This document shows positions 1 through 64,000 of a stretch of 64,000 nt of DNA, piece by piece; positions within the stretch are counted from its first letter, which is position 1; every line of letters starts with the position of its first letter. The notes under the pieces are model-generated. The model was not told where the DNA came from, did not search any database, and was given only the letters and a program-made list of their open reading frames with translations. Position numbers and translations under genes: made by a program. The stretch spans positions 124,001-188,000 of the forward strand of contig JAJTZB010000001.1 in assembly GCA_032906765.1 (NCBI GenBank), read 5' to 3'. The stretch is from Nitrososphaerales archaeon. GTDB lineage: Archaea; Thermoproteota; Nitrososphaeria; Nitrososphaerales; Gagatemarchaeaceae.

Positions 1-5
1 CTGCC

Positions 6-290
6 ATGCTCTCCCTCTGCAAGCAGATCATTTCGGAGCCTGCCATGCGACCCGACCTCTACATACTACTCAAGGCAAGGACAGGAACGATTAGCGCACG
101 GCAGAAGAGGAAGAACAGTAGGGAGAAGAATCTGAACGATTTCTTCAGGAAACGCTACTACTCTGCAATCCAGGACATTCACGAGAGGCTAGGGGAGGAC
201 AGGGTGGAAATCGTCTACACGGACTCCGACTCCAGCGCTACGCTGGGCGAGATCCACGCCCGCCTCAAGAAGAGGAAGCTGGAAACGTGA
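6..290 (+). CDS. Hypothetical protein, possibly 5'-truncated by the window edge
   Basis: I do not recognise this protein. As read it is 94 residues, basic and mostly helical, with a Lys/Arg-rich segment (about residues 25-50) and a charged C-terminus ending in KKRKLET. The reading frame stays open to the first base of the window, so the real start may lie outside it; an internal ATG at position 45 is another candidate. It is followed after 10 bases by the phosphatase gene on the same strand, so the two may be co-transcribed. Coding status is supported by codon pattern and spacing only; no function is proposed. Confidence 0.5.
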   Translation: MLSLCKQIISEPAMRPDLYILLKARTGTISARQKRKNSREKNLNDFFRKRYYSAIQDIHERLGEDRVEIVYTDSDSSATLGEIHARLKKRKLET

Positions 291-300
291 AGAAGACGCC

Positions 301-1110
301 GTGACCAACTGGGAGAAGCTCCTGACAGACGCCACTTCGCGCGTTCAGGAAGCTGTGAACGCGGTCCTTCAGGGAAGCGAGAAATCGAAGGTCTTGGGGG
401 TGGGAGCTTCAGGTGACTTGACCCTGGTCGCCGACAGCAGAGCAGAGAGAGAGCTGATCGATTCACTCACTCAGGCCATCGATGTACGAATACTCAGCGA
501 GGAGATTGGGCAGCTAGGCGCGAAGGACGCTCGCTATCTGGCCGTGCTGGACCCGCTAGATGGCTCCTCCAATTTCAGCAGGGGCATACCGTTCTACTGC
601 ACATCTGTCGGTGTAATAGAAGGGAACAGATTGAGGGAGGAAAAATACGCCCTTGTGCGGAACCTTGTAACGGGCGACGTCTATTACGCTGAAGCAGGCA
701 ATGGTGCAAGAAAGAACGGCAAGCGCATCAGGGCATCCAGCTTGGGGGAGGTCTCCGAGGCGGTGGTCGGGGTGGACATCTCGAGGGCGTCCCCAGCAGT
801 GATCGAGGAAACCGTTCCTTTGATTGCATCAATCAAGCGGCAGGTCCACTTCGGAGCGAACGCTCTCGAACTTTGCCTCGTTGCCGAGGGGATTCTGGAC
901 GCGTTTGTGGACATCAGGGGAAAGATGAGAGTGACCGACTTCGCAGCTGCCCATCTCATCGCAAGGGAAGCTGGCGCCGTGATTACCTCCGCTGAGGCCA
1001 AGGAAATCGACCCGCAAATCGAGCTTGGCTCAAGGTTTGGCTACGTCGCAGCGGGGAATGAGACACTCCACAGGCAGCTCATCTCGAGACTCCGCTCTCA
1101 CGCAAGGTAG
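301..1110 (+). CDS. Inositol-1-monophosphatase / fructose-1,6-bisphosphatase family protein
   Basis: A 269-residue Mg-dependent phosphatase of the IMPase/FBPase superfamily, expected to hydrolyse inositol 1-phosphate and/or fructose 1,6-bisphosphate in the cytoplasm. The family signatures are in order: the SEE metal-site motif near residues 66-68, DPLDGSSN at 84-91 (catalytic Asp residues and metal ligands), and a late VTDFAAAHLI segment around 211-220 that matches the usual WDxAAG/A motif with Trp replaced by Thr. Length fits archaeal members (250-270). The start is GTG, 10 bases after the preceding small gene. Archaeal enzymes are often bifunctional, so the substrate cannot be fixed from sequence. 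Confidence 0.88.
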   Translation: MTNWEKLLTDATSRVQEAVNAVLQGSEKSKVLGVGASGDLTLVADSRAERELIDSLTQAIDVRILSEEIGQLGAKDARYLAVLDPLDGSSNFSRGIPFYCTSVGVIEGNRLREEKYALVRNLVTGDVYYAEAGNGARKNGKRIRASSLGEVSEAVVGVDISRASPAVIEETVPLIASIKRQVHFGANALELCLVAEGILDAFVDIRGKMRVTDFAAAHLIAREAGAVITSAEAKEIDPQIELGSRFGYVAAGNETLHRQLISRLRSHAR

Positions 1111-1712
1111 GCCCTCAACTCTACCAGACTCGCGAAGTTGTAGTTTGGCTTCGGGTCCTTCACCGCGTCCCGACCGACAAGAGCGACGTCCAATCCGACC
1201 TTCCTCGCGCAGACCACATCGTTGAGCCTGTCGCCAGTGAAGAGAGTCGCCCTGGCCTCCGCGCCGAGCCTGTTCAGTGCGATCAAGAGCTGCTCGGACC
1301 TGTCCATGGAGTCCTCCCTCGTGACTACTGCTTCAAAGAGGTCGTCCAGCTTGTGCTTCTGGAGTATCTCCCCACACGCCTTCTTTCCCTGCAAAGTGAC
1401 AAGGGCGATTCTAGCCACCTCGAAGAGGGAATACAGCAGCTCAGAGGCGCCCGGCATCGCCTTTGCAGAGCCCACAGCTCTGAGCTCGTAGGAATCGATG
1501 ACCGACAGCAGACGTTCCCTCATCCCGGGCTTGCTGGCGGCGAGCTGCTGGAGCTTCAGGAAGAGGGGCGTATCGCTAAAGTCCTCGCCGACCAGCGCAG
1601 AAATCTCTCTCCTCACCCCTGCCCAGTCTACGGGTATCGAGAACAGAGTCCCGTCGAGGTCGAAGATGTAGGAGCGGTACTCTCCTACCTTTACAGCACT
1701 CTTTCCTTCCAT
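1098..1712 (-). CDS. HAD-superfamily hydrolase (phosphatase-like)
   Basis: A 204-residue haloacid-dehalogenase-type hydrolase. It has the nucleophile motif DLDGT at residues 18-22, a motif II region (VTLQG) in mid-protein, and the late acidic motif GDRLNDVVCARKVG where Mg ligands sit. Phosphoglycolate-phosphatase-like folds have this architecture with a helical cap between motifs I and II. I chose the ATG at 1712, inside the 3' end of the upstream ATP-grasp gene (22-bp overlap), because a strong GGAGGGAGG ribosome-binding site precedes it and homology begins just after. The frame extends upstream but those residues read as out-of-frame ATP-grasp sequence. It is the last gene of a four-gene minus-strand cluster; its 3' end overlaps the convergent phosphatase by 13 bases. 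Confidence 0.85.
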   Translation of the reverse strand: MEGKSAVKVGEYRSYIFDLDGTLFSIPVDWAGVRREISALVGEDFSDTPLFLKLQQLAASKPGMRERLLSVIDSYELRAVGSAKAMPGASELLYSLFEVARIALVTLQGKKACGEILQKHKLDDLFEAVVTREDSMDRSEQLLIALNRLGAEARATLFTGDRLNDVVCARKVGLDVALVGRDAVKDPKPNYNFASLVELRAYLA

Positions 1713-2776
1713 CCGTCCTCCCTCCAAAGCAGAACCCCTGAATCGATGTTCCTGATCATGTAGTAACCGGCCGGGAGCAGGTCGTGTTTCGGAGCCCCTG
1801 TCGGGGGCCCTTCTCCCATGCCGAGCCTCACGTAGAGGTCGGCCAAGTTGGAGTACCAGGGGAGCTTGAGGTGCTTGAGAGCGACGTATCCCCATAGCGG
1901 CATGGTCGTGTGGAACTTCCCAGAATCGACCTCTGTCACACACGGTCTCCCTTCGGAGTCTTCCTTCATGTCCACAGAGAATGCGCCCTGCGGCGTCTTC
2001 GCGATCGCCATGACCGCCTTTTCTCCCACGCTGTTGGTCCTTCGGTCGTGGACAGTCCGTGCTACGGAGGGTGTCCCAGTTATCCCAGAGGGTGAAACGT
2101 GCTTGAGAGGATACTCAAGCCTCTCCCTGCAGTACGAGGTGACAAGTTTTCCCCCATCCCATATGCTGTCCCAGGCGATGTTCCTGCCGGGGAGGAACTC
2201 CTGGATGATGAACTCGTCTGCCGGCACTCCCTTCTCGTTCCAGAGCGCCACCCAGTGAAGAGCCTCGCTGCTGGAGTCGCACTGAAGGCTCAGCCTGGCC
2301 CCGGCACCGTGCCTGGCTCTAATCCACAGGGGCGGCGACCGCCTCTCGAACGCCTTCTCGACGTCGGAGAGCCTCGAGACAGGGAAGGTGCGCGCGACGG
2401 GAACATCAGATTCCTCCAGCTTCTTCTGAGAGAAGAGCTTGTCCTGGCCCGTCCTCATCACGCTCGGCTCGGGGAGCAGGACTGGGGCAGGCAGCTCGTT
2501 TCTCCGCTCGGACAAGACGAGCGCTTCGCTGGATGGTTGCGGGTGGATGAACCCCACCTTTTCCTTCGACGCTATCTTTGACACTGTTGGCACGAATTCG
2601 GGGGAGTCGTGCCGCGGGGTAAGATACCTTGCTGCAAGGTCAGGAAATTCGATGTAATACTTGCTGTAATCTGTGCCGATGACTCTGTAACGCCTGGCGG
2701 AGGCACCGAGAGCCCGGACGAAGTTGACGCCCGCGATCCCTCCTGCGCCTGTCACAAGTACCTTGGGTCCTGCCAT
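1691..2776 (-). CDS. ATP-grasp domain protein, carbamoyl-phosphate-synthase-like
   Basis: A 361-residue protein with an N-terminal Rossmann-like pre-ATP-grasp domain (VLVTGAGGIAGVNFVRAL near residue 5) followed by an ATP-grasp fold resembling the CarB-like group. The acidic FIIQEFLPGRN segment (about residue 190) and the later CVTEVDSGKF segment (about 290) fit ATP/Mg-binding strands. Such enzymes ligate a carboxylate to an amine or thiol through an acyl-phosphate. The neighbouring deacetylase and kinase suggest modification of a sugar or surface-polymer intermediate (inference). It starts one base after the deacetylase stop and overlaps the HAD gene, so all are probably translated from one mRNA. 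The precise substrate is unknown. Confidence 0.8.
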   Translation of the reverse strand: MAGPKVLVTGAGGIAGVNFVRALGASARRYRVIGTDYSKYYIEFPDLAARYLTPRHDSPEFVPTVSKIASKEKVGFIHPQPSSEALVLSERRNELPAPVLLPEPSVMRTGQDKLFSQKKLEESDVPVARTFPVSRLSDVEKAFERRSPPLWIRARHGAGARLSLQCDSSSEALHWVALWNEKGVPADEFIIQEFLPGRNIAWDSIWDGGKLVTSYCRERLEYPLKHVSPSGITGTPSVARTVHDRRTNSVGEKAVMAIAKTPQGAFSVDMKEDSEGRPCVTEVDSGKFHTTMPLWGYVALKHLKLPWYSNLADLYVRLGMGEGPPTGAPKHDLLPAGYYMIRNIDSGVLLWREDGWKERVL

Positions 2777-3997
2777 CTAGCTCACTCTCACCCTCAGAGG
2801 GCCACCGGTCGCCTTGATTGCATTAGGATCGCCATCCACGCCGACTGTCCCTCCCTCAGCTGCAAACTTTCGCCCTCCTTTATCCTTGAATCGCAGGACG
2901 AGGCCTGATGGCGCGTCGTCCATCGTGTAGGTGTTCCCCTCGAGGGCCAGGGGTCTCCCCCGTATTGACCACCAGTCCGTGATGTCTCTGCCCGAGCCTA
3001 TGAAGCAACCGTCCTTGAGCAGTTCGTCCAGCAGGGACGGGTAGATCCTTCCGCCCTTCATCCTTGCAGCCTCCGGATGCCACAGGATCGTGAAGAGCCC
3101 GTTGACCCCGGCCACGTGCCGTTTGAGCCTATCGAAGTCCCCGAGTCCCTCCTCCTCCGTCCTCTTCAGGTACCCCCACAAGGTCACGTCCATCAAAACC
3201 AGAGGGAGCTCCAGGATTCTCCGGGGCCTCCAACTTTCGTCGGGAGGATGGAACGGCGTGCAAAGACCGAGACGGAACCCGAGCGTATCTGTGTTGCCCA
3301 CCGTCGTGTCGTACGCGAACCCCAGTTCTTCCATTATGCCCCACGTCTTTCCGTAGTCGAACTTGAGGAAGTGTTCTCTGACTCCAGTGGGCCTGATGCC
3401 GGTCGCTCCGTGGAAATCCGAGAGGGCCCTGGCCATCTTCGACTGGGAGTCGTGCGTGCCGAAATCGCCATGGAGCCCGATGTCCCAACCGGCGCGCGTG
3501 AGAGAGTTCAGCTGGTTGGACTTCCTGCGTAGGTCATAGTTCGCAGTCAGAAGGTAAAAGCTGGAACGGAGTCTGCGGGTGGACTCGAGTCCGGCGACGA
3601 GGGAGATGTTGTCGTAGAGCTGCCTGAGGCCCATCATCCCAAGCAGGAAGTCGGAGGTTGTGAACCTGCCCCTCCGTCGAACGATGTGCGATAGCGGTCT
3701 TGAGAGGTTGTCGACGTCGTGCGTCAGGCATGACGCGTACCTTGCGCCTCCTGGCCATCTCTCCTTCAGCAGCACGTGCCCCCTCTTTTCCTCGATTGAA
3801 GCGATTGCCACAGCGCCATACTCCTGGATCGAACGTTCCAGTAGGGGCTCTTCTGAAGCCGCGGTAGCCTCTCCGCGCATGGCGCTCGAGATCCCTTCTA
3901 CGAGCTCCGATGGCACTGATTCCGCATCGATGTCGCCGACCGCTAGTCCCAAGCTCTCCTCCAAGAATTTGCCCGCGTAGGTCCTTTCAGAGTCCAA
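2777..3997 (-). CDS. Polysaccharide deacetylase (NodB/CE4-like) family protein
   Basis: A 406-residue protein with a NodB-type metal-dependent deacetylase core. The first catalytic motif is THDVD at residues 92-96, and a metal-binding histidine pair lies in the GLHGDFGTH segment (H176 and H182 by my count); a further LWHPEA motif follows in the second half. About 90 N-terminal residues precede the catalytic domain, and a C-terminal tail of about 60 residues looks like a small beta domain. No signal peptide is visible, so it probably acts in the cytoplasm on an N- or O-acetylated sugar intermediate. The start is TTG directly after the TGA of the upstream kinase-like gene, with a purine-rich GGTGGG upstream. 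Confidence 0.82.
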   Translation of the reverse strand: MDSERTYAGKFLEESLGLAVGDIDAESVPSELVEGISSAMRGEATAASEEPLLERSIQEYGAVAIASIEEKRGHVLLKERWPGGARYASCLTHDVDNLSRPLSHIVRRRGRFTTSDFLLGMMGLRQLYDNISLVAGLESTRRLRSSFYLLTANYDLRRKSNQLNSLTRAGWDIGLHGDFGTHDSQSKMARALSDFHGATGIRPTGVREHFLKFDYGKTWGIMEELGFAYDTTVGNTDTLGFRLGLCTPFHPPDESWRPRRILELPLVLMDVTLWGYLKRTEEEGLGDFDRLKRHVAGVNGLFTILWHPEAARMKGGRIYPSLLDELLKDGCFIGSGRDITDWWSIRGRPLALEGNTYTMDDAPSGLVLRFKDKGGRKFAAEGGTVGVDGDPNAIKATGGPLRVRVS

Positions 3998-4924
3998 TCA
4001 TCGCCCACCACCGACTGCCGGGAACGAGCTTGAAAGGAGGCGCTCGATGTCCCTTTGGACAGAGACGTAGTCGCGTTCAGCGTCCACTACTGGGAACCCG
4101 GACTTCGCTGCAATCTGAAGGTACTCATTTCTCTCACTCCCGAGGACACTGCTCGTGTACCTTACGTGGTCGGACCTGCTGTGAATCACTCCTAGCGACT
4201 TCGAGACTGGCACGTCTAGAACCACCGCGAATCTGGGGCGAGGAAGCATGTAGAGCCACCTGACTGGCCTAACAGGGTAACCGAGGGCCTTGTACTTTAC
4301 GTAAGTGCTCCAGATGTATCTGTCGTAGAGCGCCACCCTCCCTTCGACGCCTCGACCCAGAGACGAGATTAGGTAAAGGATGATGTTGTCGAAGGCGGAA
4401 AGGAGGGGGCGGAGCGGATGCCCTCTCTTCTGATTCTTGCTCGAGCTGGGCCTGGCAGCGGCGAGTCTCTCCACGAAGAGGTACCTGTGGAATGGCACCC
4501 GAGTGCAATAGTACCCCCTTCCGACGAACCACCGCTCAAGCTCCGCAGCGTGCGTTGACTTGCCGCTCCCGTCTATGCCGAGCAGGGCGACACTTCCTCC
4601 CACCCTTCCTTTTCGGAGAGAGTCAACGACCCTCCGCTGGTATTCGTCGTTGAGAAAGAACGCAGCCACGAATGAAACGAGACCGAGGCTGATGCCGAGA
4701 AAGCGTGGGACTGCTCCAATGAGGAGCGGAGCCAGGGCAGCGAGCAGAACCCTGACAGAATTAGGAGCATCGTTCAGCGGGTCGAGCCCCTTGGAGATGC
4801 TTCGCGCCACCCCGTATGCCAGGTAGGCGAGGAAGGAGGCGACGACAACCCAGGGGCCAAATTGGGGGAAGAGGACGAGGATTGCTCCGACGATAACGGC
4901 CGCAGCGGTCACGGCGAGTTTCAT
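3998..4924 (-). CDS. Membrane-anchored thymidylate-kinase-like P-loop protein
   Basis: About 308 residues. The first ~95 are hydrophobic, with three to four predicted membrane segments; the rest is a nucleotide-kinase fold. The Walker A loop GIDGSGKST lies about 118 residues in, and a YDRYIWS segment later matches the DR(Y/F)xxS region of dTMP kinases. Ordinary Tmk is about 200 residues and soluble, so the membrane domain is unusual and argues against a housekeeping role. I infer a specialised (deoxy)nucleotide or polyprenyl/sugar kinase serving the downstream deacetylase, ATP-grasp and HAD enzymes. The ATG at 4924 is chosen; a TTG two codons upstream (4930) is equally possible. It is the first gene of the cluster. 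Confidence 0.75.
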   Translation of the reverse strand: MKLAVTAAAVIVGAILVLFPQFGPWVVVASFLAYLAYGVARSISKGLDPLNDAPNSVRVLLAALAPLLIGAVPRFLGISLGLVSFVAAFFLNDEYQRRVVDSLRKGRVGGSVALLGIDGSGKSTHAAELERWFVGRGYYCTRVPFHRYLFVERLAAARPSSSKNQKRGHPLRPLLSAFDNIILYLISSLGRGVEGRVALYDRYIWSTYVKYKALGYPVRPVRWLYMLPRPRFAVVLDVPVSKSLGVIHSRSDHVRYTSSVLGSERNEYLQIAAKSGFPVVDAERDYVSVQRDIERLLSSSFPAVGGGR

Positions 4925-5018
4925 CTTCAAGGCGATAGCACCAGTCTGGGAACAGATACCTGTCCAGACGGGCTAAATAGTCTTGCCAGCTCTTCGAGGA
5001 TTCCCGTATCCTGCGGAT

Positions 5019-5288
5019 TTACTTCTTCGCGTCCTTGGTAGGCTCCGACTTATGTCCCATCTTGCCCTCGCCTGACATGTCAGGGATGTCAGTGATTGGC
5101 TCCGGGGGCGGGGTCGTTGCCATCGTGTACCCTATCCATGCAAGGATCCCGAGGAGAAGCGCCACAGCCAGGAACGCCGTGACCTCAAGAGTGGCCTGGG
5201 GGACGAACCACAACAGGGCAGCGTAGAGGATTATGCCGATGATGCTTGCGCCGAAGATTCCTCCGCCGATGGCTCTGTCGTTGGCCAA
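5019..5288 (-). CDS. Small two-helix membrane protein, unknown function
   Basis: An 89-residue protein with two strongly hydrophobic segments (about residues 10-28 and 35-55) and a soluble acidic/Lys-rich C-terminal tail rich in Pro and Lys. Not recognised. The frame stays open much further upstream, but those residues overlap the methylenetetrahydrofolate-reductase-like gene and are Arg-rich junk. I prefer the TTG at 5288 because a TATA-like element (TTATAT on the minus strand, about 5319-5329) sits some 35 bases before it. It is therefore probably transcribed from its own promoter inside the gap after the upstream gene. Confidence 0.55.
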   Translation of the reverse strand: MANDRAIGGGIFGASIIGIILYAALLWFVPQATLEVTAFLAVALLLGILAWIGYTMATTPPPEPITDIPDMSGEGKMGHKSEPTKDAKK

Positions 5289-5318
5289 GGTTGTGGTTTC
5301 TAGGCGTCGCAGACCAGT

Positions 5319-5329
5319 GATATAACGGT
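5319..5329 (-). promoter_or_regulatory. TATA box candidate for the small membrane protein
   Basis: Minus-strand CGTTATATCAC lies just downstream of the preceding gene's stop and about 30-40 bases ahead of the TTG start at 5288. The spacing fits archaeal transcription starting near 5300 with a short leader. Confidence 0.4.
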
Positions 5330-5338
5330 TGCCTTCTT

Positions 5339-6199
5339 TCAGTCCAGTATGAACCTGGCGTGCTCCGGCTTGCCTCTTGTCGAGACGTAGACTCCGGCGA
5401 GGCCCCTGCCTCTTACTCCGGCTGCTACTCCCCGAGCCTCTTTCAGCAGTGCCCTTTCTCCCTCTCGCGCGATCCTGTCGAGCCTTGGCGGCAGGTCCCA
5501 CCCGAACTTCTTCCTGCAACCTTCCACGTCTGCTTCGTCTCGGAACGGAAAGACGTTGAGGAGAACCCGGCCGTCGAGCCCGGCGCCCGTGAGAAGTCTT
5601 GCGTGCTTCGGCAGCGTTGTCTCTGCGTCTGTGGTTGGGGGCTGCGCGAGAAGCAGGTCTGCCCCGCTCTTCAACCTGTCCTTAGCGAGCCGCAGGCCCC
5701 GCTCCGTTCTCAGGATGGACAGGTCCACGGGCGCGAGGAGCCTGCATTTCAAGTTCGAGCGGACAGAGAGGTCGCGTACCTGCCCGAGCAGCTCCGAGAC
5801 AGAGGCGAAATCGTAGACGTTCTTGGCTCCTTCGCCCGTGCCGTACCGGTCTCCCCAGACGATCATGAGACTGGTCAATCCCATCGAGAAGGCTGTCACT
5901 ACGGAGGAGAGAACTGCGGGCCTGTTCGAGTCCCTTGCCGTTATGACTGGAATCGCGTCTACCCCTGACATCTCCTTGAGAAGCGCAGCCGAGTGCACTG
6001 TGGAGAGCTTGAGGCGCCCTGTGTCCTTGACGTCGGCAACAAGGATTGCATCCGCGATCTGCTGCAGGCGCTTGACCCTCTCGACGAAGTCTCGCGTCTT
6101 CTGCCTCAGCCCAATCATCGGTTCCTTGGTCTTGTCAGCGCTGAAGTTTGGTGGGAAGACTTCAACAATCGACGTGAAAGGCCGAGTCGGTTTGGGCAA
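5339..6199 (-). CDS. Methylenetetrahydrofolate-reductase-like flavoprotein
   Basis: A 286-residue TIM-barrel protein of the FAD-linked MTHFR family, whose members reduce methylene-tetrahydro(methano)pterin or -folate to the methyl form. The SIVEVFPP opening (residues 10-17) is the typical first strand with its acidic residue, followed by a repeated beta-alpha pattern and GVDAIPVITARDSNR (about 80-94), matching the conserved segment after the second strand. Length matches short archaeal and bacterial MetF-type proteins. It starts with TTG immediately after the TAG stop of a MetE-like gene, and is the last of four tightly packed genes, which suggests it feeds methyl groups to, or takes them from, the methyltransferases (inference). 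Confidence 0.75.
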   Translation of the reverse strand: MPKPTRPFTSIVEVFPPNFSADKTKEPMIGLRQKTRDFVERVKRLQQIADAILVADVKDTGRLKLSTVHSAALLKEMSGVDAIPVITARDSNRPAVLSSVVTAFSMGLTSLMIVWGDRYGTGEGAKNVYDFASVSELLGQVRDLSVRSNLKCRLLAPVDLSILRTERGLRLAKDRLKSGADLLLAQPPTTDAETTLPKHARLLTGAGLDGRVLLNVFPFRDEADVEGCRKKFGWDLPPRLDRIAREGERALLKEARGVAAGVRGRGLAGVYVSTRGKPEHARFILD

Positions 6200-7447
6200 C
6201 TACTCGACCATCTTCTGCCTGTATGCGACCGAGGGCGGTTGCATGGACGCCTCGGCCCTTCCGAGCTCCAACGTGAGGTAGGAGAGGTGCCTACGGGTTA
6301 TTCCGAGAGAGTCGGCGTCGTCGTTTATCGATTGGAGGAGCCCCTCGGCGGAACGCGACCTGTACCTCTTCACCACCCTGTGCTTGTACGTGTAGAATGT
6401 CACAACGATCTCCTTGGTCTCCCTCTTCACTGTGACCAGAAAGTACCCCTTGGAGTCATACTGGCTCCGCTCGAGCCTTGCCGGTTTCGGTTCGACTGGC
6501 TCGCCATGGAACACGTCGTCCCTGGCCATCGTCATGTTCGCGTTCTTCTCGAACGCAACTTCACGGTGAAGGCTGCGTTCGCCGCAGTGTGGGTGGACGA
6601 AGCCTATCTTGTCGCTCCCCAAGGACTTCTTGCCCCTCTCAATGAGCGAGGCGATCTCTTCCACCGTCTCCACCCTTGGACTCTGCGCGTCGAGGACGCC
6701 CAATCCTATGGACTGGTCGAAGGTTACGCGGGACGCCTCCTCGAGGAGACGTGGGTAGTGGAAGAAGTCGAGCTCCAGCGTTTGGACCCTCAGTCCCGTC
6801 AGAAATCTGAAGATTCTTGTTGTATCCCCGCATACGTGAAGCGCAAGCGGAACCTTCGCCACTGAGGCGATGTCTTCGATGAGCCCTTTGACATAGTGAG
6901 GAATCGACGACTCCGCCGCTATGTTGGGGGAATCGAGCTGGATCATCGAGACCCCGCCCTCAGCCTGGAGGTCCTCGACCTCTGGGATTAACACGTTTCT
7001 GTTGATGTCCCTAGCGAGCTCGCGCGTGTCGCGATAGGAACCCGTCGAGATTTTCGCGAACCTTGCTAGGGTGTATGCGTCTGTCACCGGCTCCTTGAGA
7101 AACAGGTGCTCAGGAAGGACGCTTCTCGCGTACTTCACGTCTCCCAGTCTGATTTTCGAGACCCTGGAGACCTTGCCTGTCACGAACGCCTCCGCCCCCC
7201 GCCAGCCTATCCCTCGGACGAACTTGGGGTCGAGGAAAAGCGAGTAGAGGTCGCCCCTCGTCTGCCCTGTCGAGAGGACCTCCATCCCAGACGCGGCGAA
7301 GTCGCTTATCGACTCCTCGATGCTCCAGAGGAATGGGTCGACGACCTCGTCAGAAAGGCCCGCAGCAACCATTTTCGCGTAGTACTCGACGTCTTCCGAT
7401 GCTGGGAAGACGGGGTAGCTTCCGATTGTGGTTGTCCTCGGCGTCAA
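6200..7447 (-). CDS. Core-MetE-type methyltransferase with extra C-terminal domain
   Basis: A 415-residue cobalamin-independent methionine-synthase-like barrel (catalytic C-terminal domain only; full MetE is about 750). Zinc-site motifs are visible: HVCGD near residue 205 and GFVHPHCGE near 295, giving the His, Cys and distal Cys ligands. After about residue 325 there is an added domain that begins with SKGYFLV and ends with ELGRAE; it resembles the DUF4346 module found with pterin/corrinoid methyltransferases (recognition from memory, moderate). Probably transfers a methyl group from a corrinoid protein or methylpterin to homocysteine or another thiol. The TTGA overlap with the preceding gene implies translational coupling. 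Confidence 0.75.
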   Translation of the reverse strand: MTPRTTTIGSYPVFPASEDVEYYAKMVAAGLSDEVVDPFLWSIEESISDFAASGMEVLSTGQTRGDLYSLFLDPKFVRGIGWRGAEAFVTGKVSRVSKIRLGDVKYARSVLPEHLFLKEPVTDAYTLARFAKISTGSYRDTRELARDINRNVLIPEVEDLQAEGGVSMIQLDSPNIAAESSIPHYVKGLIEDIASVAKVPLALHVCGDTTRIFRFLTGLRVQTLELDFFHYPRLLEEASRVTFDQSIGLGVLDAQSPRVETVEEIASLIERGKKSLGSDKIGFVHPHCGERSLHREVAFEKNANMTMARDDVFHGEPVEPKPARLERSQYDSKGYFLVTVKRETKEIVVTFYTYKHRVVKRYRSRSAEGLLQSINDDADSLGITRRHLSYLTLELGRAEASMQPPSVAYRQKMVE

Positions 7448-8646
7448 GAGCGCAACGCCTTCCTTGCATGCGATGCGCCTGAGACGACTAGGCCGAGCAT
7501 CGCGTAAGCCACCTCGGGCCTGCGCGTCCTGAGGCCGCAGTCAGGGGTAGCGTAGATCTTCTCAGGGCCCAGACCGGTCGCCTTGGCTGAGTAGAGGATA
7601 CGGTCCCGCACTGTGGCGACTGATGGCAGGCGGTCGGTGTGGACGTGGATGACACCGATGCCAAGCTCTCTGTCATAGCCATACTCCCTGAACAGCGAGA
7701 GGTCCGAGTATCCAGGCCGTGCCTCCGCAGTCAAGCCTCGTCCGTACGAGTCCCTGTTTGCGTACTCGAAGGAGAAACGGGAACAATTCTTCATCTCGAG
7801 GATGTATGGGAACAACAGTGCATAGCCTTGTCTGGGCGGGAAGCAACTGTGCACGCTGAAGGTTGCGCTGAGCCCCTTGGTTGTCTCGTTGAACGACTCG
7901 GCAACAAGTTTCGCGTCTTCAACCGTCTGGTACTGCGTTGCCGCGGGTATGTCAAGCTGGAAGTGTTTTCCACCATTGTCGATGAGCTCCCTGATTACGC
8001 GCCTTATCACCTTCGCAAGGTCGAGGGTGAACTCTCTCCTCGCCTCGAAGTTGCGCCGCGAGGGCGGCCCACCCTTCCTCGCCCATTTGCGAGCGTAGCT
8101 GTAGTCGTCGGACCACGACATTATTGTGATTGCGTCTGTCACGGGCACCTTGACCTCTCTTGTTGTGTTTCTCTTCACGAAGAGGAACTCATCAAGGTGG
8201 TAGTTGGTCCGGAAGACAGGCCTCTTCCTTATCGAGGCGATCCTCCAGTACTTGTTGTCGAAACTCCGCACCTTCCCGATGAAATCGAATCCTTCGATGT
8301 TGGACACCGGGGTTTCATACATCTCGGTCCTTGCCTGCTCTCCACTCCAGACGACGTCAATCCCCTCTGGCGCCCCGAACTCCTTCCCTGCCTTCTCCTG
8401 CATGGCAAGCGCGTAGAGCATTGAGAAGTCGACTATCCTGCTCTTCTCGCGGGCAGTGAAGCCTGAGCGCTTCGCCAGGATCCCAAGAAGGGTCTTGTAG
8501 CCCTTGACTTGTAACATGCTTCCCCATTCACTCGCGGATGCTATGTCCAGTTCGCCGAGAGCAATCGATCGGAACGGTTTGACCCTCCAAGAGAACTTCG
8601 GGAGGCTGCCTATCTCCTGCGTAGGGAAGGCTATCCCTCGTGTCAC
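7444..8646 (-). CDS. Second core-MetE-like methyltransferase
   Basis: A 400-residue MetE-family barrel, divergent from both neighbours. It retains the opening EIGSLP motif near residue 11, a VHSC segment (about residue 265) where the His/Cys zinc ligands are expected, and ATPDCGLRTRR near 370, matching the conserved Cys motif of MetE C-terminal domains. The central region holds family helices but has long insertions. The start is GTG, sharing GTGA with the stop of the preceding gene. Three consecutive MetE-like genes suggest subunits of one complex or a methyl-transfer relay rather than redundancy. The substrate is not deducible. Confidence 0.72.
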   Translation of the reverse strand: MTRGIAFPTQEIGSLPKFSWRVKPFRSIALGELDIASASEWGSMLQVKGYKTLLGILAKRSGFTAREKSRIVDFSMLYALAMQEKAGKEFGAPEGIDVVWSGEQARTEMYETPVSNIEGFDFIGKVRSFDNKYWRIASIRKRPVFRTNYHLDEFLFVKRNTTREVKVPVTDAITIMSWSDDYSYARKWARKGGPPSRRNFEARREFTLDLAKVIRRVIRELIDNGGKHFQLDIPAATQYQTVEDAKLVAESFNETTKGLSATFSVHSCFPPRQGYALLFPYILEMKNCSRFSFEYANRDSYGRGLTAEARPGYSDLSLFREYGYDRELGIGVIHVHTDRLPSVATVRDRILYSAKATGLGPEKIYATPDCGLRTRRPEVAYAMLGLVVSGASHARKALRS

Positions 8647-9608
8647 GAGAGCGCTCTCCTGGCCCGTGCAAGGTTCTTCAGTTTCTCGTCCGCCACCAAT
8701 CGAGGAACGTACCGCAGGTCGCAGGATGGGGCAAGAACCAGTCTCTCCGTCTTGTCTACGAGGCCGCCCACCCTCTTCGCCAGCTCTCCGGGGCTCTCGA
8801 CGTAGCTGCTCCTCGCGTTCGCGACACCCGCGACTATGCCCTTGCTGGTCTTCCCGACTTTCGAAGCGTCTGTCTCGGTCAGGTCGAAGCCTATGTCGTC
8901 GGTCGCGATTGAGTCGAGGAGGAACGGGAGGTATCCTGCTGCGTCCCCGAAGAATGTATGGTACCCTGTGCGGACATGGCAGTGCCTGAGAGCACTCCTG
9001 ACGGCCTCTGCCACCTGTGAGAGCTCACCCTTCCCCGGCTTCTCCTCTCTGAACCTCGCGACGAGGCTGGGCGCCGACAGCTGCAGGTAGCCGGCACCCA
9101 TGGATTCGAGGGAGCGGAGGATCGGGGAGAGAATGTCGTCTGCGTAGGCGAACATCAGCTCCTCACGGCTCCTGTAATGCTTGTTGTCTGAGCACTCAGC
9201 GAATGTGAGCGGGTCGGGGAGTACCACTCTTGACGACTCTTCCCCCAACAACCGGCTCTCGACAGCCTGTCCGAAACTGCGACCGTCTATCGAGATGGCG
9301 CTTTCGATTAGGGGGACGTAGTAGAAGGTGTTTGTGTTGAACCATCGCACAAGGGGCCCCTTCTTGACACCCTCAGCCTCCGTGGTGATTGGGGTCAGCA
9401 GATCCTGCCAGTGGGTCGTCAACTGGCCGTCAGATATGAACTCGAAGCCGAGCGTCTTTTGAAGGGCGATTAGCTGCCGCACGTCCTCCCCGAACTGTCG
9501 GCCCAACTGCTTCGACCCGATCCTTCCTCTTTCCCAGTCCTGGGTTGCCTGTATCGTCTTCTCAGACCTGGCATGGATGCCGCTCAGCGACAGGAGAACT
9601 TCAGTCAA
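8643..9608 (-). CDS. Third MetE-like (UroD/MetE-superfamily) methyltransferase
   Basis: A 321-residue member of the same barrel superfamily and the first gene of the operon. The N-terminal part (FISDGQLTTHWQDLL, about 55-70) resembles the region of MetE-type proteins that recognises the substrate end, and the C-terminal LAPSCDLRYVPR (about 293-304) keeps the final Cys motif. The HVRTGYHTFFGDAAGY segment has His but no neighbouring Cys, so the zinc site looks incomplete compared with the other two paralogues. The start is TTG with a good GGTGA ribosome site 6 bases upstream; a TATA-like TTATTAG lies about 45 bases upstream. Confidence 0.68.
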   Translation of the reverse strand: MTEVLLSLSGIHARSEKTIQATQDWERGRIGSKQLGRQFGEDVRQLIALQKTLGFEFISDGQLTTHWQDLLTPITTEAEGVKKGPLVRWFNTNTFYYVPLIESAISIDGRSFGQAVESRLLGEESSRVVLPDPLTFAECSDNKHYRSREELMFAYADDILSPILRSLESMGAGYLQLSAPSLVARFREEKPGKGELSQVAEAVRSALRHCHVRTGYHTFFGDAAGYLPFLLDSIATDDIGFDLTETDASKVGKTSKGIVAGVANARSSYVESPGELAKRVGGLVDKTERLVLAPSCDLRYVPRLVADEKLKNLARARRALS

Positions 9609-9698
9609 ATCATTTCACCGAAGATTTCTTCAGCCTCGGCCTTCTCTAGTTCTAATAAGCATCACTACTAGATTATTCTGCCGCGAAGACCGAAGCCG

Positions 9699-9830
9699 AT
9701 GGAGCTTCCTTGCTTACTTCCTTCTGGCCTTCGCTATCTGGAGAGGGACCTGCAGAGGGACGGGCTGAGCCTGCTCGAGGTCCTCCTGTTCCTCATGATA
9801 ACAATCGCACACGTCTTCACAATGCGATGA
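9699..9830 (+). CDS. Possible 43-residue membrane micro-protein
   Basis: An ATG at 9699 opens 43 codons ending in TGA at 9828. The product has an amphipathic charged stretch (LRYLERDLQRDG) followed by a hydrophobic helix (LSLLEVLLFLMITIAHVFTM), a credible single-pass membrane protein. A TATA-like TAGATTATT lies 22-31 bases before the ATG, which would give a leaderless message. There is no homologue I can name. It could also be chance in the gap between the divergent MetE operon and the endonuclease gene. Confidence 0.35.
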   Translation: MELPCLLPSGLRYLERDLQRDGLSLLEVLLFLMITIAHVFTMR

Positions 9831-9855
9831 TTTCGGTAATAGAGGTTGCCGGAGA

Positions 9856-11256
9856 TTGTGGCTGCCGCGGATTTCAGTTTCGGGCTCCTCCCCAGAAGAA
9901 AGGCGGCCAAGGAGGGTCCTGCGCTTAAATTGGATTTTGCAACTGCTCCGCGAAAAGCCTACGGCAAAGAAGATCAGACGCTACTGTCTCGAAGAAGCCC
10001 GAAACTGGGCTGATGCGTTCGACGCCGGAGATTCCATTCTCAAGATTGCGGCCCGCGAGCGTGTAGACCCGGGGACCGTCAGCAACTGGCTACACAAGCT
10101 CGGGGTTGAGCTAAGGCAGGGGCAACATAAAGTCGCGCAACCTCCGCTCAAGTACCCAAATGAGTTAGTGGAACTGGCATCGTCCGGACCCAACAACGTC
10201 CTAAGACTTGTCCGCGAGCGTGCCTGGGGAGTTGACCCCACCGAAAGGGGACAGCATCAGTTGACCAAGTTCTGCAAATTCATTAGGTTGCATCAGGGTG
10301 GAATTGGAGTCGAAGAAATCGCGCGAAGGTTGGAGGTTCACCGGTCTACGGTCGCCGAATGGAGGAATGGAACTGATACGCCGTACCTTGTCAAAGTGGC
10401 ACAGCAGGCACTAGCGAATCCGCACGCTGCCACGATGAAGATCATTTCGCTTAGAGTTGAATCTGGAGGAAACCTCCCCACAGAATGGTTTCTCGTCCCT
10501 GCGCAAGTCAGACATTACGAGGATTTTGCAGATGTTGTCAGAAGACTGGTTCCTAATGAAGAGGCATACTCAAGGGCTGAGCAGCTAGGGATCACCAGGA
10601 CCGTTCTTGCCGACCTTAGGCCAGAACTCGCCGGTTATTCCCTTGGCATGATGTTGGGGGACGCGGGCAAACTAGGCGGGAGTCAACAGCGGTTCAAGTC
10701 AATGAATATTGATATTCAGTTTACCAAAGGTGAGGAATCCAATCTGATGCTGGGAGAATTCGCTTGCTTGTGCTTCAACCTGTTGGGACTATCGATGCAC
10801 AGAATCAAGGACAAGCTTCCGAGTGGAACTCAGCTTCTGGGGGAGGACCCAACCGCTGCTTTCAGATGGTCGTCGAACCGTTCTCCGATCATCGCTTGGA
10901 CCTTTCGGACTTGTATTGGGTTGGATTTTGGCCAGAACACCAGCACTAGTCAAGCACAGATGGGATGGCTTTTCGATGCCCCTTACAATTTCCGAAAACG
11001 GTTCCTTCAAGCCCTAGGTGATTCGGATGGTACGGTAAGGAACCATGTGTCAGAGATTACCAGTGTTCCCAACGCTGAATTTGTTACGAGTGTGATGAAG
11101 AGCCTTGGGATGAAGACCGCGCACACGCGATTCGAGAATCAGACGCCGATACGGTCTATCGTGTCAAACAGCGAAGCGTCCACCGTGCCAATCTTCAACG
11201 AGTTTGCGTCTGGCTACCGCTACCAGAAGCTGATGAGATTCGCAGGTGTTATCTGA
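9856..11256 (+). CDS. Free-standing LAGLIDADG homing endonuclease with HTH motifs
   Basis: About 466 residues as read. Two helix-turn-helix-like segments (about 53-84 and 150-172, each with a TVxxW recognition helix) precede two LAGLIDADG-type motifs, YSLGMMLGDAG near 261-271 (acidic D269) and FLQALGDSDGT near 383-393 (acidic D391). Both catalytic acids are kept, so it may be active. There are no intein splicing blocks and no host exons, so it is a free-standing enzyme. The A/T content is higher than that of its neighbours, consistent with transfer. The start is uncertain: TTG at 9856, or TTG at 9937 which removes 27 residues that look non-coding. It is convergent with the aEF1A gene, ending 50 bases from it. 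Confidence 0.75.
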   Translation: MWLPRISVSGSSPEERRPRRVLRLNWILQLLREKPTAKKIRRYCLEEARNWADAFDAGDSILKIAARERVDPGTVSNWLHKLGVELRQGQHKVAQPPLKYPNELVELASSGPNNVLRLVRERAWGVDPTERGQHQLTKFCKFIRLHQGGIGVEEIARRLEVHRSTVAEWRNGTDTPYLVKVAQQALANPHAATMKIISLRVESGGNLPTEWFLVPAQVRHYEDFADVVRRLVPNEEAYSRAEQLGITRTVLADLRPELAGYSLGMMLGDAGKLGGSQQRFKSMNIDIQFTKGEESNLMLGEFACLCFNLLGLSMHRIKDKLPSGTQLLGEDPTAAFRWSSNRSPIIAWTFRTCIGLDFGQNTSTSQAQMGWLFDAPYNFRKRFLQALGDSDGTVRNHVSEITSVPNAEFVTSVMKSLGMKTAHTRFENQTPIRSIVSNSEASTVPIFNEFASGYRYQKLMRFAGVI

Positions 11257-11306
11257 ATTGGCAAGGGGGGATTAGGTCCTGCAGGATGAACTGGCGAAGT
11301 CGCTGG

Positions 11307-12632
11307 CTACGCCTTAGCGACTGCCTTCTCTACTTGGCCCTTCTGCGTGATTTCTTTGACTATTCCGGCTGCTACCGTGCTGCCCATGTCCCTCAAGGCG
11401 AACCTTCCGAGCTCCGGAAAGTCCTTGAAGGTCTCGAGGACAATCGGTCTCAGTGGTGATATCCTCACTATCGCAGAATCGCCGGTCTTTATCGTCTTGG
11501 GCTTCTCCTCAGTAGGCTGTCCAGTCCTCGGGTCGATCTTCGCTATGATCTCCGTGATTGTGGCGGCCACTTGCGCAGTGTGGGCATGGAGAACTGGCGT
11601 GTACCCGGCAGCTATCGCAGTCGGGTGGAAGACAACTATGATCTGCGCCTGGAACTCCTTTGCAATCGTCGGCGGCGCGTTCGTCGGTCCGAGGACAGAC
11701 CCTCGCCTGAAGTCCGTCTTCGCGACGCCTCTGAGGTTGAAGCCTATGTTGTCGCCGGCCATCGCCTCCTGCATTGCAGTGTGGTGCGTCTCAATCGACT
11801 TCACTTCCGCGGTTAGGCCTTCGGGCATGATCATGACAGTGTCGCCCACCTTCATCTTACCCGTCTCGACCCTTCCTACAGGGACTGTACCGACGCCAGT
11901 GATTGTGTAGACATCCTGGACGGGGATTCTTAACGGCTTGTCGATAGGCTTTGGAGGCTCAGTGAAGTGGTCCAGCGCTTCGAGCAGGGTGGGCCCCTTG
12001 TACCACGGCATGTTCGTCGATTTCTTGACAAGGTTCTCGCCCGTCCATCCCGAGACTGGGATGATGCTGATCTTCTTGATGTCGAACCCGACGTTCTTCA
12101 ACAGGTTCTCGACGTCCTGCTTGGCCTCGTTGAACCTCTGCTCAGAGTACTTCACTGTCTGGTCGTCCATCTTATTGATGCAGGCGACCATCTGTTTCAC
12201 GCCCAGAGTGAACAGCAGAAATGCGTGTTCTCTCGCCTGTCCTCCTGGCGCCAGTGCGACATCCTCCTCACCCTTCTTGGCGGAGACGACGAGGACCGCT
12301 CCGTCCGCCTCGGAAGCTCCCGTGATCATGTTCTTGATGAAGTCGCGGTGGCCTGGAGCGTCGATTAGTGTGTAGAAGTACTTTGGAGTCTCGAACTTCT
12401 GGAATGCGAGGTCTATCGTTACGCCTCTCTCTCGCTCGTCCTTCAGCTGGTCGAGGACCCAAGCGTACTTGAAAGAGTCGCCGGCGCCTGTCTTCTCCGA
12501 CTCCTTTGCGAACTCTTCAATCATCCTCTGGTCTACGACGCCAAGGTCGAACAGAAAATGACCCATTGAGGTGCTCTTGCCGTGGTCTACGTGACCGCAA
12601 ACAATCAGGTTCAGGTGAGGCTTATTCGCCAT
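11307..12632 (-). CDS. tuf: Elongation factor 1-alpha (aEF1A)
   Basis: A 441-residue translational GTPase that brings aminoacyl-tRNA to the ribosomal A site. G1 is GHVDHGKST near residue 13, G2 lies in the GVTIDLAF region, G3 is DAPGHRDF near 92, and G4 is NKMD near 152; domains II and III follow with the expected IPVQDVYTITGVGTVPVGRVE segment. Length and order match archaeal aEF1A. The ATG at 12632 is preceded by a TATA box at 12674-12681, so it is transcribed alone, away from the rps12/rps7 cluster. The C-terminus ends in VEKAVAKA. No anomaly seen. Confidence 0.97.
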   Translation of the reverse strand: MANKPHLNLIVCGHVDHGKSTSMGHFLFDLGVVDQRMIEEFAKESEKTGAGDSFKYAWVLDQLKDERERGVTIDLAFQKFETPKYFYTLIDAPGHRDFIKNMITGASEADGAVLVVSAKKGEEDVALAPGGQAREHAFLLFTLGVKQMVACINKMDDQTVKYSEQRFNEAKQDVENLLKNVGFDIKKISIIPVSGWTGENLVKKSTNMPWYKGPTLLEALDHFTEPPKPIDKPLRIPVQDVYTITGVGTVPVGRVETGKMKVGDTVMIMPEGLTAEVKSIETHHTAMQEAMAGDNIGFNLRGVAKTDFRRGSVLGPTNAPPTIAKEFQAQIIVVFHPTAIAAGYTPVLHAHTAQVAATITEIIAKIDPRTGQPTEEKPKTIKTGDSAIVRISPLRPIVLETFKDFPELGRFALRDMGSTVAAGIVKEITQKGQVEKAVAKA

Positions 12633-12673
12633 ACTACGTCGCTTCCGTTACGAAACCACGCCCCCTCCGACGC

Positions 12674-12681
12674 TATATAAG
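12674..12681 (-). promoter_or_regulatory. TATA box of the aEF1A gene
   Basis: Minus-strand CTTATATA, centred about 45 bases before the ATG. It predicts a transcription start near 12652 and a leader of about 20 bases. Confidence 0.6.
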
Positions 12682-12755
12682 TTTAGTGTCATTCGAGCCG
12701 AGAAATCCAGACGAACAAAGAGGCCATCGGCTGAGATTGGGCTTTGACCGCCGGC

Positions 12756-12962
12756 TCAGCCAGATGACATGTAGCTCCAGAGTATCACTCCGACGAGCAT
12801 CACGAGTGAGCCCGCGAAGCCGGTTATCAGCGCCCCCGCCAACTCTTCGCTGAACCCGAGGGTGGTGATCCAGGCGATCACCGGGGCCCTGACGAGCCAT
12901 GCGAAGAACCCGAGCGCGTATCCGAGGAGCCAGAATCCGAGCAGGACTGCTTTTCTTCCCAT
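12756..12962 (-). CDS. Small membrane protein (two helices), unknown
   Basis: A 68-residue hydrophobic protein. It begins MGRKAVLLGFWLLGYALGFF and has two membrane-spanning stretches (about 5-25 and 45-65) joined by an amphipathic loop containing ITTLGFSEELAGALITGF. The small-residue-rich helices (GALITGFAGSL) suggest tight packing or oligomerisation. Not recognised. An ATTTACC TATA-like element lies about 30 bases upstream of the ATG, so translation could be leaderless. It lies between aEF1A and another small membrane protein gene, all on the minus strand. Confidence 0.6.
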   Translation of the reverse strand: MGRKAVLLGFWLLGYALGFFAWLVRAPVIAWITTLGFSEELAGALITGFAGSLVMLVGVILWSYMSSG

Positions 12963-13039
12963 TGTTTAACATCCAGAAGACAGCTCGACGGTGGTAAATG
13001 ATGGAAGGAAAGGATTCCTTAACACGGGAGTGGAATAGT

Positions 13040-13198
13040 TTAGACGAGTACCCCAAGCACGGAAAGCGCGTAGGAAGTCAGGACGCTGCTAGCCATCCCC
13101 AAGAGGAGAAGGGTCGCGCCTTCTAGGACTGCCCGTCCGTTTTTCCGCTGATCGTCCTCCCTTATACAACTCCTGAGCAGCGATCCGAACGTTGTCAT
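13040..13198 (-). CDS. 52-residue membrane micro-protein
   Basis: An ATG at 13198 opens 52 codons to a TAA at 13040. The first 20 residues are polar (MTTFGSLLRSCIREDDQRKN), followed by a long hydrophobic tail (AVLEGATLLLLGMASSVLTS then YALSVLGVLV) forming one long or two short membrane helices. The clean polar/hydrophobic division and codon use support coding. It lies in the 400-base gap between the preceding membrane gene and the divergent guaB gene; apart from the guaB promoter I see nothing else in that gap. Function unknown. Confidence 0.5.
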   Translation of the reverse strand: MTTFGSLLRSCIREDDQRKNGRAVLEGATLLLLGMASSVLTSYALSVLGVLV

Positions 13199-13320
13199 CG
13201 GGTCCTTTGTCAAGCCCGAACTGGGACGTATCTAGCACCCAACGTAATTAACGGTTGTGGAGTTGTTGTCCTTATTGGAAGGTGTGGGCGAGGTCAAGAG
13301 ACTATGACTCGGGCGAGGGT

Positions 13321-13328
13321 TATTATAG
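13321..13328 (+). promoter_or_regulatory. TATA box of guaB-guaA
   Basis: TATTATAG lies 37-44 bases before the TTG start of guaB, predicting a start near 13350 with a short leader. guaA follows guaB without a gap and has no promoter of its own that I can see. Confidence 0.5.
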
Positions 13329-13364
13329 CTACGATTCGTTAATGTTTCGGCAAGGGTTGATGCC

Positions 13365-14474
13365 TTGCCACCTACTTTTGTGTCGAAGTTGAAGAACGCG
13401 TCGAGCGTCCATACATTCCGAGACTACATTCTTCTTCCTGGCAGGAGTAAGGCGGAGCCGAACGAAATCGACCTTTCCTCCAACTTGACAAAGAGCATCA
13501 GGTTGAGGTTGCCAATTATCTCGTCGCCCATGGACTCTGTGACGGAGTGGAGGCTCGCACTCGAGATGGCGAGGCTCGGAGGCGCGGGTGCGATACACAG
13601 GAACATGGCCGTCGAGAGACAGGTGGAACAGGTGAAGAATGTGAAGAAGTCGAAGGTGGAGGCGTTGAGTGTCGATGCGAAGGGGAGGCCTTTGGTTGGT
13701 GCCTCGGTCTCGCCCCTCGACCAGGAGAGGTGCACAGCCCTTGATGCAGTCGCAGACTTCCTCATCTCGGACGTTGCCCACTTCCACAATTCGAAGATCA
13801 TCGCAGCGGCGCGGAAGGTGCTCCCCCGGCTGAGCTCTGACTTCGTCGTTGGGAACGTCGGGACAGGGCGAGCTGTCAAGGAGATACTTGAGGAGCTGCC
13901 CAGGGTTGACGGCTTCAGGGCAGGGATCGGGTCGGGTTCAATCTGCATAACGTCTGAGGTCACAAGGGTTGGTGCCCCGACCCTCTTCGCCGTTGCGGAG
14001 GTCTCCACAGCTGTAAGGGAGATGAGGTCAGCTGTCCCGGTTATTGCAGACGGAGGGATCAGAGGACCGGGGGACGCAGCTCTGGCGCTGGCGGCGGGGG
14101 CGTCCACAGTGATGCTCGGGTCGTTGCTCGCGGGTTCGGACGAGTCGCCCAGCCAGGTGGTTACTAGGAAAGGGAAGAAGATGAAGATCCACAGAGGGAT
14201 GGCAAGCGCAGCGGCCAGGAGGGTGCGGTTCGCGCTCGACAGGTACAGCGTACCCGCGAAGGGGCTCGACGAGGGGATAGAGGCGTATGTGCCCTGCTCA
14301 GGGCCTGCCAAGGAATCAGTGGCCAGGATGGAGAAGGGGCTCAGGGCGGCCCTCGGCTACGCTGGGGCAACCAGCGTCAAGGACCTCTGGCGGGTAGCCT
14401 CCTTTGGCCTTGTAACCACGGCAGGGGCGGGAGAGCTGGGAGCCCACTCGCTGGTGCCCAAGGAGGCCGCGTAG
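13365..14474 (+). CDS. guaB: IMP dehydrogenase, CBS-less short form
   Basis: A 369-residue TIM barrel that oxidises IMP to XMP with NAD, the committed step to GMP. The catalytic-loop motif reads GSGSICITSEVTRVGAPT around residue 188-205, keeping the Cys nucleophile. Other signatures are the early SSPMDSVTE (about 53-61), VIADGGIRGPGDAALALAAGA (about 226) and the MLGSLLAGSDESP flap region. Canonical IMPDH is about 490 residues with two CBS domains between strand 2 and helix 2; here GRPLVGASVSP runs straight on, so the Bateman module is missing and allosteric nucleotide control is probably absent. The TTG start has a TATA box upstream. It is directly followed by guaA. Confidence 0.9.
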   Translation: MPPTFVSKLKNASSVHTFRDYILLPGRSKAEPNEIDLSSNLTKSIRLRLPIISSPMDSVTEWRLALEMARLGGAGAIHRNMAVERQVEQVKNVKKSKVEALSVDAKGRPLVGASVSPLDQERCTALDAVADFLISDVAHFHNSKIIAAARKVLPRLSSDFVVGNVGTGRAVKEILEELPRVDGFRAGIGSGSICITSEVTRVGAPTLFAVAEVSTAVREMRSAVPVIADGGIRGPGDAALALAAGASTVMLGSLLAGSDESPSQVVTRKGKKMKIHRGMASAAARRVRFALDRYSVPAKGLDEGIEAYVPCSGPAKESVARMEKGLRAALGYAGATSVKDLWRVASFGLVTTAGAGELGAHSLVPKEAA

Positions 14475-16022
14475 ATGGCGCATCAGTCGCTGGAGGGGGG
14501 CATCGCAGTCCTGGATTTCGGCGGCCAGTATTCCCACCTCATCTGCAGGAGGGTGAGAGCACTTGGTGTCTACGCGACTCTCCTTCCGTTCGACACGGGT
14601 GCGGAGGAACTGGCGACGAAGAAGGTTGCGGGTGTAATCCTTTCGGGCGGGCCGTCGAGCGTATACGACGAGGGCGCGCCCCATCCAGACCCGCGGCTAT
14701 TCGACGGGGGAATCCCGGTGCTCGGAATCTGCTACGGATACCAGCTGATGATTCAGGCCCACGGCGGCGAAGTGCAGCGGGCGGAGAGGAGGGAGTACGG
14801 TAGGGCCTCCGTCAGGGTGGTCGAGAAGGGCGAAATCTTCGCCGGCCTGAAGAAGGAGGAGGTCTCGTGTTGGATGAGCCACGGAGACTCGGCAACCAGG
14901 CTTCCAGGGACACTCCGCGCGCTCGCATCGAGCGAAGGGTCACCCTACGCGGCGGTCAGTTCGGCGGACGGCAGGCAGCTCGGGGTCCAGTTCCATCCTG
15001 AGGTTTCCCACACGGAGGACGGGGAGCTCATGATTTCCAACTTCGTGCTCCGGGTATGCGGCGCGTTGCGAGGCTGGACGATGGAAGGTTTCCTGAAAGA
15101 ATCCGTGGGGGAACTCTCGAGGCTCGAGGGTCGCGTCCTCTGCGCTGTGTCGGGCGGGGTCGACTCGGCCGTCACGGCAATCCTGCTCCAGAAGGCTGTG
15201 GACGAAAGACTCGAGTGCGTGTTCATTGACACCGGTCTGCTGAGGGCAGGCGAAGCGGAGGCCGTTGAGAAGGTCCTCAGTCACGACCTCGGGATTCGTC
15301 TCTCCGTGGTCGATGCATCGGAAGCCTTTCTGGGTGCCCTGAAGGGCGTGGCCGACCCAGAGCAGAAGAGGCGGGTCGTCGGCAAGGTCTTCGCCGACAG
15401 GTTCGAGGCGTTCGCAAGGAAGAACGGACCCTTCGCTCACCTTGCACAGGGGACTTTGTACCCGGACGTAATAGAGAGTGGCAGGTCCGGCGCACCCGCG
15501 TCGGTCATAAAGACGCACCACAACGTAGGCGGGCTTCCGAGCGGCCTCTCGATGGCAGTAGTCGAACCACTCAGAGACCTGTACAAGGACGAGGTTCGGA
15601 AGCTTGGAGCGATCCTCGGCCTTCCCCAGACATTGCTCCAGAGGCACCCTTTCCCCGGCCCGGGCCTTGCGGTGAGGATAGTTGGGGAGGTCACTCCCGA
15701 GAAGTTGCGGGTCTGCAGGGAGGCGAACAGGTTAGTCGAGGAGGTCCTCATGGAAAAGGGCGTCCACTCGATGCTGTGGCAGGCGTTCGCCTACGTCGGG
15801 GACGACTTGGTGACGGGAGTCCTCGGAGACGAGAGGAGGCTGGGTTACCAGGTCTCTGTGAAGGCAGTCGAGTCCGTGGACGGGATGACGGCCGACTGGT
15901 ACAGGATGCCTCACGAGGTGATGGAGCGTGTCTCCAGCAGGATAACCAACGAGGTGGAGGGCGTCGTGGCTGTGTCCTACGTTGTCTCTTCAAAGCCGCC
16001 GGCGACGATCGAGCCCCAATAG
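14475..16022 (+). CDS. guaA: GMP synthase (glutamine-hydrolysing), single-chain
   Basis: A 515-residue fusion of class I glutamine amidotransferase and ATP-pyrophosphatase. The amidase part has LGICYGYQLM (nucleophile Cys near 91) and QFHPEVSHTEDG (His/Glu near 177). The synthetase part has the P-loop SGGVDSAVT (about 229-237) and the C-terminal HPFPGPGLAVRI segment. It converts XMP to GMP using glutamine and ATP. Many euryarchaea split these domains into two proteins; here they are fused as in bacteria and many TACK archaea. The ATG begins one base after the guaB stop, so the two form an operon making GMP from IMP. Confidence 0.96.
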   Translation: MAHQSLEGGIAVLDFGGQYSHLICRRVRALGVYATLLPFDTGAEELATKKVAGVILSGGPSSVYDEGAPHPDPRLFDGGIPVLGICYGYQLMIQAHGGEVQRAERREYGRASVRVVEKGEIFAGLKKEEVSCWMSHGDSATRLPGTLRALASSEGSPYAAVSSADGRQLGVQFHPEVSHTEDGELMISNFVLRVCGALRGWTMEGFLKESVGELSRLEGRVLCAVSGGVDSAVTAILLQKAVDERLECVFIDTGLLRAGEAEAVEKVLSHDLGIRLSVVDASEAFLGALKGVADPEQKRRVVGKVFADRFEAFARKNGPFAHLAQGTLYPDVIESGRSGAPASVIKTHHNVGGLPSGLSMAVVEPLRDLYKDEVRKLGAILGLPQTLLQRHPFPGPGLAVRIVGEVTPEKLRVCREANRLVEEVLMEKGVHSMLWQAFAYVGDDLVTGVLGDERRLGYQVSVKAVESVDGMTADWYRMPHEVMERVSSRITNEVEGVVAVSYVVSSKPPATIEPQ

Positions 16023-16068
16023 GCGGTCAAGGAAAGGTTTGAAAGGGAATCCAGGAAGCGGCACCGAG

Positions 16069-16785
16069 ATGCAGCCGACGGAAAAGAAGGTCGCAGCGGG
16101 AGAGTTCACGGTGAACTGCGCGACTGTCGGGAAAGGGGAGAATATTGTTCTCCTCCACGGCAGCGATCACCGCGAGAGCTGGAGGGTTTGGGAACCGATG
16201 CTCCCCCTGGGGGACGCCTACAGCCTCATCATGCCAGACCTGATCGGGTACGGCGGGTCCTCTGCACCGACAGAGACGCCCGACTACAGGGCGCAGGCGC
16301 GCGTGGTCAAGGACCTGTTGGAGAGGCTCTCGGTGGAGAATACGAATCTGATGGGGACGAGTTGGGGCGGTCAGGTGGCCCTGGAGTTCGCGCTCGAGTG
16401 GCCCGACTCCGTTAAGGCGATCGTCCTGATCGCGAGCGCGTACGACAAGGAGCAGCTCCAGAGGCTGCAGAAGCTGAGGAAGCCTACACTGATTGTGTAC
16501 GCTGAGGACGACATGATGACCCAGCTGAAGGCGGGCTACCTCTTGAGAGACGCCATAGGGACGTCCCGGCTGGAGGTGCTGGAGCCAGTGGCCCGCGACC
16601 CTGCTCACGATTTCACGATATCGCACAAGCTGGAGAGGTTCAGGGCCCCGCTGGTCCTCCAACTTGTCAGGCTCTTTCTGTCGAAGCCGGCGGAGATGAT
16701 TGCTGAGCCGCCAGAAATGGAAAACGAACTGAAGGGTATGGCGCTCAGGAAGAATGATGACGACGACACTGGGAAGCGAGAGTAG
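16069..16785 (+). CDS. Alpha/beta hydrolase fold protein
   Basis: A 238-residue soluble hydrolase. The oxyanion motif LLHGSDHRE lies near residue 28, the nucleophile elbow GTSWGGQ near 96-102, a strand with the acid YAEDDMMT near 148, and a late AHDF (about 184) that may provide the His. The DLIGYGGSSAP segment is typical of epoxide-hydrolase/esterase relatives. Substrate unknown. I chose the ATG at 16069 because residues before it overlap the end of guaA and are Arg-rich. A poly-acidic NDDDDT tail ends the protein. It is convergent with rps7, two bases apart. Confidence 0.8.
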   Translation: MQPTEKKVAAGEFTVNCATVGKGENIVLLHGSDHRESWRVWEPMLPLGDAYSLIMPDLIGYGGSSAPTETPDYRAQARVVKDLLERLSVENTNLMGTSWGGQVALEFALEWPDSVKAIVLIASAYDKEQLQRLQKLRKPTLIVYAEDDMMTQLKAGYLLRDAIGTSRLEVLEPVARDPAHDFTISHKLERFRAPLVLQLVRLFLSKPAEMIAEPPEMENELKGMALRKNDDDDTGKRE

Positions 16786-16787
16786 GC

Positions 16788-17399
16788 CTACCTAGAGGCC
16801 ATGGCTACGCGTTCTTGTTCGTTCTTCTTCTTGACAGAATGGCTGTTCGGGTCCCCGTTAGCCGCGGATATTATCTCGTCGGCTAGAACCTCTTCGACGC
16901 TTCTTGCGGACGAGAACGCGGCTGCCCTGACCCCCTCGGAGATGAACCTGAGAGCGATGTCAACCCGCCTGACGGGTGAGATATCCACGGACATGTGGTA
17001 CACCACTCCACCGTAGCTGAGCCTGGTCGTGTCCTCGTTGGGGGCGGCATTCTCTATGGCCTTCACAAGGACTTGTGCTGGGTTCTGACCTGTCTTGAGC
17101 TGGACAAGCTCGAAGGCTGTCTTCACTATGTTGATCGACTTTTGCTTCTTCCCGCCCATCCTGCCTGTGTTCTTTGCGTACTTCCTGCCGTAGTGCATCA
17201 TCTGGTTTACGAGCCTTTCCACAATGTTTACCCTTGCCTTCGCGAACTTCTTCCGCTCGTGCCTCCCTCCTGAGTGGGGGACGAGCATTGGCTTCAGGCT
17301 GATGACTCCCTGAAGGCCTACGTCCTCAACCTTGACGCCTGTGAGGTCCCACTTGGTCCACAAGAGCAAATTCGGGTACTCGAGCGCTTGTCTGCTCAT
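16788..17399 (-). CDS. rps7: Small-subunit ribosomal protein uS7
   Basis: A 203-residue archaeal-type S7, which nucleates the 30S head on 16S rRNA and lines the E site. The characteristic central segments are RVNIVERLVNQMMHYGRKYA, KAIENAAPNEDTTRLSYGGV and the C-terminal region RSVEEVLADEIISAANGDPNS are all present. The length is normal for archaea with their N-terminal extension. It follows rps12 after a two-base gap and would be co-transcribed with it, so its expression shares the promoter inserted before rps12. No anomaly in the protein. Confidence 0.95.
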   Translation of the reverse strand: MSRQALEYPNLLLWTKWDLTGVKVEDVGLQGVISLKPMLVPHSGGRHERKKFAKARVNIVERLVNQMMHYGRKYAKNTGRMGGKKQKSINIVKTAFELVQLKTGQNPAQVLVKAIENAAPNEDTTRLSYGGVVYHMSVDISPVRRVDIALRFISEGVRAAAFSSARSVEEVLADEIISAANGDPNSHSVKKKNEQERVAMASR

Positions 17400-17401
17400 C
17401 C

Positions 17402-19366
17402 CTATCTCCTCGGCTTCTCCTTCCTGCCGTAGACAAGCTCGTTAAGCGACACCCCGTTCACCTTGAAGACCGTCCAGCGGACGCCTGGAATGTCGCCCAT
17501 CGCCCTCTTCATCGAGCCGCCGATCCCCTGGAGCATCACCTCATCGTGCTCGTCCACGAAGTTCAGGGCTCCGTCGCCCGGCAGGAACGCGGTGACCTGC
17601 TTGCCGTTCTTCACTATCTGCACCCTGCAGCAGTTACCGGTAAGGATTCCGTTAGCGAAGAAATTGTGACTGTCGCTTCCCACAGTGATATCCTGCAAGG
17701 AGAGGTGCCGCTTTACCTGCGTGACGCTCACTATCTGATCCCACAGAAGACCGTTCTTCGGCAAGTTCCTACTGGCATCTTTGAGCCACGCCTCGAATTC
17801 GATTCCCGAGGCAGTAGTGTGAAGTGCTTCGATGTTCGTCACGCCGTGCCAGAGCCATCTGTTGACATTGAAGGTGTGAACCCAGTGATATCCCTCATGT
17901 TTGAGCGCCTCTGCGATTTCTCTGTAGGAAAGCCCAAGCCTCCTAAGCTCTATCGCCCTGATGTACGCCTTTTGAGTGGAACGCATCCGGATTTGCTTCA
18001 AGGTGAGGTACTGAAGGCAGTACCTAGCCATTGCTTGTCGTTCAGATTGGTAGGCATATCCGACCTTTCCGAATAAGTTGATCAAATTCTGGATGTTGGA
18101 GGCGAGATACACAACGATCTTGAAAGTCCTCCTCCCGTCGAGTCTCTCGACAGAAGGAGCTATTCTGGAGTTTGAGACTGACACACCAAATTCTGTAAGT
18201 AGCGACTTCATGTCCTCGACAAACTCAAGTCCACTCTGAAGGAATTCAGCGGTCTTACTCAGCGAGAATGACGGCGGACAGAGCGTGCGCCCTTTGAACC
18301 TAGGCTTTTCCAATTCGCTACCGAAATACGAGGCGAGAAATTCTGCCTTCACCCATGCTGGGGCGCGCATAATCCAACGTGGGACACGATAACCTGCCAA
18401 GGTCTTCTCGCCGACCGGGCAGCCCAGGCTCTTGAGCAGCGCGAAGAGAACAATCGAACTGCAGGCGACCGTGTTGTAAGTCCCAGAGACCGTGCGCGAA
18501 CCACTGGATGTCCTGACCACGCTGGTGGCGGTCCCCTCGTAGATTGGGGAGGAGTGGAAGCCGATTGCCGTGAGGTCCTTCGCCACACAGGCCAAGTCGT
18601 TGGGAGTGCCTGAACCGATTACCTTTCCACCATAGCCTGAACCGCTGCGCGAATAGCTCAAGGTTCCGTCTCCGAAAATGTGCCCGATCAACCTCACGAG
18701 CGAGGGGAGCCTTGGGTCGTCATACCTGAGGGGAAGCAGCATCCTGCTCTTTAGTTCGGTAACGGTTCGGTCGGCGTTGGACCTTTCGGGAGTGGCCCGC
18801 CTCACATCTTCCTCTCCCACTATTACGGAGTGCCTAGATGCTCGAAGTAATGGTTCGCCTGGAAGAACCACGACCCGGTCTTGTGCAGTCACATCTCTTG
18901 CATCTTTGACTCCCCTCTCCGTGTAAATCGGGTGGTCCCCGCTTGCGACCAATCTTCGCCCACTTGCTGTGGATATCTCGAAGATGCCAGCCTGCTTTAC
19001 CTCGCTGTCGGTTAGCTCGAAGTGGTCTATCGCCGGAGCGGACTGGAGTGCAAAATTCTCAAGGTTCAGAAATGAAACGGTAGGTCTGCTCCCAGCAAAG
19101 GCGGCCATTGGCAGGAAGGTATTGTTCTCCAGAAGGACTGAGGTGTTCCTAGCAACACACTTCCTGATCGCCGAGTTCGGCTGCTTTGATTCGATGCCCA
19201 CCTTCTCGAGGACTATTCCCCTTGCCTGGGGGGAACCCTCGAGCGGGTCTGCCTTGTAGTCCAGCCCAAGCTTCCGCCGCTTGTACCATTTGTTGGACCA
19301 GCGGAACCTCTGCCGCTTCATCGAGATCTGGCGAGCCGAGAACTCCCCGCGAGGCGATCCAGGCAT
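17402..19366 (-). CDS. rps12: Small-subunit ribosomal protein uS12 interrupted by an intein
   Basis: The gene encodes a 654-residue precursor: an N-terminal S12 part of 69 residues, a 509-residue intein, and a C-terminal S12 part of 76. Joined, the exteins give a 145-residue archaeal uS12. The N-extein ends with KQPNSAIRK and the C-extein begins [10 protein letters not shown], so splicing restores IRKCCRVQ, matching IRKCVRVQ of other archaea. The insertion is a few residues after the PNSA loop that touches the decoding centre, so unspliced precursor should not assemble into working ribosomes. I prefer the ATG at 19366 (PGSPRGEF is the family N-terminus) over a GTG five codons upstream. A TATA box lies about 30 bases upstream. 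Confidence 0.93.
17633..19159 (-). mobile_element. S12 intein with LAGLIDADG homing endonuclease
   Basis: A 509-residue intein. Block A starts with Cys1 ([13 protein letters not shown]). Block B carries SGDHPIY with the conserved His near intein residue 76. The endonuclease motifs are LIGHIFGDG (157-165, acid D164) and LASYFGSEL (275-283, acid E282), so both catalytic acids remain although the second motif is degenerate. A helix-turn-helix-like segment ([10 protein letters not shown]) follows. Block F/G reads [13 protein letters not shown], then Cys+1. The usual penultimate His is Gly here; Asn at the end and Cys+1 are intact. I am confident of the boundaries because both exteins resume canonical S12 exactly. 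Confidence 0.93.
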
Positions 19367-19394
19367 ATTTTCCGATCGCACCTTTGTTGGATTC

Positions 19395-19402
19395 TATAAA
19401 AG
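19395..19402 (-). promoter_or_regulatory. TATA box for rps12-rps7
   Basis: Minus-strand CTTTTATA, just after the stop of nusA and about 32 bases before the rps12 ATG. It would start transcription within about 6 bases of the ATG, giving the intein-bearing gene and rps7 a nearly leaderless message independent of the polymerase operon. Confidence 0.6.
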
Positions 19403-19405
19403 GGT

Positions 19406-19849
19406 TCAGAGGGGACTTACTATCTGAACGTTGGAGATGTCGAAGTAACGCCGCGCGAGCAGCCTGACCTTCTCGGCGTTCCTGCCTCCCATGCCCACCG
19501 CGGCGCCCTTCTTCTTCGGGTCCACAACGACGACAACGCCTCTCGAGCCGTCCGGCCTGTCGCTGACGCGGATCTCTTGGACGTACCTCGGGCCGAGGGC
19601 GTTCTTGATTAGCTCAGAGATATCGTCGGACCACTCAACAACCTCAACCGGCCTTCTCACCGCCCTCTCCATCTTCTTCACCGACGCTCCCTCCTTTCCT
19701 ATCGCGAGTCCCATCTGACCCTTCGTGACGATGAAGATCAACCTGTTCAGCTTCTCGTCAATAACGCAGTCCTTGGCAGTCGCGCCCGTCATGCTGTTGA
19801 ACATCGACATCAGAGAGAGTTGTTCCGAGCTTAACTTGATCTCTGGCAC
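19406..19849 (-). CDS. nusA: NusA-like KH-domain transcription factor
   Basis: A 147-residue archaeal NusA homologue made of two KH RNA-binding domains, without the S1 and N-terminal domains of bacterial NusA. GxxG-type loops are visible in LAIGKEGASVKKME (about 63-76) and AVGMGGRNAEKVRL (about 116-129). The position between rpl30e and rps12 is the conserved archaeal order. The role is inferred from the family: RNA binding during transcription elongation or termination. The ATG is 7 bases after the L30e stop, so it is in the polymerase operon. Confidence 0.92.
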   Translation of the reverse strand: MPEIKLSSEQLSLMSMFNSMTGATAKDCVIDEKLNRLIFIVTKGQMGLAIGKEGASVKKMERAVRRPVEVVEWSDDISELIKNALGPRYVQEIRVSDRPDGSRGVVVVVDPKKKGAAVGMGGRNAEKVRLLARRYFDISNVQIVSPL

Positions 19850-19856
19850 TCTGTGT

Positions 19857-20156
19857 TCACCGGAGCAGTTGCTTCAGATTCGCTTCGCCAAGCGACATGA
19901 GAGCAAGAGCAGAGACCTTGTATGGTCTCCCTATCAACTTGGCCAACTCGGCTGACGTGAAGCTCACGTCGATCACTGGGACCTCGTGCTTTTTCGCCTC
20001 TTCCCTCAGCTTCGCGCCCACGCCCGCCGGCATTGACTTCGTGCAGATGACCGCCTTCGCGCCTTTCATGCTCGCCAGGGATTCCTTTGCGCCTATGGTG
20101 TATTTCCCACCCTTCATTGCCTCCTTCAGGAGCTTTGAGAGCTGGGCAGGTTCCAT
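19857..20156 (-). CDS. rpl30e: Large-subunit ribosomal protein eL30
   Basis: A 99-residue member of the L7Ae/L30e RNA-binding family. GGKYTIGAKESLASMKGAKA near residues 16-35 and the later IGRPYKVSALALMSLG are characteristic. It is located between rpoA and nusA, the usual archaeal position. It binds kink-turn RNA in the 50S subunit. Its ATG is 7 bases from the rpoA stop, so the genes are probably co-transcribed. Length is normal. Confidence 0.94.
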   Translation of the reverse strand: MEPAQLSKLLKEAMKGGKYTIGAKESLASMKGAKAVICTKSMPAGVGAKLREEAKKHEVPVIDVSFTSAELAKLIGRPYKVSALALMSLGEANLKQLLR

Positions 20157-20163
20157 GCTTTGG

Positions 20164-23100
20164 TCAACTCATGTAGAGATCGATCATGCCGGTCCCGACC
20201 GGGATCGGCAGGCCGACGATGACGTTCTCTGTCACTCCCTTCAGGTCTTCCCTCTCGCCCTTGACGGCTGCCTCGGCGAGAGTTGGGACGGTAATCTCGA
20301 AGGCTGCCCTCGCCAACACGCTGCTCTTGGCTCCTGCGATTCCGTGCCTGCCTATCTGCTGTATGTACCCCTTCGAAGTCATCAGGTCTGCCACGAGGAA
20401 GATGTGCCTGATGTCGACCTCCAGGCCCTGCTCGTCGAGAGTGCTCATGACCTCGCGCACAAGCGTCGCCCTGGCTGCCTCGATCCCAAGAACCTGGGCC
20501 ACCTCGTGCACGTTGTTCGTGTACACCCTCGTGGGGTCCACACCCTTGATCGCAATAACCTTGCCCAAGTTGGAGCCGGCAGCCTGGATGAACCATTCCT
20601 CTCCTTCCTTTACGACCGTGACCCTGGTGATGCCAGGTATGCCCTTCAGCTTCATGTTCTGTATCTTGTTCCTGAGGGTGAAGAGGGTCGAGAGGTCGGC
20701 GTTCTCCATGTTCACTCTGATTATCTTGCCCCTCTCAATCTGGACGTTCCTCTTCCCCGTCTCTATCACCTTTGCTACCTCATCAGCCGATGCGTCCCTG
20801 TCGGTCATCATCTTCTCGCTGAGGTGCAGCTTGATCCCCTCTGTAGGGTCGACCTCGCTGTAGTCAACGACGTTGCCCACCTTCGTGAAGAGTATCTCCT
20901 TCGCGACCTTGACCGCTTTCTCGTTGGTTGCGCCGTACTCCTTGTCCAGGTATATGTCCATCGACGGCGTTGCGGGTATCTTCCTTGCATCGACAAGCTC
21001 CATCAGCCTGGGAAGTCCAAGCGTGACGTCCCTCTCCCTCACACCTGCGAAGTGGAAAGTCCTGAGGGTCATCTGGGTGCCTGGCTCGCCAATCGATTGG
21101 GCGGCCACTATGCCGGATGCCTCCCCTGGTTCCACTCGCGAGTAGTCCAAGGCCTCCGCAACCTTCTCAAGGGCTTCCTTGGCGCCCTCCTCCGTGAGGT
21201 GTGCTGCCGCGAGCTTCTCTCTCAGCTCCCTCAACAGTCTGTCGTTGAGGGAAGGCTGATACTTCTTCAACAGCTTCTCGATGGTCTCCTCGTCCAGCTT
21301 CGTCTTTGACTTTGAGAGCAGTCCTTGCGTCTCGAGCAGTCTCTCGAGGTTGATTGGGCGCCCGTGGTCGCTCTTCGCCGGGTCGACGCCGTCTTCGCCG
21401 TAGAGGAACTGGATGAGGTGGCCATGTGGGTCCCTGACTGTCAAGTCGTACTCCACCTTGAGGTGCTCGAGCGCGTTGATAAGCCTTCTCTGCATGTACC
21501 CGCTCTGCTGAGTCCTGACGGCCGTGTCGACCAACCCCTCCCTTCCACCCATTGCGTGGAAGAAGAACTCGGTCGGAGAGAGCCCGTCGCGGTAGTTGCT
21601 CCGGACGAAGCCTTTCGCTTCTGGCGTGTTGTCGTTCCAGGGGAAGTGGCTGAGCGCCCTGCCTCTCAATCCCTTCTCGATCCTCTTGCCTCTGACAGAC
21701 TGCTGTCCGAGGGCTGCGGTCATCTGGCCTACGTTCAGGCTCGACCCTCTCGCCCCAGTCCTGGCCATGATCATCCCAGAGTTCTCCGGCGGGAAAGCCT
21801 TGTCTGCTATCCTGCCTGCCCTGTCCCTCGCTCTTGCCAGCTCGTTCACGATGTACGCTTCCAGAGAGTCCTCGGGCGAAAGCCCCCTGGTCAGTTGGAG
21901 GGTGCCAGCCTTGTACTTCTTGATGAGGTCAGAGACGTTGCTGTAGGCCTCGTCCAGTGTATCCTTGATGCCCTTCTTTGCCTCATCCGGGAGCTCGAGC
22001 TCGTTGAACCCGTATGTGAAGCCACGTCTCGTCAGGAACGTCTTCAATACGCTCAGGATTGAGTTGAGGAAGCTCCTCGCCTCTTCGTTGCCATAGTCCT
22101 TTGCAATCCTGTGCAGCAGGCTGTCAGGCTCCTCCGCACCAATCACGGCTTTGTCGACGACACCGGATATCAGATTGCCGTCCCTGATGACGACGTCATT
22201 GGATTCACCTGATTTCGAAGACTTCGCCCACTTCGAGGTGAGCACGTAGTTCATCCCCTTCGGGAGGAACAGCGAGAAGAGCTGCTTGCCTGTGTACAGG
22301 CCCCTGGCCCCCGCCTCGGGCAGGTCGCCGTCGTAACCTCCTATCAGGGCGAGATTGGAGAACTCTCCGGCAGTGAGAGTCGTCTCATCCCTTGTGAGCA
22401 TGAAAGCGCCTGTGATGAAGTCCCTTATGCCTCCGATTATTGGCCCACCGTATCTTGGGGATATTATTTGGTCCTGGACCTTCATCAGCATGAGCGCCTC
22501 GGAGCGCGACTCTTCGCTCTGGGGCACGTGCAGGTTCATCTCGTCGCCGTCGAAGTCTGCGTTGTAGGGCGGGCAGACCGACGGGTGGAGTCTGAATGTT
22601 CTGAACGGGAGGACCCTGACGAAGTGAGCCATGACTGACATCCTGTGTAGCGAGGGCTGCCTGTTGAAGAGGACGACGTCGCCGTCTATGAGGTGCCTCT
22701 CAACTATGTAGCCCGTTGTGAGCGAATCTGCAAGCGCTTTCCTGTCGCTCGCGAAGTCGAGCCTGATCTTCACTCCGTCGGCCCTTATGACGTAGTTGGC
22801 CCCTGGGTGCTCGAACGGCCCTTTGATGACGAGCTGCTTCAGCATCTCGATGTTCCAGGATGAGACCTTCTCAGGGATGGTGAGCTTCTTTGCGACCTCG
22901 AACGGAACACCGACCTCGCCTATGTCGAGACTGGGGTCTGGGCTAATAACTGTCCTGCTCGAGAAGTCGACCCTTTTCCCGGACAGCGAACCCCTGAACC
23001 TGCCCTCCTTCCCCTTCAGTCTCTGACTGAGCGTCTTGAGGGGCCTGCCAGACCTGTGATGTGCCTGGGGGATTCCTGAGACTTCGTTGTCGAAGTATGT

Positions 23101-23937
23101 CGTCACGTGGTAGTGCAGCAGGTCGACCAGGTCTTGGACGATAAGGTGGGGCGTCCCAGACTCCTTGCTCTCCCTCACCCTCTGATTGACCCTTAGAATG
23201 TCCACGACCTTGTGGGTCAGGTCGTCCTCGGACCTGATTCCCGACTCTAGAGTGATCGACGGCCTTACAGTCAGTGGTGGGACTGGCAGGACCTGAAGAA
23301 CGAACCACTCGGGCCTGGCCGCCTTCGCGTTGAAGTCGAGGACCTCGAGGTCTTCGTTGGTGACCCTCTCGAGCCTCTCCCGTATTGCGACTGGAAGGAG
23401 CCTCGTGGCCCCGCCCTCCTCCGTGATCTCGTGGAAGATTGTGGGCTTTGTGAACTCGATTTGGTACTGTTGCTTGCCGCAGTGAGGACAGAGCTTGACC
23501 TTCCTCGCTTTTGTGAAGATTTCCTTCGCGATAGTCTCGACGAGCGTTGGCGCGAAGTCGGTCCTGCTCGTCAACCTGGCCTTGTACGCGTCGAGCTCCT
23601 GCTGCGGGAGAAGGATCCTCCCGCACGTCCTGCACGTCGTCTGGATGAGCTTGTTTATCTCGTCGACGAACGCGATGTGCAGCACAGGCTCTGCCAGCTC
23701 GATGTGGCCGAAGTGGCCCGGACATCGGCCGGCTGTGCTTCCGCAGGTCCCGCACTTCTGCCCAGGTTCAAGGGTACCTAGCCTGCTGTCCATCAGGCCT
23801 CCCTGGACCGGCATCCCGTCCTCGTCGTAGGTCTCGGGCTGCGTGATTTCGGCAACTGAGTACTTCCTCACCTCGTTCGGGGAGAAGACCGAGAAGTCGA
23901 TGCCGCCTATCGTCTTGAGGGCTTGTTCCATCGACAC
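20164..23937 (-). CDS. rpoA: DNA-directed RNA polymerase subunit A, unsplit (A' + A'')
   Basis: A 1257-residue largest subunit. The N-terminal zinc-binding region CGTCGSTAGRCPGHFGH is near residue 62-78, a second Cys pair (CRTCG, CPHCG) follows, and the catalytic Mg motif NADFDGDEM lies near 459-467. The A'' part (SGIVAAQSIGEPGTQMTLRTFHFAG) follows in the same frame at about 955-979. In most archaea A' and A'' are separate genes; a fused gene is a known trait of Thaumarchaeota and Aigarchaeota, so it is the best taxonomic marker in this window. The ATG is preceded by rpoB at 4 bases. No intein or frameshift. Confidence 0.97.
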   Translation of the reverse strand: MSMEQALKTIGGIDFSVFSPNEVRKYSVAEITQPETYDEDGMPVQGGLMDSRLGTLEPGQKCGTCGSTAGRCPGHFGHIELAEPVLHIAFVDEINKLIQTTCRTCGRILLPQQELDAYKARLTSRTDFAPTLVETIAKEIFTKARKVKLCPHCGKQQYQIEFTKPTIFHEITEEGGATRLLPVAIRERLERVTNEDLEVLDFNAKAARPEWFVLQVLPVPPLTVRPSITLESGIRSEDDLTHKVVDILRVNQRVRESKESGTPHLIVQDLVDLLHYHVTTYFDNEVSGIPQAHHRSGRPLKTLSQRLKGKEGRFRGSLSGKRVDFSSRTVISPDPSLDIGEVGVPFEVAKKLTIPEKVSSWNIEMLKQLVIKGPFEHPGANYVIRADGVKIRLDFASDRKALADSLTTGYIVERHLIDGDVVLFNRQPSLHRMSVMAHFVRVLPFRTFRLHPSVCPPYNADFDGDEMNLHVPQSEESRSEALMLMKVQDQIISPRYGGPIIGGIRDFITGAFMLTRDETTLTAGEFSNLALIGGYDGDLPEAGARGLYTGKQLFSLFLPKGMNYVLTSKWAKSSKSGESNDVVIRDGNLISGVVDKAVIGAEEPDSLLHRIAKDYGNEEARSFLNSILSVLKTFLTRRGFTYGFNELELPDEAKKGIKDTLDEAYSNVSDLIKKYKAGTLQLTRGLSPEDSLEAYIVNELARARDRAGRIADKAFPPENSGMIMARTGARGSSLNVGQMTAALGQQSVRGKRIEKGLRGRALSHFPWNDNTPEAKGFVRSNYRDGLSPTEFFFHAMGGREGLVDTAVRTQQSGYMQRRLINALEHLKVEYDLTVRDPHGHLIQFLYGEDGVDPAKSDHGRPINLERLLETQGLLSKSKTKLDEETIEKLLKKYQPSLNDRLLRELREKLAAAHLTEEGAKEALEKVAEALDYSRVEPGEASGIVAAQSIGEPGTQMTLRTFHFAGVRERDVTLGLPRLMELVDARKIPATPSMDIYLDKEYGATNEKAVKVAKEILFTKVGNVVDYSEVDPTEGIKLHLSEKMMTDRDASADEVAKVIETGKRNVQIERGKIIRVNMENADLSTLFTLRNKIQNMKLKGIPGITRVTVVKEGEEWFIQAAGSNLGKVIAIKGVDPTRVYTNNVHEVAQVLGIEAARATLVREVMSTLDEQGLEVDIRHIFLVADLMTSKGYIQQIGRHGIAGAKSSVLARAAFEITVPTLAEAAVKGEREDLKGVTENVIVGLPIPVGTGMIDLYMS

Positions 23938-23941
23938 GATT

Positions 23942-26900
23942 CTACACCTTGTCCTTTAGCTGGAGCCTCGGGGCAATGTTCAGGCTCATCATCTCCTGGA
24001 GGAGCAGTTTGAACGCGTACGCCACGACGACTGTCGAGATCTTGGCTTGGTCGCCGTCGATCTTGCAAGTGTACTTCCTCTGCTTAGCGTCGTAGTAGGC
24101 GATGAGGCCACACTTCTCGCAGACGTAGATCTCTGTCTTGTCCGCCTCGTCGAGGAGCCTGTCCTTCAGCACCATCGAGGCACCGTAGGCTATGAGGCAG
24201 TCCCTCTCCATCTCGCCGAACCTAAGACCCCCACCCCTCGCCCTTCCCTCGGTGGGCTGCTTCGTGAGCATCTGGACCTGACCGCGCGCCCTCGCGTGGA
24301 TCTTGTCCGCGACCATGTGGTGAAGCTTCTGGTAGTAGACGACGCCGACGAAGATGTCGGCTGCGAACTTCTTCCCTGTCTTGCCGTCGTACATGACCTC
24401 CCTGCCGGTCGGCTCGAAGCTCCGTCCCTTCAAGACCTTCTCGAGCTCCTCTATGCTCTCGCCAGCGAAGGCAGAGCCGTCTACGGAGGTGCCCCTCAGA
24501 GCGCCCGCCTTCCCAGCGATTGATTCTATGAACTGGCCGACTGTCATCCTGGACGGGAATGCATGGGGGTTGATGATCACGTCGGGCACTATGCCCTCCG
24601 CGGTGTACGGCATGTCCTCCTGAGGCACCACGAGGCCGATCACTCCCTTCTGCCCGTGCCTGGAGGCGAACTTGTCACCTATCTCTGGAATCCTCATGTC
24701 CCTAACCCTGACCTTGAACATCCGGCCACCCTCGACGTTCTCTGTCATGAAGACTGAATCGACTACGCCCGCCTCAGACGGCCTGACAGCGACAGATGTG
24801 TCTCTCCTGTAGGGGCCCTTAATCTCGAACTCCTTGTACTCCTCCATGAACCTGGGGGGGCTCGTCCTCCCTATCACGACGTCTCCCCCTGAGACCAATG
24901 ACTCGCCAGAGATTATCCCGTCGCCTTCGAGCAGCCTGTAGAACTTCTCACCCCTGTATCCCCTTATGTTCGACTCCGCAGACGGGACCTCGAACGTGTC
25001 TCTCATGCCTCCGAGGTACTGCTTTGCCTGCCCCTCGTAGAGTCTGTAGAAGAACGAACGGGCAAGTCCCCTCTCGATGCTCGACCTGTTCATGATGATC
25101 GCGTCCTCGATGTTGTAGCCTTCGAAGGAGAGGACTGCAACGACGCAGTTCTGGCCGAGGGGCCTCTCGTCTATCTTCAGAAGGTCGAGCGTCCTCGTCC
25201 TGACAACCGGGGCCTGCGGGCTCACGAGAAGGTGCTGCCTAACGTGAGGCGAGATAGGGTAGGTGGGCGAGGAGAAGCCGAGGCTCTGCTTCGCCATGGC
25301 GGACTCGTACGTGTTCCTCGGTGACTGGTTGTGCTCGGGGTACGGTATGATTGAAGCCGCGATTCCGAACATCGCAGCGGGGAAGACCTCGACGTGGGTG
25401 TTCTTCGTCGCGATCTGGTCGACTTCCATTGCGACCAGGCAGTTCTCTTCCTCGTTCGCGTCTATCAGCTCGATGACGCCCTGCTCCACAAGGTCCCTCC
25501 ACGAGAGCTGGCCGGCGCCGACCTTCTCTATCAGGTCGTGGTTGAGGAGTGGTCTGCCGTTCTCGACTACTATGAGGGGTCTGAGCACCCTGCCGGAACT
25601 GATGCTGATGTAGAGCCTCGGGTAGGCCTTGTCGTTGAGAGATGAAGCGTACATGACGCTTGCGCTCGGATTGATCTGACCCTCCCTCCTGAGCTTCCTG
25701 AACGCCTTGGCGAGCCTCTCGCCGTCGTCTACGTATCCGAGGAACCTCCCGTCCATGAAGACCCTGCAGCCGTTCAGCTGCAGCTTCTGGTCGGCGTCTC
25801 TGATTTGTTTTGCCCCGAGCTCCCAGAGTTTCTCCTCGACTTCTGCGGACGGGACGCCCACGGAGATGGTAGCCGAAAGGGCGAGGTTCTTGACAAGCCC
25901 GCAGTTCACTCCCTCTGGCGTCTCTGATGGACAGATCCTCCCAAAGTGTGTAGCGTGCAGGTCTCTCGCCTCGAAGTTGGGCTGGCTCCTGCTGAGGGGA
26001 GACTGCACCCTTCTGAGATGGCTCAGGGTGCTCAGGTAGTTGGTCCTGTCGAGGAGCTGGGTCACGCCCACTTTCCCCCTACCCCAGTTGCCAGTCGCGA
26101 TTGCGTTATTCAGCTTATCAGTGATTATGCCCGTCCTGATGGCCGCCCCGACTACGTTGCCGCCCCGCTTCTGGCCCGTCCTCTCGAGCTGGTACTTCAT
26201 GTCCCTGACGAGGTTCCTGAAGGCTGTCCGGAACAAGTCTGCGAGCATCTGGCCTGCGAACTTGATCACCTTGTTCCCGTAGTGGTCCTTGTCGTCTGCC
26301 CCTATCCAGCCGAGCCTGAGCTCGAGCAGCTTGCAGACTGCCTCTCCCATGAACATTGCCTTGTCGTACCTCCTGTCGTCAGTCTTGCCGAGGTGCGGCA
26401 GGAGCCCCCAGTCGAGCATCGATTGAGCCCTCTTCACCCTGAACTCCTCGAGCATCCCGTGGGCGACCCTGTTGCCTATGTACACGAGAGAGTCCTTGTC
26501 CGTGGGAGCCTCGCTCGCCTTGTCGAAGGAGACCTCCAGGAGGTCCTGTATCTCTGGCTTCGGCGATATCGAGTCTGCTATGTCCCTGTCAGACTTTATC
26601 CCGAGCGCCCTCATGACGATTACGAAGGGAAGGTCGACCGGACAGCTGGGCACCTTGACGTTGATTGCGCCGTCCTGCTTCAGCGTGAGTTCCAGTTTCG
26701 AGCGGTATCCCACCACCGACGAGTAGACCCGGGACTTGTACGTGTTCACCCCCGAGACCTTCTCCGCGTCGACCAGGATCTTGTTCGGCGAGAGGTCCTC
26801 CAGTCCTACTATCACCCTCTCGGCGCCGTTGATTATGAAGTAGCCGCCAGGGTCGTTGGGGTCTTCGCCGACCTCTATGAGCTGCTCCTTCGTCTTGTCA

Positions 26901-27298
26901 GAGAGTTGGCAGAGCTCAGACTTCACCATTACTGGGAGGTCGCCGATGTGCTGCCGAGTGGTGTCGCGCGGCAGCCCCTCCTCCTCTATCGTCATCTCGA
27001 GCAGGATTGGCGCCGAGTAAGTGAGGTTCCGAAGCCTCGCCTCCATCGGCAGGATGCTGCTAACGGACCCGTCTATCTCGACAACCCTGGGAGAGCCGAG
27101 GGTTATCCTACCGAACTTTATCTTGTAAGGGGTGCTGACTGTCTCGACTTCTATCTCTCCAATCTCGTCGATTATGTTCTGGAGCCCTTTTGAGAAAAAC
27201 TCGTTGTAACTGTTGAGGTGCTGCCTTGCCACTCCCTCCCTCTCAAGGAGGTCGCGGAGTATTATCCACGAGTTTGACCTTTGGACCTGCTTGCTCAA
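23942..27298 (-). CDS. rpoB: DNA-directed RNA polymerase subunit B, unsplit
   Basis: A 1118-residue second-largest subunit. The C-terminal half carries the FASRHGQKGVIG and MPYTAEGIVPDVIINPHAFP motifs around the active site, and the end has a zinc-ribbon-like CEKCG followed by YTCKIDGD. Only three Cys are visible there, the fourth ligand position being Asp. B is one gene, not split into B' and B'' as in many euryarchaea. It starts 3 bases after rpoH. It pairs with subunit A to form the cleft and catalytic centre. Confidence 0.97.
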   Translation of the reverse strand: MSKQVQRSNSWIILRDLLEREGVARQHLNSYNEFFSKGLQNIIDEIGEIEVETVSTPYKIKFGRITLGSPRVVEIDGSVSSILPMEARLRNLTYSAPILLEMTIEEEGLPRDTTRQHIGDLPVMVKSELCQLSDKTKEQLIEVGEDPNDPGGYFIINGAERVIVGLEDLSPNKILVDAEKVSGVNTYKSRVYSSVVGYRSKLELTLKQDGAINVKVPSCPVDLPFVIVMRALGIKSDRDIADSISPKPEIQDLLEVSFDKASEAPTDKDSLVYIGNRVAHGMLEEFRVKRAQSMLDWGLLPHLGKTDDRRYDKAMFMGEAVCKLLELRLGWIGADDKDHYGNKVIKFAGQMLADLFRTAFRNLVRDMKYQLERTGQKRGGNVVGAAIRTGIITDKLNNAIATGNWGRGKVGVTQLLDRTNYLSTLSHLRRVQSPLSRSQPNFEARDLHATHFGRICPSETPEGVNCGLVKNLALSATISVGVPSAEVEEKLWELGAKQIRDADQKLQLNGCRVFMDGRFLGYVDDGERLAKAFRKLRREGQINPSASVMYASSLNDKAYPRLYISISSGRVLRPLIVVENGRPLLNHDLIEKVGAGQLSWRDLVEQGVIELIDANEEENCLVAMEVDQIATKNTHVEVFPAAMFGIAASIIPYPEHNQSPRNTYESAMAKQSLGFSSPTYPISPHVRQHLLVSPQAPVVRTRTLDLLKIDERPLGQNCVVAVLSFEGYNIEDAIIMNRSSIERGLARSFFYRLYEGQAKQYLGGMRDTFEVPSAESNIRGYRGEKFYRLLEGDGIISGESLVSGGDVVIGRTSPPRFMEEYKEFEIKGPYRRDTSVAVRPSEAGVVDSVFMTENVEGGRMFKVRVRDMRIPEIGDKFASRHGQKGVIGLVVPQEDMPYTAEGIVPDVIINPHAFPSRMTVGQFIESIAGKAGALRGTSVDGSAFAGESIEELEKVLKGRSFEPTGREVMYDGKTGKKFAADIFVGVVYYQKLHHMVADKIHARARGQVQMLTKQPTEGRARGGGLRFGEMERDCLIAYGASMVLKDRLLDEADKTEIYVCEKCGLIAYYDAKQRKYTCKIDGDQAKISTVVVAYAFKLLLQEMMSLNIAPRLQLKDKV

Positions 27299-27301
27299 GT
27301 T

Positions 27302-27568
27302 CTATGCCTCCACCACGTACCTGTAGTATGTGCTGGTTCCGGCCGTCTCGCTTTTCCTGGTTATCCTGACGAAATCGCCCGGCTTTGCTCCTATCTCCTT
27401 TGCCACCGGGTCGGTGGCAAGAATGTAGGGAAACTGGCCCGGAGTCGCGCTGTTCCTAGCCACGACCTGTTCGGCCTCCTCCCTAGTCAGTAGTTCGTGC
27501 TTTGGAATCAGGAAGTGGGTGCTGATCTGGAACGGAGGGACTTCCTCTTCGACCTTCTTCCTCTTCAC
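27302..27568 (-). CDS. rpoH: DNA-directed RNA polymerase subunit H (RPB5-like)
   Basis: An 88-residue archaeal subunit H corresponding to the C-terminal domain of eukaryotic RPB5. ISTHFLIPKHELLTREEAEQ (residues 15-34) and the conserved ILATDPVAKEIGAKPGDFVRI segment (about 49-69) are diagnostic. The start is GTG at 27568; no better start is found upstream before a stop-free Arg/Lys-rich stretch. It is the first gene of the polymerase cluster, and the IS6-type element lies about 150 bases upstream of it. Confidence 0.93.
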   Translation of the reverse strand: MKRKKVEEEVPPFQISTHFLIPKHELLTREEAEQVVARNSATPGQFPYILATDPVAKEIGAKPGDFVRITRKSETAGTSTYYRYVVEA

Positions 27569-27712
27569 TGGCTTCCTTGCAGTTGTCTTTGTGGTCCTTG
27601 CCGGGGCTATGCCTCGGCACCTCCATTCATAACTAACCCTAGGGGACGAGAACAGTACAAGCGCAGGGCCCGACGTTTGCCGAGCAGGGTCGTGTATTTA
27701 CGCTTTTCCGAC

Positions 27713-27720
27713 GATGAAAG
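27713..27720. repeat. 8-bp target site duplication, left copy
   Basis: GATGAAAG immediately outside the left inverted repeat, identical to 29816-29823 outside the right one. Confidence 0.75.
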
Positions 27721-27733
27721 GGCTCTGTTGCGT

Positions 27734-28867
27734 TCATGGGTGTTGGGAGTCCTCCCTGTTGCGCCTCTGGTGCTGAGCGTTCTGGATAATCGTCTCCCAT
27801 TTGTTCTCGCCCTCGACTTTGATTCCCGCTCTCTCGGCGGGTGTCGCTCCGTTCAACCCTTCATGCGGTCTGATGAAGTTGTGGTAAATCTGGAGTCCCT
27901 TGATTATGGGCGTGTCTATTCGCTTCAGCCCACGCATGACTTTCTCTCTGTCTCGGAACTCCCCGTTGAGCCGTTCCATCTTGTTGTTGTGAACCATTCC
28001 TGACAGTCGGATTTCCTTAATGTGTGCCGTGTGAGGGAACTCGAAATGTGAAGCTATCCCATATGTTCTCAGCCCGTCTGTTATCAGCGTCTTGGGTTGC
28101 TTCCCTGCCGTCTCTTTCGCTTTTCGGAACAGTTGGGTTGCGTTTGTGTTCTCCTTGAAGTTGGACACCTGTTGAGCAATCCAGTAGCGGGTTTCATCGT
28201 CCATCATAGAGAACAGATACTTCATGTCTCCTTTCACCTTGACGAATACCTCGTCTGCCCTCCAAGTGTCCGAGACTTGCGGGGTGAAGTCCTTGAGATA
28301 TTCGTCCATCAGTCCCGTGTATTTCTGAATCCACCGATAGACCGTCGTATGATTGACGGTCACGCCTTGGAGCCTCAGAGACTTCTGCACGTTCCGAAGG
28401 CTCTCGCCTCCGAAATACATCTGCATCGCAAGCGTGATAACCTTCGGGTTCGACCTCATGCGCTCGAATCCGAAGTTCTTGGAGAACCGCTTACCGCATG
28501 ATAGGCACTCGAAGCGCTGAATGTTGCCTCCCCTGTTGTGGAGTAGGCCGTCCTTCTTGATGCGTTCGGAGCCACAGCTAAGGCACGACTGGTAGTCAAG
28601 AGGCACGACGCGCCTCGCGTTCTCTATTCGCCGACGAATCTGAAGCGAGAGTTCAACCGCGAACTGGTGCTTGCACTTCACGCCTCTGAAAGCAAAGTCG
28701 GGGCAGGAGCAAGACCAACCCGCCTCTGTCGAGACGACGACATACCACGCGTCCCCTGATTGAGACTTCACGTGATACTCGAACTGGCTGACCCTGACAA
28801 CGTTGGCCTCGACTTTGGCGATTGCGCTCCCCCGCGACTGTCTTGAATCAAAAACGGGAGTTGTCAT
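27734..28867 (-). CDS. IS6-family DDE transposase with SWIM zinc finger
   Basis: A 377-residue transposase. The N-terminal third has a SWIM-type zinc motif, CSCPDFAFRGVKCKH, then a zinc ribbon (CLSCGSERIKKDG and CLSCGKRF). The catalytic domain follows with DDE residues in WRADEVFVKVKG, in LITDGLRTY, and in NNKMERLNGEF. A helix-turn-helix-like segment (TVNHTTVYRWIQKY) lies before the catalytic core. Typical IS6 transposases are about 230 residues, so the SWIM and ribbon part is an N-terminal addition. I chose the ATG at 28867; the frame continues upstream but lacks family features. The stop lies 13 bases from the left end of the element. Confidence 0.88.
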   Translation of the reverse strand: MTTPVFDSRQSRGSAIAKVEANVVRVSQFEYHVKSQSGDAWYVVVSTEAGWSCSCPDFAFRGVKCKHQFAVELSLQIRRRIENARRVVPLDYQSCLSCGSERIKKDGLLHNRGGNIQRFECLSCGKRFSKNFGFERMRSNPKVITLAMQMYFGGESLRNVQKSLRLQGVTVNHTTVYRWIQKYTGLMDEYLKDFTPQVSDTWRADEVFVKVKGDMKYLFSMMDDETRYWIAQQVSNFKENTNATQLFRKAKETAGKQPKTLITDGLRTYGIASHFEFPHTAHIKEIRLSGMVHNNKMERLNGEFRDREKVMRGLKRIDTPIIKGLQIYHNFIRPHEGLNGATPAERAGIKVEGENKWETIIQNAQHQRRNREDSQHP

Positions 28868-28962
28868 CTGTCCATCAACTCCCAAGAGTTCTGGCGAGCC
28901 TCGGAATCGTCCTCTTCCTCGCCCATCTCCGCCCTGTCGATTTGCGCGGGTGTCATGTGTCC

Positions 28963-29012
28963 ATAGGTGTGTATTAGCACCTATATTAGCGTTGTCCCTA
29001 TTGACACCTATA
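28963..29012. promoter_or_regulatory. Repeated operator-like half-sites between transposase and RHH gene
   Basis: Three copies of one half-site: ATAGGTGT at 28963-28970 (inverted), GCACCTATA at 28977-28985, and GACACCTATA at 29003-29012. The first two form an inverted repeat; the third is directly repeated next to the TATA box at 29020-29028. They are probably binding sites for the adjacent ribbon-helix-helix protein, controlling both divergent transcripts (inference). Confidence 0.5.
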
Positions 29013-29019
29013 CACACAT

Positions 29020-29028
29020 AGTTAAATA
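29020..29028 (+). promoter_or_regulatory. TATA box of the RHH gene
   Basis: AGTTAAATA followed by CC lies about 28 bases before the ATG at 29053, predicting a leader of only a few bases. Confidence 0.5.
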
Positions 29029-29052
29029 CCGAGGCCGACAAGGGGAGAGCCG

Positions 29053-29187
29053 ATGCAGAAGCGATATAATGTCGCCATGACAGAGGAGATGGAGAAGAGG
29101 CTGGAGATAGAGCGGAAGAAAAGGGCTCTTGACTCGATACCTGAGACCGTTCGATACATCTTGAGCGAGTATCTCGCGAAGTCATAG
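29053..29187 (+). CDS. Ribbon-helix-helix (CopG-like) DNA-binding protein, 44 residues
   Basis: The 44-residue product opens with MQKRYNVAMTEEMEKRLE (beta ribbon then helix) and ends with SIPETVRYILSEYLAKS, the helix-turn-helix pattern of Arc/CopG proteins. The small size and charge distribution fit the family. It lies inside the IS6-type element, divergent from the transposase, with repeated half-sites and a TATA box upstream, so it is a likely repressor of itself and possibly of transposition. I found it by reading the region; it is short but the pattern is clear. Confidence 0.65.
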   Translation: MQKRYNVAMTEEMEKRLEIERKKRALDSIPETVRYILSEYLAKS

Positions 29188-29304
29188 TCTTATCCCGACG
29201 ATTGTAAGCATCAGCAGTATCGTCACCAAAATGATAATTATCACGCCTACGTAGCCGAGCGCGTTGACGACCCTAATCCAAAGGGGAGTGCCTTTCAATC
29301 TCAA
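29182..29304 (-). CDS. Possible 40-residue membrane micro-protein
   Basis: A TTG at 29304 opens 40 codons to a TGA at 29182. Residues 15-38 are almost entirely Ile/Leu/Val (GVIIIILVTILLMLTIVG), preceded by a polar amphipathic start (MRLKGTPLWIRVVNALG). It overlaps the end of the RHH gene by six bases and is divergent from the next membrane gene. Hydrophobicity alone supports it, so it could be chance. Confidence 0.35.
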   Translation of the reverse strand: MRLKGTPLWIRVVNALGYVGVIIIILVTILLMLTIVGIRL

Positions 29305-29315
29305 AACCCCAAAGT

Positions 29316-29687
29316 GTGGCTGAAAGGGACGAAGTCAAACTCTTGATTGCCGTGGGAGTAGCTGCGAGCATCGTGGCATACTACACTCTTAGAAGTTCTG
29401 CGTCCCTTCCCTTTCCGCTCAAGATTCCTTCCCCTGACCCTTTGGGAATCGACCAAGACATCAACTTCACTCTCGGGGGGTTGATTCTCATTTTCTCTGC
29501 TTATGTCAGCGTCTTGGCCTTCGCCTATTCTTGGGATTTCTTCATCCCGTTGACTGAGAACCACCTCAAGTTCCGAGATTTTGAGAGCGCGGTGAGGAGC
29601 GTTGCGAACGCCGAATTCTTGGTTGCCGTAGGTGTGCTGATAGTCCTCTACATCGAGGTTCTCTTTCGGATTGTTGAACCCGCGTAG
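29316..29687 (+). CDS. Membrane protein of the IS6-type element, unknown
   Basis: A 123-residue protein with three predicted membrane segments: about 8-24 (KLLIAVGVAASIVAYYTL), 52-75 (LGGLILIFSAYVSVLAFAYS) and 102-120 (FLVAVGVLIVLYIEVLF), with a Pro-rich loop between the first two. Not recognised. The start is GTG. It is the last gene before the right end of the element and is transcribed away from the transposase, so it is passenger cargo. It may be connected with the RHH gene or the micro-protein; no toxin or pump signature is visible. Confidence 0.6.
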   Translation: MAERDEVKLLIAVGVAASIVAYYTLRSSASLPFPLKIPSPDPLGIDQDINFTLGGLILIFSAYVSVLAFAYSWDFFIPLTENHLKFRDFESAVRSVANAEFLVAVGVLIVLYIEVLFRIVEPA

Positions 29688-29815
29688 ACAATTACCGAGC
29701 CGAGTCCCGACGCTTGACAGGCAGAGGATTGCGGAGCGAGTCCCGAGGGTTTGACTGAGCCTGACTGTTGCACGACTGGTGCCGAAGGACTGGCCTGAGT
29801 TAACGCAACAGAACC

Positions 29816-29823
29816 GATGAAAG
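29816..29823. repeat. 8-bp target site duplication, right copy
   Basis: GATGAAAG immediately outside the right inverted repeat. It is directly followed by the end of an older related element starting GGTTCTGTTGAATC. Confidence 0.75.
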
Positions 29824-29900
29824 GGTTCTGTTGAATCTATGGGTGATTTTCGCTCCATGTTGCGTTGCGGGTGATGGCGAGGGTCTTTCGGATTGATGAG
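29824..29900 (-). pseudogene. Remnant of an older IS6-type element (left end and transposase tail)
   Basis: GGTTCTGTTGAATCTATGGGTG at 29824 is a diverged copy of the left end at 27721, and roughly 70 bases of lower similarity follow. Read on the minus strand they give HHPQRNMERKSP, similar to the RRNREDSQHP end of the intact transposase. The rest of the element is missing. It abuts the right target duplication of the intact element. Confidence 0.5.
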
Positions 29901-29929
29901 AAGCGACCGACCATGAGCCCTATGGAAGG

Positions 29930-29957
29930 GATATAACAATGAACCCCTCGCGCGGGG
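29930..29957 (+). promoter_or_regulatory. TATA box and GC-rich inverted repeat before the peptidase gene
   Basis: GATATAAC at 29930-29937 lies about 28 bases before the TTG at 29962. CCCCTCGCGCGGGG at 29944-29957 is a near-perfect inverted repeat over the predicted transcription start, where a repressor could bind. Confidence 0.45.
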
Positions 29958-29961
29958 TAAA

Positions 29962-30486
29962 TTGCCTGACATCGATGTCCCCCTTGTCAGTCAGGGAGAC
30001 GATGATGTTGGTTGTGTTCCTGCATGTGTCAAGATGGTCATCGAGTTTTACTCGGCGATATACCCAGACTTGCCGAATCCCCACATGGATGCACTTAAGA
30101 AGGCGATGGGCTATGACGACAGCGGAACATCGTTGGATGGCGTGACTGGGGTGAACCGAATCCTCGTGGGAGGGGCTCATCGGCTCGAATTTGACTGGAG
30201 GGATTTTGCCGTGTTCGACGACATCAAGGGAGAGCTTGAAGGTGGAAGACCTGTGATTGCGTGGATGAAGCCCAATCGTGCATTGGAACTCAGCCATTCA
30301 GTCGTTATCAAGGCGACAACGGATGATGACTTGAGGGTTAAGGTGAACGACCCTGAGCCTGATGACCCTAAGAGTGAATACACCACGAGCGAGTTCATGA
30401 AGCAGTGGGAGAACTCCGACAGAATCCTTATCCGAGCCAAAGTCACCGAGAGACCTCAGCAGAGGGAACTGGGGGATTACGCATGA
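29962..30486 (+). CDS. C39-like papain-fold cysteine peptidase
   Basis: A 174-residue protein resembling the Peptidase_C39_2 group. The opening IDVPLVSQGDDDVGCVPACV has the catalytic Cys at about residue 18 (the DCGPA-like position), the His lies in ELSHSVVI (H112), and an Asn/Asp follows in KVNDPEP (129-130). The pattern VPLxxQ...C...H...D is the family hallmark. No export signal is visible, so it acts in the cytoplasm. Function is unknown: C39 enzymes cleave double-glycine leaders, but no such peptide or transporter is nearby. It forms a two-gene operon with the following gene (ATGA overlap) inside the mobile island. The TTG start is leaderless by promoter spacing. Confidence 0.62.
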   Translation: MPDIDVPLVSQGDDDVGCVPACVKMVIEFYSAIYPDLPNPHMDALKKAMGYDDSGTSLDGVTGVNRILVGGAHRLEFDWRDFAVFDDIKGELEGGRPVIAWMKPNRALELSHSVVIKATTDDDLRVKVNDPEPDDPKSEYTTSEFMKQWENSDRILIRAKVTERPQQRELGDYA

Positions 30487-31415
30487 TGAGCGAACCTGTG
30501 CGGAAGATTAGGAGATATGTCGATAGGAACTATGGCGACACGATTACCGTAGCTGACCCCCTCTACTATGCAAACCAAAAGTTCTGGGTCGCCGAACTGA
30601 AGTCAGACTATCCACGCAGAATCCGTGATGACAAGAATAACCAATCATTCGTCAAGTTCCTGACGCTGAGAGACTTGGGCGAGATAAGGCTGACCGACGA
30701 CAACCGCATCGAAGCGACCCCCAGAGAGGAATTGGTTGAGCGATTGCGGTCTCGTCTTGAGCAGTGGCGCGAGACGGCACAACAAATCATCCTTTCCACA
30801 TCATCAGAAGAACTGGCTCCACTTGGCGCGTTCAAGGACTCCATTAACCCAATCGTACTCGTAATCAGGTGGCTGGCTAAGAAGGGGAAGCATGAGATTA
30901 CGAATGAGCAGTTAACAAAGGAACCAGACCCTAGGAAGATGCTTAGGTGGATCAACTTCCTTGTGGACATCAAACTCCTTCAGCGGTCAGACAGAGGATT
31001 CACCTATTCCAATCTTTTCACCGAAATGGAAAAGGAGACCGCAGGAGAGGGAACGGAGCATTTCGTAAATCATGTGGTCGCATACATAATGAAAGACTAC
31101 TACCACATGATTCGGCAGGTCTTCAGAGTGTCCAGATTCGAGACATACCTGCACATGGCGACTTGTTACTACGCGCCATCAATCCAAGCGGAGCGCATGC
31201 TCTACAGGAACGAAGACTCCCTTCTGAGGTTGTATCACAAGTGGTATAGCAAGAGTTTCTCAGACTTACGCCTGTCATCGATTCTCGACGAATTGGAGCA
31301 TCAGAAGATTATGACGTGGGTCGATGACTATTGGTATGGCTCGTCTGAAATCTGGAGCAGAATCCAGCCCCTCATCTCAACAATCCCGCAAGTGGTCGAA
31401 CGACGCAAGGGTTAG
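30483..31415 (+). CDS. Unknown helical protein, partner of the peptidase
   Basis: A 310-residue protein I do not recognise. The first ~65 residues look mixed alpha/beta and basic (KIRRYVDRNYGD, KFLTLRDLGEIRL). Residues about 155-190 (WINFLVDIKLLQRSDRGFTY) resemble a winged helix with a beta wing. The C-terminal half is helical and rich in Tyr/Arg. No membrane segment, no enzyme motif. The start is the ATG at 30483, overlapping the peptidase stop, so translation is coupled and the two products may interact. Its 3' end overlaps a truncated transposase on the opposite strand by 39 bases, so the C-terminus may have been altered by insertion. Confidence 0.55.
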   Translation: MMSEPVRKIRRYVDRNYGDTITVADPLYYANQKFWVAELKSDYPRRIRDDKNNQSFVKFLTLRDLGEIRLTDDNRIEATPREELVERLRSRLEQWRETAQQIILSTSSEELAPLGAFKDSINPIVLVIRWLAKKGKHEITNEQLTKEPDPRKMLRWINFLVDIKLLQRSDRGFTYSNLFTEMEKETAGEGTEHFVNHVVAYIMKDYYHMIRQVFRVSRFETYLHMATCYYAPSIQAERMLYRNEDSLLRLYHKWYSKSFSDLRLSSILDELEHQKIMTWVDDYWYGSSEIWSRIQPLISTIPQVVERRKG

Positions 31416-31685
31416 CTGTCGGAACCACCTGAAGCTTGGTCTTTTTTCGATAGCCCTCTTGAGCAATTCCATCCACTTGTTTTCTCCCTCGATATCGATT
31501 CCCGCAACCTCTGCGGGGGTCTGTCCCTCAAGTGCGATGTGTGGCTTCACGAAGTTATAGTGAATCCTTTGGCCTTCCGCTATGGGAGTCTTCATTGACT
31601 TCCACCCACGCTGAACCTTGACGCGCTCTCTAAGCGTCCCGTTCAACCTCTCGATTCGGTTGTTGTTTGCATGTGGCTTCCCCAC
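31377..31685 (-). pseudogene. Truncated IS6-type transposase (C-terminal fragment)
   Basis: A 102-codon fragment that aligns with the end of the intact transposase: NRIERLNGTLRERVKVQRG corresponds to NKMERLNGEFRDREKVMRG, and HYNFVKPHIALEGQTPAE to HNFIRPHEGLNGATPAE. It contains the final catalytic Glu but no first two Asp, no zinc motifs and no start upstream, so it cannot work. Sequence upstream (31686-31800) shows no further transposase similarity that I can detect. It marks a second, older insertion and bounds the island next to ilvE. Confidence 0.8.
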
Positions 31686-31800
31686 CCCTGCCCTTGCGAT
31701 ATGCTCAGGCTTCGCTCCGCAGACAGAATCCTTCCGCGAAGGAACCGAGACGTTGCAATCTCTTTCCTGCGGAATCCTCGCAATATGACGAAACGAAGTT

Positions 31801-32706
31801 CTAGAGGTTGACAGACTCGGCCTCGTAAATCGCGGTACCTTCCTCCGGTCTCCTCACAATCCGGCTGAATTCCTGCAGCAGCTTCCTTGTCACGGGCCCG
31901 GCAGTCCCAGTCCCTATCTTGACCCCGTTGATTGAGCCCGCGGCAACTACCTCTGCCTTCGTCCCGACGAGGAACACCTCGTCAGCAGTGAGGAGGTCGA
32001 AGGGTGTGATGTCTCTCTCGGAGACCTCGATTCCGAGGTCCGAGCAGAGCCTGATGATTCTGGCCCTCGTAATCCCGTGGAGTATCCCGGCTGCCGATGA
32101 GGGTGTAGAGACCCTGTTGTCCTTGACGAGGAACACGTTCGTTGCGCTCGCCTCCGACACAAACCCCCTGTGGTCCAGCATGATCGCGTCATCCGCGGCC
32201 ACCCTGCTCGCTTCCATCTTCGCGAGGATGCTGTTCAGGTAGTTCAAGGACTTGATTTCGTGAGAAGTGGCGTCGACTGAGTCCCGCCTCACTGACGAGA
32301 TCGCAAGTTTGAACACGCGTGGCTCCTTCGGCCCAAGAATGCTCTGCACCGGCTCCGCTATCACGAAGACAGTGGGCGTCCTGCAAGTCGCGGGGTCGAC
32401 GCTCAGGTCACCAGTTCCTCTGGTCAACACCACCCTGATGTAAGCGTCGCGAAGTTGGTTCTTCCTAAGGGTCTCGAGGATAACCTCGCCCATCTCGTGT
32501 TGAGTGAGAGGCACTTCCAGACGGATCACCTTCGCAGACTCGTAGAGCCTCCTGACGTGGTCGTCGAGGCGGAAGACGCTTCCGTTATAGGCCCTGATGC
32601 CCTCAAAGACACCGTCGCCGTAGAGAAGTCCATGGTCAAACACGGACACGGTCGCCTTCGACTTCGCCATGAATTCTCCGTCTACGTACACGAGTGGTTC
32701 CTGCAT
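31801..32706 (-). CDS. ilvE: Branched-chain amino acid aminotransferase
   Basis: A 301-residue class IV PLP aminotransferase that converts Leu, Ile and Val to 2-oxoacids and back. The opening VYVDGEFMAKSKATVSVFDHGLLYGDGVFEG is diagnostic, the PLP Lys lies in HEIKSLNYLN (near residue 159), and the EASATNVFLVKD and GITR segments complete the cofactor site. Length is typical. It could supply branched-chain 2-oxoacids to the OFORs further along the window (inference). It stands alone; the gap to aconitase is 38 bases, with both on the minus strand. Confidence 0.94.
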   Translation of the reverse strand: MQEPLVYVDGEFMAKSKATVSVFDHGLLYGDGVFEGIRAYNGSVFRLDDHVRRLYESAKVIRLEVPLTQHEMGEVILETLRKNQLRDAYIRVVLTRGTGDLSVDPATCRTPTVFVIAEPVQSILGPKEPRVFKLAISSVRRDSVDATSHEIKSLNYLNSILAKMEASRVAADDAIMLDHRGFVSEASATNVFLVKDNRVSTPSSAAGILHGITRARIIRLCSDLGIEVSERDITPFDLLTADEVFLVGTKAEVVAAGSINGVKIGTGTAGPVTRKLLQEFSRIVRRPEEGTAIYEAESVNL

Positions 32707-32744
32707 CGGCGTGCGGCCTCACGGAGCTTGATAAAACAGTTACG

Positions 32745-35453
32745 TCAATGTACAGTATTGCGCAGTCTTGAGAAGACGAACGGCAGGACGCCGCCGCTCT
32801 CGATATAGCGCATCTCCGTGGCGTTGTCCACCCTGCACATCACCTTGAACCTCTTCTCGCCGGCCTTTCCCCTCGCCATGACGTCCACCAATTGTTTCGG
32901 GCCCTTCATCGCCGAGATGCCGGTAATGTCGAAGGTCTCCTCGCCAGTCAGCCCAAGTGTCTTGCAGTTCTCGCCTTCCATGAGTTGGAGCGGGAGCACT
33001 CCCATCGCGATCAGGTTGCTCCTGTGGATTCTCTCGAAGCTCTCGGCGATGACTGCTCTGACGCCGAGGAGCTTCGGGGCCTTCGCGGCCCAGTCCCTCG
33101 AGCTGCCGGAACCGTACTGCTTTCCTGCCAGGATGATGAGTGGGACGCCCTCCCGCTGGTAACGCCCCGAAGCGTCGAAGATTGATGTCACTTCGCCGCT
33201 GGGGAGGTGCCTTGTCCAACCACCCTCCTTCCCGCCAGCGAGAGCGTTCCTGAGCCTGATGTTGCTGAAACCTCCTCTAACCATCACCTCGTGGTTGCCC
33301 CTTCTGCTTCCATACGTGCTGAAGTGGATCATGTCCACTTTCCTACCCAGTAGATACTTTCCTGCAGGGCTGTCTACCGCTATGGTCCCAGCTGGCGAGA
33401 TGTGATCTGTCGTGACCTTGTCCTCGAGAAGAGCAAGCGCCCTGGCGGCACGAATTTCTGCCTTGGCAGATTTCGTCTGCGACTCGTCGAACCAGGGGGG
33501 CTGCCGGATATAGGTGGAGTCCTCCTGCCAATGATAGAGGTCGTCCGTGTATGAGGCCAGGGCGTTCCACTTGTCGTCCCCCTTCATCGCACCCTCGTAG
33601 CGCCTCCGGTAGAGGTCGGGGCTCAGCGACCTTTCGGCCGCCTCTTTAATCTCACCCTGGCTCGGCCACAGGTCACTGAGGAAGACCTTCTCTCCCGTCT
33701 TGTCCACGCCGAGCGGCGAGTTGTAGAAGTCGAAGTCGATTCTTCCCGCAAGGGAGTAGGCGACGACGAGCATCGGCGACATCAGGAACGACCCCTTTGC
33801 AAGTGGATGAATCCTGCCGTCGAAATTTCTGTTGCCCGAGAGGACCGCCACTGCGTATAGGTCACGCTCGATGATTTCCCTCTCGACCTCTGGGGAAAGG
33901 GGACCGCTGTTGCCTATGCAGGTAGTGCAGCCATACCCAACGATGTTGAAGCCCAACTTGTCAAGGTACGGCAAAAGCCCAGAGTTCCGGAGGTAGTCGG
34001 TGACTACAGTAGAACCCGGCGCTAGGCTCGCCTTCACCCATGGCTTCGGGGAAAGGCCTCTCTCGGCAGCCTTCTTCGCGATAAGACCTGCGCCTACCAT
34101 GACCGTGGGGTTGGACGTGTTCGTGCAACTTGTTATCGCTGCGATCACAACTGTCCCGTCTTCGAGCGGCGCCCCCTGCAACTTCCTTTGCTGGAGCACT
34201 ACCTGAGCGCCTGAAGCGGACGTTGCGCCTCCGGCTCCCGACCCAGCTGGAGAAGCGGCTCGATAACGGTGGAGGAAGTCCACTGCGAAGGTTGGGACGG
34301 ACTTGAGCGCCCGCCTCTCCTCCGGGTTCCTGGGGCCGGCTATGGAGGGTTCGATCTTGTCCAGGTCAACGACCATGACCTCCGAGTACTTCGGTTCCGA
34401 CCCTTCGGCGAAGAAGCCGTTCTGTCTGGCGAAGTCTCTGACGAACTCTACGTGGCGCTTCTCCCTTCCAGTCCCGAGCAGATACGCTAGTGTCGATTCG
34501 TCAACCGGGCAGAACCCGACGGTGGCGCCGTATTCGGGTGACATGTTCCCTATCGTCGCCCGGTCGGGGACGGAGAGCGCCCTGTAGCCCTCGCCGAAAT
34601 ACTCGACGAAGGAGCCCACCACGTTCTTCTCCCTGAGCCTCTCTGTCACGGTCAGGACCATGTCTGTGGGTGTGACTCCTTCCTGGAGGCGCCCTGTGAA
34701 CCTCACTCCGAGTACCTTCGGGATCGGCATGTGGTAGGGCTCGCCCAGCATGACGGCCTCAGCCTCGATCCCGCCGACTCCCCAGCCCAAGACGCCAAGC
34801 CCGTTCACCATGGTTGTATGAGAGTCGGTGCCGACGAGCGTGTCTGGGAAAGCCTCGAGGCCGCCCCCCGACTTGGCCGTGGTCACGACCTTCGAGAGGT
34901 ACTCTAGGTTGACCTGGTGGCAGATGCCCTTTCCGGGGGGGAAGACGCGCATCCCAGTGAATGAGGACTGCGCCCACTTGAGGAGCGAGTAGCGCTCCGA
35001 GTTGCGCTCGTACTCCTTCTCCAAGTTGAAGTTGAGAGCGACGCCGCTGCTCCACGCGTCCACCTGCACCGAGTGGTCGATGACCAGGTCGACGGGGACG
35101 TTCGAGTTGACAGTCTTCGGCTGCATGCCCGCCCTCTTGGCTGCGTCTCGCATCGCAGCCAGGTCGACCACGAGTGGCACGCCCGTGTAGTCCTGAAGGA
35201 GGACACGGTAGGGCATGAATGGGAGCTCCTCCCCGATGCTCTTTGGCCACTCGGCCAGAGCCATAGCCGCCTCCTCGGCACCGGGCACTCTTCCGGAATT
35301 CCTCAGAGCGTTCTCAAGCAGCACTCTCATGGAGTACGGAAGAGCTTCGACGTCGTAGCCGAGACCCTTCAGTGCGAGCGGGCTGTAGCTCCACGCCCTG
35401 CCTTCAGGGGTGTCCACCTTCTTGCGGACGACAGCGAAGTCATTCGCGGCCAT
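32745..35453 (-). CDS. acnA: Aconitate hydratase (AcnA/IRP type)
   Basis: A 902-residue aconitase of the AcnA family, interconverting citrate and isocitrate by a [4Fe-4S] cluster. The cluster ligands lie in TSCTNTSNP and in GCTTCIGNSGPL; the C-terminal swivel domain carries YGSGSSRDWAAKA. Start is ATG. Full length for the family (about 890-930). It belongs to the TCA cycle in the cytoplasm. The preceding MFS gene ends one base upstream, which may be a chance arrangement. There are no internal breaks. Confidence 0.96.
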   Translation of the reverse strand: MAANDFAVVRKKVDTPEGRAWSYSPLALKGLGYDVEALPYSMRVLLENALRNSGRVPGAEEAAMALAEWPKSIGEELPFMPYRVLLQDYTGVPLVVDLAAMRDAAKRAGMQPKTVNSNVPVDLVIDHSVQVDAWSSGVALNFNLEKEYERNSERYSLLKWAQSSFTGMRVFPPGKGICHQVNLEYLSKVVTTAKSGGGLEAFPDTLVGTDSHTTMVNGLGVLGWGVGGIEAEAVMLGEPYHMPIPKVLGVRFTGRLQEGVTPTDMVLTVTERLREKNVVGSFVEYFGEGYRALSVPDRATIGNMSPEYGATVGFCPVDESTLAYLLGTGREKRHVEFVRDFARQNGFFAEGSEPKYSEVMVVDLDKIEPSIAGPRNPEERRALKSVPTFAVDFLHRYRAASPAGSGAGGATSASGAQVVLQQRKLQGAPLEDGTVVIAAITSCTNTSNPTVMVGAGLIAKKAAERGLSPKPWVKASLAPGSTVVTDYLRNSGLLPYLDKLGFNIVGYGCTTCIGNSGPLSPEVEREIIERDLYAVAVLSGNRNFDGRIHPLAKGSFLMSPMLVVAYSLAGRIDFDFYNSPLGVDKTGEKVFLSDLWPSQGEIKEAAERSLSPDLYRRRYEGAMKGDDKWNALASYTDDLYHWQEDSTYIRQPPWFDESQTKSAKAEIRAARALALLEDKVTTDHISPAGTIAVDSPAGKYLLGRKVDMIHFSTYGSRRGNHEVMVRGGFSNIRLRNALAGGKEGGWTRHLPSGEVTSIFDASGRYQREGVPLIILAGKQYGSGSSRDWAAKAPKLLGVRAVIAESFERIHRSNLIAMGVLPLQLMEGENCKTLGLTGEETFDITGISAMKGPKQLVDVMARGKAGEKRFKVMCRVDNATEMRYIESGGVLPFVFSRLRNTVH

Positions 35454-35454
35454 C

Positions 35455-36921
35455 TCAATCAGTTGTCTCCGAGCCGAGCTGGCCTGTATTTGAATTTCCC
35501 GCTGGCTTGAGGGCCACCCGACGACCCCTCAGAAGCGAAGGTATGATGGCGACTGTGTTGACCACGGCCAGTACAAGATACGCCTTGTCAAGGCCGTCGG
35601 CGAACAGAACCCTGGCCGATGACGCAATCGACGATATGTTGGTGGAAGAGATGATCGAGGTGATGAGCGAGTACGGAAGGAAGAAGGTCATCACAAGGAT
35701 AACGACGTTGAAGCTGAGCGTCAGCCCCACGTTGAAGAACGTCGCCCTGAGGCCTGAAGCAACCCCCCTCCTGGGCCCAGGGACAGACCCCATCACCGAG
35801 CTCATGTTGGGGGACGAGAAGAGACCCATGCCGAATCCACAGATGACGAGGTAGACGAGCAGGAGGGAGTAGGGGGCGGACGGGCCTGTGGTGGAGAAAA
35901 GGTAGAGGGAGATGCTCACTGTTGCGAGGCCGGCCGTCGTAAACGGGAGGACCCCGAACTTGTCTGAGAGGCGCCCGCTGAGTGGCCCCACGAGCAGGAA
36001 AGCCAGGTCGAAGGGAACGATGGCTATGCCTGCCTGAAAGGGTGATAGCCCCTCGACGAGCTGGAGGTAGAGGCTGATGAGAAGTATGAACGCGCCGAAG
36101 GCTATGGCGTTGAGCAGTTGCGTGACCACTCCCCCTGTGAACTCTCTTATTCCGAGGAGGCGGAGGTCGAGCAGCGGACGCTCAGTTCTGCGCTCGACGG
36201 CCACGAAGGCGGCGAGGCTCACAAAAGACACAACCAGCAGTGCGACTACTACCGACTCCTCGCCTATTCCGTACGCCGCGTACGTCAGTGCCAGCAGGAG
36301 AGTAGTGATGAAGGTCGTAAACGAGAAGAACCCGGGCCAGTCCATCGGGGCGCTCCTCTCCGTCTGACCGAGTTCCCTGAGCTGCCTCCTCGCCCAGAGC
36401 GTGCCGAAGATTCCGACGGGTATGTTGATGTAGAAGAGGAACCTCCAATCCAGAATCGACAGTATCAGTCCACTGATTGTGAGCCCGAACATCGCGCCCA
36501 CCCTGAACGCTACCTGGTTCGTGCCGAGGGCGAGGCCCAGCTCGCCGGACGGGAATGCGTCAGTGATAATGGCCGCGCTGTTAGCGAAGAGGGCAGCGGA
36601 TCCGAGCCCTTGGAGGACCCTGAAGAAGATGAACAAGTCGGGCGAGACGGAGACTGAGGTGAGGAGGGACCCGGCGGTGAAGACGGCGAACCCCACCGCG
36701 TAGATCTTCACCCTGCCGAACATGTCGCTCACCCTCCCGATGAAGAGAAGCGCGATGGTGCTTCCGATTGTGTATGACTGAGTGAACCAGATCGCCTGCT
36801 CCGCATCCGCGTGAAGGGCGGAAGCAACCACCGGGAGCCCGATGACAACGATGCGAGAGTCGATTCCGCTCATGAGCACGCCGACTGTTGTTACCGTGAG
36901 CACCGTCCACTTGTAGTCCAA
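35455..36921 (-). CDS. MFS multidrug exporter, DHA2 (14-TM) type
   Basis: A 488-residue membrane transporter with about 14 hydrophobic segments. The loop 2-3 motif GRVSDMFGRVKIY (about 62-74), the motif C-like region and a 14-helix layout with PLSGRLSDKFG in the second half are typical of the DHA2 H+-antiporter family (EmrB-like). The product would export hydrophobic drugs or metabolites. It follows a MarR regulator by 10 bases on the same strand, the classic drug-efflux pair. Substrate unknown. Confidence 0.85.
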   Translation of the reverse strand: MDYKWTVLTVTTVGVLMSGIDSRIVVIGLPVVASALHADAEQAIWFTQSYTIGSTIALLFIGRVSDMFGRVKIYAVGFAVFTAGSLLTSVSVSPDLFIFFRVLQGLGSAALFANSAAIITDAFPSGELGLALGTNQVAFRVGAMFGLTISGLILSILDWRFLFYINIPVGIFGTLWARRQLRELGQTERSAPMDWPGFFSFTTFITTLLLALTYAAYGIGEESVVVALLVVSFVSLAAFVAVERRTERPLLDLRLLGIREFTGGVVTQLLNAIAFGAFILLISLYLQLVEGLSPFQAGIAIVPFDLAFLLVGPLSGRLSDKFGVLPFTTAGLATVSISLYLFSTTGPSAPYSLLLVYLVICGFGMGLFSSPNMSSVMGSVPGPRRGVASGLRATFFNVGLTLSFNVVILVMTFFLPYSLITSIISSTNISSIASSARVLFADGLDKAYLVLAVVNTVAIIPSLLRGRRVALKPAGNSNTGQLGSETTD

Positions 36922-36931
36922 AGTCCTTCCC

Positions 36932-37378
36932 CTAGATTTCAGTCGACTCGGCGACCTTTTCCCTGACTTTTCGGAGCGCCGAGAGCGCTGAGGCCAGTTC
37001 TCCAGGGCTCAAGGTTGAGCTCAGGCTGCTCGCGTACTTGACGAACCTGCTGGAGATGTTCTTGAAGATCCGCGACCCCTCCTGGGTAGGTTCAATCACG
37101 TAGAGTCTTCTGTCCTTCCTGTCTCGCCTCCGCCTAACGAAGCCCTTCGACTCCATCCTGTCGACAAGTCCGGTTACGTTCGCTGGGGCGACGAGCATGT
37201 GCTCCCCGAGCCTGCTCATCGGCATCGGCCCGTTCCGTGAGAGAGCGAGGAGGACGCTATACTGTGAGAAGGAGATCTTCTCTTTCGCTAACCTTGCGTT
37301 GAGCCTTTTCAGCGCTGTCCTGTAGACCGTCCTGATGCTCTGCCAAAGCTCCAGCCCCGGTTCAGTGGTCGCCTGCAT
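36932..37378 (-). CDS. MarR-family transcriptional regulator
   Basis: A 148-residue winged-helix protein. The core LARLGEHMLVAPANVTGLVDRMESKGFVRRRRDRKDRRLYVIEPT pattern (in separate segments around residues 57-98: VAPANVTGLVDRMESKGFV and RRDRKDRRLYVIEPT) is the MarR recognition helix and wing. The ends are helical for dimerisation. It starts at ATG and is first in a two-gene operon with the MFS exporter, which it probably represses until a ligand binds. A palindromic sequence lies upstream (37428-37442). Confidence 0.88.
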   Translation of the reverse strand: MQATTEPGLELWQSIRTVYRTALKRLNARLAKEKISFSQYSVLLALSRNGPMPMSRLGEHMLVAPANVTGLVDRMESKGFVRRRRDRKDRRLYVIEPTQEGSRIFKNISSRFVKYASSLSSTLSPGELASALSALRKVREKVAESTEI

Positions 37379-37411
37379 CGCACGACGTCAGTTCCCGAGG
37401 CCGCCCGAACT

Positions 37412-37442
37412 TGCTAATATCCCTGATGTTCAACTAGTTAAG
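37412..37442 (-). promoter_or_regulatory. Promoter and palindrome of the MarR/MFS operon
   Basis: On the minus strand GATATTAG (about 37412-37421) is a TATA candidate about 35-40 bases before the MarR ATG, and AACTAGTT (37432-37439) sits just upstream at the expected TFB/BRE side. The palindrome fits a MarR operator. Mutual position is suggestive only. Confidence 0.4.
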
Positions 37443-37501
37443 CAATTCCACCCCCTAACTGTGGGGCTAAAGTACTGAGAAGAGATCAGGAACGAGAGCG
37501 A

Positions 37502-38437
37502 GTGAAACCATTCCGGGTTCACGATAGGAAGGACCGAGCCTACGTCGCGGCCCTAGCATTCGGTGATTTCCACGTAAGCAAGCATGGAAGAAAGGTTCGC
37601 ATAGAGGCATCCTCGACACATCCTGCTCAGATTGACCTAGTTACGGGATTGTTCAACGAGTACGGGAAGCAAATCAGGTACCCGATAAGGAGTGGACGTG
37701 TAGTAGCTTGGCGAGTAACGTACAACCTCGACAGGGCGTTTTCATTCCTCTTCCAAGCTAAGGACTTGGTAAAGAAAGGATTGTCGAGTTCGAGGCTGTT
37801 CTATTCCACTCTCTCAGGACTCACTGATTCGGAGGGGCACGTGGGTCTGACTAGGAGGGGTGACACAGCATATCCAGTCTTGACGATAAGCAATACCAAC
37901 CGGCAGATAATGCAGCTTCTCCATCATCGTTTGAGGTGCAGAGGATACCCAGCGAATCTTGAAGCCCGTGAATACTCGCGCGGCGCACTAATCTATGAGG
38001 TCTCTGTAAGGGGTGTAAAGGCGCTGAACCTCCTCCGTAAACTGAATCTGAGGCACAGGGAGAAAGTCTTAGCGAGGTCGATTGTCTTGCATGCATCGCA
38101 TAGCCCAAAGCATTCGCTTGGCTCCTACCGCAGATTCCGTCGACAATTGGAACTGGAGAGGGACGCTTACGTCCTAAGTGCGATCGAAGAGTACCGGAAG
38201 AGGAAGTGTAGGAAGGCCAAGCGGGTGCGAGCATTTGAAAGAGTCACAGCCAACGCAGTGATGATGAGACGAGAAGGTTTGACGATAGAGGAAATAGCAA
38301 AATCTTTGAACAGGTCGAAAAGGACAGTCTATAGGCTGTTAGGCAGGAAAACCAGATATGGAATCCCAGAGGAAACCGAACAGGCTAATCAAGGAGAAAA
38401 GCCCGTACTTGCTCAAGCACGCGTACAACCCAGTTGA
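37502..38437 (+). CDS. LAGLIDADG homing endonuclease, overlapping the next gene
   Basis: A 311-residue free-standing endonuclease. The motif YVAALAFGD lies at residues 14-22 (acid D22) and the second, [12 protein letters not shown], at 101-112 (acid E111). A basic region and a helix-turn-helix ([21 protein letters not shown], about 262-282) follow. Both acids are present. The last 26 codons overlap the start of the DUF255 gene in another frame, so the C-terminal tail (about 20 residues after the HTH) is derived from host sequence; the endonuclease stop was probably lost on insertion. The GTG start at 37502 has no strong ribosome site. No intein blocks or exon-like flanks are seen. Confidence 0.78.
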
Positions 38438-40424
38438 TTGGTATACCTGGAACGACGAAGCACTTGCAAGAGCCAAGAACGACGGGAAGCCAATATTCCT
38501 CAGCATAGGCTACTCTTCCTGCCATTGGTGCAATGCGATGGAGAGGGAATCCTTCGAGGACGAGGAGACTGCCGCGTACCTGAACAAGCATTTCATCCCA
38601 ATCAAGGTCGACAGGGAGGAGAGGCCGGAACTCGACGCCTACTACATGAACGCGGTGCAGGCGATGACAGGCGGCGGAGGCTGGCCGTTGACCGTCTTCC
38701 TTACACCGGACCTCAGACCGTTCTACGGAGGGACGTACTTCCCTCCGAACCCGCGCCAGGGCATGCCGAGCTTCATGCAGGTCCTTGAATTCGTAGCGAA
38801 GCTCTGGAATGACAACAAGGGCGAGGTGTCGAGGAACGCAGAGCAGGTTGCCGGTGCTCTCCAAGAAGAACCGTCTGCGGAGAAAGAACTGACGAAGTCA
38901 GTCCTCGACGAGGCCTACGCTGAGCTGGCTGCCTCGTTTGACACCGAGCACGGCGGGTTCGGCGGGGCCCCAAAGTTCCCCCTTCCGCTGTACCTAGAAT
39001 ACCTCCTGAGGTACAACTTCAGGACGGGGAAGGAGCTCGCCCTCAAGGCGGTCACGAAGACGCTCGACGAAATCGGGAGAGGCGGAATAAGGGACCACGT
39101 CGGTGGGGGGTTCCACAGGTACTCCACTGACAGGCTGTGGCTTGTGCCTCACTTTGAGAAGATGCTCTACGACAATGCGCTGCTCGCCCGCGTCTATCTC
39201 CGCGCCTTCCGCGTCACGGGCGCCCAGCAGTACGCGTCTGCCGCCACCGATGCGCTGGGGTGGATGATTAGGGAGATGGCCTCCACTGAGGGCGCCTTCT
39301 ACTCTGCCCAGGATGCTGACACCGACGAGGGAGAGGGTGTTTACTACGCCTGGACGCCCGGGGATGTCGAACGCGTCGTGGGTCGCGGGGCCTCCGACGT
39401 CTTCTGCTATGTCTACGGAGTCACCAGAAACGGGAACTTCGAGGGAGGCAAGTCCCTCCTCAACACGGCCCATTCTCTCGAGGAGGCTGCCTCAAGATTC
39501 GGTGTAGACACGAAGGGCCTCGAGAAGAGCATGCGGGAATGGAAGTCGAAACTCTACGAGGCCCGGCTGAAGAGGCCCAGGCCTGCCACCGACACCAAAG
39601 TCCTGACGTCCTGGAACGGGCTCGCCATCTCGGCCCTCGCCGAAGCAGGCCGCACGCTTCAGGACGAGACGTACCTCGCCGCGGCAAGGAAGGCAGCCAA
39701 GTTCATCTTGACGACCAACAGACGCGAGGGGTCGCTGTTCAGAAGGTACGCAGGCGGAGAGGCAGCAATTCCGGGAGTGCTGGAGGACTACGCATTCTTT
39801 GCAGAGGGCCTGCTGGACCTGTTTGAGGCGACGGGCGAACCTCAGTGGCTCGAGGAGTCGCTTGCATTGTCAAAGAGGATGGTGGAGCTATTCTGGGAAG
39901 AAGGGAGTGGCTCGTTCTTCATGAGCGTGGACTCGATCCCAGCCAGGGTAAGGGATGACCACGACGGTCCAGTCCCGTCGGGGAGCTCCTCTGCAGTTGT
40001 CGTACTGACGAGGCTCTCGGCAATCACCGGGGAAGACGCTCTGAGGGAGAAAGCAGAGAAGGCGCTCCGCCAGCTCGCTTACCGCCTCGAAAGACAGCCC
40101 ACCTCCCACACATACTTGCTCGGAGCGGCAGACATGCTTCTGAACGGGATGCGCGAGGTTGTCATCACTGGCAAGGACAAGGCAAGTACGAGACAGATGG
40201 CGCGGGAGGCGACGAAGGTCTACATCCCTGACTCCGTGCTCGTCACGGCAACGAAGGAACACTTTGGAAGACTCTCCAGACTGACGCCCCTGCTGGAGGG
40301 GAGGACTCCGGGGCCGAAGCCGGTGGCGTACGTCTGCCAGAACTTCGCTTGCAAGCTGCCTGCGCGCACCGCGGGCGAATTGGCGGAGCAGCTCGGGCGA
40401 GCAAAGGGGTTTCGCAACAGCTAA
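38358..40424 (+). CDS. Thioredoxin-domain protein, YyaL/SPATA20 (DUF255) family
   Basis: A 688-residue protein beginning with the family signature [22 protein letters not shown] (residues 7-28, in pieces [12 protein letters not shown] and NPVDWY). The thioredoxin-like N-terminal domain has SSCHWCNAM with a CxxC (residues about 52-55), then the glycosidase-like (alpha/alpha)6 barrel fills the rest. The enzyme activity of this family is not established; N-acyl-glucosamine epimerase-like folds are proposed. Length is full. The ATG lies inside the end of the endonuclease gene, so its promoter must be within or before that gene. Confidence 0.9.
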
Positions 40425-40518
40425 ACGAAAAGGCGTACAATCACACGCGATAATGTATAGTTGGTATCGTGGGGGTGCTTAAGAGCACTCGATTAACCAA
40501 AGTATTGGAGAAGCAGGC

Positions 40519-41793
40519 TTGGGGCACCCTTGGAAGTCGAGGGGAGAGAAAAGGACAATCGTCTGGAATCAGGAACAGCCCGAAGAGGTGACGCGATACC
40601 TCGTTGATATGCGGGAGGCGATTCGATACGCCCTCCAAGTGGCATACAGAGATATGGCAAGGGACTCGGGCAGGATTCCATCTCCGATAACTCTCAGGAG
40701 AGAGGCCAAGGAATGGTTCAACTCCCGATATTCATACGCAAGGCATCACATCAACCCAGTCTGTAGGGCAGCCATCGCCCTGCTTCGCTCGTACAGGAAG
40801 AACCGCTATGGTGAATTCAGAATACCCGAGGTGAAGAAGCTGGCGATGAGAATTGATTCGGAGCTGTTCAAGATTGTTGATGGAAGTATCAGAATCACAG
40901 TCCAGCCGAACAAGTACGTCTGGCTTCCAATCAAGACTTCAAACAAGCACTACGAAGAGTACAGCACGGGGAAGGCTTCGGAGCTCCTCATCACGGACAG
41001 GAAGGTCTGCCTGACATTCATCGTCAGCAATGGCGAGAAGAAGCCTCTGGGAGAGAGGCTTGCGGCCTCAGACCTCAACTTCAAGACCATTGACTCTACA
41101 AGGGTATCCCTGAGCAATCAGCCTGCACTGGTTGGCGTGGAGACGCAACCAATCAAGGAGATAGTGCGGATTCAGAACGACTTCTCGAGGAGGAGAAGGA
41201 TGATGCAGAAACATATCAAGAACCCCCAGAAGAGAGCAAAGAAGCTCATGGGGACTAGAGGGAGGCAAAGGAACAGGGTCAAGGATGTTCTCCATAAATT
41301 GTCAACGGAGCAGGTGAGGAGGAATCCAGATACAACATTCGTCTTCGAGAACCTCAAGGGAATCAGGAGAAACGGAGAGACGAAGAGCAGGGAGTTCAGG
41401 ACCTATCTGAACAGATGGCCATACCGACTCTACCAATCGATGGTAGAATACAAGTCGCCGAATCGCACCATCTACGTGAGCCCGAGGGGGACCTCGTCAG
41501 AGTGTCCCGTCTGCGGTGGAAACCTGGAGCACCCGGCTTGGGCTGTGAGCAGGTGCGTCAAATGCGGCGTGGACTACGACAGGGACAGGCTCGCCTCGCT
41601 GGCGATACTCTGTCGTGGACTGCGCCTGTGCGGCCAACCGTTTGCCGTGAGTGCGGACGCCTCTTGGCAGCTGTTGAAGGATGAATACCTGCACACTCCC
41701 ACCACGCCTGAAGGTGGGAGAGCAGGTTGGACTGAGGTTGCCAACGCTCCGAATGGAATCGTATGTGAAAGCGAACGATCCCAGAAACGGTAG
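40519..41793 (+). CDS. tnpB: TnpB-like RNA-guided nuclease (IS200/IS605 OrfB family)
   Basis: A 424-residue RuvC-type protein. RuvC acids are visible in AASDLNFKTID (first Asp, about residue 194), FVFENLKGI (Glu, about 276) and VDYDRDRLASLAI (Asp, about 353), with the C-terminal zinc ribbon between them, CPVCG then CVKCG. The final motif reads DRDRLASLA rather than DxDxNAAxN, but the Asp is kept, so activity is possible. No tnpA transposase is nearby, so it is a solo tnpB. The start is TTG at 40519; an in-frame TAA at 40480 bars anything further up. It lies between the DUF255 gene and an unrelated small gene. Confidence 0.85.
   Translation: MGHPWKSRGEKRTIVWNQEQPEEVTRYLVDMREAIRYALQVAYRDMARDSGRIPSPITLRREAKEWFNSRYSYARHHINPVCRAAIALLRSYRKNRYGEFRIPEVKKLAMRIDSELFKIVDGSIRITVQPNKYVWLPIKTSNKHYEEYSTGKASELLITDRKVCLTFIVSNGEKKPLGERLAASDLNFKTIDSTRVSLSNQPALVGVETQPIKEIVRIQNDFSRRRRMMQKHIKNPQKRAKKLMGTRGRQRNRVKDVLHKLSTEQVRRNPDTTFVFENLKGIRRNGETKSREFRTYLNRWPYRLYQSMVEYKSPNRTIYVSPRGTSSECPVCGGNLEHPAWAVSRCVKCGVDYDRDRLASLAILCRGLRLCGQPFAVSADASWQLLKDEYLHTPTTPEGGRAGWTEVANAPNGIVCESERSQKR
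41696..41720 (+). ncRNA. Candidate omega-RNA hairpin at the tnpB 3' end
   Basis: CTCCCACC-loop-GGTGGGAG forms a perfect 8-bp stem with a 9-base loop. It lies inside the last coding part of tnpB and ahead of its stop, where reRNA/omega-RNA scaffolds are found in IS605-type elements. The exact ends of the RNA and its guide, which should start at the element's right end after about 41800, cannot be fixed here. Confidence 0.35.
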
Positions 41794-41826
41794 CGTTTTA
41801 TCCTGCGCTCGATGATGACCAGTCCC

Positions 41827-42126
41827 ATGGCCAAGCAGTGGGAGATCAGGGGCCTCTTCGGGAACGAGTACGCTATGGAGTGCGCTGTCGATGAGCTGAA
41901 GAAGCAGAGCGGGTTCGAATACGTCGTCCTCGACAGGAGGAATCTCTCGGTCCGATTCCTACGGAGGAACGAGAAGGCGGAGGAGATGGTCAAGAGGACC
42001 TTCGAGATCAACCACGGCTTCGTCGAGTCCGAGGCCCCACTGGGCGAATTCGACGCCAAGAAAGAGACGTCGCGATGGAAGAAGCTCAAGGAACTCGAAG
42101 AGAAGAAGAAGCGGGCCGCGCACTAG
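41827..42126 (+). CDS. Small soluble protein, unknown
   Basis: A 99-residue alpha/beta protein with a helical Lys/Glu-rich C-terminus (KKLKELEEKKKRAAH). I do not recognise it. I chose the ATG at 41827 (MAKQWEIRGLFGNEYAM) because the TATA box TTTTATCC at 41796-41803 predicts transcription starting about 41825, leaving upstream ATGs at 41812 and 41815 outside the message. That gives a leaderless gene. It stands alone between the tnpB element and an MFS gene. Codon use is like the neighbours. Confidence 0.65.
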   Translation: MAKQWEIRGLFGNEYAMECAVDELKKQSGFEYVVLDRRNLSVRFLRRNEKAEEMVKRTFEINHGFVESEAPLGEFDAKKETSRWKKLKELEEKKKRAAH

Positions 42127-42173
42127 CAATCGTGTTCGCTGGTTAATTAGTAGGTCCGCGGGGTCGTCGAACC

Positions 42174-43352
42174 ATGGAGAAAGCCAGCACCACCAAGAGG
42201 GGGTTGGCGATCCTCTACATCGCCATGCTCGTATCCAGGGTCGGGTTTGGCGTCATCATTATCCTCTTCCCGTTGTACATCGCAAGGTCGTCGGACCTGG
42301 CAACGGCTGGCTCGCTCGCGCTGTACCCAATCTTCGAGGCAACCGCGGCGCTGCCAATGGGTCGACTCTGCGATGTCAGGGGGAGGAAGCTGGTCTTCAC
42401 CGTCTCCCTCTGCTACATGGGACTTCTGATCGCCACGGTGGGTCTGACGAGGGACATCTACGTCGTCTCTGCGATTCACGCGCTGATGGGGATAGGCGCA
42501 GCCGGCGTCACAGTTTCCTCCCTGACGATGATAACTGACCTCACCGTCGAAAGGAACAGGGGCACAGGAATGGGCACCTTCGACTTCGCCAATATCGGCG
42601 GCTATGCGCTGGGTCTCCTCCTCGGGGGGAGATTCGAGGCCGTGTTCTTCGCCAACTTGGGATACGCCTTCTTCGTCACCGGCGGAGCCGTGGTTGCCGC
42701 TTTCGTGGTTTCGTTAATCATCCTCCGGGAGCCGCCCCACTTGCCCCGCGGGGTCGAGATGAGCCTCAACCCGTTCAAGGCAATCGACGAAAGGTCAAAG
42801 GCCATACTCCCCATCTGGTTCAGCATCACACTCCTCCTCGGTATCGTCTTCTTTTTGCCCAGGGCTCTCGCCAGGGTGGGGGTTGGGGGAGGCGCCACGG
42901 CGAACCTCCTCTTCGTCGGGGTCGTGATTCTTGGCGTCGGTTCGATTGGATTCGGAGCTCTGTCGGACGTCATTGGCAGGACAAGGGTCCTTTTGGTAGG
43001 CGTCGTGGGCCTCGGTGGGCTTCTGGTGTCTGTGGGACTGACGTTTCCGAGGGGTCTCGAAGTTGTCATTTCGAACCTTCCAGTGATAGGCGCTTTCGCC
43101 ATACTCACCTCGGCGCTCGTCCCAACCATCCTTGCGACAGTGGGCGACCGGGCCAGGGGAGATATGAGAGGTTCTGCGATGGGCCTGTACAGCGTGATGC
43201 TGAGCTTGGGAAGCGCGGTTGGGACAGTTGTCGCAGGGATCGCACACACTGTAAGGGGGTTGCCAGGTATCTTCGAGGCGGCGACTGCCATCTTCCTCAT
43301 AGCTTGCGCCGCCAGCTTTCTGCTCTGGCGGAGGGCCAGCAAACCATTATAG
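42174..43352 (+). CDS. MFS transporter (12-TM), unassigned substrate
   Basis: A 392-residue transporter with about 12 membrane segments. The motif GRLCDVRGRKLVF (about 62-74) between helices 2 and 3 is the MFS signature, with a corresponding GALSDVIGRTRVL at about 262-274. It starts at ATG 42174 with a TATA-like GTTAATTAG about 27-35 bases upstream, so a leaderless message is predicted. Its stop codon lies inside the TATA box of the following tRNA gene. It is related to sugar/drug exporters; no substrate can be given. Confidence 0.82.
   Translation: MEKASTTKRGLAILYIAMLVSRVGFGVIIILFPLYIARSSDLATAGSLALYPIFEATAALPMGRLCDVRGRKLVFTVSLCYMGLLIATVGLTRDIYVVSAIHALMGIGAAGVTVSSLTMITDLTVERNRGTGMGTFDFANIGGYALGLLLGGRFEAVFFANLGYAFFVTGGAVVAAFVVSLIILREPPHLPRGVEMSLNPFKAIDERSKAILPIWFSITLLLGIVFFLPRALARVGVGGGATANLLFVGVVILGVGSIGFGALSDVIGRTRVLLVGVVGLGGLLVSVGLTFPRGLEVVISNLPVIGAFAILTSALVPTILATVGDRARGDMRGSAMGLYSVMLSLGSAVGTVVAGIAHTVRGLPGIFEAATAIFLIACAASFLLWRRASKPL
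43346..43352 (+). promoter_or_regulatory. TATA box of tRNA-Leu
   Basis: ATTATAG lies 28-34 bases before the mature tRNA, and its last three bases are the stop codon of the MFS gene. Transcription would begin near the first tRNA nucleotide. Confidence 0.5.
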
Positions 43353-43379
43353 TTTCAGAACTTGGCTGGTACCCCTGCT

Positions 43380-43467
43380 GCGGGGGTCGCCCAGCCTGGT
43401 CAACGGCGCGAGGCTTAGGACCTCGTCCCTCAGGGGTTCGTGGGTTCGAATCCCACCCCCCGCACCA
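43380..43467 (+). tRNA. tRNA-Leu (anticodon UAG), CCA encoded
   Basis: A class II tRNA. The acceptor stem GCGGGGG pairs with CCCCCGC, the anticodon arm CGAGG-CTTAGGA-CCTCG carries anticodon TAG, a long variable arm follows (TCCCTCAGGGG region), and the T arm GTGGG-TTCGAAT-CCCAC is perfect. The last three bases CCA are encoded (43465-43467). No intron is seen. The 15 bases at its 3' end recur at 57930-57944. Confidence 0.93.
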
Positions 43468-43782
43468 CAAGAATCGGCCAAAATCAGTAGCGAAGGATGG
43501 CCTAGGACGTTCGTGACCAGGCACTGAGCGCAGCCGTGCAACTGTCTCGGCCGTAGTCGTGGCCGCGGTCTACATAGTTGGCAGGGGACAACGTCTGCTG
43601 GGTTGAGGGGACTACGACAGGCCAACTCGACGCAAGGCTAAGACTCGTGGGTTTCAGTGTTCACGTCGCGATGGTTTCTGACAATGGAAGCCGCCTCAAT
43701 GCTCGATAGGTTCGAATATTTGCTCAATTGACCAATTTGGCTAATAAAAGATGATTAGTCGTCCAAGAACAAGAATTTCTTG
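43468..43782. other. Gap between tRNA-Leu and the kor cluster, promoter at its end
   Basis: About 310 bases. I see no gene or RNA in it. The 3' part becomes A/T-rich and holds CCAATTTGG, a small palindrome, then the TATA box TAATAAAAG at 43742-43750 about 35 bases before the first ferredoxin gene of the kor/hdr/etf cluster. The palindrome just upstream of the TATA box is a candidate operator. Confidence 0.5.
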
Positions 43783-44115
43783 ATGAAAGGCCTCCAGTAC
43801 ACACTCCCAGTGTCTGTGAGGAGGAACGTAGCGCTGCAGGCCACCTCCATAACCAGAGAGCCAATCAACGCCGCACGATTCGTCAGGCCAGTTGCAAGAG
43901 TCTACGTAATCCCAGAACGGTGCAAGGAATGCGACTACTGTTGGACATTCTGCCCCCAGGATGTTCTAGAGCTCTCCGATGAGACCAACGCGAATGGTTA
44001 CCGTCATCCCAGGGTCAAGAAGGGAAAGGAGAATGATTGCGTGGACTGTGGCATGTGCACCTGGCTCTGCCCAGACTTCGCGATATTCACGTCGGTGGTG
44101 AATCCGGGACAATGA
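43783..44115 (+). CDS. korD: 2-oxoacid:ferredoxin oxidoreductase delta (ferredoxin) subunit
   Basis: A 110-residue protein with two [4Fe-4S] ligand sets, CKECDYCWTFCPQ near residue 46 and CVDCGMCTWLCPD near 84. A basic N-terminal segment of about 40 residues precedes them. It carries electrons from the TPP centre of KorB to free ferredoxin. It is first in a D-A-B-C operon, as in methanogen korDABC. The start is ATG 43783, preceded by a TTG codon that the promoter spacing does not exclude. Next gene overlaps by ATGA. Confidence 0.85.
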   Translation: MKGLQYTLPVSVRRNVALQATSITREPINAARFVRPVARVYVIPERCKECDYCWTFCPQDVLELSDETNANGYRHPRVKKGKENDCVDCGMCTWLCPDFAIFTSVVNPGQ

Positions 44116-45263
44116 GCAAGAACGGCGGAGTCCTGAGCCCGGGCACGTACTTCATGATGGGCAACTTCGCGTGCGTCGAAGCAGCCATCATGGCCGGCTG
44201 CAGGCTGTTCGCCGGGTATCCGATAACGCCTTCTTCTGAGATATTCGAGAGGGCCTGCACAAGGTTTCCGCAGGTCGGCGGCTATGCAGTGGAGATGGAG
44301 GACGAGATTGCAAGCATGGCGGCGCTGGTCGGCGCGTCCTACGCCGGAAGCAAGGTGATGACTGCAACCTCTGGTCCAGGATTCAGCCTCATGATGGAGA
44401 ACATTGGACTCGCGTTCATGATGGAGGCCCCGTCGGTGGTTGTGAACGTGCAGAGGGGAGGTCCGAGTACCGGGGTTCCCACACTTGTCGGGCAGGGCGA
44501 CATGATGCAGGCAAGGTGGGGCACCCATGGGGACACGGAGATGATCGCGTACTGTCCGAGCAGCGTTCAGGAATTCTTCGACCTTACGATTCAGGCGTTC
44601 AACACTGCGGAGAAGTTCAGGACGCCCGTGTTCGTGATGGCCGACCAAGTTGTTGGAATGATGTCAGAGCGACTGCGCGTCCCGCCCATTGAGGAGATAG
44701 AGATCGTGGAGAGGCTGGCGGCCAAGCCTCCCGGGTCGTCAGACCTCGGTCTTCCTTTCGATTACTCGCGGGACTTCGTCCCGATGCCAATAGCGGGGAC
44801 AGGTTGCAGGGTCAACGTTGAGAGCTTGACGCACGATTCGAGGGGATATCCGAGCACCGAGCACTCGGTCTCGCAGGCTATGATGGCCCATCTCCTGGGC
44901 AAGATAAGGAACCACGCCAGCGAAATCTGGAGATGGCAGGAATACCTAGTTGACGACGCCGATGTCGTGGTGATTGCCTACGGCTCCACGGCGCGTTCCG
45001 CCCTGTCCGCGGTGAAGGCCGCTAGGTCAAAACAGATCAAGGCGGGTCTCCTCAGGCTGATCACTCCCTGGCCTTTCCCTGACAAGATCGTCGAGAAAAT
45101 AAGCAGCAGAGTCAACACCATAGTCGTCCCCGAAATCAACTACGGTCAGATGATCCATCCAATCAGGGAGAACTCCAAGTGCCCAGTGGTGGGCGTGAAC
45201 TTGGCGCCTGGCACTCTCATCGAGCCTCGCACGATAACCGACGCCCTGGAGTTGGTTGCTTGA
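44112..45263 (+). CDS. korA: 2-oxoacid:ferredoxin oxidoreductase alpha subunit
   Basis: A 383-residue pyrimidine-binding/transketolase-type subunit of the 2-oxoacid:ferredoxin oxidoreductase. Signatures are GCRLFAGYPITPSSEI near residue 30-45, VEMEDEIASMAA near 60 (TPP-binding Glu), and RGGPSTGVPT near 117. The ATG sits in the stop of korD (ATGA). Specificity for 2-oxoglutarate rather than branched-chain acids is inferred from operon order and family resemblance only. It ends with a TTGA overlap with korB. Confidence 0.9.
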   Translation: MSKNGGVLSPGTYFMMGNFACVEAAIMAGCRLFAGYPITPSSEIFERACTRFPQVGGYAVEMEDEIASMAALVGASYAGSKVMTATSGPGFSLMMENIGLAFMMEAPSVVVNVQRGGPSTGVPTLVGQGDMMQARWGTHGDTEMIAYCPSSVQEFFDLTIQAFNTAEKFRTPVFVMADQVVGMMSERLRVPPIEEIEIVERLAAKPPGSSDLGLPFDYSRDFVPMPIAGTGCRVNVESLTHDSRGYPSTEHSVSQAMMAHLLGKIRNHASEIWRWQEYLVDDADVVVIAYGSTARSALSAVKAARSKQIKAGLLRLITPWPFPDKIVEKISSRVNTIVVPEINYGQMIHPIRENSKCPVVGVNLAPGTLIEPRTITDALELVA

Positions 45264-46138
45264 CCACGCCGCAGCTCGCAGCAGGTGGCAGGGAGATCAA
45301 GGTCAGTGCTCACTCGAGAGATCGGCTGATCAGGGCTCATAGGCTCCCCAACATCTGGTGTCCGGGTTGCGGGATTGGCATAGTGCTGGAGGCCTACACA
45401 CGCGTGCTTGAGAAGTCTAACATTCCTCCTGAGAGGCAAGTCGCAATATCAGGGATAGGGTGCACAGGGAGGTTCGCTGGGTATCTCGACCTCGACTCAT
45501 ACCACACAACTCACGGAAGGGCCATAGCTTTCGCGACAGGAATGTCCGTTGCAAACCCTGACTTGGAGATATTTGTAATCGCCGGCGATGGCGACATAAG
45601 CACGATAGGAGGAAACCACCTGATACACGCTGCCAGGAGGAACGTCGACATCAATGTCATAATGGTCAACAACTTCAACTATGGGATGACGGGCGGGCAG
45701 CACGGCGCGACCACCCCCACTGGGGCGAAGACATACACATCTCCGTACGGAAACGTCGAGTCGCCGTTCAACATACCCTACCTGGTCGCGGCCGCTGGAG
45801 CCTCGTTCGTCGCCAGATGGACGACAATCCACGCGAACCAGTTATTCAAAGCCATCCGCCGCATGACGGAGGTCGAGGGGTTCACATTTCTTGAGGTGAT
45901 CTCTCCATGTCCTCCTACATTCGGTGAACTCAACGGTTTCCCGGAGGCTCTGGATACCATGAAGTACTTCCGGGAGAAGTCGGTAGTGGACGATGGCGCC
46001 GACCTGCGCACCTTGCCAATCACGATGCATCCCGAAGACCCTTTGGTTGTAGGGAATTTCGTCGACAAGAGGAGGGAGTCGTATCAGGAACTTCTTCGCC
46101 AGATGCAGCTCAGAGCCAGCGGGGTCGGACACCAATGA
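45260..46138 (+). CDS. korB: 2-oxoacid:ferredoxin oxidoreductase beta subunit
   Basis: A 292-residue TPP-binding subunit. CPGCGIGIV near residue 34-42, GIGCTGRF near 66, and the TPP/Mg motif GDGDISTIGGNHLIHAARRN with later NNFNYGMTGGQ complete the signature. The start is TTG overlapping the korA stop (TTGA); sequence upstream of it is korA in another frame. It binds TPP and decarboxylates the 2-oxoacid, transferring electrons to KorD. Confidence 0.9.
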   Translation: MTTPQLAAGGREIKVSAHSRDRLIRAHRLPNIWCPGCGIGIVLEAYTRVLEKSNIPPERQVAISGIGCTGRFAGYLDLDSYHTTHGRAIAFATGMSVANPDLEIFVIAGDGDISTIGGNHLIHAARRNVDINVIMVNNFNYGMTGGQHGATTPTGAKTYTSPYGNVESPFNIPYLVAAAGASFVARWTTIHANQLFKAIRRMTEVEGFTFLEVISPCPPTFGELNGFPEALDTMKYFREKSVVDDGADLRTLPITMHPEDPLVVGNFVDKRRESYQELLRQMQLRASGVGHQ

Positions 46139-46689
46139 AGTGGGAGTTCCGCATTACCGGCCTAGGTGGACAGGGCGCGATAACCATCGGACACATACTC
46201 GGACGGGCAGCAGTCCTGTACGACAACAAAGAAGCGGTTGTCACAGAAGGCTACAGCCCGTACATCACGGGCGGATGGTCGAGGGCGGATGTGATAGTGT
46301 CTGACGACCAGATAGACTATCCGTACGTGTCCAAGTTGGACATTCTTGTGGCCATGTATCAGGAAGGGCTAGACCTGAATGTGAAGCTACTGAAGCCCGA
46401 CAGCACAGTGCTCGTGGAGAAGAGGCTGGTGGACACAGCCAAGGTGAAGAATGAGAGGAAGGTCATCGGGGTACCGGCCACAGAGCTCGCCGAGAGGCTG
46501 GGCAGGAAGATACTCGCCAATGTCGTGCTGCTAGGAGCCTTGGCGGCGAACTCCAACGCCGTCACCATGGACTCGTTGAGGAAGGCAGTTGCAGACAGAT
46601 TTCCAAAGGCCACGGAACTGAACCTGAAGGCCCTCGAGGCGGGATTCGACATCATGGAGCTGACAGGAGGTGAGAGAAGGGTTGCCTGA
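46135..46689 (+). CDS. korC: 2-oxoacid:ferredoxin oxidoreductase gamma subunit
   Basis: A 184-residue gamma domain. FRITGLGGQGAITIGHILGRA near the N-terminus (residues 4-24, in parts FRITGLGGQG and ILGRAA) is the hallmark, and YITGGWSRADVIVSDD follows, so it is a complete gamma subunit, completing KorDABC. The ATG overlaps the korB stop (ATGA) and the 3' end overlaps the hdrA-like start by eight bases. The four genes are expressed together and, through continued overlaps, with the Hdr/Etf genes. Confidence 0.88.
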   Translation: MKWEFRITGLGGQGAITIGHILGRAAVLYDNKEAVVTEGYSPYITGGWSRADVIVSDDQIDYPYVSKLDILVAMYQEGLDLNVKLLKPDSTVLVEKRLVDTAKVKNERKVIGVPATELAERLGRKILANVVLLGALAANSNAVTMDSLRKAVADRFPKATELNLKALEAGFDIMELTGGERRVA

Positions 46690-49600
46690 GCCAGAGGCCA
46701 TTCTCATCATCGGGGGAGGGATAGCGGGAATCCAGGCAGCACTGGACGCAGCGAACTCGGGGGCCAAGGTCGTCCTAGTCGAAAAGGAGCCGACGATTGG
46801 AGGCAAGATGTCCGTCCTGGACAAGAACTTCCCGACGCTCGACTGCTCCATCTGCATCGAGTCGCCCAAGATGAGCGAGGTTGGGCTTCACCCCAACATC
46901 GAGCTTCTGACCGGTGCCGAGGTCCAGACTCTCGAGGGGGAGGCAGGGGACTTCAGGGCAGTGATCAGGCAGAATCCAAGGTTCGTGACTGACGCCTGCA
47001 CAAGGTGCGGCGAGTGCGTGCCGGTCTGCCCCGTCGTCAAGAAGAACGAATTTGACGTTGGGATGGCGGCCAGGAAGGCGATCTACATCCCCATCGAGCA
47101 ATCGGTTCCAGGCGCATACGTCATCGACGGAGAAAGCTGTCTGAACAAACCACCCAACTACCTGCCGTGCAGCAGGTGTACCGACGCCTGCGGACCCAAC
47201 GCCATCGACTTCGACATGAAGCCGAGGCTTCTTGAGAGAAGGGTGGCCGCCGTCATCGTCGCCACCGGCTTCGACCTGCTCAATCCTGAGCTGCTGACGG
47301 AATTCAACTACGGAAAGCATCCCGACATCCTGACCTCCATGGAGCTGGAGAGGCTGCTGCAGGCCTCGGGACCAAGTCTGGGCGAGGTTGTCAGGCCGTC
47401 AGATGGAGAGCACCCCGAGAACGTGCTCTTCGTGCTCTGCGCGGGCTCCCGCGACCAGCGGTTCGTAAGGTACTGCTCGCGGATTTGCTGCATGTACAGC
47501 ATCAAGGAATCCTACCAACTGAAGGACCACGGGGTCAAGAACGTGGACGTTGCCTACATGGACATCCGTGCCTACGGGAAGGGTTTCGACGAATTCTACG
47601 ACCGGGCTCGCGACAGCGGCGTGAACTTCACTCGAGGAAGGCCGGCATCGGTTACGCCAGCTGGCAATCGGCTGAAGGTGTCATTCGAGGACACGCAGAG
47701 CGGGCAGCTCAACAAGGACAAGGAGTACGACATGGTCGTGCTGGCCACGGCCGTCGTCCCGTCCAGGAGCACCGAATCGCTCGCGAAGGTACTCGGTGTT
47801 GAGGTCGCCGACGACGGCTTCTTCGAATCCAAGGACGAGTTCGGGGAGTTCGTCACCAGCACCAGGGACGGGGTGTTCCTCGCAGGATGCAGCACCGGGC
47901 CCAAGGACATCCCGGACAGCGTGCTCGAAGCGGGTGCGGCCGTTGCAAAGGCGCTCACGCATCTCAAGAGGAGGTCCTGGCCGGAGCCGCTGAACGTGAT
48001 CCCCCTGAGCACAGAAGGAGAGCCCAGAATCGGGGTGTTCGTGTGTCACTGCGGCTCGAACATAGCGGGGGTCGTGGACGTCCCGGAACTCGTGAATTAC
48101 GCGAGGACCCTTCCTGGCGTGGTCCACGCGCAAGACCAGACCTACTCTTGTGCTGCCAATACGCTCAACGACATAAGCAGTGTAATCAGGGAGAAGAAGA
48201 TTAACAGGGTGGTCGTCAGCGCCTGCTCTCCCAAGACACACTACCCAACGTTCCAAGGTTCGCTCAAGAGGGCGGGTCTCAACCAGTACCTCCTTGAAAT
48301 GTCGAACATAAGAAACATGGACTCGTGGGTGCACAAGGACGACCGCGAGGGTGCGCTCGAGAAGGCCAAGGACATGACTAAGATGGCCGTTCTCAAGGCG
48401 AACAAGATGAAACCCCTCGCTGCGATGAGATTTCCTGTCACCCAGAAAGCGCTCGTCGTCGGCGGCGGAATAGCCGGGATCGTCGCCGCCACCAACCTCG
48501 CGGAGCAAGGCTTCGAGACCCACTTGGTAGAGAAGGATGCGGTGCTCGGCGGCCTGCTGAATCAGCTCGGTGAGATTGCGCCTCTGGGCGTGAAGTCCTC
48601 CTTCCTGGTTGAGACTTTGCTCGAGAAGCTACGCAGCAGCGGGGCCAAGGTGCACACCTCGACCAAGGTCGAGAACATAAGTGGCTTCGTTGGAAATTAC
48701 CACGCTCGCCTGACTGACGGATCTGATTTGGAGGTGGGGGCGGTCGTGCTCGCGACCGGGGCAGAGCCGTATTCGCCGACGGAGTTCGAGTATTCGAAGG
48801 ACCCGAAGGTGGTGACAAGCCTAGAACTCGAAAAGATGGTCGATGACGTCGGGCCCGGCAAGAGCGTATCAATAATCTCCTGCATCGGCTCTAGAGACAG
48901 CGAGTTCGGTTGCTCAAGATACTGTTGCCAGACCATGATCAACCAAGCACTACGGTTGAAGGAAAGGGGAAACAGCGTGAACGTGCTCTACAAGGATCTC
49001 AGGGCGTTCTCGAGATTCGGAGAGGAGGAATACGAGGTCGCGTGCAGGAAGGGGGTGTCATTCATTCAGTATCCTCAGGACTCCCTTCCGCAGGATGCCA
49101 TCAAGATGGAGAACGGGGACCTCTCTCTGAAAGACGAACTCCTCGGCGAAGAGATAGTCGTTCCCTCCGACCTCGTCGTCCTCAACCTCGGTCTCAAGCC
49201 CGTGAAGGAAGAGAACGGCGTTGTCTTCCAGATGAAGATCCCAGTCGACCAGCAGGGCTTCGCCCTTGAGAGCCACCCGAAGCTCGGACCTGCCGAGTCC
49301 GTCGTGCAGGGAGTGGTGCTCGCTGGGACCTGTCAGTACCCGAAGAGCGTGAAGGAGTCGGCCGTTCAGGCGCTGGCTTCAGCTGCAAAGGCCGCGACGA
49401 TAATCTCGAAGCAGGAGATCGAGCGCGAGCCCTTCGTGGCCGTTGTCGACCAGGCGAAGTGCACAAAGTGCGTCCGCTGCATCCCCGTCTGCCCGTACAA
49501 CGCGATCAGGGGGGAGCTCGGAAAGAGCATTGAATTCATCACTGCGATGTGCCAGGGGTGCGGAACCTGCGTGGCCGAATGTGCGGTGGAAGGCGCACTC

Positions 49601-50101
49601 AGACAGGAAGACTTCACAGACGAGCAGATGATGGCGCAGATAGACGCAGCCCTGGAGACCGACGCGCAGAATAAGCTGCTCGTCTTCGCGTGCAACTGGT
49701 GCTCCTACGCCGGCGCCGACCTTGCCGGGGTCATGAAGATACAGTATCCTTCAAACTCGAGGATCTTGAGAACGATGTGCTCGGGGCGGGTCTCCCAGAA
49801 GCTCATGCTGTACGCCTTCTCCAAAGGTGCCGGCGCTGTCCTGGTGACAGGATGCCATCCCGGCGACTGTCACTACATCAACGCGAACCTGCAGACGGAG
49901 AAGAGGGTGGAGAGATGGAGGACCATTCTGAAAGCGAGGGGTGTGAACCCCGACAGGCTCCAGCTCTGGTGGGTCAGCGCTGCCGAGCCGAAGCGTTTCG
50001 CAGACAAGGTCAGAGAGATGACGCAGCTAATCACCCAACTGCCCCCAGAGGAGCTGGTTTCCACCACCTCGAAGATCAGGGTGGCAACGAGGTCGAGATG
50101 A
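46682..50101 (+). CDS. QmoA-QmoB-like fusion: two HdrA flavin modules, ferredoxin and MvhD domains
   Basis: About 1139 residues, several times larger than ordinary proteins of this family. Residues 1-470 form an HdrA-like FAD module (IIGGGIAGIQAAL, Cys motif FPTLDCSICI near 53-62, then CTRCGECVPVCP). From about 480 a second, full HdrA begins (VCHCGSNIAGVVDV), with its own FAD motif (VVGGGIAGIVAATNLAEQG near 595), and ends with two [4Fe-4S] sites, CTKCVRCIPVCP and CQGCGTCVAEC. The last ~140 residues are an MvhD-type domain (CNWCSYAGADLAG). This arrangement is that of QmoA plus QmoB (HdrA-MvhD) joined. Electron-confurcating or quinone-side redox role is inferred. The TTG at 46682 is 7 bases from GGAGGTGA, better than the GTG at 46670. 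Confidence 0.85.
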   Translation: MPEPEAILIIGGGIAGIQAALDAANSGAKVVLVEKEPTIGGKMSVLDKNFPTLDCSICIESPKMSEVGLHPNIELLTGAEVQTLEGEAGDFRAVIRQNPRFVTDACTRCGECVPVCPVVKKNEFDVGMAARKAIYIPIEQSVPGAYVIDGESCLNKPPNYLPCSRCTDACGPNAIDFDMKPRLLERRVAAVIVATGFDLLNPELLTEFNYGKHPDILTSMELERLLQASGPSLGEVVRPSDGEHPENVLFVLCAGSRDQRFVRYCSRICCMYSIKESYQLKDHGVKNVDVAYMDIRAYGKGFDEFYDRARDSGVNFTRGRPASVTPAGNRLKVSFEDTQSGQLNKDKEYDMVVLATAVVPSRSTESLAKVLGVEVADDGFFESKDEFGEFVTSTRDGVFLAGCSTGPKDIPDSVLEAGAAVAKALTHLKRRSWPEPLNVIPLSTEGEPRIGVFVCHCGSNIAGVVDVPELVNYARTLPGVVHAQDQTYSCAANTLNDISSVIREKKINRVVVSACSPKTHYPTFQGSLKRAGLNQYLLEMSNIRNMDSWVHKDDREGALEKAKDMTKMAVLKANKMKPLAAMRFPVTQKALVVGGGIAGIVAATNLAEQGFETHLVEKDAVLGGLLNQLGEIAPLGVKSSFLVETLLEKLRSSGAKVHTSTKVENISGFVGNYHARLTDGSDLEVGAVVLATGAEPYSPTEFEYSKDPKVVTSLELEKMVDDVGPGKSVSIISCIGSRDSEFGCSRYCCQTMINQALRLKERGNSVNVLYKDLRAFSRFGEEEYEVACRKGVSFIQYPQDSLPQDAIKMENGDLSLKDELLGEEIVVPSDLVVLNLGLKPVKEENGVVFQMKIPVDQQGFALESHPKLGPAESVVQGVVLAGTCQYPKSVKESAVQALASAAKAATIISKQEIEREPFVAVVDQAKCTKCVRCIPVCPYNAIRGELGKSIEFITAMCQGCGTCVAECAVEGALRQEDFTDEQMMAQIDAALETDAQNKLLVFACNWCSYAGADLAGVMKIQYPSNSRILRTMCSGRVSQKLMLYAFSKGAGAVLVTGCHPGDCHYINANLQTEKRVERWRTILKARGVNPDRLQLWWVSAAEPKRFADKVREMTQLITQLPPEELVSTTSKIRVATRSR

Positions 50102-51249
50102 GGATGACCGCCCTGAAGCTCGAGCCTGACTTCTCGAAGAGGGTCGAGGACATCTCAAACGAGACTCTCTCCCTCTGCTACCAGTGCGGGACATGCACGG
50201 CTGTCTGCCCGATGGGAGTGCGCGCGAGGGGGCTGATACGAGGTGCCCAGCTCGGACTCAAAGAGCAGGTGGTGGATGACAAGAGTCTCTGGTACTGCGT
50301 CACCTGCAAGCTCTGCGAGTTCGCCTGCCCGAGGGGAGTGAAGATCACAGAGATAATACACGCATCGAGGGTCGTGGGATTCGAAGGAAGGAAAGCCCCC
50401 CAGAGGCTCCAGGAGGCGGTGTGGGGCGTCTACGACGACGGCAACCCTTGGGGTGGGAAGAAGAACGAGAGGGCCAAGTGGGCTGAGGGGCTGGAGGTCA
50501 AGATTGCCAAGCCGGCCAAGTACCTCCTCTACGTTGGCGATTCCGCCTCGTTCGACCCCCGCCTTCAGAGGGTGGCACGGTCGCTGGCTGTGATCCTGAA
50601 GGCTGCGGGAGTGGATTTCTCCATCCTCGGCGAGGGAGAGAACTGCAGCGGCGACGTAGTCTACGACGCGGGAGAGGAGGGATTTCTCGAGGAGCTGGTC
50701 CAGAACAACATCGAGGAGTTCAGGAAGAGCGGCACGGAGGGAATCATCACACTCTCGCCGCACTCCTTCAACATGTTCAAGACGGTCTATCCCAAGTATG
50801 GCGAGATGCCGGATGTGTTGCACTACACCGAATTCCTTGCGGGCCTTCTTGACAGGGGGACGCTGAAGCTCTCCGGCCAGGGAGACGACCTCGTGGTCAC
50901 ATATCACGACCCGTGCTACCTCGGCAGGCATCACGGAATATACGAGGAACCAAGGAAGCTCCTCGAGAACATACCCGGCGTCAAACTAACGGAGATGGAC
51001 GACAACAGAGAGAACGCTCTCTGCTGCGGGGGAGGAGGAGGGGTGATGTGGGTCGACTATGACGGCGAGCGTCCCAGCGTTCGGAGAGTCGCAGATGCCG
51101 TTGGCACGGGCGCGTCAACCATGGCTACCTCCTGCCCATACTGCATCCAGAACTTCGAGGATGGGGTGAAGACGAAAGATCTGAACTTGAAAGTGATGGA
51201 CGTCTCTGAAGTTCTGGCGAGGGCCATGAAACTGCAAGGAGGGACGTAG
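50098..51249 (+). CDS. HdrD-like protein (HdrC-HdrB fusion) with CCG domain
   Basis: A 383-residue heterodisulfide-reductase-like protein. Two ferredoxin-type sets, CYQCGTCTAVCP near residue 27 and CVTCKLCEFACP near 68, make the HdrC part; the C-terminal CCG domain ends in CCGGGGGVMW with DPCYLGRH before it. The N-terminal CCG copy is degenerate (NCSGD). It would hold the non-cubane cluster that reduces disulfides. It starts at ATG overlapping the stop of the fusion gene. Partner enzymes suggest electrons from Etf or the Qmo-like fusion. Confidence 0.87.
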   Translation: MRMTALKLEPDFSKRVEDISNETLSLCYQCGTCTAVCPMGVRARGLIRGAQLGLKEQVVDDKSLWYCVTCKLCEFACPRGVKITEIIHASRVVGFEGRKAPQRLQEAVWGVYDDGNPWGGKKNERAKWAEGLEVKIAKPAKYLLYVGDSASFDPRLQRVARSLAVILKAAGVDFSILGEGENCSGDVVYDAGEEGFLEELVQNNIEEFRKSGTEGIITLSPHSFNMFKTVYPKYGEMPDVLHYTEFLAGLLDRGTLKLSGQGDDLVVTYHDPCYLGRHHGIYEEPRKLLENIPGVKLTEMDDNRENALCCGGGGGVMWVDYDGERPSVRRVADAVGTGASTMATSCPYCIQNFEDGVKTKDLNLKVMDVSEVLARAMKLQGGT

Positions 51250-51252
51250 CTT

Positions 51253-52266
51253 TTGCCAGACACCAGGCGGAGCGCCGCAAGCGATGGGAGCATCTTCGTC
51301 TTCCTTGAGCAGACGGACGGAATCATGGAGGAGGTCTCGTTGGAGGTCCTGGGGGAGGCGAGAAGGCTAGCGGACAGACAGGGCGTCTCCGTGACTGGGA
51401 TGGTTCTGGGCGAGAACGTGGGGGGGCTCGCCAAGGATGCAGCCAGCAGAGGAGCAGACGTGGTACTAGTGGGCGAGTCGCCGCTGTTGAAGGACTTCGC
51501 GACCGAGGCTTACCTCAAGGTGATGCTGCCGAACATCCGAGACAGAAGGCCAGACGCAGTCCTCATGGGCGCCACGCGCAACGGCACGGCCCTGGCGGCT
51601 GGCTTGGCGGTCAGGATTGGCGCTGGGTTGATGGCACACGTGATTGACCTGGAAATCGAGAGCGGAACGGGAGTGCTGCTCGGCTCCGTTCCAGGCTTCG
51701 GAGGCAGCATAGTTGCAGTCTGCAAGTGCAAGGGAAGGCCACAGATGGCCACCGTTAGGCCGGGTATCTTCAAGCCGTTGCCGGCGAACGGATCCAACCC
51801 AGGCGTCATCGAGTCAGTACCGGTCGACCTCAGAAGTGAGGATGTGAAGTGCCGTATCATGCAGAGGTCGGTCAGACGGAGCGAGGACATAAGCCGGGCA
51901 GAGAGGATGGTCATCGCCGGGTTGGGGTGCAAGGACAACCTCTCTCTCCCGCGCAGACTCGCGGAGGCGCTGGGGGCCGGCTTTGGAGTCTCCAGACCCC
52001 TCGCAGACAAGGGGCTGGCCCCCAAGGATCTGGTCGTGGGCTCGACCGGATACAGCATCAACGCCAAACTTGCGGTTGTGATCGGAGTCAGCGGCGCAGC
52101 ACACTTCGTCTCCGGGATAAGAGACGCAGAGACTGTCATCGCCATCAACTCTGATTCCAGCGCCCTGATATTCAACCACGCAGACTACTGTGCCAAAGGC
52201 GACCTGTTCAAGATAGTTCCAGAGCTGATCGCCGCAGTGGAGGCCTCGGGGGCGAAGGGAGCATGA
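51253..52266 (+). CDS. etfA: Electron transfer flavoprotein alpha subunit
   Basis: A 337-residue EtfA. The C-terminal FAD-binding domain has GSTGYSINAKLAVVIGVSGAAHF (about residue 258-280) and the late AINSDSSALIFNHADYCAKGD signature. TTG start at 51253, just after the HdrD-like stop. It forms the FAD-carrying half of an Etf that passes electrons from acyl-CoA or similar dehydrogenases, or by bifurcation, to the neighbours. No dehydrogenase partner is encoded in this window. Overlaps etfB (ATGA). Confidence 0.9.
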   Translation: MPDTRRSAASDGSIFVFLEQTDGIMEEVSLEVLGEARRLADRQGVSVTGMVLGENVGGLAKDAASRGADVVLVGESPLLKDFATEAYLKVMLPNIRDRRPDAVLMGATRNGTALAAGLAVRIGAGLMAHVIDLEIESGTGVLLGSVPGFGGSIVAVCKCKGRPQMATVRPGIFKPLPANGSNPGVIESVPVDLRSEDVKCRIMQRSVRRSEDISRAERMVIAGLGCKDNLSLPRRLAEALGAGFGVSRPLADKGLAPKDLVVGSTGYSINAKLAVVIGVSGAAHFVSGIRDAETVIAINSDSSALIFNHADYCAKGDLFKIVPELIAAVEASGAKGA

Positions 52267-53048
52267 AGTCAATAGTCTGCGTCAAGGTCACGCCGAAGGT
52301 CGAGCAGATCAAGTTCGACGAGGCTAGGAAGACAGTGACGAGGGAGGGGGTTGAGAACGAGATCAACGACGCGGACAAGAACGCACTGGAGATGGCTCTC
52401 CAGCTCAAAGAGCGCCACGGGGGAACTGTCGTTGTTCTCTCGATGGGGCCCCCCTCCTTCGAGTCCCACCTGAAGCTCGCGATCGCGATGGGCGCAGACG
52501 ATGCCATCCTTCTGAGCGACAGAAGCTTCGGAGGCGCGGACACATACGCCACCTCCAGAGTCCTGGCAGCAGCAATAAAGCGGATGGCTCCATATGACGT
52601 CGTGCTGTGCGGAGAGGCATCCGCGGACGGGAGCACCGAGCAGACCCCGCCGAGCATCGCCGAATGGCTCCAGGTGCCCGGAATCATGTACGCAAACAGC
52701 ATAGAGCTTCAGGGCAATAGGGTCCTTGCCAAAAAGAGCATAGCCGGAGGGTACGAAACTGTCGAGGCCGAGACGCCCCTTCTGGCCAGCGTCGAGCTCG
52801 GCTGCAATTCGCCCAGGTTTCCGGACTTCAGGAGAAAGAGATGGGCAGAGAAGGAATTCAAGTTGACAGTCTGGAATATGCAGGACTTGGGTTTCAGCCC
52901 GACCGAAGTCGGTCTTGGTGGCTCTCTGACCGAGGTCAAGGAGTTGAGGAACATGTCCTCGCGGAAGAGAAGAGGAGAGTTGATAGGCGGGGATTCGAAG
53001 GAAGTCGCTGCGAGACTCGGGCAGATCATCAGGTCCGTCGGTGGGTAG
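52263..53048 (+). CDS. etfB: Electron transfer flavoprotein beta subunit
   Basis: A 261-residue EtfB. It starts MKSIVCVKVTPKVEQIKFDE and has the nucleotide-binding GADDAILLSDRSFGGADTYATSRVLA segment around residues 78-104 (in parts), typical of the AMP/FAD-binding beta subunit. It is the last gene of the overlapping korDABC-hdr-etf run; a 240-base gap follows. Whether this Etf is bifurcating cannot be decided from sequence by eye. The neighbour genes imply a shared complex with the Hdr-like proteins. Confidence 0.9.
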   Translation: MKSIVCVKVTPKVEQIKFDEARKTVTREGVENEINDADKNALEMALQLKERHGGTVVVLSMGPPSFESHLKLAIAMGADDAILLSDRSFGGADTYATSRVLAAAIKRMAPYDVVLCGEASADGSTEQTPPSIAEWLQVPGIMYANSIELQGNRVLAKKSIAGGYETVEAETPLLASVELGCNSPRFPDFRRKRWAEKEFKLTVWNMQDLGFSPTEVGLGGSLTEVKELRNMSSRKRRGELIGGDSKEVAARLGQIIRSVGG

Positions 53049-53287
53049 AATCACGCCAAGGCTGCGCCCCTAGCCTAGCCGTATATTCGACCATGTCTAA
53101 TAGTGCAAAACCTATAAGACTCCGACCGGGTGTTTCATTGACCGATTGATGCGAAAGGGCGGGACGCTCAACGAGTCGCTGTGCCTGTTGGAGTCCTTTC
53201 CTCCCAGCGCATGGCGGGAGGAATCCTACGTCAGGAGACCCCCCCTTCGTATCGGAGAACGTTGATGGGGCGCTCCTCATCATTCCG
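53049..53287. promoter_or_regulatory. Gap with promoter after etfB
   Basis: This 239-base gap contains a TATA-like CCTATAAGAC at 53111-53120. Near it a 38-codon reading frame starts at ATG 53149 and ends at 53265; the product (MRKGGTLNESLCLLESF..) has no recognisable feature, so I do not call it. The promoter would produce a leader of about 148 bases to the regulator gene at 53288, or a short transcript. Confidence 0.4.
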
Positions 53288-54229
53288 ATGGCATCCGAGG
53301 CTGAACGTGTCCTTGACGAGGTGCGCACTTCGTTGGGGCTGAGGAAGACGAAGGGCCACCAGCCGTACTACCTCACCAGCAGAGACAGCACGATCAAGGC
53401 CCTGAGAATGTTCGACTGGTTCGTGAGGAGAAGCTGGCGTAGCAAGGAGCTCGCAGTCCTCTGGGCCCTCATCCACGAGATGGGCCGTCAGGCAGAGTCC
53501 TCGCCAGCCGTTGTTTCTCTCGAGGCCGTCACGGGCCTGACGGGTTACGAACCCAAGCTGTGCGCGGAAATCATTGCGCGGCTGCTCGAGCGGAGCAACC
53601 ACCAGGTTGCTCGTGCAGACACACGCGCCAGCTATGAAGCAGACAGGGCGAGAGCATACAAAGTGCTCGAGAGGTTTCTCGAGGAGGCCCCCACGTGGAC
53701 CGAGGAACACATGATGCATGCGCTTTGCTCCGAGGCGGGCGCCTCAGCAACCGAACTTTACAATCAAGTGCTTCTGCACGACCTGACCGTGGGAGCAGTA
53801 TACAAGACGGTCGAAAGGCTCAAGCGGACCGGCTACATTCACATCACCAAACACTTCAGGGTCAACGAGAAAGGACCGATGAGAGAGCTACTGTCCTCAG
53901 ACTGCAGCAACTGCTTCTACGGCTATTCAAACGCGGAGAGCTGCCTTAAGGACGCGTTTCGTCAGCTGGAGTACATCCTCGAGCGATACTATCAGAAGGA
54001 CCTGACCGAAGAAGAGAGGGCCAACTCCTACAACGCGCTCAAGTCGATGCCGTTGGGTCCGAGGGTGATCAGGAAGGTCATAGAGACTCTAAGCTTGATG
54101 CAGCGGGCGGAGAGCCTGATGAAGGAGAGGCAGGTGATCAGCGTGCTGAAGAAGTTCGAAGAGTGGTACGGCGTGAAACTGCCCATCCAGCCGGAGACAG
54201 CGTATCCACAATCCAATATTGGCACGTAA
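53288..54229 (+). CDS. Helical DNA-binding-type protein with Cys cluster, unknown
   Basis: A 313-residue protein, mostly helical. The middle (about residues 155-195: DLTVGAVYKTVERLKRTGYIHITKHFRVNEKG) resembles a winged helix with an RLKRTGYI recognition segment. Around residues 205-222 there is SDCSNCFYGYSNAESC, a CxxCx9C arrangement that could bind zinc or a [4Fe-4S] cluster. Its position directly after the redox operon and before the second OFOR operon suggests a redox- or metal-sensing regulator of these genes (inference). I do not recognise the family. Confidence 0.6.
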   Translation: MASEAERVLDEVRTSLGLRKTKGHQPYYLTSRDSTIKALRMFDWFVRRSWRSKELAVLWALIHEMGRQAESSPAVVSLEAVTGLTGYEPKLCAEIIARLLERSNHQVARADTRASYEADRARAYKVLERFLEEAPTWTEEHMMHALCSEAGASATELYNQVLLHDLTVGAVYKTVERLKRTGYIHITKHFRVNEKGPMRELLSSDCSNCFYGYSNAESCLKDAFRQLEYILERYYQKDLTEEERANSYNALKSMPLGPRVIRKVIETLSLMQRAESLMKERQVISVLKKFEEWYGVKLPIQPETAYPQSNIGT

Positions 54230-54275
54230 CCGAATTAAGCAACTTTCAATAGACGCTACGTGAGACAACGCTCCC

Positions 54276-54734
54276 GTGTCAGGCCGTGGCTCGGAACAGT
54301 GCAGAAGCTGCTCCTACTGGCAATCGTATCCCCTCGCAGACCAGACCGGCGTATGCGACAATCCTCAGAGCAGGTACTACAACCGCGGCGTATCCGAATC
54401 GGACGAGGCTTGCGAGTACTTCAGCCTTGCCAGCGCTGGACAGAGGAGGTGTGAAGAGTGTAATGACTGGTACCCTCTCGACGTCCAGCCCCATGTAGGA
54501 GAGTGCCGCAATCCCGCAAGCCCCGACTACATGAAACCCGTCTTCTGGGACAGGATTTCCGGAGCCTGCTTCGAGGAGAGGTCCTTGGTGGGCGCAGAGT
54601 TCGTCTGGTGCGGAACCTGTAGGCAGACCGTCCACGCCTCGGAGCTCGACAGGCACACGACTCACAGGCTCTTCGCCGGTTCATCACAGTTTCCAGTCGA
54701 GGACATGCCCAAGTTCACCCTAGCTGGCGATTGA
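54276..54734 (+). CDS. Cys-rich protein with two repeated CxxC...C...C modules
   Basis: A 152-residue protein with 10 Cys. Two modules of about 42 residues share one pattern: CRSCSYW..GVCDNPQSRYYN..ACEYF (residues 9-49) and CEECNDW..GECRNPASPDY..ACFEE (about 59-100). Each has CxxC, GxC(D/R)NPxS and a final Cys, four ligands for a [4Fe-4S] or zinc site; a CxxC...H...H finger follows (CGTCRQTVHASELDRHTTH). The pattern recalls the small HiPIP-like subunits of glycyl radical enzymes, but no such enzyme is here. GTG start. It precedes the OFOR gamma-alpha gene by four bases, so it may be a small electron-transfer or stabilising partner of that enzyme. Confidence 0.65.
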   Translation: MSGRGSEQCRSCSYWQSYPLADQTGVCDNPQSRYYNRGVSESDEACEYFSLASAGQRRCEECNDWYPLDVQPHVGECRNPASPDYMKPVFWDRISGACFEERSLVGAEFVWCGTCRQTVHASELDRHTTHRLFAGSSQFPVEDMPKFTLAGD

Positions 54735-54738
54735 CGGC

Positions 54739-56538
54739 GTGTCGCGTTACGCGAGCCAGTCGGAGCGTGCAGATGACAGCGTGGCCAAGACAGACGTGAC
54801 GGTGAGGCTGGGCGGCACAGCGGGGGATGGAGTGCAGAGCGGCGGCGAACTGATAGCGAGGATCTTCTCGCGGAGCGGTCTCTACATCTCAACCTACAAC
54901 GGCAACCAATCACTCATCAGAGGAGGGCAGGTGTGGTTCCACGTCCACGCGGCTCCGTGGAGGGTTTCGTCGCTGGGCTTCGGAATCGATTTCTTGATTT
55001 CTCTCACGCAGTCGTTCTACAATGAGCACCATCAGAGCGTGAACGATGGCGGCTACATTCTTTACGATGCCTCGGTGGTGAAGGCTGACGACCTTCCCGC
55101 GGGCGTGACGCCCCTTGCCGTTCCTCTGCGTGAGATTGCCCTGAAGTACGACAAGAGACCGATCATGAGAAACGTCGTAGCTGCGGGGGCCCTCGCAGCA
55201 GCCCTGGGTATCGACAAGAAGGTTCTCTCGGAAGCCGTTTCCCAGCAATTCGGGTCCGACACCCTGAAAGGAAACGTCCTCGCGGGCAACGATGCCTACA
55301 GCTTTTTCCATGAAAGGTTCGGCGTCATCAGAAAGCTGGACTATTGCCCCGTGAGCAGGCCGTTCATGACCGCCAACGAGGCCCTGGCGCTCGGTGCAGT
55401 CGCCGGCGGCTGCAGGTTCTATGCGGCCTATCCGATGTCGCCGGCGAGTTCCATCGTGCATTGGATGGCGTCCCATTCAAAGAGTCTAGGCATAACGGTC
55501 TTCTTGGGAGAAGACGAAATCTCAGTCATCAACTCAGTCATAGGCGCATCATTCGCTGGGGCAAGAGCGATGTGCGGAACCAGTGGCGGAGGCTTCGCTC
55601 TCATGCAGGAGGCCATCGGCATGGCCGCGATGACGGAGACTCCTGTGGTCGTGGTGGACGTGATGAGGGCTGGACCGAGCACTGGACTGCCTACCAAGAC
55701 CTCCCAGGGAGACCTAAACATGGTACTCGGGATAGCTCAGGACGACTTCCCCAGGGTTATAATCGCTCCGCGGACGCCCCAGGAAAGTTTCTACGCCGCT
55801 GGCAGAGCCCTCAACATCGCTGAGAAGTTCCAGGTTCCAGTCATAATTCTGTTGGACTTCTCCATCTCCGAAGGCGGTTACTCCACAGTGGACGCTCTAA
55901 ACTTTGATGCGCCGATTGACAGAGGGAAGATTGTTGTCAAGGGGGAAACAAACGGGGTCTGGTTCAAGAGGTTCGAACTGACGCCGGACAATGTGTCGCC
56001 CCGTTCGCTTCCTGGAACAGACGGGATGATGTTCGTCGCAAAATCCGACGAGCATGACGAGTACGGGCACGACCTGAGCGACGTGCTCTCGGGCCTGAAG
56101 GAGTCGGTCAAGCTCAGAGAGAGAATGTACGAGAAGCGGATGCGGAAGCTGGACCTGGTCCGCAAGGAGATGTCGCCGCCCGAGTTCTTCGGTCCGGACA
56201 AGGCAGACCTGACGGTGGTAACGTGGGGTAGCTCTGCGAATCCGGTCAGGGAGGCCATCCGCGAGCTGCGAAGTCAAGGGGTCCGAGCCAATTCACTGGA
56301 GTTCTCCGACCTGTACCCCCTCGACGCAACCAAGGTCAGGAGAATCCTGCAGGGCTGCGGTGACCTGCTGGGCGTCGAGTGCAATTACACCGGCCAGTTC
56401 TCAGGCTACCTGAAGAGGGAGACGGGCGTGACTGTGGAGAGACACCTCCTGAAGTACAGCGGTGAACCGATTTATCCAGTCGAGGTGGTCAACTCCGTCA
56501 AGGACGCGCTTGCCCGGGAGGTCTCCGCAGTTGCATAG
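54739..56538 (+). CDS. 2-oxoacid:ferredoxin oxidoreductase, fused gamma-alpha subunit
   Basis: A 599-residue fusion. Residues about 20-200 form the gamma domain (TVRLGGTAGDGVQSGGELIA), followed by the alpha domain with FYAAYPMSPASSIVHW near 235 and the TPP-site Glu in FLGEDEISVINSVIGASFAG near 255-275, then RAGPSTGLPTKTSQG near 315. This is the two-gene KorAB/SucAB-type OFOR found in aerobic archaea and in Thaumarchaeota, distinct from the four-gene KorDABC upstream. Start is GTG at 54739; a second GTG at 54781 could serve. It is coupled with the beta subunit one base downstream. Confidence 0.88.
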   Translation: MSRYASQSERADDSVAKTDVTVRLGGTAGDGVQSGGELIARIFSRSGLYISTYNGNQSLIRGGQVWFHVHAAPWRVSSLGFGIDFLISLTQSFYNEHHQSVNDGGYILYDASVVKADDLPAGVTPLAVPLREIALKYDKRPIMRNVVAAGALAAALGIDKKVLSEAVSQQFGSDTLKGNVLAGNDAYSFFHERFGVIRKLDYCPVSRPFMTANEALALGAVAGGCRFYAAYPMSPASSIVHWMASHSKSLGITVFLGEDEISVINSVIGASFAGARAMCGTSGGGFALMQEAIGMAAMTETPVVVVDVMRAGPSTGLPTKTSQGDLNMVLGIAQDDFPRVIIAPRTPQESFYAAGRALNIAEKFQVPVIILLDFSISEGGYSTVDALNFDAPIDRGKIVVKGETNGVWFKRFELTPDNVSPRSLPGTDGMMFVAKSDEHDEYGHDLSDVLSGLKESVKLRERMYEKRMRKLDLVRKEMSPPEFFGPDKADLTVVTWGSSANPVREAIRELRSQGVRANSLEFSDLYPLDATKVRRILQGCGDLLGVECNYTGQFSGYLKRETGVTVERHLLKYSGEPIYPVEVVNSVKDALAREVSAVA

Positions 56539-56539
56539 C

Positions 56540-57388
56540 ATGGCGTTCGACAGCGACGTGAAGCCTGACTGGTGCCCTGGATGCGGAGGCTACGGAATAT
56601 TGGCCTCGCTGAAGAGCGCCTTGACTGGGTTGGGCTTGGAACCACGCAACGTCGCAATCGCGTCTGGCATAGGCTGCTCGTCGAATCTCCCGGGATACAT
56701 CAGGGCATACGGCTTCCATGGACTCCACGGCAGACCAGTCCGCGTGGCCATCGGCATAAAGAGCGCGAACCCGTCCCTCACGGTCGTCGTCACAGCCGGA
56801 GACGGCGACGAGTACGGTATCGGATTCAACCACGTAATCAACGCCGCACGCAGGAACGACGACATCAAGCTGATCGTTTCGAACAACAGCATCTACGGCC
56901 TGACGACCGGCCAGGCCTCGCCGACATCCGAGCTTGGGCAGAAGACGAAGACCACTCCAGACGGCTCCATGATCTATCCGCTCAACCCCCTCTCGACTCT
57001 CCTCGGTGCCGGCGCGACCTTCGTGGCCAGAGGGTTCTCCGGGGAGCCAAAGCAATTAACCAAGCTGATCGAGGAGGCGGTCTTACATCGTGGTTTCGCG
57101 CTCGTCGACGTCATCAGCCCCTGCGTCATCTGGAACGATACCTACGCCAAGGTCAGGAGTGCCGTCTACAAGCTGGAGGACATGGACTACAGGCCGGACG
57201 ACCAAGTCGAGGCCTACAGGAAGGTCAACGAGACGCCAGGCTTGCCCATAGGGATATTCTACCGGACCGAGAGCAAGCCGACCCTCCAAGAGATGGCCGT
57301 TGCTACGAACGGCGGGATGAAGCCCATCGACGGCGTCAGAAATCTGGAGAAGCGCGAAGCGGAGGATTTGATGCGCGAATTCTACTAG
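56540..57388 (+). CDS. 2-oxoacid:ferredoxin oxidoreductase, beta subunit
   Basis: A 282-residue TPP-binding subunit. CPGCGGYGILASLKSALTG near residue 12-30, GIGCSSNLPGYI near 44, and the Mg-TPP motif GDGDEYGIGFNHVINAARRN (about 91-110) with SNNSIYGLTTGQASPTS (about 117-133) are all present. There is no separate ferredoxin subunit in this operon, so the partner ferredoxin is supplied by another gene or directly from the beta subunit. I chose the ATG at 56540; the TTG at 56531 is an alternative. The substrate is probably pyruvate or 2-oxoglutarate, not distinguishable. Confidence 0.88.
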   Translation: MAFDSDVKPDWCPGCGGYGILASLKSALTGLGLEPRNVAIASGIGCSSNLPGYIRAYGFHGLHGRPVRVAIGIKSANPSLTVVVTAGDGDEYGIGFNHVINAARRNDDIKLIVSNNSIYGLTTGQASPTSELGQKTKTTPDGSMIYPLNPLSTLLGAGATFVARGFSGEPKQLTKLIEEAVLHRGFALVDVISPCVIWNDTYAKVRSAVYKLEDMDYRPDDQVEAYRKVNETPGLPIGIFYRTESKPTLQEMAVATNGGMKPIDGVRNLEKREAEDLMREFY

Positions 57389-57422
57389 CGTGGTATAATG
57401 GTGCCCAGCGAACGTTTTACGA

Positions 57423-57929
57423 ATGCAGGGTGCGAAGACGATGCCTGACCGAGAAGAGCACAGGACGGCCTCGCGGTTGCTCGGAGTCTCGCTTCCTGCC
57501 GAACGGGCCCGTTTGACAAGCTCGAGACTCGAGAAGCTGGAAGACGGATACACGGAACACTGCAAATGGGAAACAAGCAGGCGGTGGTTCGGAAGGGTAC
57601 TGGAACGGGCTGACTCGGAATGCGGTGACGAAGGAGCGAAGTTCTGTCTCGTTCATTTCTTCCTGGATGCATTACATCACAGTCCGGCCGGAGTTGAGGC
57701 AAGCGCGAGGGGGAGCATGCGAGTCGGGGGATTCGCCTGCCACGCTCTGCCGGGTGACGCGCGTCTCGAATTGCTGCTCATGGTCCAAAAAGACTTCCCG
57801 AAGTATCTGGAAGTTGCGGAGGAGCTCGGGCGGGCAATAAGGAGCAAAGAGGAGGAAATTGTGAACCTAGCTGGCCGCAGGTCGATTCACGAATCCGTGG
57901 CGGTTCGACCCCAACAAGTCGAGTCCTAG
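57423..57929 (+). CDS. Hypothetical soluble protein, unknown
   Basis: A 168-residue protein (162 if started at ATG 57441) that I do not recognise. It is charged and helical, with four Cys spread in the middle (CKWETSRRWFG, CGDEGAKFCLVHFFL, CHAL). The C-terminus SIHESVAVRPQQVES ends at a stop that is directly followed by the tRNA-Leu-like repeat. It may be a companion of the preceding OFOR or an accessory gene; spacing is 34 bases. Codon use looks like its neighbours. Confidence 0.5.
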   Translation: MQGAKTMPDREEHRTASRLLGVSLPAERARLTSSRLEKLEDGYTEHCKWETSRRWFGRVLERADSECGDEGAKFCLVHFFLDALHHSPAGVEASARGSMRVGGFACHALPGDARLELLLMVQKDFPKYLEVAEELGRAIRSKEEEIVNLAGRRSIHESVAVRPQQVES

Positions 57930-57944
57930 TCCCACCCCCCGCAC
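57930..57944. repeat. 15-bp copy of the tRNA-Leu 3' end
   Basis: TCCCACCCCCCGCAC is identical to 43451-43465, the 3' T-arm/acceptor end of tRNA-Leu(UAG). Flanks differ (AG before, TACG after). Either an integration scar or a C-rich coincidence. Confidence 0.35.
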
Positions 57945-58999
57945 TACGACCGAGAGAAGAAGCGCTTGAACACCCTGCTAGTGGCGAGGCAGACCCAATA
58001 GTCCAGTCTACTGTCTCCGGTCCTGAGCAGTTTCACACGGAACCGCCCGTTCGTAGATTGACGAGACTTGAGCCATTCCAGGGCCCGTGCGATTCGCCTG
58101 TCTCGCCGCGTCATTCCCAGCCAGGAGAGCGAGTCCAGCGCTGACACCACGTCGGTGAACCAGAATGGAAAGGAGACGCTCTTCCAGAAGCTGGTCGCCT
58201 TCCTGTCTACATAGGTGTCTTCCTTGAAGATACGCGACGCGAGAAGCTCACCACCGACTCGTGCTTCCTCACTTCGTCTGAGCCTGGCATGCGCTGCGAA
58301 CGCCCGGAGCACTACGCCCGTGACCAAGTGAGAGGAGGGTTTGGCCAAGTCAGGCTTCATTGTCGGGGCTCTCATCGCAGACACGATCGTGGCCCAAGAA
58401 GCCCGACCGCTGACAGTCCTGAAAGGTATCGCCCACCCGCCGTCCCTCTGGCGAATCGAGAACAGCCATTCGAACCCGGCGGCGATTCTGCTGTCCTCTG
58501 AGTACCCGGCCTTGATCAGTAGCTCCATTATCCCAGCGGTGTAGTTTGGCGAGTACTGTCTGCCGTAGATTCCACGGAAATCACCCTCGTCGGTCTGCTG
58601 CCCGAAGAGGAAGGAGGCAGCCTTTGATATCGCGGGATGACTCCGGTTGAACCCGAACTTCTCGACGAGCTGACCCAGACGTCGGTATGTCTCGAGCTGG
58701 TCGTAACCTTTTCTGGAACGAATGCGCGCGTCTCCTCCTGCGGGGTACCGCCAGCGGCCATCCCTCTGCTGGAGCTTCAGGATTGCAGAGGGCTCGCGAC
58801 TGGACCAAAGCACAGCAATTGCGGGAACGGGCAACTCGAGAAGGTCGCGCCTTGTGAAGTACACAACTGGTTCGTATCCCGACTGCATGAGGTAGGGTGT
58901 CGGGTCGCTGCGGAGCCCGCTCCGCAGCATGCCGCCTGTCGACCGAGTCTGCCCCAACGCGTCACCGACCTCGATTGGGAACAGGTGGTAATGTGCCAC
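57944..58999 (-). CDS. Prenyltransferase/squalene-oxidase-repeat (alpha-alpha toroid) protein
   Basis: A 351-residue protein with repeated QW-type segments: LKLQQRDGRWRYP (about residue 75), LFGQQTDEGDFRG (about 130), LFSIRQRDGGWAIP (about 180), and LKSRQSTNGRFR near the end. This is the pattern of terpene-cyclase/prenyltransferase barrels. The DxDD or DTAE catalytic Asp motif of squalene-hopene cyclases is not seen, so substrate and activity are open; a role in lipid or terpenoid chemistry is inferred. GTG start at 58999; an internal ATG (about 58888) is an alternative since the first 37 residues are weakly conserved-looking. Confidence 0.7.
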   Translation of the reverse strand: MAHYHLFPIEVGDALGQTRSTGGMLRSGLRSDPTPYLMQSGYEPVVYFTRRDLLELPVPAIAVLWSSREPSAILKLQQRDGRWRYPAGGDARIRSRKGYDQLETYRRLGQLVEKFGFNRSHPAISKAASFLFGQQTDEGDFRGIYGRQYSPNYTAGIMELLIKAGYSEDSRIAAGFEWLFSIRQRDGGWAIPFRTVSGRASWATIVSAMRAPTMKPDLAKPSSHLVTGVVLRAFAAHARLRRSEEARVGGELLASRIFKEDTYVDRKATSFWKSVSFPFWFTDVVSALDSLSWLGMTRRDRRIARALEWLKSRQSTNGRFRVKLLRTGDSRLDYWVCLATSRVFKRFFSRS

Positions 59000-59187
59000 C
59001 TAAGGGGGATTCCCGTGTCCCCAACACTGGAGCGGAGCATGTGCGTGGACCCCCGGACCTCGCCCGCCAGACAATACGAATTTGAGCGTGAGAGCAGTAT
59101 CGTCAGCTTTACTAGCTTAGTCAGATTCTACTACTAGATTAAAATCCCCTACCGTCATAGGCTTCTGCAGGAGCTGAAAATCGGAAA

Positions 59188-59607
59188 TTGGCCATTGCAC
59201 TCGTCGGCGTAATCAACACTGACATCTTTGCGGCGTTCCTCAGGGTGTTCGTCGGGACAGCGCTCGTCATGCATGGCCTTCCCAAAGTCAAGGGTGCCTG
59301 GAAGCAGAGCGGCCAATGGATTCAGAGTATGGGCGTTCCTGCGGCCGCCGCCGTACCCGTAGCGATCCTGGAGTTCTTCGGCGGCATCTTCCTGATCATT
59401 GGCCTGATTGTCCCAATCGTGGCTGGATTCTTCGCCATTCAGTTTCTCGCTATCATCGTCATGAAGAAGTCGAAGATGAAGGCAGCCCTCATAGGAAGTC
59501 AACAGAAACCCTCGTACGAGATCGACTTCACCTACTTGCTGCTCGCACTGGTCCTGGTTGTCGTCGGCGCTGGCGTGCTGTCTGTCGACTCAGTAATCGG
59601 GTTCTAG
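59188..59607 (+). CDS. DoxX-family membrane protein
   Basis: A 139-residue protein with four membrane helices. The FLRVFVGTALVMHGLPKVKG segment (about 17-36) and the MGVPAAAAVPVAILEFFGGIFLIIGL region are typical of DoxX/DoxD-like small subunits, some of which belong to thiosulfate:quinone oxidoreductases or to oxidative-stress detoxification. No partner subunit (DoxD or DoxA) is nearby. The start is TTG; a TATA-like CTAGATTAAAAT is about 45 bases upstream. It stands alone before the Mo-hydroxylase locus. Confidence 0.8.
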   Translation: MAIALVGVINTDIFAAFLRVFVGTALVMHGLPKVKGAWKQSGQWIQSMGVPAAAAVPVAILEFFGGIFLIIGLIVPIVAGFFAIQFLAIIVMKKSKMKAALIGSQQKPSYEIDFTYLLLALVLVVVGAGVLSVDSVIGF

Positions 59608-59633
59608 CCCAAAACGGCCGCGTTCCAGCGGCG

Positions 59634-61991
59634 TCAATCCGCCGGTATCTTGAGTCTCTTCGGCGCCAGCTTGCCCTTGGTCAATGAATGCACGTACTCG
59701 GGAGTCAGGGGAAGCTTCTGAATCTCCACTCCGAACGGTGAGAGAGCATCCTCGACTGCGTTGACTATCACTGGCGTCGCCCCGATGGTCCCAGCCTCGC
59801 CCACTCCTTTGACGCCGAGAGGGTTGAGGGGCGAAGGAGTCTCGGTGCGGTAGCTCTCTATCATAGGCGCGGAGTCTATCGAAGGAATCAGGTAGTCGGA
59901 GAGCGTCGAGGTGAGGTTCTGCCCGTTCTCGTCGAAGACCACCTGCTCCAGCAGGGCTTGCGCGATTCCCTGGAGCACACCTCCGTGAACCTGCCCTTCC
60001 ACTATGAGCGGGTTGATCACCTTCCCCACGTCGTCCACGGCCACGTACTTCAGAATCTTCAACATCCCGGTCTCCCTGTCAACCTCGACCATCGCAACGT
60101 GGGTGCCGAAGGGGAAAGCGTTGCCTGGCGGGGCGAAGGCGCAGTACTCGAAGAGCGTCGCCTCCATCCCCGGTGGGAGCGAACGTAAAGAGTATGCCTT
60201 GTCTGCGACATCCTTGAACGCAAGGCTCTTCGATGAAGAGGAGGCTGGAGTTATCTTGCCGTTCTTGAAGTTCATTCTGTCGCTCTTGAGACCGAGCATC
60301 TTCGCTGCTATCTTGCTCATCTTCTCTTTCACCTTCCTTGTTGCAAGCAGGACAGCGCTCCCGCCAACGACTGCCGAGCGGCTGCCCGCGGTTATCGTGC
60401 CCCACGGGAGGGCGGACGTGTCGCCGTACTGCACCACAACGTCGTTCACGTCCAGGCCCAACTCCTCGGCCACGATTTGGGCGAAGGCCGTCGCGTGGCC
60501 CTGGCCTTGGGGGTTGGTGCCAACAGTGACAGTGACGCTTCCTTGCTTGCTCACAGCGACTGACGCCGTCTGCGGAAAGCCCGGGCCGAACCCGCAGACC
60601 TCCACGTAGGTTATCACCCCCAGACCGACCAGCCTCCCCTTCGCCCTTGCCTCTCTCTGGAAGGCCTTGAGGCGGTCGTAGTCAGAATACTCCAGAGCCT
60701 TCTGCAGGTTCATCTCGTAGTTCCCGCTGTCGTAAGTATGACCCCCGGCAGAGCTGTAGGGGAACTTTCTCTTCGGAACGTAGTTCTTCTGTCTGACCTT
60801 CACCGGGTCGAGCTTGAGCCTCCGGGCTAGCACGTCAACCGTCCTCTCGATCAGGTACGTGGCCTCGGGGCGCCCCGCGCCCCTGTACGCGCCGATGGGT
60901 GGTTTGTTGGTGAACGTTGTTATCGCTTCGGCCTCGTACGCTCCGATGTCGTAAACGCCTGGACCCATGCCAACTGTAGTCTCTGGCATCGTGAACGCCC
61001 AGTCGCTGTACGCACCTCCGTCGCAGACCACCTTTACCTTGAGGCCCAGGATCTTCCCGTCCTTCCTGACGGCTGCCTCGATGAAGTGCTTCTGCCCCCT
61101 GCCGTGGGTGGAGGCCATCAGGTTGTCCCTCCGCCCATCAATCCATTTCACTGGCTTTCCCAGAACCATCGAGGCGTAGCAGACCGCGACGTTCTCCGGG
61201 CCAATCGACCCCTTCTGACCGAACCCTCCGCCAGTATCCGGCGAAATCACCCTCACCCTGTTCTCAGGCAGTTTCAGAGTGCTCGCGAAATCCTCCTTTG
61301 CACCGTAGGGGTCTTGGCTCGAGAGCCAGACAGTGAGAACCTGGGAGGCTTCGTCGTACGACGCAATCTCCGCCCTCGGCTCCATGGGTACTGCAGAGAG
61401 TCTGGGGAACTCCTGCTCGAACTTCACAACGTGGTCGGCCGCCTTGAATGCCTTCGAAATGCTGCCGAAGGACTTCGTCGACCTGTAGCCGATGTTGTCC
61501 TTCAGGTAGTCGTGGACCTTGGGCGAACCAGGCTGTGCGGCCTTGACCGGATCAACGACAGCTGGGAGCGGGTCATAGGTGATTTTGACAAGCTCGGCTG
61601 CGTCCTCGGCGGTGTACGGGTCCTCTGCGACGACGAGCGCGATTGGCTCACCGGCGAAGTTTGCCTCCTGGACGGCAAGGACGGGACGGTCGGTGGCTTT
61701 CGTCTCGCCCCAACCTTCGAGGGTGGGCATGCTGTTGATCTTCTTGACCAGGTCTCTGCCTGCGAGGACGAGCCTAACGCCTGGAAGGGAGACGGCCTCC
61801 GAGACGTCAACCTCCTTGATTCGTGCGTGGGCATGGAGGCTCCTGACGAACCAGCCGTGAAGCATGTGCGGGAGGACCACGTCGTCTGTGAAGCTGCCTG
61901 TTCCAGTGATGAACTTCATGTCCTCGACCCTCTTCAGGGGCTGTCCGAGGACTGCCGCCTCCTTCCTGACCGATGTCTGGACAGATGCCAA
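59634..61991 (-). CDS. coxL: Mo-hydroxylase large subunit, CoxL form II-like
   Basis: A 785-residue molybdopterin-cytosine-dinucleotide subunit of the xanthine oxidase family. The active-site loop reads IGAYRGAGRPEATYL, matching the AYRGAGR signature of form II CO dehydrogenase; form I enzymes have AYxCSFR, so CO oxidation is not certain. It could be an aldehyde or nicotinate dehydrogenase. Other signatures: the N-terminal LKRVEDMKFITGTGSFTDDV, the Mo-cofactor segment GGGFGQKG, and the late GVKGVGEAGTIGATPVIVNA. The start is TTG. It is divergent from coxM-coxS-coxG with a shared promoter region. Confidence 0.88.
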   Translation of the reverse strand: MASVQTSVRKEAAVLGQPLKRVEDMKFITGTGSFTDDVVLPHMLHGWFVRSLHAHARIKEVDVSEAVSLPGVRLVLAGRDLVKKINSMPTLEGWGETKATDRPVLAVQEANFAGEPIALVVAEDPYTAEDAAELVKITYDPLPAVVDPVKAAQPGSPKVHDYLKDNIGYRSTKSFGSISKAFKAADHVVKFEQEFPRLSAVPMEPRAEIASYDEASQVLTVWLSSQDPYGAKEDFASTLKLPENRVRVISPDTGGGFGQKGSIGPENVAVCYASMVLGKPVKWIDGRRDNLMASTHGRGQKHFIEAAVRKDGKILGLKVKVVCDGGAYSDWAFTMPETTVGMGPGVYDIGAYEAEAITTFTNKPPIGAYRGAGRPEATYLIERTVDVLARRLKLDPVKVRQKNYVPKRKFPYSSAGGHTYDSGNYEMNLQKALEYSDYDRLKAFQREARAKGRLVGLGVITYVEVCGFGPGFPQTASVAVSKQGSVTVTVGTNPQGQGHATAFAQIVAEELGLDVNDVVVQYGDTSALPWGTITAGSRSAVVGGSAVLLATRKVKEKMSKIAAKMLGLKSDRMNFKNGKITPASSSSKSLAFKDVADKAYSLRSLPPGMEATLFEYCAFAPPGNAFPFGTHVAMVEVDRETGMLKILKYVAVDDVGKVINPLIVEGQVHGGVLQGIAQALLEQVVFDENGQNLTSTLSDYLIPSIDSAPMIESYRTETPSPLNPLGVKGVGEAGTIGATPVIVNAVEDALSPFGVEIQKLPLTPEYVHSLTKGKLAPKRLKIPAD

Positions 61992-62019
61992 GCGCGCGCA
62001 GAGCCTTGGCGGGGAATAG

Positions 62020-62041
62020 CTAAAGATTTTTCTTAATTAGC
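62020..62041. promoter_or_regulatory. Divergent promoter between coxL and coxM
   Basis: The A/T-rich stretch has TTCTTAATTAGCC (62030-62042), a TATA box for coxM at about 30-40 bases before its TTG, and on the other strand AATCTTTAGC (62019-62028) about 30-38 bases before the coxL start. Both messages would be nearly leaderless. Confidence 0.5.
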
Positions 62042-62070
62042 CTTCTGGTGGATGGTGCGAGTTAGCAGGA

Positions 62071-62940
62071 TTGTACCCCAAACCCTTCGAGTACCACTCC
62101 CCCAAGACCGTCGAGGAGGCGGCCGCCCTCGTTGAGAGATACGGACAGGAGGCCAAGGTCCTAGCCGGGGGGCAGAGCCTGATTCCTCTCATGAAGCTCA
62201 GGCTCCTCTCTCCAGCACACGTCATCGACCTCGGCAAGGTGGAAGGGCTCTCGTACATCAGGAAGGAGGGGGGAGAGCTGGCCATCGGGGCAATGACAAC
62301 GATGGTCACAATCGTAGACGCAGAGGTCGTCAGGAACGAATGCCCGATACTCCGTGACTGCGCACTCGTGGTGGCGGACGCAGAGGTAAGGAACATGGGG
62401 ACAATCGGCGGGAACGTCTCCCACGCAGACCCGACCAACGACATGCCGGGGGTAATGGTCGCGACTGGAGCCAGCTTCGTCGTCGCTTCGACTAGGGGCA
62501 GGAGGACGATACCAGCCTCAGAGTTCTTTGTTGACACATTCACGACCGCGATTCAGGAGGGCGAGATACTCGTCGAAGCCAGGGTACCGCTCGGCCAGAG
62601 GAGGTTCGGGGCCTACCTCAAGCTGGAAAGGCAGGCGGGCGACTTCGGCATAGCGGGAGTCGCGGCCGTCCTCGACATGTCGCCTGACGGGACGTGTGCC
62701 TCCTGCGGGATTGGATTGACAGCTGTCGGGCCCACAGCGATCAAGGCGACAAAGGCAGAGAAGATACTGCGGGGAACGAGGCTTGAGAAAGAGAGGGTGG
62801 AAGAAGCAGCGAAGGCTGCGGCTCAGGAAGCCCAGCCTGTCAGCGACCTACGCGGGTCGGCCGAGTACAAGCGCGAGATGGTGAGGGTTCTGACAGTCAG
62901 GGCCGTAAGGGCTGCAGCGAGGCGGAGGGCGAACGATTGA
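62071..62940 (+). CDS. coxM: Mo-hydroxylase FAD subunit (CoxM-like)
   Basis: A 289-residue FAD-binding subunit of the xanthine oxidase family. KVLAGGQSLIPLMKLRL (about residue 29-45) and NMGTIGGNVSHADPTNDMP (about 109-127) are the FAD-binding signatures. It starts TTG 62071, leaderless by promoter distance. It overlaps coxS by TTGA. FAD would take electrons from the iron-sulfur subunit and deliver them to quinone or another acceptor. Confidence 0.92.
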   Translation: MYPKPFEYHSPKTVEEAAALVERYGQEAKVLAGGQSLIPLMKLRLLSPAHVIDLGKVEGLSYIRKEGGELAIGAMTTMVTIVDAEVVRNECPILRDCALVVADAEVRNMGTIGGNVSHADPTNDMPGVMVATGASFVVASTRGRRTIPASEFFVDTFTTAIQEGEILVEARVPLGQRRFGAYLKLERQAGDFGIAGVAAVLDMSPDGTCASCGIGLTAVGPTAIKATKAEKILRGTRLEKERVEEAAKAAAQEAQPVSDLRGSAEYKREMVRVLTVRAVRAAARRRAND

Positions 62941-63488
62941 TCAAGACTAACGTCAGCATCGAGGTGAACGGGAAGAAGGGGCAGGCAGAAGTGGAGCCGC
63001 GCACCCTCCTTGTGAAGTTCCTGAGGGAGGACCTCGGACTGACCGGGACGCACGTCGGCTGCGAAACGACGAACTGCGGGGTCTGCACAGTCCTTCTCGA
63101 CGGCAAGGCGGTGAAGTCGTGCACGGTCTTCGCCGTCCAGGCCGACGGGAAGAAGGTCACCACGATTGAAGGAATCGGGGGAGTGGACGACCTCGACCCA
63201 ATCCAGCTCGCGTTCTGGGAGAAGCATGGAGTACAGTGCGGCTTCTGCACACCTGGGATGATAATGGCCTCGTACCAGCTCCTCTCCGAGATTCCGGACC
63301 CTGACGAGGAGGAAATCAGGAGGGCGCTCTCGGGCAACCTCTGCAGGTGCACGGGCTACGTCAAGATCATAGAGTCAGTCCAGTACGCGGCAAAGCTCAG
63401 GAAGAAGGGAACACGCACAGTCAAGCGAGAAGAGAAGAGAGAGAAGCCGGAAGAGCCTAGGAAGCCCAGAGAAATCGAGGGCATGTAA
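62937..63488 (+). CDS. coxS: Mo-hydroxylase [2Fe-2S] subunit (CoxS-like)
   Basis: A 183-residue iron-sulfur subunit. The plant-type [2Fe-2S] set, CETTNCGVCTVLLDGKAVKSC (about 41-61, in parts CETTNCGVC and KSC), and the second set CGFCTPGMI with CRCTGYVKI (about 101-145), are complete. About 28 extra C-terminal residues, Lys/Glu-rich (KREEKREKPEEPRKPREI), are not usual. It starts with a TTG overlapping coxM and its TAA overlaps the ATG of coxG (TAATG). Confidence 0.92.
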   Translation: MIKTNVSIEVNGKKGQAEVEPRTLLVKFLREDLGLTGTHVGCETTNCGVCTVLLDGKAVKSCTVFAVQADGKKVTTIEGIGGVDDLDPIQLAFWEKHGVQCGFCTPGMIMASYQLLSEIPDPDEEEIRRALSGNLCRCTGYVKIIESVQYAAKLRKKGTRTVKREEKREKPEEPRKPREIEGM

Positions 63489-63925
63489 TGCATTACGAGG
63501 GGACCATTGAAGCGTCTGTCCCGAAGGGGAGGTTCTACGCCTTCATTACCGACCCGGCAAGCGTCATAGGAATCTTGCCCGACGTAGCAGAATCAAAGAT
63601 AGCTGACCAAGACCACTTCACCGTGAAGGCCAAGGCAGGTGTAGCCTACCTGAGGGGAGCGCTCGACATTGCGTTCGAGGTCGCCGAGAAGAAGAAAGAT
63701 TCGATGACAAGAATAACAGGGCACGGCCAGGGGATGCAGAGTTCTGTCGAAATCCAGCTGCAGATTGATCTTGAGGACTCGGCCGCAGGCACGAGGGCTA
63801 GCTGGGCCGCGGACGTCGCCGTCGGAGGCCTGCTTGCTAGCGTCGGAGGCCGTCTGATCGACGGGGTGGCGGCGAAGTACGTGATGCAGATAACGGAGAA
63901 TCTCAGGCAGAAGGTCGCGGCCTAA
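63488..63925 (+). CDS. coxG: CoxG-like SRPBCC-domain protein
   Basis: A 145-residue helix-grip (START-like) protein of the CoxG family. The opening HYEGTIEASVPKGRFYAFITDP and the pattern of alternating hydrophobics are typical; the C-terminal ASVGGRLIDGVAAKYVMQITENL helix closes the cavity. CoxG anchors or matures the molybdenum enzyme at the membrane in bacteria; here it is translationally coupled with coxS, so it belongs to the same complex. No later gene is seen in the last 75 bases of the window. Confidence 0.88.
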   Translation: MHYEGTIEASVPKGRFYAFITDPASVIGILPDVAESKIADQDHFTVKAKAGVAYLRGALDIAFEVAEKKKDSMTRITGHGQGMQSSVEIQLQIDLEDSAAGTRASWAADVAVGGLLASVGGRLIDGVAAKYVMQITENLRQKVAA

Positions 63926-64000
63926 GGCCACGGCTCGTTTCCGCAAAGACCTCTCTCTGGCGGCCCCCGTGGTATCATTAATTACCCGACCCATTCGAAG

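Follow-up and report, generated by a model that had tools for sequence, protein, structure and literature searches.

A DUF4346-bearing, MesA-like putative homocysteine methyltransferase encoded with a predicted split methionine synthase and a MetF relative in an archaeal operon

Why should one archaeal operon encode three proteins of the methionine synthase (MetE) type next to a relative of MetF? The operon lies in a stretch of 64,000 nucleotides from a Nitrososphaerales archaeon, here called the window, and it touches on a wider problem, namely the in vivo methyl donor of the core MetE enzymes, which is still an open question in the field. These enzymes are thought to take the methyl group from corrinoid proteins, and the characterised ones use methylcobalamin in vitro (Price et al., PMC7857596); for methanogens the donor has been called unknown (PMC9012536). 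What the locus offers is a core-type enzyme that is fused to a DUF4346 domain and always stands beside a MetF-like reductase, in a lineage without a known methyl-carrying corrinoid protein, and so the operon allows a direct test of where the methyl group comes from and of what DUF4346 does. The original prediction took the three genes for divergent core-MetE paralogues acting in a multi-subunit methyl-transfer complex or in a methyl relay of unknown substrate. Our analysis points to methionine synthesis as the most likely task of the operon, of which a split MetE (A and B) is the known part and C, a variant core homocysteine methyltransferase with DUF4346, the new one.

The four open reading frames lie on the minus strand in the order A (8643..9608), B (7444..8646), C (6200..7447) and D (5339..6199). 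As had been predicted, they overlap or abut, A and B sharing 4 bases (8643-8646), B and C another 4 (7444-7447), and C and D meeting without a gap (6200/6199); the three consecutive MetE-type barrels and the MetF-like gene are likewise borne out, with A, B and C all matching MetE domains in Pfam and D matching PF02219. Over the whole genome, PF01717 is matched by B and C only, and PF02219 by D only. The order A-B-C-D recurs across the families f1 and f9 with proteins ~25-68% identical to those of the window, and thus the arrangement is not a matter of chance. Since the cluster of three non-identical barrels and a MetF-like gene is both conserved and tightly packed, the proposed shared role in methyl transfer is likely. 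No Rfam match to an RNA regulator was found near the operon. Just downstream of D, at 5019-5267 on the minus strand, is encoded a small predicted membrane protein without a Pfam match, which is conserved at ~50-77% identity in many relatives where D stands alone, its gene again adjoining D; a longer open reading frame that runs into D (5019-5519) is probably not the true extent of this gene. Upstream of the operon a divergent gene (9856-11256, plus strand) encodes a product in which two helix-turn-helix regions are joined by a C-terminal portion resembling, by eye, a homing-endonuclease-type domain, and its homologues adjoin EF-1alpha in relatives.

Gene A (321 aa, TTG start) had been described as a barrel with an incomplete zinc site. 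When mapped on E. coli MetE (from NC_000913, our residue reference), its zinc positions are indeed not conserved, and the N-domain type of MetE is normally without zinc. The N-domain protein of a split MetE is recognised by a Meth_synt_1 score that is above the cut-off and better than that of Meth_synt_2, in a protein of no more than 400 aa; A scores 42.1 bits for Meth_synt_1 (PF08267, cut-off 27) and 21.0 bits for Meth_synt_2 (PF01717), so that it falls with the N-terminal, pterin/folate-binding type of subunit. Gene B (400 aa, GTG start; PF01717 66.4 bits) has the complete zinc site (H266 C268 E294 C370) and the homocysteine residues S14, E103 and D232, and 14 homologues show no exception at the equivalents of S433, E484, D599, H641, C643, E665 and C726. 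With these residues, and with its gene beside that of the N-domain protein A, B has the features of a catalytic subunit, at 190.7 bits for NCBIfam PRK04326, under its cut-off of 406. Judged from sequence, A and B together make up one split MetE, A being its N-terminal and B its C-terminal half, a type already described in many archaea, where an N-domain protein is encoded beside a catalytic-domain protein (Price et al. 2021, PMC7857596). The idea of three core-MetE paralogues is hence to be abandoned, only C being extra; of the zinc sites, those of B and C are complete as had been suggested, and A is no defective core MetE but a protein of the N-domain type. A recent triplication was considered as well and is ruled out, B and C being ~25% identical and placed on opposite sides of the MetE tree, and A being of the N-domain type. 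A split MetE that is not accompanied by C is common, and its genes usually run D-A-B, with a D that is far more distantly related. In two genomes of genus g7 (G018 and G012), single MetE-type proteins of ~385 aa (L084 and L089) reach ~180-187 of 406 bits for PRK04326, far under any curated methionine-synthase cut-off.

Gene C (415 aa, TTG start) joins a barrel (PF01717, 83.2 bits) to a C-terminal DUF4346 domain (PF14251, 44.1 bits, cut-off 29.6) at residues 331-404 (6236..6457, minus strand), a domain that is absent from the original description. Its zinc site, on the stretch 6584..6838 (minus strand) when aligned to E. coli MetE, is complete, with H204 C206 D227 C288 at H641/C643/E665/C726, and upstream of it are the homocysteine residues S10, Q62 and D172 (the positions of S433/E484/D599); zinc and homocysteine residues alike are invariant in 15 aligned orthologues, down to 37% identity. 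Homocysteine contacts are thus intact in both B and C, which leaves an unknown substrate without support. An AlphaFold2 model of C (pLDDT 88.2, pTM 0.89) has as its best PDB match the T. maritima MetE (1xpg, with methyl-THF; E 2.9e-19), and its structural matches to MetE are far above those to MtaA/UroD, to which the Pfam and NCBIfam profiles also indicate weak similarity. In the barrel tree B groups with the split-MetE catalytic subunits, and C forms a clade of its own (100/100) in the core/MesA-like half, apart from them; a tree that unites C and MesA-like proteins in a single clade is not rejected, however (p-AU 0.19). Of the NCBIfam models the MesA-type PRK00957 fits C best, with 162 bits where the cut-off is 258 (137-181 bits for other C orthologues). 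By sequence criteria C is thus the unusual and novel member of the operon, not described before, and fits none of the MesA-D families.

How C travels with its neighbours bears on what feeds it. C with DUF4346 was found in 27 of 400 genomes of the order Nitrososphaerales, all in the families f1, f5 and f9 (two of the 27 genes are cut at contig ends or split), and the named members bearing it are a Nitrososphaerales archaeon and unclassified archaeal MAGs; in 398 genomes across the phylum a full C-type protein occurs in this genome only, the other matches being barrel-only. D adjoins C in all 27 genomes, and B lies directly upstream of C in 24 of the 25 with enough contig. The exception is a 75% complete genome (G040) in which D is followed by C and PF01717 finds nothing else, so that C would have to suffice there. 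At two further loci (L024 and L037) the A-B lineage is only ~25-30% identical to that of the window (branch support 100/100) and C and D group with those of the window, from which it follows that recombination has shuffled A-B and C-D as separate modules, with the order A-B-C-D kept. The original proposal was to be given up if each gene were found singly and with other partners elsewhere; A and B do occur widely without C, and D without A, B and C, but C is never without D and only once without A and B, and so the proposal survives in half.

Gene D (286 aa, TTG start) is a putative methylene-tetrahydropterin reductase relative that scores 28 bits for the MTHFR family PF02219 (cut-off 24) and 15.5 of 293.7 bits for the curated equivalog TIGR00676. 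E28, D120 and Q183 of E. coli MetF correspond to E13, D117 and Q186 of D, and in an alignment of 22 rows of the D family Glu28 and Asp120 are invariant and Gln183 is found in 20, with Glu in two. The positions T59, H88, R118, Y152 and D165 of E. coli MetF, which we take to contact FAD, are not conserved. D is accordingly a diverged MetF relative with catalytic residues kept and FAD-contact residues lost, and, since these contacts are not conserved, it may use an electron carrier other than that of MetF. In genomes without A, B and C a D orthologue still occupies the syntenic position that the operon has in the window, close to EF-1alpha and next to the small membrane-protein gene. Three such genomes (G006, G014 and G026; L027, L028 and L083), of which G006 is 100% complete in a single contig, have no recognisable methionine synthase and no match to PF01717 or PF02574, and each encodes one small B12-binding protein, as large as the mutase subunit. 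As D persists where no methionine synthase is recognisable, it may have another role. In one genome with an intact operon (G016), a second D-like gene (L147, contig C1 ~118600) is broken by an internal stop.

For the methyl donor of C, the corrinoid proteins proposed for core MetE are the first to be considered. A profile search of the genome found PF02574 (MetH), PF03599 (CdhD/E) and PF04208 (MtrA) absent, and the sole PF02310 domain is the C-terminal domain of methylmalonyl-CoA mutase. CdhD/E and MtrA are absent from every f1 genome searched, as is PF02574 bar one partial match (G022); some relatives have further PF02310 matches. As far as known families go, a corrinoid-fed C was rejected on these grounds: the genome holds no known corrinoid methyl-carrier family, and hence the corrinoid proteins put forward as donors for core MetE are not available to C. 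On the other side, D is always adjacent, and DUF4346 occurs otherwise on pterin- or Mtr-linked proteins, which makes methyl-tetrahydropterin the simplest, and most likely, donor for C.

The company kept by DUF4346 deserves a closer description. In the sampled f1, f5 and f9 genomes the domain is found in C only. A motif in the last ~85 residues of C recurs at the C-terminus of the 'dihydropteroate synthase-like' proteins of TIGR00284, in the domain that follows their barrel; these proteins belong to Wood-Ljungdahl-bearing relatives, and the DUF4346 motif occurs also in an MtrA model (PRK00964). The TIGR00284 barrel that bears DUF4346 resembles methyl-THF:corrinoid methyltransferases. Two such proteins (L077 and L079) score higher as methyl-THF:corrinoid methyltransferase than as dihydropteroate synthase, and therefore their 'synthase-like' annotation may be misleading. 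Modelled alone, the DUF4346 of C gave a pLDDT of 86, and at E<0.001 its fold matched nothing in the PDB; a literature search by the name DUF4346 found no paper; in the Pfam name PterinBD-DUF4346, 'pterin' is a label and not a measurement.

Taken together, we favour a methionine operon with two synthases, a reading to which we give roughly an even chance. D would reduce methylene- to methyl-tetrahydropterin, and A and B, as the standard synthase, would move its methyl group to the zinc-activated homocysteine. C would act beside them as another zinc homocysteine methyltransferase, belonging to the core (MesA-like) type and having DUF4346 in place of the MetE N-domain; it would probably be fed by the same methyl-tetrahydropterin made by D and not by a corrinoid protein, with DUF4346 as the presumed module for the use of the methyl-pterin donor. 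Several points speak against this reading: a single operon would seem to have no need of two zinc synthases, the genome with D and C only (G040) is no more than 75% complete, the 'pterin' of DUF4346 is but a name, and D, which lacks the FAD contacts of MetF and persists without a recognisable methionine synthase, may do something else. A bolder extension, which we put forward tentatively and below even odds, makes C a fifth family of core methionine synthases, DUF4346 a compact module for the delivery of methyl-tetrahydropterin, and D with C a self-sufficient synthase. If true, DUF4346 would stand in for the corrinoid protein as well as for the MetE N-domain, D and C acting alone as in G040, and a comparable job might be expected of it in TIGR00284 and MtrA proteins.

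Alternatively, A, B and C could assemble into a single complex, with C as a third barrel specialised as a partner of the split MetE and not as an independent synthase; a multi-subunit complex including C, as originally proposed, is possible, yet we consider this form of it unlikely. The conserved order and the 4-base overlaps would suit it, and the split-MetE pair of P. furiosus (PF1268/PF1269) does form a complex (Price et al. 2021, PMC7857596). So would two inserts of B, one in the loop after the first strand (residues 21-52; 8491..8586, minus strand) and one in a strand-to-helix loop (residues 187-202; 8041..8088, minus strand), which by TIM-barrel logic are both expected on the catalytic face. 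Both are found in 18 of 18 distinct genomes with B beside C, as against 2 of the 27 B proteins that have no C next to them; a first sample had 19/19 rows against 0/12, and the wider one added two exceptions and one partial. This distribution hints at a co-adaptation of B and C, but the tree allows one or two origins of the inserts, so that the correlation is statistically weak and a hint rather than a proof, and the two exceptions (L126 and L127) come from ammonia-oxidiser genomes that have both inserts and no C (L132, also C-less, has insert 2 only). Moreover, L024 and L037 have a distant split-MetE pair before a window-like C-D, that is, a change of partner is tolerated, and C keeps a full active site. 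As to the exceptions themselves, the genomes of L126, L127 and L149 (G504, G603 and G357) are placed among the ammonia-oxidiser families and have a split-MetE-type pair without C, those of L126 and L127 with the B inserts of the window; sampled members of these families (G043, G045, G057 and G059) otherwise carry MetH-type genes, and the pair in G504, G603 and G357 is possibly due to horizontal transfer or contamination.

Two active synthases side by side could also suggest separate methyl sources, the donor of C then being other than that of A and B, for instance methylcobalamin in free form or a compound methylated on sulfur or nitrogen. The MesA/MesC-type Gln at the Glu484 position and the MesB-type Asp in the zinc site would agree with this, as would the use of methylcobalamin by characterised core MetEs in vitro (PMC7857596). 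Yet the genome is without a known corrinoid methyl-carrier, DUF4346 goes elsewhere with pterin or Mtr proteins, and the linkage of C and D is constant, so that we hold a separate donor for doubtful, to the same degree as the single complex. Least probable, and rather remote, is that C methylates another thiol and methionine comes from A and B with D only, as its weak URO-D/MtaA similarity and the presence of D without any known methionine synthase might suggest, against which stand the Ser/Gln/Asp homocysteine contacts, invariant across all C orthologues, and the best structural matches of C, which are MetE, far above MtaA/UroD.

Returning to the favoured methionine operon with two synthases, its parts compare with known systems as follows. 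A and B, as adjacent genes for an N-domain and a catalytic-domain protein, are like the split MetE of P. furiosus, the other MetE-type gene here being C only; unlike in split MetE without C, B is ~50-80 aa longer, because of its two inserts, and under the PRK04326 cut-off, and is then followed by C. D shares Glu28, Asp120 and Gln183 with MetF, but has lost the FAD contacts, scores weakly and has no MetV-like partner gene in the operon. Among the core families, MtrA is the predicted donor for MesA, and the corrinoid iron-sulfur protein CoFeSP (CdhD/E) for MesB and MesC (Price et al., PMC7857596). C is like MesA (METE_METTM; PRK00957) in its barrel, in the Gln at the Glu484 position and in lacking the MetE N-domain, and it has the zinc and the S/Q/D residues; it is unlike MesA in its score under the PRK00957 cut-off, in Asp for Glu as the third zinc ligand and in DUF4346, PF14251 being in all C orthologues seen, whereas MesA is catalytic-domain-only, and its host is no methanogen and has no MtrA. 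With MesB it shares the Asp ligand, but Gln62 is invariant where the Glu484 region of MesB is not conserved; with MesC it shares the Gln (the MesA/MesC state at 484), but has Cys206 in all rows where MesC has mostly His, and the CdhD/E of both settings is absent from the genome. As for DUF4346 itself, its partner in C is a MetE barrel, in contrast to the pterin-binding or corrinoid domain in TIGR00284 and MtrA, and all three, that is, C, the TIGR00284 proteins and the DUF4346-bearing MtrA models, have in common the motifs D-x-x-G-x-F, E-x-x-K/R-A-E and Y-x-Q.
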